DNA of 21,222 nucleotides, taken from positions 1 through 21,222 of IMG/VR virus record IMGVR_UViG_3300000367_000007; one strand, 5' to 3'. This stretch comes from a virus. A program made the position numbers and the translations under genes. This document shows, in pieces, positions 1-21,222 of this stretch. The notes below the pieces were generated by a model, which did not search any database, was not told the origin of the DNA, and worked only from the letters and a program-made list of their open reading frames with translations. Numbering within the stretch: position 1 is the first letter of the stretch; every line of letters starts with the position of its first letter.

Positions 1-2487
1 GTAGGCGTTGAAAAGGATGAAGACTTTGGACACCCAGAAAAGCTCTTGTCTATTGCAATCAGTTACTCAGAATCCTCGGCTATTGTCATCGGCGAGTGCG
101 GGCTTCGGGAGCCTAAAGTGCTCTCGATGCTCGCTGAAGTGCTACGTAGAAAAAGAACAATCTGGCACAACGCGGCCTATGACCTTGGTGTTCTCTACAA
201 ACTTGGAGTCGTTAATACAAGGGCATACTGGTGTACCATGCTTGCGTCCTACTGCTTGGACGAACGCGGGGGAACCCACGGTCTAAAGTATCTGGCGAAG
301 GAATTACTAGGAGCGCCTGACTGGGACTCCGAACTTAAGGAAGCAGGAGGATTCAATGACGCCCCCCGTAATGTACTCTACAAATATAACGCTTACGACG
401 CCGTGGCTACGCTTCGACTTTTTAATCAGCAGAGAGACCACCCAGAGTGGGACGGAGAGGCATCTAAACTTAACGATTTCCTGCTCAAAGCACAACATTG
501 CCTCATGCATGTCGCAGGAGAGGGAATCCGAATCGACACTGTGGCACTTGCAGAACTAAAGGAGACTCTTGAACTAGATATCTACCGTATGGTCAAGGAT
601 CTACAACCACAGGGAGGGCAATGGCTGGATACTTTGGGATCAAATGCTCTAGAGATTGCTAAGGCCAAGTACAAAGATAGATACTTCAATCCTAACTCCC
701 CGAAGCAGGTTCAAGAAAGGCTCAGGGAGCTGGGTGTCAAGGTACAGTCAACTGACGTCGAGCATCTGACTGAAGTAACTAACACCATTGACTCTAGGCT
801 AGAGAAGCCTATTGATGATGCTACAAAGACTAAGCTCGCAGCAGTATATAACTTCTGTAAGGACATTCTAGAATACAGAAAGGTTATGAAATTATATGGA
901 ACGTATGTCAAAGGCGTTGAAACTCGGCTTCATAAAGGGAGAATACACACGACGTATCTTCTCCACGGAACCACTACAGGCAGAACATCAAGTCGTAATA
1001 TTAACATCCAAAACGTCCCTCGTGGGGAGAAAATACGGAAAATTTACATACCTGACGACGGCAACGTCTTTATCCAGTGTTTAGTTCCTGGTACTCGTAT
1101 CCTTAAAGATGACCTCACATGGGAACCTATAGAAAATATACAAGCAGGCGATCAGCTTATAGGATTCGATGAGAGGCTAACAGGTAGAGAGCATAAGATG
1201 CGTCGTAGTGTAGCAGAATCTACAACTACCGCGATCAAGCCTTGCTATGAGATAGTAACGGATAAGGGTACCGTAGTAGCTAGTGAAGAACATATGTGGC
1301 TAGCTCGTAGACATATGCCTAATTGGAATCAGGCAGCGCAGAGTCATGGAAATAGAAAGTGGATAAGAACCGATACACTCAGAGAAAATGACATCATAAG
1401 CTTCTATGTGAAGCCTTGGGAGACTGAGGACTCATGGGAGGCTGGATGGTTAGCAGGATTTCTGGATGGTGAGGGGTATTTAAATACTCATGTTGGATTT
1501 GGTCAGAATCCTGGGTTTGTAGCAGATAAAGCCCTTGGGCTGCTTATAGCTCGGGGGTACGATATTACAAGACATAAAACAGGTACCCAAAGTTGTGACC
1601 ATTATGTAATCAACGGATCAATTGGAGAGCATTTAAGACTAATAGGAAGTACTAGACCAGTTCGTATGTTAGATAAATCATGGCGTCTTTGGAAGGATAG
1701 AAGAAGTTGGGGTAAACGGTCTAAAGGAGCCAAAGTATTAGAAATAAATTATATGGGAGAGCAAGAAGTGATTGCTCTCCAAACATCCACAAGAACTTTT
1801 ATTGCAGAGGGGTTGATGAGCCATAATTGTGATTATAAAAATATTGAGGGCCGAATTGTATTCCACTTATCGGGGTGCGAACGTGGTCGCGACATTCTCG
1901 AATCGGGACGCGACATTCATGGTGAGGTTGCTGCCCAGGCATTTGGCAACTCGTTTACCAAAGAACAAAGAGTCTACGCCAAGACCGTTGTACACGGTGT
2001 CAACTATGGTAGAACGCCTCATGGGATTGCAAAAGACCCGAGACTTGGCCTCTCGCTATCTGAGGCCAACGAGCTATTCCTCGCCTACGCTAGACTAGTA
2101 CCAGAAGTAATCCAGTGGCACAAAGAGATGCAGACTAGGATCTTTAGTCACCAAGACCTGGTGACACCATTCGGTAGGAAGCGTCGGTTCGCTCTAGTTA
2201 CGAGAGACAACAGAGAGGACGTATACAAGGAGGGACTGGCATTCCTACCACAGAGTATCGCTAGCGATATCACACTCCACTCATGCATCGAACTATGGGA
2301 ACGCGGCTTTATGATAAGGAACTTTGTCCACGATAGCGTACTCATAGAGGCACCACAGGAGAAGGCTGAAATCCTAGCGATGGATGCTAAAGCTATCATG
2401 GAAGATGTAGCACGTAAAGTCTACACAGACTGGATTAAGTTTGAAGTAGACACCGAAGTAGGGCGAAACTGGGGAGTCCTCGTATGA
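1..2487 (+). CDS. polA: Family A DNA polymerase with 3'-5' exonuclease, intein-containing, 5' partial
   Basis: Replicative phage DNA polymerase. The frame is open from base 1, so the true start and exonuclease motif I lie upstream; the TTG at 46 is internal. Counting from codon 46 as residue 1, exonuclease motif II is HNAAYD (41-46) and motif III is YNAYD (114-118), the DEDDy pattern. The polymerase palm begins with TGRTSSRNINIQNVPR (311-326). Motif A is DYKNIEGR, directly after the intein. Motif B is RVYAKTVVHGVNYG: it has the Arg, Lys and Tyr of E. coli R754, K758 and Y766, but His (codon 1993-1995) at F762. Motif C is VHDS (2329-2337), with Ser in place of the usual Glu. The C-terminus GRNWGVLV is typical. 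Without the intein at least 578 residues remain, a normal phage size with no 5'-3' nuclease domain visible. The next gene overlaps by ATGA. Confidence 0.96.
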   Translation, partial: VGVEKDEDFGHPEKLLSIAISYSESSAIVIGECGLREPKVLSMLAEVLRRKRTIWHNAAYDLGVLYKLGVVNTRAYWCTMLASYCLDERGGTHGLKYLAKELLGAPDWDSELKEAGGFNDAPRNVLYKYNAYDAVATLRLFNQQRDHPEWDGEASKLNDFLLKAQHCLMHVAGEGIRIDTVALAELKETLELDIYRMVKDLQPQGGQWLDTLGSNALEIAKAKYKDRYFNPNSPKQVQERLRELGVKVQSTDVEHLTEVTNTIDSRLEKPIDDATKTKLAAVYNFCKDILEYRKVMKLYGTYVKGVETRLHKGRIHTTYLLHGTTTGRTSSRNINIQNVPRGEKIRKIYIPDDGNVFIQCLVPGTRILKDDLTWEPIENIQAGDQLIGFDERLTGREHKMRRSVAESTTTAIKPCYEIVTDKGTVVASEEHMWLARRHMPNWNQAAQSHGNRKWIRTDTLRENDIISFYVKPWETEDSWEAGWLAGFLDGEGYLNTHVGFGQNPGFVADKALGLLIARGYDITRHKTGTQSCDHYVINGSIGEHLRLIGSTRPVRMLDKSWRLWKDRRSWGKRSKGAKVLEINYMGEQEVIALQTSTRTFIAEGLMSHNCDYKNIEGRIVFHLSGCERGRDILESGRDIHGEVAAQAFGNSFTKEQRVYAKTVVHGVNYGRTPHGIAKDPRLGLSLSEANELFLAYARLVPEVIQWHKEMQTRIFSHQDLVTPFGRKRRFALVTRDNREDVYKEGLAFLPQSIASDITLHSCIELWERGFMIRNFVHDSVLIEAPQEKAEILAMDAKAIMEDVARKVYTDWIKFEVDTEVGRNWGVLV
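1078..1827 (+). mobile_element. Intein with single-motif LAGLIDADG endonuclease domain, inserted at polymerase motif A
   Basis: A 250-residue in-frame insertion that removes itself by protein splicing. It starts with Cys1 (codon 1078-1080) in block A, CLVPGTRIL. Block B is VASEEHMWLA with the conserved His. The LAGLIDADG motif GWLAGFLDGEG is at 1444-1476. The end is TRTFIAEGLMSHN, blocks F and G, with the terminal His-Asn, followed by Cys+1 (1828-1830). All residues needed for class 1 splicing are present. Ligation joins FIQ to CDYKNIEGR, so Cys+1 stays next to the catalytic Asp of motif A. Only one LAGLIDADG motif is visible, so the nuclease would have to act as a dimer or is reduced. The part around the nuclease motif is lower in G+C (25 of 60 at 1441-1500) than the polymerase after it (32 of 60 at 2041-2100), which fits separate origin. 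Confidence 0.95.
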
Positions 2488-2678
2488 TAAACGTAACGAC
2501 AGCTAGTTTCGTAGCAACTACAGATAAAAGAGTAGATAAGGATGGAGAGTACGTCTATGTAGGAAAGGTATGGCTAGGCAACGTAGTTATTTGGGAAGGT
2601 CGTATAGGTTTTGAGGATACTGGTGACGCAACCGTAGTAATGGATATGTTTGCTGAGCATCTGAGGAAGTCACTATGA
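2484..2678 (+). CDS. Hypothetical protein, 64 aa
   Basis: Small soluble protein, not recognised. ATG 2484 overlaps the polymerase stop in ATGA, and a GGGGAG ribosome binding site lies seven bases upstream, so the start is well supported. The sequence alternates short strands (TTASFVATTD, EYVYVGKVWLGNVVIWEG) with an acidic helix at the end (VVMDMFAEHLRKSL), which suggests a small beta-sheet with one helix. No catalytic motif is visible. Its position in a coupled cluster with polymerase, resolvase and MazG-like genes suggests a role during early infection or replication, but that is only context. Confidence 0.8.
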   Translation: MINVTTASFVATTDKRVDKDGEYVYVGKVWLGNVVIWEGRIGFEDTGDATVVMDMFAEHLRKSL

Positions 2679-2917
2679 ATGAGTAGATACTAACGTGGCT
2701 AGCAGCAGGCCGAGACAGATCCATTCATATATACTACGACTACCACAGAGATGCCTACAAGATATGCGTAGCTAATGCTCCTTACTTTAGAGAGGTCATC
2801 ATACCAAGATCAGGGCTATATGCTATCACCCTAGATATACCAGACTTAACAAAGAGATATGTCATTGATATGATTGACGAACTAGACAGTGATATGGCTG
2901 ACCGGAGCCTTTCGTGA
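2675..2917 (+). pseudogene. Small gene with an in-frame amber codon at codon 4
   Basis: ATG 2675 overlaps the preceding stop in ATGA and has a GAGGA site eight bases upstream, the same arrangement as its neighbours. It reads Met-Asn-Glu and then meets TAG at 2684-2686. After the TAG the same frame stays open for 76 codons to TGA at 2915-2917, where it overlaps the next GTG. The downstream translation looks like a real protein: an N-terminal strand or helix (ILTWLAAGRD), SIHIYYDYHRDAYKICVANA, and an acidic end (YVIDMIDELDSD). No ATG, GTG or TTG lies in frame before the ATG at 2870, so an alternative start would lose most of the protein. It is either a nonsense mutation, a site of amber readthrough, or a sequencing error. 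Function is unknown. Confidence 0.7.
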
Positions 2918-3126
2918 ACATGATTGTCAATCTCGGCTGGCCGCGAGGCTCTGACCAGGCACGATGCGCTCAGAGCCTCCCTAAGCTCCGAGGATCGGTG
3001 CCCTCACCAGTACCCGTATTCCGGGCCAGATCGCCGGAGCGTGGACGTGGTGAAGCCTGGCTTGACGTGAATCCAACCTATAAGGCGAACACAGGAGCAA
3101 CTATGCAGAAATCTGATCTACGATGA
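2914..3126 (+). CDS. Possible 70-aa protein in a GC-rich, hairpin-containing stretch
   Basis: GTG 2914 overlaps the previous stop (GTGA) and has GGAG six bases upstream. The frame ends in ATGA overlapping the resolvase start. These signals favour a gene. Against it, the product is rich in Arg, Pro and Gly (GSVPSPVPVFRARSPERGRG) without a recognisable fold, the DNA is clearly more GC-rich than its neighbours, and it contains a 10-bp perfect hairpin at 2945-2979. It may instead be a non-coding insertion that happens to be open in one frame, with only the last seven codons (from ATG 3103) translated. I recognise no family. Confidence 0.4.
   Translation: MNMIVNLGWPRGSDQARCAQSLPKLRGSVPSPVPVFRARSPERGRGEAWLDVNPTYKANTGATMQKSDLR
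2945..2979 (+). repeat. 10-bp perfect inverted repeat (hairpin)
   Basis: Arms GAGGCTCTGA (2945-2954) and TCAGAGCCTC (2970-2979) are exact reverse complements with a 15-base loop. No T-run follows, so it is not a standard intrinsic terminator. Smaller GC-rich stems follow downstream, for example CCGA/TCGG near 2987-2997 and CCCG/CGGG near 3016-3028. It could be a structured RNA between cistrons, a processing site or part of an inserted element. Confidence 0.6.
3093..3126 (+). promoter_or_regulatory. Ribosome binding site and 7-codon leader coupled to the resolvase gene
   Basis: AGGAG at 3093-3097 stands five bases before ATG 3103, which opens a frame for MQKSDLR and stops in ATGA at the resolvase start (3123). 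The resolvase ATG has no Shine-Dalgarno of its own, and a TGA at 3114 in its frame rules out an earlier start. Ribosomes therefore most likely load at 3093, translate the short frame and restart at 3123. The same codons are the end of the possible 70-aa frame. Confidence 0.6.
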
Positions 3127-3569
3127 AGATTATAGCATTGGACCCTGGCGGTACCACTGGTATAGCATCTACTATGATTGATACCAACCGAGGTAAGTGT
3201 GGTGTCATTGCTACACGACAGCTAATTGGTGAGCATCATACTAAGCTCTACAGATTCCTGATATCTAAGTCTCCTAGTGTGGTTGTCTGTGAGAACTTCG
3301 TTTATCAGAACCGAATGAAGAAGGTTGCACTTGATAGTGTGGAGTATATCGGTGTAGTTAAGCTCTATTGCCAAATGACCAAGACTCCATACAGAGGTCA
3401 GATGGCCTCTTCCGCTAAGAATCTATGGACCGATGATAAGATCAAACAACTTGGCCTGTGGCAGCCTGGTCAGCAGCACGCAATAGATGCTGTACGGCAT
3501 CTACTTCTGTTTGTAGACTCTGAACTAGGTATCAAGCAGTTTACTAACCAAATCAAATCGAGGCTCTAA
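3123..3569 (+). CDS. RuvC-like Holliday junction resolvase / RNase H-fold nuclease
   Basis: Predicted metal-dependent endonuclease that resolves branched DNA formed during phage replication, recombination or packaging. The 148-residue protein matches RuvC in length and motif order: strand with first acidic residue in ALDPGGTTGIA (Asp7), second in VVVCENFV (Glu57), and the last in QHAIDAVRHLL (His119, Asp122). The first glycine-rich loop is typical of RuvC and related phage resolvases. The start at 3123 overlaps the stop of the upstream frame, and the stop TAA shares its last base with the next ATG (TAATG), so it is coupled on both sides. It sits between polymerase and MazG-like genes, which fits a DNA metabolism operon. 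Confidence 0.88.
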   Translation: MKIIALDPGGTTGIASTMIDTNRGKCGVIATRQLIGEHHTKLYRFLISKSPSVVVCENFVYQNRMKKVALDSVEYIGVVKLYCQMTKTPYRGQMASSAKNLWTDDKIKQLGLWQPGQQHAIDAVRHLLLFVDSELGIKQFTNQIKSRL

Positions 3570-3904
3570 TGGATATGAATCTGTACCAGAAGAAGGCTCG
3601 TCAGACTGCTATCTACCCTGACCAGGAAGACCTTGGAGGACTTCTGTACGTTACACTGGGGATGGTAGGTGAGGCCGGTGAAATAGCTAATAAGGTTAAG
3701 AAGATCCTTCGAGATGACCATGGCTTTATAACTCTTGATCGCAAGTCAGAGATCCTACAGGAGTTGGGTGACCTCCTGTGGTATGTTTCCCAGGTTGCGA
3801 CTGAGCTTGACACTCAGCTTAGTGCCGTAGCAGTAGCTAATCTACAGAAGTTGTACGCACGTAAGTCTGATGGTACTCTTAGTGGTTCGGGCGATGCTCG
3901 CTAG
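3569..3904 (+). CDS. MazG-like nucleoside triphosphate pyrophosphohydrolase
   Basis: All-alpha NTP pyrophosphohydrolase family; it would hydrolyse nucleoside triphosphates to monophosphates, perhaps removing abnormal nucleotides or altering (p)ppGpp signalling as proposed for phage MazG proteins. The 111-residue protein has the metal-binding pattern GEAGEIANKVKK (Glu35, Glu38) and later ELGDLLWY (Glu65, Asp68), spaced as in single-domain MazG. The first helix LYQKKARQTAIYP is also typical of the family. The start is coupled by TAATG, with a GAGG site five bases upstream. The C-terminal tail (DGTLSGSGDAR) is flexible and lies beyond the conserved fold. Confidence 0.9.
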   Translation: MDMNLYQKKARQTAIYPDQEDLGGLLYVTLGMVGEAGEIANKVKKILRDDHGFITLDRKSEILQELGDLLWYVSQVATELDTQLSAVAVANLQKLYARKSDGTLSGSGDAR

Positions 3905-4067
3905 AAAGCTTGACAAACCAACAGGTAGGCCCGTAAAGGTCTACGGGCCTACCTGGGGTCATTCACATGCACCGCGTAATACTAGTGGTAACTTTATACT
4001 AGAGAAGATTGCTGGTCATAAACCTAGTGATGTGTATACTGTTCCTACTGGCAGAAGCCGTCAGTAG
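3894..4067 (+). CDS. Hypothetical protein, 57 aa
   Basis: Last plus-strand frame before the block switch. ATG 3894 overlaps the MazG-like stop; an earlier in-frame ATG at 3870 would lengthen the overlap without a better ribosome binding site. The product is basic and small (KPTGRPVKVYGPTWGHSHAPR, then NFILEKIAGHKPSDVYTVPTG), with no recognised family. Codon use resembles the neighbours, which is the main support. It contains the 13-bp hairpin at 3923-3954 and ends inside the next hairpin, so part or all of it could be a structured 3' untranslated region instead. Confidence 0.5.
   Translation: MLARKLDKPTGRPVKVYGPTWGHSHAPRNTSGNFILEKIAGHKPSDVYTVPTGRSRQ
3923..3954 (+). repeat. 13-bp perfect hairpin with 6-base loop
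   Basis: Arms AGGTAGGCCCGTA (3923-3935) and TACGGGCCTACCT (3942-3954) are exact reverse complements around AAGGTC. It is very stable but followed by GGGGTC, not a T-run. It lies 19 bases past the MazG-like stop, so it may act as a U-less terminator or an mRNA stabiliser for the replication operon. Confidence 0.7.
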
Positions 4068-4070
4068 GAA
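4042..4070 (+). repeat. 9-bp inverted repeat at the end of the plus-strand block
   Basis: Arms TTCCTACTG (4042-4050) and CAGTAGGAA (4062-4070) pair exactly around an 11-base loop. The stop of the 57-aa frame (4065-4067) lies in the right arm. It abuts the larger hairpin that starts at 4071, and the two probably work together at the operon end. Confidence 0.6.
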
Positions 4071-4117
4071 TGCGGTAGGGCCACAGTATGTTACAGGGAG
4101 CCTGTGGCCCTACCGCA
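4071..4117. terminator. 16-bp perfect hairpin between converging operons, probable bidirectional terminator
   Basis: Arms TGCGGTAGGGCCACAG (4071-4086) and CTGTGGCCCTACCGCA (4102-4117) are exact reverse complements around a 15-base loop. It fills the 52-base gap between the last plus-strand stop (4067) and the last minus-strand stop (4120). Neither side has a proper T-run, as is common for actinobacterial terminators. Position and stability make a two-way terminator the simplest reading; a replication or recombination site is an alternative. Confidence 0.7.
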
Positions 4118-4119
4118 AA

Positions 4120-4476
4120 TCATTTATGATTAAGTATGCGCTTCTTGATACGATAGTTCATAACGGAGTCTAAAGCAATAAGAACCGTTACACCTGTTAG
4201 ACCAACTCGTATCATGTTAGTTGCAAACGGCGGGCGAAATGGGATATGGGTAGCTTCAGGAGTGGGCCAGAGGATAGCTACTACTGCAACTAATATCATC
4301 AGGATAACGCAGGTGAGTCTATTTAGTTGCGACATAAGCTGTGCATAAGTAGCAAGACGAGTCCACCCATTATACCGCATTGCTAGTAGGTATTCCTTCC
4401 AGGCGTCCCAAGCCGCATAGGATACCACGGACAGACTAATTGAGTTAACCACCAACCATATAATCGGCCAAGTCAT
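4120..4476 (-). CDS. Three-TM membrane protein, possible lysis accessory
   Basis: Membrane protein of 118 residues with three hydrophobic stretches at about 4-22 (PIIWLVVNSISLSVVSYAAW), 54-70 (LTCVILMILVAVVAILW) and 88-104 (NMIRVGLTGVTVLIALD), and a basic C-terminus (YRIKKRILNHK). I chose ATG 4476 because it overlaps the upstream stop in ATGA and has GGAG six bases before it; the longer version would begin with TTG at 4488. It is the last gene of the late operon, after the endolysin and other small genes, which suggests a holin, antiholin or lysis-timing role. No family was recognised. Confidence 0.75.
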   Translation of the reverse strand: MTWPIIWLVVNSISLSVVSYAAWDAWKEYLLAMRYNGWTRLATYAQLMSQLNRLTCVILMILVAVVAILWPTPEATHIPFRPPFATNMIRVGLTGVTVLIALDSVMNYRIKKRILNHK

Positions 4477-4637
4477 TCTTTTCTCCAATTCTTCCGTAAG
4501 AGTCTGACGCGCGCTTCAAACTCCTCCTTTTCGATCTTACGATAGGGACGCGGTTGGGGAGCTCGATTAGGATTGACTCCATATCTAAGGGCTAGGGCTG
4601 CTATACGACGCTCAATCTCTTCCTTTTTATCCATCAT
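4473..4637 (-). CDS. Hypothetical charged protein, 54 aa
   Basis: Small basic and acidic protein: an N-terminal helix (DKKEEIERRIAALALRYG), a proline-rich turn (NPNRAPQPRPY) and a second charged helix (KIEKEEFEARVRLLRKNW). ATG 4637 overlaps the stop of the upstream gene in ATGA, and its own TGA overlaps the next ATG the same way, so it is tightly coupled on both sides. This coupling and clean open frame make it a real gene even though it is short. The charged helix-turn-helix layout could mediate protein or nucleic-acid contact; function unknown. Confidence 0.8.
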   Translation of the reverse strand: MMDKKEEIERRIAALALRYGVNPNRAPQPRPYRKIEKEEFEARVRLLRKNWRKE

Positions 4638-4876
4638 TGACCTGCTATCTGTTCAGCGGTCTCTAAGAGTCGGATAGTATTATCCCGCCAGTAATTACGA
4701 TCCTTGCTCAATTCTTTAATAACTTCGTTCTTGGACTCTATACTCTTGTCATAGGAAGTAATCAGCTCCTTAACAGCGCTCTCCTGACGTAGTTTTCCTA
4801 CTGCTAGCAGCCCATATAATAGGGCAAAGGCACCTACATCAAGTAGTAACGAAAGTGCTGCTACTTCCCAAGACAT
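4634..4876 (-). CDS. Single-TM protein with coiled-coil tail, holin-like candidate
   Basis: An 80-residue protein with one N-terminal membrane segment (about 5-27, VAALSLLLDVGAFALLYGLL) followed by a charged helix likely to form a coiled coil (about 30-75, LRQESAVKELITSYDKS...). AAAGGAT lies about nine bases before ATG 4876. It follows the endolysin by six bases and is coupled to the next gene. Short one-TM proteins of this layout next to endolysins often serve as holins or regulators of lysis. I cannot tell which of the three membrane proteins here is the true holin. Confidence 0.75.
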   Translation of the reverse strand: MSWEVAALSLLLDVGAFALLYGLLAVGKLRQESAVKELITSYDKSIESKNEVIKELSKDRNYWRDNTIRLLETAEQIAGQ

Positions 4877-4882
4877 ATGGAT

Positions 4883-5656
4883 CTATCCTTTGAATGCGCC
4901 GTTGGTGAGCATCCTTAGTTGGGCAGGACTAATTCTGTTGATGACGTTGGACTCCATGGCGGGGCCATTGGTCATCTCTCGATACAGAGTGGGTGTAAGG
5001 TGGAAGCCGTACCCACCAGCCGATACTGCCCAAATCTGATTGAGTCCGTCGGGCTGGAAGAACTTATACATAATCTCCCTCTCCTTCTTGATATCTGAGG
5101 CAGGCATGTCGCCGCCACGAATCCTACTGACTATGGATCTGAACTGAGTCATGTTCATCTGTGGGCTAGAGAATCTTGGATCAATCTTTCTAGCAGTCCA
5201 TTCCAGATGACCAGGAGCCATGATCGTAGGTTGCTTCATCTCATCAAGTAGGGCTGCGACAAGTCGGTAGTAGGTATCGAGACAGGCTGGGGACCAACGC
5301 TCGCCTACACCGTTGTTCGCTACCTCAATGCCGAAGCCGCTAGCATTGCCTGTGAGTCCTCTGTAACCGCCCTGACCGGCATGGTTAGCCCGACCGGAGG
5401 CTACGACCCACAGGAGTCCGTTACGGGCTATCTGGAACTGTGAGAGCGGACCAGGAACGTCGCTGCGTCCGTGGATGATGATGTTGAGCGCACCGTTATT
5501 ACCGCTGCGGGTATTCGATGCGTCGTGGTGACACACTACACAACGAGGGTTGAATGTAGTGTGTCCTCTGGACTCCCATCCACTAACGTAAGACACTCCA
5601 TGCTGAAGGTCTGCCCTACTTATAGCCCTCTGTATAAGGGCAACTTGTCTTGGCAT
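4883..5656 (-). CDS. Endolysin, N-acetylmuramoyl-L-alanine amidase (Amidase_2/PGRP)
   Basis: Peptidoglycan amidase that frees progeny by cutting between the muramic acid lactyl group and L-Ala. The 257-residue protein carries the Amidase_2 zinc fold at about residues 20-165: CVVCHHDAS (His43/44), NHAG (92), GFGIEVANNG (108-116), and PGHLEWTARKIDP (His150, Lys157, Asp159), the usual ligand and catalytic pattern. There is no signal peptide, so export needs a holin. The last 75 or so residues (from IMYKFFQPDGLN) are not a recognised cell-wall binding repeat, but that is where such a domain would sit. The start ATG 5656 is coupled to the upstream gene by TAATG and lacks a strong ribosome binding site. 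Confidence 0.93.
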   Translation of the reverse strand: MPRQVALIQRAISRADLQHGVSYVSGWESRGHTTFNPRCVVCHHDASNTRSGNNGALNIIIHGRSDVPGPLSQFQIARNGLLWVVASGRANHAGQGGYRGLTGNASGFGIEVANNGVGERWSPACLDTYYRLVAALLDEMKQPTIMAPGHLEWTARKIDPRFSSPQMNMTQFRSIVSRIRGGDMPASDIKKEREIMYKFFQPDGLNQIWAVSAGGYGFHLTPTLYREMTNGPAMESNVINRISPAQLRMLTNGAFKG

Positions 5657-5988
5657 TATTCAGTCCAGTCATTATCTACCACAGGGACTTCGCCGTAACC
5701 CTCAATCTCTTCAAAGTGAACCCCTTCCGTGTCCTGTGGAAGTGCGTCCTCTGCACTAAGAAACTCATTCTGGATCTTAGCGGCAAACCATGCATGATGA
5801 CGACCATACAAGGTTACGCCCATACTGACGAATGCAGCTACAGCGAGAAGCCATGCCTGCTGTTCTGCATTAGGACTAGCGATGTTGAATACTGTGAGTC
5901 CTGATACAAGCAGCAAGATACCGTCCTTCACGAACTGCGGAAGTGCAATCGGCTCACGCTCTAGCAGGGTGTACTGTGACTTGCTCAT
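5656..5988 (-). CDS. Two-TM membrane protein, probable holin
   Basis: A 110-residue protein with two hydrophobic segments at about 22-37 (DGILLLVSGLTVFNIA) and 46-61 (WLLAVAAFVSMGVTLY), a short turn between them, then a basic stretch and a long acidic C-terminus. This matches the two-TM holin type in size and topology, and it directly precedes the endolysin with a TAATG overlap, the usual order in lysis cassettes. AGGAAAG stands six bases before ATG 5988. The long acidic tail (about residues 74-110) is larger than in minimal holins. The assignment rests on topology and position. Confidence 0.75.
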   Translation of the reverse strand: MSKSQYTLLEREPIALPQFVKDGILLLVSGLTVFNIASPNAEQQAWLLAVAAFVSMGVTLYGRHHAWFAAKIQNEFLSAEDALPQDTEGVHFEEIEGYGEVPVVDNDWTE

Positions 5989-6221
5989 TATTGCTTTCCT
6001 ATCACTAGATAGTCAGGTCCATTTACTATAAGCCATACAACGTCATCTGGTGCTGGTTGAACATAGCTAGCTAACTTGGTTACGTCATCTATAATATCAT
6101 CTCCCGTGTCAATGGTTAGTTTATCTCCATCTACAGCTGTTACTACGGCCTGTCGTAATTGTAGACAGATATGCTTAGTGCCTATTTTATTAAATCTGGC
6201 CGCATCTTCTATATAGCCCAT
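5988..6221 (-). CDS. Small beta-rich tail-associated protein (OB-like)
   Basis: A 77-residue soluble protein made mostly of short strands: LRQAVVTAVDGDKLTID, then VTKLASYVQPAPDDVVWLIVNGPDYLVIG. The strand pattern ending in GD-V-x-L-V-x-G-x-x-x-V-x-G resembles small OB or SH3-like phage proteins often found next to tail fibre genes. It lies between the tail spike and the holin candidate and is coupled to the latter by TAATG. AGGGA lies some 12 bases before ATG 6221. A minor tail or baseplate role is inferred from fold impression and position. Confidence 0.65.
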   Translation of the reverse strand: MGYIEDAARFNKIGTKHICLQLRQAVVTAVDGDKLTIDTGDDIIDDVTKLASYVQPAPDDVVWLIVNGPDYLVIGKQ

Positions 6222-6275
6222 TTACATAACTTTCCCTAGTTTATGAAGCGATCATAACCGCCCTATGTGTGCGGG

Positions 6276-8198
6276 CTAGGTAAGCGGCGCGTAACGCCAC
6301 GTCCCACCGCTGCGGACATACATGCGGTGGTTGGTCGAGTCGAGGGCGTGCATCCCGTCTCTGGCTCCGCCGGGGAAGTCGGCGTCGACCGGGACACCAG
6401 CCTTGGTGAACATCGACGAGTGGGGAACACCGTCCACGACAGCGTCGACCACCCGTGTGGTATTCACGAACGCGTTGCCGGACCCCTTGCGCCAGTTGCC
6501 GCCGATGACGGTCGCGGCGGCACCATGCACGCAGTGCTGGTGACTGGTGCCGACGGTGCCGCAGTCCAGGAGTGTCACGTCGGCGGTATCCAGTACGGCG
6601 AAGGCCCGGGCGGGGGCGTACGTGGGGGTGATTACCCGAGTGTTGCGGACGAGGCCCTTCATGCCGTCTTTGAGGACGAGGGGGTGGCTGGCGCCGATGT
6701 TGAGGATGTCCACCCCGTCCAGCAGCACGTCATCCATGAAACCTATAAAGGCGCCAGCACCCGCCCCTTTGCCGTTGAAGGTGGAGTTGCGCAGCTTGAA
6801 GTTCTTGCTGTTCGCCGCCACGCCGCCGGTCCAGAGTTGCGACTGGATGAGCAGGACATTGCCGGTCCCCGTGTAGTCGTAGAGGTGGTAGTCCGAAACC
6901 TCCACGTTGCTGGCCGGGCCGCTCAACGCAAACCCGAAGTTCCCGCTTATGCCGCGCGCTTCCACGCCCTGAACGGTGATGTTGTTCACGTTGGGGTTGC
7001 CGTCGAGGACAGCGCTGCCCGAGACGGTGGACACGATCACCCCGGCCCGGGCATTGCGAATCTTCCAGTCCCGCAACGTAATGTCGTCTATGCTATGGAT
7101 GCGCCCGTTGGGCTCAAGGTCGATCCCGGCGCGGGGCAAGGTGCGGTCCACCGTGTCAATGTCAAACCGCGCCAGCACGATCCGCTTGCCCTGCACGATA
7201 GATACGCCCTGTCGCCCACAGCGGACCGCACGGAAGTTGTGCGCGACCAGATCCTCGGTCGGGTACATCTGCGTGACGTTGCCGCCCCCGTCGGTCGTGT
7301 CCTGCCCTCCCCCGATGTAAAGCGCGTCGGTGTAGATGTCGTGCGCCCACACGTCGTCGATCGCTCCCTTGACCACCCCTGACCAGCGGATGCCGAAAGC
7401 GTTGCCGTCACCGGGGACGTCAGGCCAAGTCGGGCGGCCTTGCGCGTCGGTGTTCCCAGCGGCGATCTCCGTACGGTTGCCGTCGAGCGTCAGGTTGGCG
7501 ATGGACACGTCGTGGATCTGCGCCTGCTGGTTCGTGGAGACGCTTCGCAGGATGCTGTAGTGCGCGACCCCGCTGGGGTTCTCGATGCCCAACTTCAATA
7601 CGCTGTCAGGCCCCTTGCCGGCGATGTGCGTGCCACCGTGGAAGATCAGCGGCAACACGCGGAACGGGTCAGACGTGGGGATCTCGACAGCGCCCAGGCC
7701 GGCCGCGCCGATGTCGTCAAGGATGCTCTGGATGATGGCGTGGTTCTCGGTGGCGGTCTTGCCAGGCGAGGCCCCGCGCTGCGCGATGTTGATTGGCGAG
7801 TGGATCAGCGGGACGGCGTACGCCTCGATAGCGGCGTCTGCATCCGGTTTCCGCACGAAGCCTGTATCTGGATGATTAGCGTCTGAGCGAAACTCTGCAT
7901 CAATTGCGGTAGGTAGTGGATGCCATTTTGTAGGGCTCGTAGTAGGTTTATCGCCGGTAGTTGTGACTAGTGAAACGAAGTATCCTCCGTCATCATCCAC
8001 AATCATACGTGGCGGATATTCCGTGTTTGCATCCCACTCTACAGGACTAGCTAGTACCCATCCTTCGGCCGCAACAATATCAAGTACAGCGCCGACAACA
8101 TCGGCTATACCTTGCTCAATACGTTTTAACTCTTCAGCAGTTATAGGAGTATCAAGTTGTGGAAAGTTTACCCAATCTTTAGTGTTAAAGACTACCAT
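6276..8198 (-). CDS. Tail spike / receptor-binding protein with right-handed beta-helix
   Basis: Likely the receptor-binding or polysaccharide-degrading spike of the tail. Residues 1-113 form an anchor (NTKDWVNFPQLDTPITAEELKR...) followed by a linker; from about 130 the sequence is repetitive short strands with Asn and Gly turns (DVSIANLTLDGN, ITLRDWKIRNARAGVIVS, VLLDGVDILNIG), typical of pectate-lyase-like parallel beta-helices. The end (LDSTNHRMYVRSGGTWRYAPL) resembles a small C-terminal fibre domain. AGGAG stands seven bases before ATG 8198, which overlaps the hub stop in TAATG. Base composition jumps at about 7860: the N-terminal part matches the neighbours, the rest is strongly GC-rich. 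This fits module exchange of the host-recognition domain. Catalytic residues cannot be assigned by eye. Confidence 0.85.
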   Translation of the reverse strand: MVVFNTKDWVNFPQLDTPITAEELKRIEQGIADVVGAVLDIVAAEGWVLASPVEWDANTEYPPRMIVDDDGGYFVSLVTTTGDKPTTSPTKWHPLPTAIDAEFRSDANHPDTGFVRKPDADAAIEAYAVPLIHSPINIAQRGASPGKTATENHAIIQSILDDIGAAGLGAVEIPTSDPFRVLPLIFHGGTHIAGKGPDSVLKLGIENPSGVAHYSILRSVSTNQQAQIHDVSIANLTLDGNRTEIAAGNTDAQGRPTWPDVPGDGNAFGIRWSGVVKGAIDDVWAHDIYTDALYIGGGQDTTDGGGNVTQMYPTEDLVAHNFRAVRCGRQGVSIVQGKRIVLARFDIDTVDRTLPRAGIDLEPNGRIHSIDDITLRDWKIRNARAGVIVSTVSGSAVLDGNPNVNNITVQGVEARGISGNFGFALSGPASNVEVSDYHLYDYTGTGNVLLIQSQLWTGGVAANSKNFKLRNSTFNGKGAGAGAFIGFMDDVLLDGVDILNIGASHPLVLKDGMKGLVRNTRVITPTYAPARAFAVLDTADVTLLDCGTVGTSHQHCVHGAAATVIGGNWRKGSGNAFVNTTRVVDAVVDGVPHSSMFTKAGVPVDADFPGGARDGMHALDSTNHRMYVRSGGTWRYAPLT

Positions 8199-9334
8199 TA
8201 CTTACTCCTTTTACTACGTACACCTATGTTGAGTGCCTGTGTTGACTCTAGCGGCATAGTGAACTGGTCAATAATGTAGTTGGCGTCTACGCCAGTACGT
8301 TCACGCCAGATATGTATGACGTCCCCTATCTCGTGACCAGGATGCACTATGGAGATAAGCCTAATAGTCTCTTCGATGCCTAGTACCTGATGCAGCCTAG
8401 CTCTGGCTAGTTCATTAGCCTGGGCCTCAGACCTGACATAAGGGGATGACATGAATGTAGGAATATCACCATAAGGCCCGTGTATATAGGTCGGAGAGGT
8501 AGGGTCGTCGTCTACTGCCTCACCCTTTACGGGTTCTTCATTTGATGTAGACTCACCACGAACTACTACATGGTTGAATGCCTCATCATCACTAAGCCTG
8601 CGATCTACGAACAAGACCTGATTAGGTCCATCATCTGATTCGTGATAGTGGAAGTGTATGAAGTTATTGCTGAGTGACGGTACAGGACGCAAGTAGCAGA
8701 TACCGTCTACACCAAAGTAGAGATCCATACCTATTGACTCAGCCATACGTTGCCCAGCAGACCAAGCATTGCCTCCACCAGTGTCTCCACTACCTCCGAA
8801 TACTAGCTGAGGCGTAAGGAAGTTTGTTGGTGTGAAGTCGAACTGTGTGCCTGGACGCATAGTGGATATCATATCTTGAATAGCAATACCGTAGTTACTA
8901 GCCACAGGGACAACGTAGTTTCCTACGAACCTTCTACGAGTTACGTCCCTAGCCCTGTCGTATCCTACTACTTCCAGGAAGTACCCTTCACGACTGTCCG
9001 ATATGTTAACGTCAGCCATATCGAAGATACCCTGTGGTACGAGTTCTACTGTGTCATCATCAAACCTCACACCACGAAATACATGAAATTCGTTCCGTGC
9101 AAGTGGGTGAAAGATGTCGTAGACCTCACGCGGTGTAAGATCGCCAGTATAGTCCATAAGTCTAGCTGTAAATCTACGCCGGATTTCCCTATTATCGTCT
9201 ACACGGACAAATCCAGCCTCGACTTTGAGGTCATCCTTAATAAGCTCACCGTCAGGAGAGTAAACATGCACAGCAGATACAATAGTATGAGTGTATCTTA
9301 CTGCTTTGTTAAGCTTATCACTAACTGGGTACAC
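8198..9334 (-). CDS. Tail hub / minor tail protein (resembles DUF5047 proteins)
   Basis: A 378-residue structural protein, probably part of the tail tip hub. The N-terminal half is beta-rich (HTIVSAVHVYSPDGELIKDD, FTARLMDYTGDLTPREVYD, EVVGYDRARDV), the middle has a Gly-rich loop (VFGGSGDTGGGNAWSAGQR), and the C-terminal part (ELARARLHQVLGIEETIRL, HPGHEIGDVIHIWRERTG) looks like the closing barrel of gp27-like hubs. It recalls proteins annotated as DUF5047 in Streptomyces phages. Start GTG 9334 has GAGGT eight bases upstream and overlaps the previous gene by 14 bases. Position after the distal tail protein and before the spike supports a hub role. Confidence 0.75.
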   Translation of the reverse strand: MYPVSDKLNKAVRYTHTIVSAVHVYSPDGELIKDDLKVEAGFVRVDDNREIRRRFTARLMDYTGDLTPREVYDIFHPLARNEFHVFRGVRFDDDTVELVPQGIFDMADVNISDSREGYFLEVVGYDRARDVTRRRFVGNYVVPVASNYGIAIQDMISTMRPGTQFDFTPTNFLTPQLVFGGSGDTGGGNAWSAGQRMAESIGMDLYFGVDGICYLRPVPSLSNNFIHFHYHESDDGPNQVLFVDRRLSDDEAFNHVVVRGESTSNEEPVKGEAVDDDPTSPTYIHGPYGDIPTFMSSPYVRSEAQANELARARLHQVLGIEETIRLISIVHPGHEIGDVIHIWRERTGVDANYIIDQFTMPLESTQALNIGVRSKRSK

Positions 9335-10883
9335 TGTCTACCTCTATAACATCTACCTGTACTTGCCTGTAGATAGGATCGTTCATATTCTTTACTTTGT
9401 ATCGTACAGGAGAATCAAATGTCATAAACCATGCACCATTAGGCATAGGAGCTTGCAGGAACAAGACTCGTTGTGAGTCCCTCATTTCTACAAACTCATC
9501 GTAAGACTCATTACCTATGAATCCCATAGTCAAGGGGAACTTATCCCCTCTAATAGAGTCCTTTACAACTATCTTGTTGGTCTTACGCCTATCCCCTACC
9601 TGCCCTAGTGGATTAAAAGCTGCTTTATCCTCACCGGACTCTATATCTAACTCTTGTTGCTCTATGTCTAAGTAAATATACTCCATACTCTCAATAAACA
9701 GATTTTTCAGAATCCATTTCTTTAATTCTACTGTCGTGCTCTTAATGTCAGATGCAGGGCCTACTAGAGTGCCATCACTACGTACTCCTCTTACTCTGTA
9801 GAACATTTCTCTTTTGGGAACAGGAGTATAGTCTACGACCAGTACAATCTCTATACCACTCCCAGGAAATGTACTATATCCTGGGTAAGTTTCAGTACCG
9901 GGATAAAGAACCAATCCTACGTCAGCACCATAAGGACTACCAGTTAAGTCTCTCCATGGCCCATCAGAACTTTCAGCCCTTTGAACTAAGAACTCTTCTG
10001 CCTCATTATCCCCTATTCCGTGTTCAATAGTAAGACCAATTAGACCTAATTCATGGTCGGGCGACACACTTAGTATAGGAGCTGGGGGAACTGGAGCATC
10101 TACAGTAAACGCCTGTTCTTCCCAATCAGACCAGAGTTCTGTTGATCCTCCCCAATTGGACTTGACACGAAGTCTGAGAGTATAGCTACCATTAAGTAGA
10201 TGAGTAGGCAAATTGAATTGAGTTACTCTACTCTTGACTACACCACTTGACCATATGACAGTTGATCCCTCTAGAATCTCTGCCTCATAGCCCAACTGCT
10301 CAAACCATTGAGGACACTCAAAGTCCCAGTCAATTGTTGGGGATGTTACATTGATGGTTCCTGTGGGACTGACTATCGTAGCTGACGGAGGCTCGAAGTA
10401 TTCGACGTCCAGGTATGTCTCTAGTACATTCAGTTCGTTCTGACCGCTAGCACCAGTCGCACGCAAGGTCTGTACCATGGCATTGACCATCTCATGCGTA
10501 TAAGACTGTCCATTAGGAGTAGACTGGTACCATGGACCTGTTTGTGTTGAAGTTGTATTCATAGACACAACAAACTCATCAAACCGTGAGCTAACTGCAT
10601 CAGGATGCAGAGTGCCTACCTTTAAGATTATAGCAGGAGTCTGCTGTGTAGCAACGCTTCTAGCCCTAACCCTAGTACGAATAGCTCTAATAGGCAGATT
10701 AGCAACAATACCAAGATCCTGTAACCCTAACCGAAGTTCGGCCTGGTTAGAGTCTATAGTTTCTAGGGCACGAGCATATGTGTTGTCGTCGTCGTCTGAT
10801 AGAACTTCATGGTAAGAAGGACCCTCACGAGTCCAAAGACCACTCTGTATCGTACTATCGGGACGGAGGGTTACAATAGCCAC
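9321..10883 (-). CDS. Minor tail protein with two fibronectin/Ig-like domains
   Basis: A 520-residue tail protein. Residues about 1-160 form a beta-rich domain, followed by two beta-sandwich repeats: about 166-265 (ATIVSPTGTINVTSPTIDWDF to WEEQAFTVDAPV) and about 268-390 (PILSVSPDHELGLIGLTIEH to YRVRGVRSDGTLVGPASD), both with fibronectin type III or Ig character. The last 130 residues (VVKDSIRGDKFPLTMGFIGN, FMTFDSPVRYKVKNM) look like a distal tail protein barrel. Start GTG 10883 overlaps the tape measure stop (TAGTG) with AGGAGG eight bases upstream. Its place directly after the tape measure gene is where distal tail proteins normally lie. Confidence 0.78.
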   Translation of the reverse strand: MAIVTLRPDSTIQSGLWTREGPSYHEVLSDDDDNTYARALETIDSNQAELRLGLQDLGIVANLPIRAIRTRVRARSVATQQTPAIILKVGTLHPDAVSSRFDEFVVSMNTTSTQTGPWYQSTPNGQSYTHEMVNAMVQTLRATGASGQNELNVLETYLDVEYFEPPSATIVSPTGTINVTSPTIDWDFECPQWFEQLGYEAEILEGSTVIWSSGVVKSRVTQFNLPTHLLNGSYTLRLRVKSNWGGSTELWSDWEEQAFTVDAPVPPAPILSVSPDHELGLIGLTIEHGIGDNEAEEFLVQRAESSDGPWRDLTGSPYGADVGLVLYPGTETYPGYSTFPGSGIEIVLVVDYTPVPKREMFYRVRGVRSDGTLVGPASDIKSTTVELKKWILKNLFIESMEYIYLDIEQQELDIESGEDKAAFNPLGQVGDRRKTNKIVVKDSIRGDKFPLTMGFIGNESYDEFVEMRDSQRVLFLQAPMPNGAWFMTFDSPVRYKVKNMNDPIYRQVQVDVIEVDSVPS

Positions 10884-13800
10884 TAGCCCATCCTCCTGTC
10901 CCGTTCAATCTCTTCAATGAGGTCGTGAATGCCCTCTTGCACAGCTTCCTTAACCTTATCCATTGAGTCCTCACCAACAGGGCCTTCAAATGTTATCTGT
11001 ACTGCGCCTTCACTAATGATAATCTTAGTCTCTGTAGCAGTACCACCACCACTACGCCAGTTACTAGGCAGAGGGACTATGGCTTCATCTGTGCGGCCCT
11101 CAGCGACTCTGACAATGGTACCACCAGGGCGCTTGAGCGCAATACCACCAGTAGCAAGACCGGCAATTCTGTCCACAGAGCGTCGTATATCATTGAAGGT
11201 TCTACGACCACTGATAATATCGTCAATAATACGTGCCACCCGTTGTGCCCAAGTCTCGCCAGGACTAGCACCCTCTAGCGCGACTCCACGATTCCTGAAT
11301 ATATCAGTGATACGAGCGGCAATACCGCCTATGTTACCCTCTGCCAAGATTCTGCGATCTACACCACTATGAGCGGCTACAACACTAGCCATACTAGTAT
11401 TGACCTTATTAAGCTCTCGTACAGCTAGTATCATCTCATTGATAGCGTCTGTGCTTACTCCTGCTTGCTCACCGATAGAACGGAAGAATCTCAGAGCTTC
11501 CGGTTGCAGACCGTTAAGTGCTTGCGTAGCATCCATGACTCCTATGATCGCAGCCATGTTAGCTAGCTCTGCGTCAGTTACAGCCCTAACAGCACCCTCT
11601 AGCTCGTTCTCCTTATTCCTTAACTCTTCGCTAAGCTGAGTCATTCTCTCCTGTGCATCATAGTATTCGGGAGAGAAGTCCAACCGCTCATTGTACGCAG
11701 TAGTCAGATCACGCTCTGCAAGAGCAAGTTCTATTTCCTTAAGGCGTAGTTCCTCCGCTGTTACAGTGGCTCCCTCATTAAGCTCAGTCAGACGCTCCCT
11801 AGCTAGAGCAAGTTCAATCTCAGCCATACGGAGTTCTCTAGCAGTAGGAACAGCAGTTGCCCGAGCCTCAGTTAGAGCCTGCTCTGCATCCTCTACACTC
11901 TTAAGTTTGTTAGCACGCTCTTCCTCAGTCTTAGCAAGTTCGACCTGTGCGTCAGCTAGATTAGCCTCAGCCTCGTACTTCATAAGCAGGCGAGCTACTT
12001 CATCATCAACAGAAGGTAGAATTCTGTTGACTCTAGCTAGCTCAGCCTGCGCCAAGTTAGACTTAGACTGAGCAGACTTGAACTCTGCATCAGCAACCTT
12101 GAAGGTAGCCTGAGCCTCATCAAGTCGTTGCTGCGCCTGTTGTATAGCAGAGTCGTCAGGTTGAGCATCACGCATCTCTTCGAGACTACGTGCAAGGTCT
12201 TCGACTCTAATCTCTTGCTGAAGGATCGCCAACTCATCTGCGATGCCGACCACAGGGGACCGCATATCTTCGAGTTCTTGTCTTATGTTTCTGACACGAA
12301 CCTGAGCATTGATCCATGCCTGCTCAGATTCAAGACTCATCTGCCGTCCTTGCATAGCAGCGAGCATGAACTCTTGTTTGGCCTCGTAGTGAGCCTGCTT
12401 CAATTGCCCTATCTCATCACCAATGATGCCTACCTGTGCTCTGGCATCCTCTAGATTACGCCTAGCCTGATCGAGTCCTTGTACCGCTCCTACAGCGTCA
12501 AGTATGATCCTATACTGATCTTGTACCAGCACACCCTTACCAGGCTCACCAGGAGTCCTGATGACCTCGAACATGGCATCTCTAATGAGAGCATTGATCC
12601 TGTCCAGAGGAATGACTGCCTCTGGCCCAGCCTCACCGATCAATGCATTCATTGGGCTGTTAACTATACCGCCCTGAGCCATTGCCCAGTGGTTGTGGTC
12701 AAAGTGCATCGCCCGTGTGATGCCGGTATAGAAGTGGTGCCGACCGTTCTTGATCTGCGTCGCACCACTAAGGCTAAGGATGAGTTCCTTAGTCTGTGCA
12801 AAGTAGTTGTCAGCAATCCACTTGTTAACGTCCAGGCGGGGTGGGATGTCAACAGCGCGGCCCATACCGTGATACGAGGGGTTCCCTGTGGCTGTAATGG
12901 CCCCCGGCCGGAAGCCTGAGTACAGGGGCAGACCGGGGAACCTGGTGTGCAGAGCGGCCATCATACGGGCCACACCGGGTGGCTGTCCGTCTATACCCAA
13001 TAGTTGTGGAGCAAGGTTCTCTTCCAGCCATTCGACTACTTTTTCACGTAAATAAGTAGCTGTTTGCGTACCTGCATGTCCGACCACAGGGCCTCTGTGA
13101 ACGAAGCTCGGTACCTTCGGTACGTCATCTACAGAAGCGAATCCGCCGGTCTGGAATCCTGGGATATCAAGTTCGTGTAGAGTCTGTGGATCAAGCTTCC
13201 TAGCTATTTCCTTACGTACAACAAGCTCACCAGGCTCCAACATAGCAGGGAATATGTCCCCACCACCATATCCAGGGATCTTTCCGCCGGTATGTAGATT
13301 GGTTATAGGCTGTCCTGATAGCCAACGCTTCTGTGCTAGGGTTACTCTGTCCCTACCCATACCTTCCAGTACGGGGTTAATGCCATCGGTTAGCGCGATA
13401 CTAAACTGACCAGCTATCCTGTGAACATCTCGTACACCTATTCCTAGTTGCTTAGCCAACTCACCGGCGGTAGCCTTACCACCAGACTTGGCATTAGCCT
13501 CCATCAAGCGCATACCTTGATTGAAGTCAAACAAGCCTGTAGATATACCTTCAGAGATAGCAGTAGTCATGCCCTCCTTCAAGGCATCCATCTGTGCTAC
13601 TGCCTCATTACTAGTACGCTCTGCACTACTAGTAAGCATTCTCTCCAGCTCTAGGAACTCTTCGTGGCTAGCATTAGCCATAACATGCATTGCAGCAGGA
13701 GCATCTTCGCCCATATCGTTGATTATATCAATAACATGACTAGCGCCGCGAGCAATAATAATCTGCATATTAGTCATGTAGTCGTTATGGGCTTCTTCCT

Positions 13801-16800
13801 GCTTTCTAAGAATATCAATCCATGCTCCGGCTACAAGATCAGCGTTCTTAGTAGCCTCCTGGAACATGTCATTGAAGGCGTCCTCAGTTATCTTACCGCT
13901 CTCTAGTGCTTGCTTATGGGTATCTCTGAGAGCTTCCTCAATTCTTCCCATAGACATACCAAATGCGGCTTCTACGTCATTAATATCCTCTAGTACAGAC
14001 TTAAGTAGTTCAGCGGAAGGGCTAAGATCATCGAATGCATCCTCTGCCGACTCTACCGCACCAGCCATGCCAAGTGCTTCTCGTGCAACATCTTGCATGT
14101 CATCAGGAAGTTGCCCAAGAACTGTCTGTACGCCTTCGCTAGCAGAGATGATCTCTTTAGACCTAGCTATTATTACAGCATCAGCAGCGTCCTTTGGGCC
14201 GCCACGACGCTGCATGGCTATCAAATCGCCCATAGCCTTGTGGACGCCCTCAGAAGCTCTTAGACGATCTACGAAGGCATCAGTACCCTGTGCCATAGCA
14301 GCAGGCTCACGCTGTATAGCAGCCTGTAGCTCACGTGAAGCAGCACTCAGTCGACCATACTCTGTACGCCCAGCAAATAAACTAAACTTGAAGCGTTCCC
14401 AAGCTCCGCCACTAACTTGTAGCTGTCTATTGACCTTAGCCTGAGCCTCTTCATTACCGTACATTGCGTCGGTAAGGTCTTTAAGAGCTACACCAAGCTC
14501 GTCCGCCTGGTCAGCAAGCCCACTATCCTCTAGCCTATTGATGAGTTGTGCTCTATTGAGACTATCAATAGCATCAACATTTGCTACGATAGCATCTCTA
14601 TTAGCATACAGGTTATCGCTGTAACTCTTAGTAGCGGACTCAAGTTCTCTCTGGCTGGAACTTAGGCGACGACTTATCGCAATGTAAGCTCCTATAGCTA
14701 CAGTAAGGGCTAGTAGTATAGGATGACGTCTGGCAAGTGTTAATAGCGCACCATTAACTGCTACTAGGCCCGCAGTAAGTGCCTTAAGTCCGGCTATACT
14801 ACGAGATACTATAACGGTTTGAGCTAGAAGTGAGGCGTTGGCTATAGCTATGGCCGCAGCTAGTGCCCCCATTATAGCTATAGCAGCCTTGCTACCTGCA
14901 TCAAGCTCTCGCCACCAAGTTATAACTCGTTGTATTGCAGCAGATACTTTATCCCAGTGTATAACCAGTAGGACTAGAGCAGCAACTACAGCACCAATGG
15001 CGAGTGGGATACCAACACCCATACCTGCGGCTACTAGTACCGTCTTAAGGATTCCCGCCTGCGCCGGTAGAGCAGCGGTAGCAATACCCATCATACCAGA
15101 AGTAATGAGCGCAAGAACACCAACAATGAGTGCTGCCGCACCACCAGCAGTTGTGGCAATACCTCCCCACAGGGCAAAGCTTACAATGTTGGCTTTAGTC
15201 TCACTGTCTAGAGCTTCCCACTTGTCTACGAGATTAGTAATAGCACTTATAAGCATAAGCTTAATAGGCAGGACTTCTTGACCTATAGTGAGCTTAAGAG
15301 CCTCTAGTCTGTTGTTATAGATACCAAGAGCAACAGCAGGCTCATCCCAGGCAAGAGTTAGCGTCTTAGAAAACTCGCCGTGACCATCGGTGATCTCTTT
15401 GACAAGTCTGTCTAGCTCATCATAGTTCTTTAGTGCTAGGTCCCAGAACCTACGTGCCTGAATCCTGTTACCAGCACCCATGAAGATTTGGTGTAGTGCA
15501 GCGGTACGCTCAGGCCCACTAAGACGCTCTGTTACTCTATCCGCTTCCTTAAGCATGTTCTGATACTTCTGAGACTCGTCACCATCAAGAGGTGCTAGAG
15601 CCTGCATGACACTGTCTATCCCTGTAGGATCAAGACCTTCAAGGTGTCTACCGAAGTCTACGACAATATCGTTAAGCTGCCGCATCTCACCCGTGACACT
15701 ATCCCTGATCTGAACGCCCATACGTTCCAGCCGTGATACAACTCTGGCCTCAGAGATTAGTTCTAGTGCTCTGGCAGCAGAAGTGGCTGCCATTTCAGCA
15801 CTAAGACCCTGCCTAGTCAGAAATGCGAGCATCCCACCTATCTGCTCGATTTCCTGACCTGCCCTAGTAGCGGCAGGGATGACCTTACCAATGTTAGTGG
15901 AGAGGTCCTGGTAGGTCAGGGCACCCCACTTAACAGTGTTAAACTGCATATCCTGGATACGGGTAAGTGTCTCTGTGGTCTTAGCCGCACTACTAACATC
16001 CATCTGATATGCGTTAATCATAGCGATGCTAGATCGAGCAGCATCAGTTATCTTAGCATTACCTACGACTGCTTCGTCAGCGAAACCTCTAACAAGCTCA
16101 GTAGCGTTAGTGAGGTCTACATCGAGTGCAGAGAAGGTGTAGTAGAAAGTTTCTTGTAGTTCCTCAATAGGTACAGGTACTTCTCTAGCTACCTTTAGGA
16201 CTGCATCTCCGAGATCTTCCACAGAGCCCTGGAAGTCCTTAGCCACAGAGACAGCTACGCGGTTCTGATTACTAAACTCAGCAGTAGCATCAGCAGCACT
16301 AAAGAAACTTTTTGTTACTCTAGCACCAACCATGCCGATGATACCACCAGCAATAATGGCAGACTGACCTACACCAGCGAGCAGTCCTTGTGTCTGCTGT
16401 ATACGCTGGTTATATGCTTGTTGTGCCGCAATGTTATTTCTTACATTAGCTGATCTTCTTTGTTCTGCGGCCTTATCAGCATCAGCAGTTCTATTGATAG
16501 CTGCTATACGTCTAGCAGCAGCTTGATCCTCACTTCTAGTCATATGCCGCAGCTGATTATCTGTGGCAGTTATACGCGCCCTTGCGGCATTCCTTGCAGC
16601 CTCTATCTCTTGCCTATAAAGCCCTAGTCTTTGCCCATGTTCTGATGCAATCCTAGAGTTCCTAGTTATTTCATACTGTAAAGCCTTCTTATGGTCATTA
16701 CTAAGAACTCTACCTAGAGATATCTGCTCCCTAATTTGTGCGTTACGAGTATTGAGATTCTTTATAGCCTGTTCTTGTGGGCGCATGGCTGCACGATGCG

Positions 16801-17095
16801 CCTCTATCTCAGCCGTCTTCTGTGCGTTTATACTACGAACTACAGCATCTCTTTGAGCTTTATAACCAGTAGTTACGGCCTTAGTCTGTTCCTTTACACC
16901 GCGTATCGCAGCCTGACGAGACTGATCTATATTTCTAAGATTAGCCCTACTTGTTGCGGCTTCCTGCTTAGATGCCTCAGCTAGTCTTTGCTGTTCTTTA
17001 GCTAGATGCCCGAACGCCCGTCCCATTCCGCGCATGACTCTAGTAGCGTCATCACGCGCCCGCATGATGAGGTAGACGTTCCGATAGGTAGCCAC
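10883..17095 (-). CDS. Tape measure protein with embedded M15-like peptidase domain
   Basis: A 2070-residue protein that sets tail length and probably helps DNA entry. Residues 1-230 are charged coiled coil; about 235-630 contain the tape measure core; about 635-830 hold several hydrophobic stretches (ALIVGVLALITSGMMGIA, IGAVVAALVLLVIHW, LLALTVAIGAYIAIS). About 1330-1475 form a peptidase-like domain with YSGFRPG, SYHGMGRAVDI and HFDHNHWAMA, the His-x6-Asp and His-x-His pattern of M15 carboxypeptidases. About 1520-1860 is long coiled coil with a 28-residue repeat. The end has further typical tape measure motifs. Start GTG 17095 shares a base with the stop of the G-T frame and has no Shine-Dalgarno. 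At roughly 0.15 nm per residue, the full length would span about 310 nm, less if folded domains do not count. Confidence 0.95.
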   Translation of the reverse strand: MATYRNVYLIMRARDDATRVMRGMGRAFGHLAKEQQRLAEASKQEAATSRANLRNIDQSRQAAIRGVKEQTKAVTTGYKAQRDAVVRSINAQKTAEIEAHRAAMRPQEQAIKNLNTRNAQIREQISLGRVLSNDHKKALQYEITRNSRIASEHGQRLGLYRQEIEAARNAARARITATDNQLRHMTRSEDQAAARRIAAINRTADADKAAEQRRSANVRNNIAAQQAYNQRIQQTQGLLAGVGQSAIIAGGIIGMVGARVTKSFFSAADATAEFSNQNRVAVSVAKDFQGSVEDLGDAVLKVAREVPVPIEELQETFYYTFSALDVDLTNATELVRGFADEAVVGNAKITDAARSSIAMINAYQMDVSSAAKTTETLTRIQDMQFNTVKWGALTYQDLSTNIGKVIPAATRAGQEIEQIGGMLAFLTRQGLSAEMAATSAARALELISEARVVSRLERMGVQIRDSVTGEMRQLNDIVVDFGRHLEGLDPTGIDSVMQALAPLDGDESQKYQNMLKEADRVTERLSGPERTAALHQIFMGAGNRIQARRFWDLALKNYDELDRLVKEITDGHGEFSKTLTLAWDEPAVALGIYNNRLEALKLTIGQEVLPIKLMLISAITNLVDKWEALDSETKANIVSFALWGGIATTAGGAAALIVGVLALITSGMMGIATAALPAQAGILKTVLVAAGMGVGIPLAIGAVVAALVLLVIHWDKVSAAIQRVITWWRELDAGSKAAIAIMGALAAAIAIANASLLAQTVIVSRSIAGLKALTAGLVAVNGALLTLARRHPILLALTVAIGAYIAISRRLSSSQRELESATKSYSDNLYANRDAIVANVDAIDSLNRAQLINRLEDSGLADQADELGVALKDLTDAMYGNEEAQAKVNRQLQVSGGAWERFKFSLFAGRTEYGRLSAASRELQAAIQREPAAMAQGTDAFVDRLRASEGVHKAMGDLIAMQRRGGPKDAADAVIIARSKEIISASEGVQTVLGQLPDDMQDVAREALGMAGAVESAEDAFDDLSPSAELLKSVLEDINDVEAAFGMSMGRIEEALRDTHKQALESGKITEDAFNDMFQEATKNADLVAGAWIDILRKQEEAHNDYMTNMQIIIARGASHVIDIINDMGEDAPAAMHVMANASHEEFLELERMLTSSAERTSNEAVAQMDALKEGMTTAISEGISTGLFDFNQGMRLMEANAKSGGKATAGELAKQLGIGVRDVHRIAGQFSIALTDGINPVLEGMGRDRVTLAQKRWLSGQPITNLHTGGKIPGYGGGDIFPAMLEPGELVVRKEIARKLDPQTLHELDIPGFQTGGFASVDDVPKVPSFVHRGPVVGHAGTQTATYLREKVVEWLEENLAPQLLGIDGQPPGVARMMAALHTRFPGLPLYSGFRPGAITATGNPSYHGMGRAVDIPPRLDVNKWIADNYFAQTKELILSLSGATQIKNGRHHFYTGITRAMHFDHNHWAMAQGGIVNSPMNALIGEAGPEAVIPLDRINALIRDAMFEVIRTPGEPGKGVLVQDQYRIILDAVGAVQGLDQARRNLEDARAQVGIIGDEIGQLKQAHYEAKQEFMLAAMQGRQMSLESEQAWINAQVRVRNIRQELEDMRSPVVGIADELAILQQEIRVEDLARSLEEMRDAQPDDSAIQQAQQRLDEAQATFKVADAEFKSAQSKSNLAQAELARVNRILPSVDDEVARLLMKYEAEANLADAQVELAKTEEERANKLKSVEDAEQALTEARATAVPTARELRMAEIELALARERLTELNEGATVTAEELRLKEIELALAERDLTTAYNERLDFSPEYYDAQERMTQLSEELRNKENELEGAVRAVTDAELANMAAIIGVMDATQALNGLQPEALRFFRSIGEQAGVSTDAINEMILAVRELNKVNTSMASVVAAHSGVDRRILAEGNIGGIAARITDIFRNRGVALEGASPGETWAQRVARIIDDIISGRRTFNDIRRSVDRIAGLATGGIALKRPGGTIVRVAEGRTDEAIVPLPSNWRSGGGTATETKIIISEGAVQITFEGPVGEDSMDKVKEAVQEGIHDLIEEIERDRRMG

Positions 17096-17699
17096 TATTT
17101 AGTCTTCTTCTTCTTTTGTTGTTCCCTACGGGCCTTTTCCTGTGCTGCGAGTACCCATTGAAGTTTCAGCGCATCAAGAAAGTCCTGGTCGTGGAGGCCG
17201 CCTGAACGTGGTAGACAGTGAAACTCCTGGCACATATTCGCCATATTGAGAGATTTCACTACATCTTCCTCGTATTTAGGCGTGCCTCCACGGCCAGAAC
17301 TACCTACGTAGAACTCGATGCGCTGTTTGAGTTTCCCTCTTCAGCCTCTTCAAAGGCATTGAGCTTGTTGATGAGGGTATTAATCTCGTTACCGAGCTTA
17401 GCCGGCAGACGATCAACCTGCCCAGGCTTGGCGAAGTTAAGTTTCTCGCCCTTCTCATCTTCAAGGTTATGGTCGGTAATGCAGTTGGCGAACTCGTATG
17501 CAATAGCGTTCTTGTTTACGAGTTCCATGATACCAGCATAATCCGACTCGCGGTTATTACTGATCTTCATGTTCGACGTCATTTGCTGACGCTGCAAATA
17601 CTCACCATAGGTCATACGTCGGATTACAACGTATCCACCCTCAAGACTCTTCAGGTTAAACTCTTCAGTCTCCGTACCGGAAATAACTGCTACTGGCAT
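17095..17699 (-). CDS. Tail assembly chaperone G-T, -1 frameshift product (17699-17331 joined to 17331-17095)
   Basis: A 201-residue fusion: 123 residues of G, then a -1 shift at GGGAAAC, then 78 residues beginning LKQRIEFYVGSSGRGGTPKYEE and ending QEKARREQQKKKKTK. The T part has no start codon of its own near its beginning but is open through the shift site, reads like a protein (FHCLPRSGGLHDQDFLDALKLQW), and stops at TAG 17097-17095, exactly at the GTG of the tape measure gene. This arrangement is the conserved tail chaperone frameshift of siphoviruses. The lysine-rich end is a common feature of the T domain. Without the shift the 17098-17303 stretch would be unexplained. Confidence 0.9.
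17304..17699 (-). CDS. Tail assembly chaperone G (unshifted product)
   Basis: A 131-residue protein upstream of the tape measure gene, the place of lambda gpG-like chaperones. It starts at ATG 17699 with AGGGAG five bases upstream. The sequence is acidic with helices (TYGEYLQRQQMTSNMKIS, GIMELVNKNAIAYEFANCI) and ends in a Ser-rich tail (GNSNSASSST) just after the shift site. In this family the short form coats the tape measure protein while the longer form recruits tail tube subunits. Confidence 0.88.
   Translation of the reverse strand: MPVAVISGTETEEFNLKSLEGGYVVIRRMTYGEYLQRQQMTSNMKISNNRESDYAGIMELVNKNAIAYEFANCITDHNLEDEKGEKLNFAKPGQVDRLPAKLGNEINTLINKLNAFEEAEEGNSNSASSST
17331..17337 (-). promoter_or_regulatory. 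-1 programmed frameshift slippery heptamer GGGAAAC
   Basis: On the minus strand the zero frame reads G GGA AAC, the X XXY YYZ pattern. Slipping back one base gives GGG AAA, and the next codon becomes CTC at 17331. Lambda uses the related GGGAAAG for its G-T shift. I did not identify a convincing downstream pseudoknot by eye. Confidence 0.9.
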
Positions 17700-17732
17700 T
17701 AGAGGCTCCCTTTCTCTAATTTGGGCTTACTA

Positions 17733-18674
17733 TTACACCAAACCAAGGTCTTCTGTCGATTTCAGCTCGATTCTGTAGGCACCCCCTACTCCATCATCGT
17801 GAAGGGCTACATAGGTAGTGGATGCGCGAACGAGTCCACCAACATCACCTAGGGATACATCGTATGCATCAAGGAATGTACGAGGGATCTCAAACTCGAT
17901 GTACTCTCCTGTGGCCTTATATGCGCGAAGCGTTACACTTCGCTCAGTGAGATTCTTAAAGGCATCGTACTCAGCCTGAGTCTCGAAGTCACGATCAAGC
18001 GACAGTGACGTGTTACGCTCACCATACGAGATGAACGCTGCACCACGACGGTCAATCAGACGGTTCTGAACCTCACCACTATCCTCTACTTGGAACGTAA
18101 ATCCATCAGCATCGAAGATTTGCGTACCAGTAGGGATGGACAGGGTATAGGTACCAGCGCCAAACGGGCCAGTCTCTTCAAACGTAGGCATACCTGGATC
18201 TGCTGGGTGAGTCTGCTCTTCACCAAGGAGTGAGAAGGTACAGACAAGCATACCCTCATCTACAGTGAAGTTCATACTAGCTACGACTACACCAGTATAA
18301 CCGAACACAACACCATTTCGTACCACAGTGATGCTCATGGTATTGCTAGCTACAGCAGCATGGTTCGGAGTAAACTCGTAAGTAAACGGAGCCGCAGCAC
18401 CGGTTTGTACTAGAGTACCTCGTGCACAACGGAGGAAGTAGGGGATTACGTCCTCTAGTACCTCAATGTCAATGTCACCTTCACAGTGACCGTTACCAGG
18501 CACCGCACCGAGCGGATCTACAGTACCAGCAATGACTCGTCGCTGTACCGTACCCTGTTGCCACTGTAGACCCTCAGACCTAAGTGGAAAGAACTTAGTA
18601 GGAGGTACATAAGTACCCTTTGTAGTTTCAATAGCCAGGCCGACTACACCGGCTGCACCAATTCCAACTGCCAT
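17733..18674 (-). CDS. Major tail tube protein
   Basis: A 313-residue beta-rich structural protein placed directly before the chaperone genes, as expected for the tail tube subunit. It opens with the typical small-residue N-terminus (AVGIGAAGVVGLAIETTKGTYV), continues with strands (GDIDIEVLEDVIPYFLRCA, TMSITVVRNGVVFGYTG, MNFTVDEGMLVCTFSLLGEE), and closes with a second beta domain (RNTSLSLDRDFETQAEYDAF, VTLRAYKATGEYIEFEIP), the pattern of tail tube proteins with an extended C-terminal part. The start overlaps the previous stop by TAATG. This would be one of the most abundant virion proteins. Confidence 0.88.
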   Translation of the reverse strand: MAVGIGAAGVVGLAIETTKGTYVPPTKFFPLRSEGLQWQQGTVQRRVIAGTVDPLGAVPGNGHCEGDIDIEVLEDVIPYFLRCARGTLVQTGAAAPFTYEFTPNHAAVASNTMSITVVRNGVVFGYTGVVVASMNFTVDEGMLVCTFSLLGEEQTHPADPGMPTFEETGPFGAGTYTLSIPTGTQIFDADGFTFQVEDSGEVQNRLIDRRGAAFISYGERNTSLSLDRDFETQAEYDAFKNLTERSVTLRAYKATGEYIEFEIPRTFLDAYDVSLGDVGGLVRASTTYVALHDDGVGGAYRIELKSTEDLGLV

Positions 18675-18922
18675 TATTCAGTCTCCTCTCTAGTACCAAA
18701 AGCGGACGGTGGTTGTGGAGGCGGCGGCGGGGCCGGTGGCTCAGCTCTATAACCATAACTAAAGGTATGGTCATTACTGTAATCAGGATTACTGGCCTTG
18801 AAACGACGCCATACCTTCTCGTCAATCTCAGTGGTAGTACCGTTCTTGAATACACCAAGACCAGGGATACGTACATCACTATCTTCTGGTCGATTATCTA
18901 GATAAACCTCTACCTTTGCCAT
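18674..18922 (-). CDS. Small proline-tailed protein, 82 aa
   Basis: A short protein with a beta-rich N-terminal half (KVEVYLDN, VRIPGLGVFKNGTTTEIDEKVWRRF) and a flexible tail with a proline run (PPAPPPPPQPP at about 62-72). AAGGAT lies five bases before ATG 18922, one base after the stop of the preceding gene. Found between the tail terminator candidate and the tube gene, it is probably a minor virion or assembly protein. The first half resembles small proteins that begin with a strand and a Trp-Arg-Arg helix in head-tail clusters, but I cannot name a family. Confidence 0.75.
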   Translation of the reverse strand: MAKVEVYLDNRPEDSDVRIPGLGVFKNGTTTEIDEKVWRRFKASNPDYSNDHTFSYGYRAEPPAPPPPPQPPSAFGTREETE

Positions 18923-18923
18923 G

Positions 18924-19349
18924 CTATATCCTTGTCTTCGATCGGCCCTGCCAAGAGATCCTTGTTGAAACCATTATCGCCTGGCCCTGCTCAGAGAAAC
19001 CCGGCTCTATAGATGTACAATAACTGACGTAGAGCAGCCCTCCTAACGTCTTATCTACATGCAGGTGATCTTCAACAGTCTCAGCAAGTTCTGTGCAGTC
19101 TTGGCGATTGATGTTTTGCGACCCCAGCTTTGCATGGTAGATCACAATTGTGGCGTCGAATGTGTTCTTTGTAGTAAAGCCTGTTTCTACTAATTCTCTG
19201 GACTTCGGGCCTCCTAATATTGAAGCCGCAGGAGTTCGGGGGATTAGTGTTTCGTCGCCTATCCATATGTCTTTGAAATCAACTGGACCTGCCTCCAATA
19301 CGTCCTTCAAGGCTTTAGTGACTGCTACAAGCTTATCTGTGCCAGCCAT
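18924..19349 (-). CDS. Tail terminator / neck protein candidate
   Basis: A 141-residue alpha-beta protein (VAVTKALKDVLEAGPVDFKD, TFDATIVIYHAKL, CTELAETVEDHLHVD, AIMVSTRISWQGRSKTRI). Length, fold impression and the position between the gpG-like gene and the tail tube gene match tail terminator proteins, which cap the tube and join it to the head. The start ATG 19349 is coupled to the previous gene by TAATG. Sequence alone would not prove the role, so the order of genes carries much of the weight. Confidence 0.68.
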   Translation of the reverse strand: MAGTDKLVAVTKALKDVLEAGPVDFKDIWIGDETLIPRTPAASILGGPKSRELVETGFTTKNTFDATIVIYHAKLGSQNINRQDCTELAETVEDHLHVDKTLGGLLYVSYCTSIEPGFSEQGQAIMVSTRISWQGRSKTRI

Positions 19350-19885
19350 TAGCGTCTAACACCTACTCTATACGCTGCCCATGCTATGCCCATACCAGCA
19401 GCAAGCTCGCGCTTTTCTAAATGGTCGGCGAATATCTCTTCTATTTCCTTAACATCTTTATCGTTTATAACGAGATAGGGCCTGGCAGGCATCTTATAAG
19501 TACCGATCTGGTGGTACTCAGCATATGGAACTCGACTGTTCAATGCTCCCATATCAATAAACGCTGCCGGGTCTGATCCTTGCCCACGAAACGTCCATAT
19601 AGCGCGACGAGTAGTTGCCGTACGGTACAACCTGTTCTTCCTGCGTAGTTTAGGTGACTGACCGCCTAGGCCCATTGCCTGCCGATCAAACGCTGTCCAC
19701 TCTGCTAACGGCTCCCAACTTGACTCACCAGCAGCAGTCTCAGAACGGAAGTTCTCCTTGATCCGGGGATTGACTACCTCATCTACTGCACGCTGCATAG
19801 GCCCTCTATAAGAGCGTATGGTTGCTAGTGACACAGCATAACGCTGCATCATCAGTGGGGAGGGTCTAATGTCTATGTCTAACAC
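19349..19885 (-). CDS. Virion morphogenesis / tail completion protein (Mu gpG-like)
   Basis: A 178-residue protein of the phage virion morphogenesis type. Typical features are the basic middle with a Trp-rich start (SWEPLAEWTAFDRQAM), KLRRKNRLYRTATTRRAIW, and the conserved C-terminal piece VPYAEYHQIGTYKMPARPYL, where a Tyr-Ala-x-Tyr-His-Gln-x-Gly run is followed by ARPYL. GTG 19885 begins right after the previous stop, with GGAGGG eight bases upstream inside a hairpin (19857-19901). ATG 19852 and 19849 are in-frame alternatives but lack a ribosome binding site. It acts at the head-tail joint in related phages. Confidence 0.82.
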   Translation of the reverse strand: MLDIDIRPSPLMMQRYAVSLATIRSYRGPMQRAVDEVVNPRIKENFRSETAAGESSWEPLAEWTAFDRQAMGLGGQSPKLRRKNRLYRTATTRRAIWTFRGQGSDPAAFIDMGALNSRVPYAEYHQIGTYKMPARPYLVINDKDVKEIEEIFADHLEKRELAAGMGIAWAAYRVGVRR

Positions 19886-19901
19886 TTAGAAGACCCTCCC
19901 C
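19857..19901 (-). promoter_or_regulatory. 11-bp hairpin that encloses the ribosome binding site and GTG start of the gpG-like gene
   Basis: Plus-strand arms GGGGAGGGTCT (19857-19867) and AGACCCTCCCC (19891-19901) are exact reverse complements with a 23-base loop. In the mRNA the 5' arm contains the Shine-Dalgarno GGAGGG and the loop contains the GTG start. Folding would hide the site unless upstream ribosomes, which stop at 19886, open it. Confidence 0.65.
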
Positions 19902-20293
19902 GTAGTGAAGATAGGAGGCCCTGATACTACCGATCCTTGGCTCTCGAATATTATTGCTTCCTCTTCAAGAACAACAGTACCCGAAAGGATCGCATCCAGT
20001 AGTACCTGAGCCTGACGCAGCAACCAACTAGCATGCGAATTCACATTCGCAGTATCTTCACTGAACTGACGTGCATATATCCAAGCAGCTATATGCATTG
20101 CAACAACTTGACGCACCAGGACTGGTGCATTACCAGTACGCCAATCGTCCACATCGTAGACAAACGAGAGCTTACCGAGTACCTGACCTACAGCGTTAGC
20201 CTCTAGGTCAGGTTCGTTAAACTCGTCAAGGTCTACCTGCCACTTATCCTTGGGAAGATAAGCGTTGACTTCCTGTGGACTAATTGTTTGCAT
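19886..20293 (-). CDS. Head-tail connector protein (gp6-like)
   Basis: A 135-residue mostly helical protein (SPQEVNAYLP, WRTGNAPVLVRQVVAMHIAAWIYARQF, SHASWLLRQAQVLLDAILSG) ending in a beta-hairpin-like tail (VVLEEEAIIFESQGSVVSGPP). Small helical adaptors of this size follow the major capsid gene in many siphoviruses and attach to the portal ring, as HK97 gp6 does. It follows a 38-residue gene and precedes the gpG-like gene without a gap. The assignment is from layout and gene order. Confidence 0.72.
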   Translation of the reverse strand: MQTISPQEVNAYLPKDKWQVDLDEFNEPDLEANAVGQVLGKLSFVYDVDDWRTGNAPVLVRQVVAMHIAAWIYARQFSEDTANVNSHASWLLRQAQVLLDAILSGTVVLEEEAIIFESQGSVVSGPPIFTTGRVF

Positions 20294-20296
20294 ATG

Positions 20297-20413
20297 TTAG
20301 CCCCGCTCAGCCCTTGACGGTTGCGGCTGCGGCTTCGGTTCTGACACCACAGGCTTGGACTCGCTACGGTCGAACTTGACCTTCCCATCCTTAGCAGTTA
20401 CCTTAACTCCCAT
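20297..20413 (-). CDS. 38-aa small protein after the capsid gene
   Basis: Short gene with one of the best ribosome binding sites in the window: AGGAGGT (20428-20422) eight bases before ATG 20413, overlapping the capsid stop. It reads MGVKVTAKDGKVKFDRSESK and then a Pro-, Glu- and Gln-rich tail (PVVSEPKPQPQPSRAERG). The N-terminus could be a small beta-hairpin; the rest is flexible. No other frame explains the 133-base gap between capsid and connector. It may be a minor capsid-associated or assembly peptide. Confidence 0.8.
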   Translation of the reverse strand: MGVKVTAKDGKVKFDRSESKPVVSEPKPQPQPSRAERG

Positions 20414-20427
20414 AGTTAGCTACCTCC

Positions 20428-21222
20428 TTAGTCGTTAGCGGCAGCGTCGCTAATAGCGTTCTCGATGAGCATGCCCGCAATGGACTTCTCACCGGGGTCG
20501 CCACCAGCAGTAGCGTCGTCATCCTTAGCAACAACCTTAAGGTCGTTACGACGACGTACTCGAATAATGTCCGTGATACGGTCATCATCGGTACGCTTGT
20601 CCGTAGTCTGGACTCGACCGTTGATGGGCCACACGAACTCGTAACCAAACGCGGGAACCTTCTTACCAGGACGGGGAGGCACATAAGCCATTACGATGTG
20701 CTGGCTCCACATGTAGGTGATATCCTCCGGCCCACCAGGGTTGACTTCCTGGTTGAACCCGCCACCCGGTACGATGGCTCGTTGGATACCGAGAAGAGAC
20801 TGAACATCCTGAACACTCAGGATGCTACGTTCATTACCACCAAGTCGGTCCCTAAGCTTCGGGTGATCCGACAGCCACCACATTACATCCCAAGGGATCA
20901 TAACGAGATTAGGCGTAGTGAACATCGTCTTGTGGAACACCCGATGAGCCTCACGGAAGACTTCAAACGGGTCTGAGTTGTCATAGTCATCGAAATGAGC
21001 ACCTGCACCGAGGGTAAACACATGCTCGTCAATGTATGTAGCCGGGTCGAACAGGATTTCCTGGGCTTCAAGCTCACGACCAAGAATGATCTTGGCTGTG
21101 ACGTTCTCAGTCTGATCCCTGTCAGGATCAAGAGGCGAATCAGCATTCTCGCGCTCTTCAGGAGTAACCGTACCTTCAAGTGCATTCTCTACACAGAAGT
21201 ACGTGTCCTTAGAGAGCTTCAT
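20428..21222 (-). CDS. Major capsid protein, C-terminal part (5' end outside window)
   Basis: The main shell subunit, seen as 264 residues. The window ends on ATG 21222, but capsid proteins of this type usually have some tens of residues more at the start, so this Met is probably internal. Supporting features: the conserved block with ALEGTVTPEERENADSPLD, the stretch HVFTLGAGAHFDDYDNSDPFE, the helix HRVFHKTMFTTPNLVMIPWDV, LLGIQRAIVPGGGFN, and HIVMAYVPPRPGKKVPAFGY, a sequence order I associate with major capsid proteins of long-tailed phages. It leads the late block, followed by head-tail joining genes. It ends with TAA, overlapping the next gene's ribosome binding site. Confidence 0.85.
   Translation of the reverse strand: MKLSKDTYFCVENALEGTVTPEERENADSPLDPDRDQTENVTAKIILGRELEAQEILFDPATYIDEHVFTLGAGAHFDDYDNSDPFEVFREAHRVFHKTMFTTPNLVMIPWDVMWWLSDHPKLRDRLGGNERSILSVQDVQSLLGIQRAIVPGGGFNQEVNPGGPEDITYMWSQHIVMAYVPPRPGKKVPAFGYEFVWPINGRVQTTDKRTDDDRITDIIRVRRRNDLKVVAKDDDATAGGDPGEKSIAGMLIENAISDAAAND

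Follow-up and report, generated by a model that had tools for sequence, protein, structure and literature searches.

A compositional step inside a viral tail spike gene points to a recombined beta-helix body

The DNA analysed here (the window) is the entire virus record IMGVR_UViG_3300000367_000007, 21,222 bases long. In its tail gene block the tail spike gene follows those for the tape measure, for a tail protein of 520 aa and for a hub-like protein with DUF5047, and precedes that of an amidase endolysin. The spike occupies the receptor-binding slot of this block, with the hub gene on one side and the lysis genes on the other, and this position matches that of receptor-binding genes in related actinophages. 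The Rhodococcus phages REQ1 and Jflix2 share the succession of tape measure, large tail protein, DUF5047-type hub, a further tail or hypothetical gene and endolysin; however, their slot gene is ~300 aa long and unlike the spike in sequence, and their loci, at ~66% GC, are unlike the window. In Reynauld, too, the corresponding slot is filled by another tail or hypothetical gene. The known relatives of the hub gene come from high-GC actinophages (GC3 0.76-0.94). On a related virus contig of lower GC content (L013:3693-7422) the hub gene is apparently split, its N-terminal part lying at 3693-4067 and the remainder from 5641 onward; of the two other reading frames between them, one encodes a short protein that resembles tail fibres and has GHTH-type repeats. 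Within the endolysin gene (4898-5530, minus strand) GC3 is 0.60 inside codons 43-253 vs 0.37 outside, a difference of 4.1 nats and thus weak evidence. The features of the spike gene are as follows:

6276..8198, minus strand: tail spike gene, an open reading frame of 640 aa with its ATG start at 8198 and its stop at 6276
7863..8198, minus strand: part of native composition, codons 1-112 (GC3 0.295; dinucleotide distance normal for the window)
7821..7871, minus strand: breakpoint interval from the GC3 change point, codons 110-126; within the linker that precedes the beta-helix
6276..7862, minus strand: high-GC, putatively imported body, codons 113-640 (GC3 0.858; delta* of segment 6258-7862)
6626..7802, minus strand: predicted right-handed parallel beta-helix, residues ~133-524 (alignment-based model and fold matches)
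7107..7328, minus strand: candidate active-site region with D291, R329, D360 and E362 (TDALYIG, GRQG, AGIDLEPN; 22-sequence alignment)
6276..6416, minus strand: C-terminal tip, residues 595-640 (match to Streptomyces phage Frankenweenie gp166)
6258..6275, minus strand: high-GC stretch of 18 bp that follows the stop and contains a GCCC/GGGC hairpin (GC segmentation)

The preliminary description had placed a sharp composition break near position 7860, preceded by 113 neighbour-like codons and followed by a strongly GC-rich remainder that ended at the stop codon. Most of this was borne out: GC content is 0.454 at 7860-8198, against 0.480 in the rest of the window, and 0.652 at 6276-7859 (at 7021-7080, G and C make up 38 of the 60 bases), while the best two-breakpoint GC segment spans 6258-7862 (0.653 inside, 0.458 in the flanks), with ends within 2 nats at 6249-6285 and 7835-7889. 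The 3' end has to be amended in part; the tract does end near the stop codon, but it runs ~18 bp further, through a short hairpin, and is then followed by 31% GC at 6222-6257. The GC3 change point falls after codon 112, where GC3 rises from 0.295 (codons 1-112) to 0.858 (codons 113-640) with a likelihood gain of 69.5 nats, compared to a maximum of 9.4 nats in 300 permutations. The change-point codons within 4 nats (110-126) lie in the linker and the beta-helix is confidently modelled from about residue 133, in keeping with the claim that the break sits at the boundary between anchor and helix. GC1 and GC2 are nearly flat across the break (0.62/0.44 before, 0.63/0.47 after); the step is therefore mostly a matter of synonymous choice, not of protein content. 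A GC1/GC2/GC3 profile like that of the body (0.63/0.47/0.86) is expected for genes of a genome with ~65% GC. Codons 127-640 contain neither a second break nor a gradient. All 19 other window genes examined have GC3 values of 0.27-0.56, and the highest GC3 of any 112-codon window within the other genes is 0.69.

The body also differs from its surroundings in measures corrected for base content. In the segment, dinucleotide bias is 1.18 for CpG (vs 0.76 in the rest of the window) and 0.60 for TpA (vs 1.12), which marks a foreign signature rather than a GC shift alone. The dinucleotide distance delta* of segment 6258-7862 amounts to 209, compared to 33-158 in 165 further windows of its size; the N-terminal part, with a distance of 97, is ordinary (139 +/- 44 in equal-sized windows). 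The codon usage of the body is fitted better by high-GC actinophages (-0.95 to -1.03 per codon) than by its own genome (-1.44), and for the N-terminal part the reverse holds, its own genome giving the better fit. Hence the two parts of the spike differ in origin by composition, codon usage and dinucleotide signature.

We surveyed 412 open reading frames of at least 200 aa from 82 loci, among which the spike has the largest GC3 step; no other exceeds a contrast of 0.5. Several of the runners-up clash with annotated genes in annotated records, and others look like over-long open reading frames. Since the spike ranks first in this survey, we rejected the notion that steps like this are a general rule of phage genes. 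No annotated tail or lysis gene in six related actinophages has a GC3 step of more than 8.6 nats. The step, its position, its rarity and the fold prediction for the body are direct results of the analysis. As a control of the method, the same statistic applied to polA marks codons 346-604 (12.6 nats), compared to a likely intein at residues 345-594, and so locates this element to within ~10 codons. The polA gene (46-2487) appears to carry this 250-aa intein at 1078-1827 (plus strand; CLVPGTR...SHN|C, with LAGFLDGEG resembling LAGLIDADG) just ahead of DYKNIEGR, a motif resembling motif A; its GC3 is 0.31 vs 0.49 in the host gene, Pfam support is weak, and a match to an intein-bearing NCBIfam family over residues 345-596 stays below the cut-off. 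A milder composition island occupies codons 1375-1513 of the tape measure gene (12557-12973, minus strand; GC3 0.67 vs 0.39, 20.5 nats). It overlaps a weak Peptidase_M15_4 match (E 0.05, with a query that was not cut on codon bounds), and a stretch resembling it is also present in L013.

The body has no Pfam match, yet it is a member of a widespread phage beta-helix family: it matches PHROG 14824, crAss001 gp22, phi674 gp19 and a Caballeronia plasmid gene that sits among glycosyltransferase genes. crAss001 gp22 (PDB 7qoj) and gp19 of Corynebacterium phage phi674 share the core sequence and the D / RQG / GIDxEP motif with the spike, though at 25-26% identity over ~185-227 residues only and with different N-terminal parts. 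The motif GIDxEPN is common to the family, and a DNA pattern for AGID-x-EPN retrieved 63 viral loci, many of which encode relatives of the body. D291 and R329, neither of them preselected by the pattern, are invariant in all 22 aligned sequences; the invariance of AGID and EPN (including D360 and E362) is given by construction, as these formed part of the search pattern. Structure prediction from the single sequence gave no confident fold (pLDDT 37), whereas a model built from the 22-sequence alignment is a parallel beta-helix at residues ~133-524 (pTM 0.75), as the preliminary description had proposed, with pLDDT values of 60-97 for most 10-residue blocks of fragment residues 20-390 (a few are lower) and low confidence beyond about residue 535. 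Foldseek searches of the PDB with this model returned the phi29 gp12, HK620 and Sf6 tailspikes, AlgE epimerases and polysaccharide hydrolases, so that epimerases and adhesins stand besides tailspike hydrolases among the best matches; among viral fold matches, many of which are tail spikes, beta-helices come out on top. phi29 gp12 and the HK620 and Sf6 tailspikes share the right-handed parallel beta-helix (E 1e-7 to 1e-5; query-normalised TM-score ~0.44-0.52), but their identity to the spike is only 9-14%, and they carry another N-terminal anchor and C-terminal tip. The predicted fold and the conserved residues make the body a candidate polysaccharide-cleaving enzyme.

The N-terminal part consists of a putative tail-anchoring N-terminus (~1-45) and a small domain (~48-95; limits set by eye), followed by the start of the linker. 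The N-terminus (WVNFPQLDTPITAEELKRIEQGIA) aligns to the start of Gordonia phage YorkOnyx gp40, a minor tail protein (residues 2-32, 42% over 31 aa); this resemblance to Gordonia phages covers a short stretch and has an E-value of ~3 database-wide. The last 46 residues, i.e. the tip, are 47% identical over 47 aa to the tail protein Frankenweenie gp166, a modest match (E 0.01). Anchor and tip hence resemble different phages, and separate homology searches of the two halves, as suggested earlier, gave different affinities: a Gordonia phage for the anchor and the widespread beta-helix family for the body. Protein scans covering viral contigs, queried with body, anchor and tip, and genome contigs, queried with the body, turned up no relative, and neither half had a close homologue in the collections searched.

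The compositional step, the foreign dinucleotide signature, the break in the linker and the differing affinities of anchor and tip together point to a replacement of the body, the tip and the 3' hairpin. We consider the spike to be chimeric, with a native anchor and a recombined body from a GC-rich source, likely an actinobacterial phage or prophage (probability roughly 80%). Codons 1-112, comprising anchor and small domain, would be native to a phage of 48% GC, and codons 113-640 plus ~18 bp 3' of the stop would have been gained via recombination from a donor of ~65% GC, most likely another actinobacterial phage or prophage. The acquired piece would be a parallel beta-helix with its C-terminal tip, little ameliorated since; the body may trimerise, bind and probably cleave a polysaccharide of the host surface, and its replacement may have altered host specificity. 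We infer the direction of the swap, the type of donor, the recency, the trimer, the enzyme activity and the effect on host range. Composition, codon usage, dinucleotides and the join in the linker agree with the recent swap from a high-GC source that the preliminary description had put forward, where 'recent' refers solely to the absence of amelioration. As the best sequence matches of the body span many kinds of phage and the Caballeronia plasmid gene, an actinobacterial donor is not established. The searches, which may miss nearby records and reached bacterial genomes only in part, yielded neither a donor nor a sister phage with another body on the same anchor. The hub gene is absent from the records carrying the best high-GC relatives of the body, which is uninformative by itself because these records may be fragments.

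The record is a virus contig of which no independent copy was found, and 1.6 kb of another genome could have been misjoined into it during metagenomic assembly. We regard this as improbable: it would take two independent misjoins, of which one happens to keep the reading frame within a domain linker and the second comes directly after the stop codon; the two junctions have no long repeat in common that might cause misassembly, only short chance matches; and the gene still sits where a receptor-binding protein would be expected. Just as improbable is an ancient chimera whose body composition has been kept high by selection, e.g. on codon choice or RNA structure. The relatives are too distant for dating the event, but GC3 in relatives of the same beta-helix ranges from 0.17 to 0.85 and mostly tracks their own flanks, so the fold has no need for high GC; moreover, the dinucleotide signature differs as well, and the body shows neither decay nor gradient. 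The preliminary description had named full-length relatives of the same architecture and composition as evidence against a swap. Where this is testable, relatives of the body show no break of this kind: ~39 phage open reading frames matching the body are mostly similar in GC content to their flanks, and no GC3 step among them is comparable to that of the spike, the maximum being 28 nats in an apparently over-extended reading frame (L042). Least probable is the opposite direction, in which an ancestral high-GC phage already had this body and the low-GC remainder of the genome, including the anchor, was put together around it. Those relatives of the hub gene that are known do belong to high-GC actinophages, but the low GC3 of all 19 other window genes examined and a second low-GC contig with a related hub gene (L013) suggest that the lineage is low-GC overall.

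A recombined body on a native anchor is an event of a known kind, since the shuffling of domains in tail spikes is well documented. These proteins belong to the classes richest in domain-level mosaicism, recent cases included (Smug et al. 2023, PMC10684548), and shared fibre modules have been described as well (PMC10579305). In the former study mosaicism was detected through shared homologous domains, and GC content goes unmentioned in its main text. Like the cases described there, the spike combines within one gene an anchor and a body that differ in affinity; unlike in those cases, the join is visible, without a known donor, as a compositional step inside that gene. The spike is an exceptionally clean case. 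Exchange points of receptor-binding proteins are usually inferred from alignments, whereas that of the spike is placed by composition alone, to within ~16 codons; the 3' end of the transcript seems to have been exchanged along with the body. Conceivably, though this is less likely than not, the lineage may even have switched recently to a host whose surface polysaccharide differs, having acquired a complete body together with its tip and 3' hairpin from a phage infecting a high-GC host, in which case the scar would mark the exchange nearly to the codon. Compositional scars of this type could be sought systematically; in viruses without sequenced relatives, they might reveal receptor-binding swaps and give an approximate date for them.
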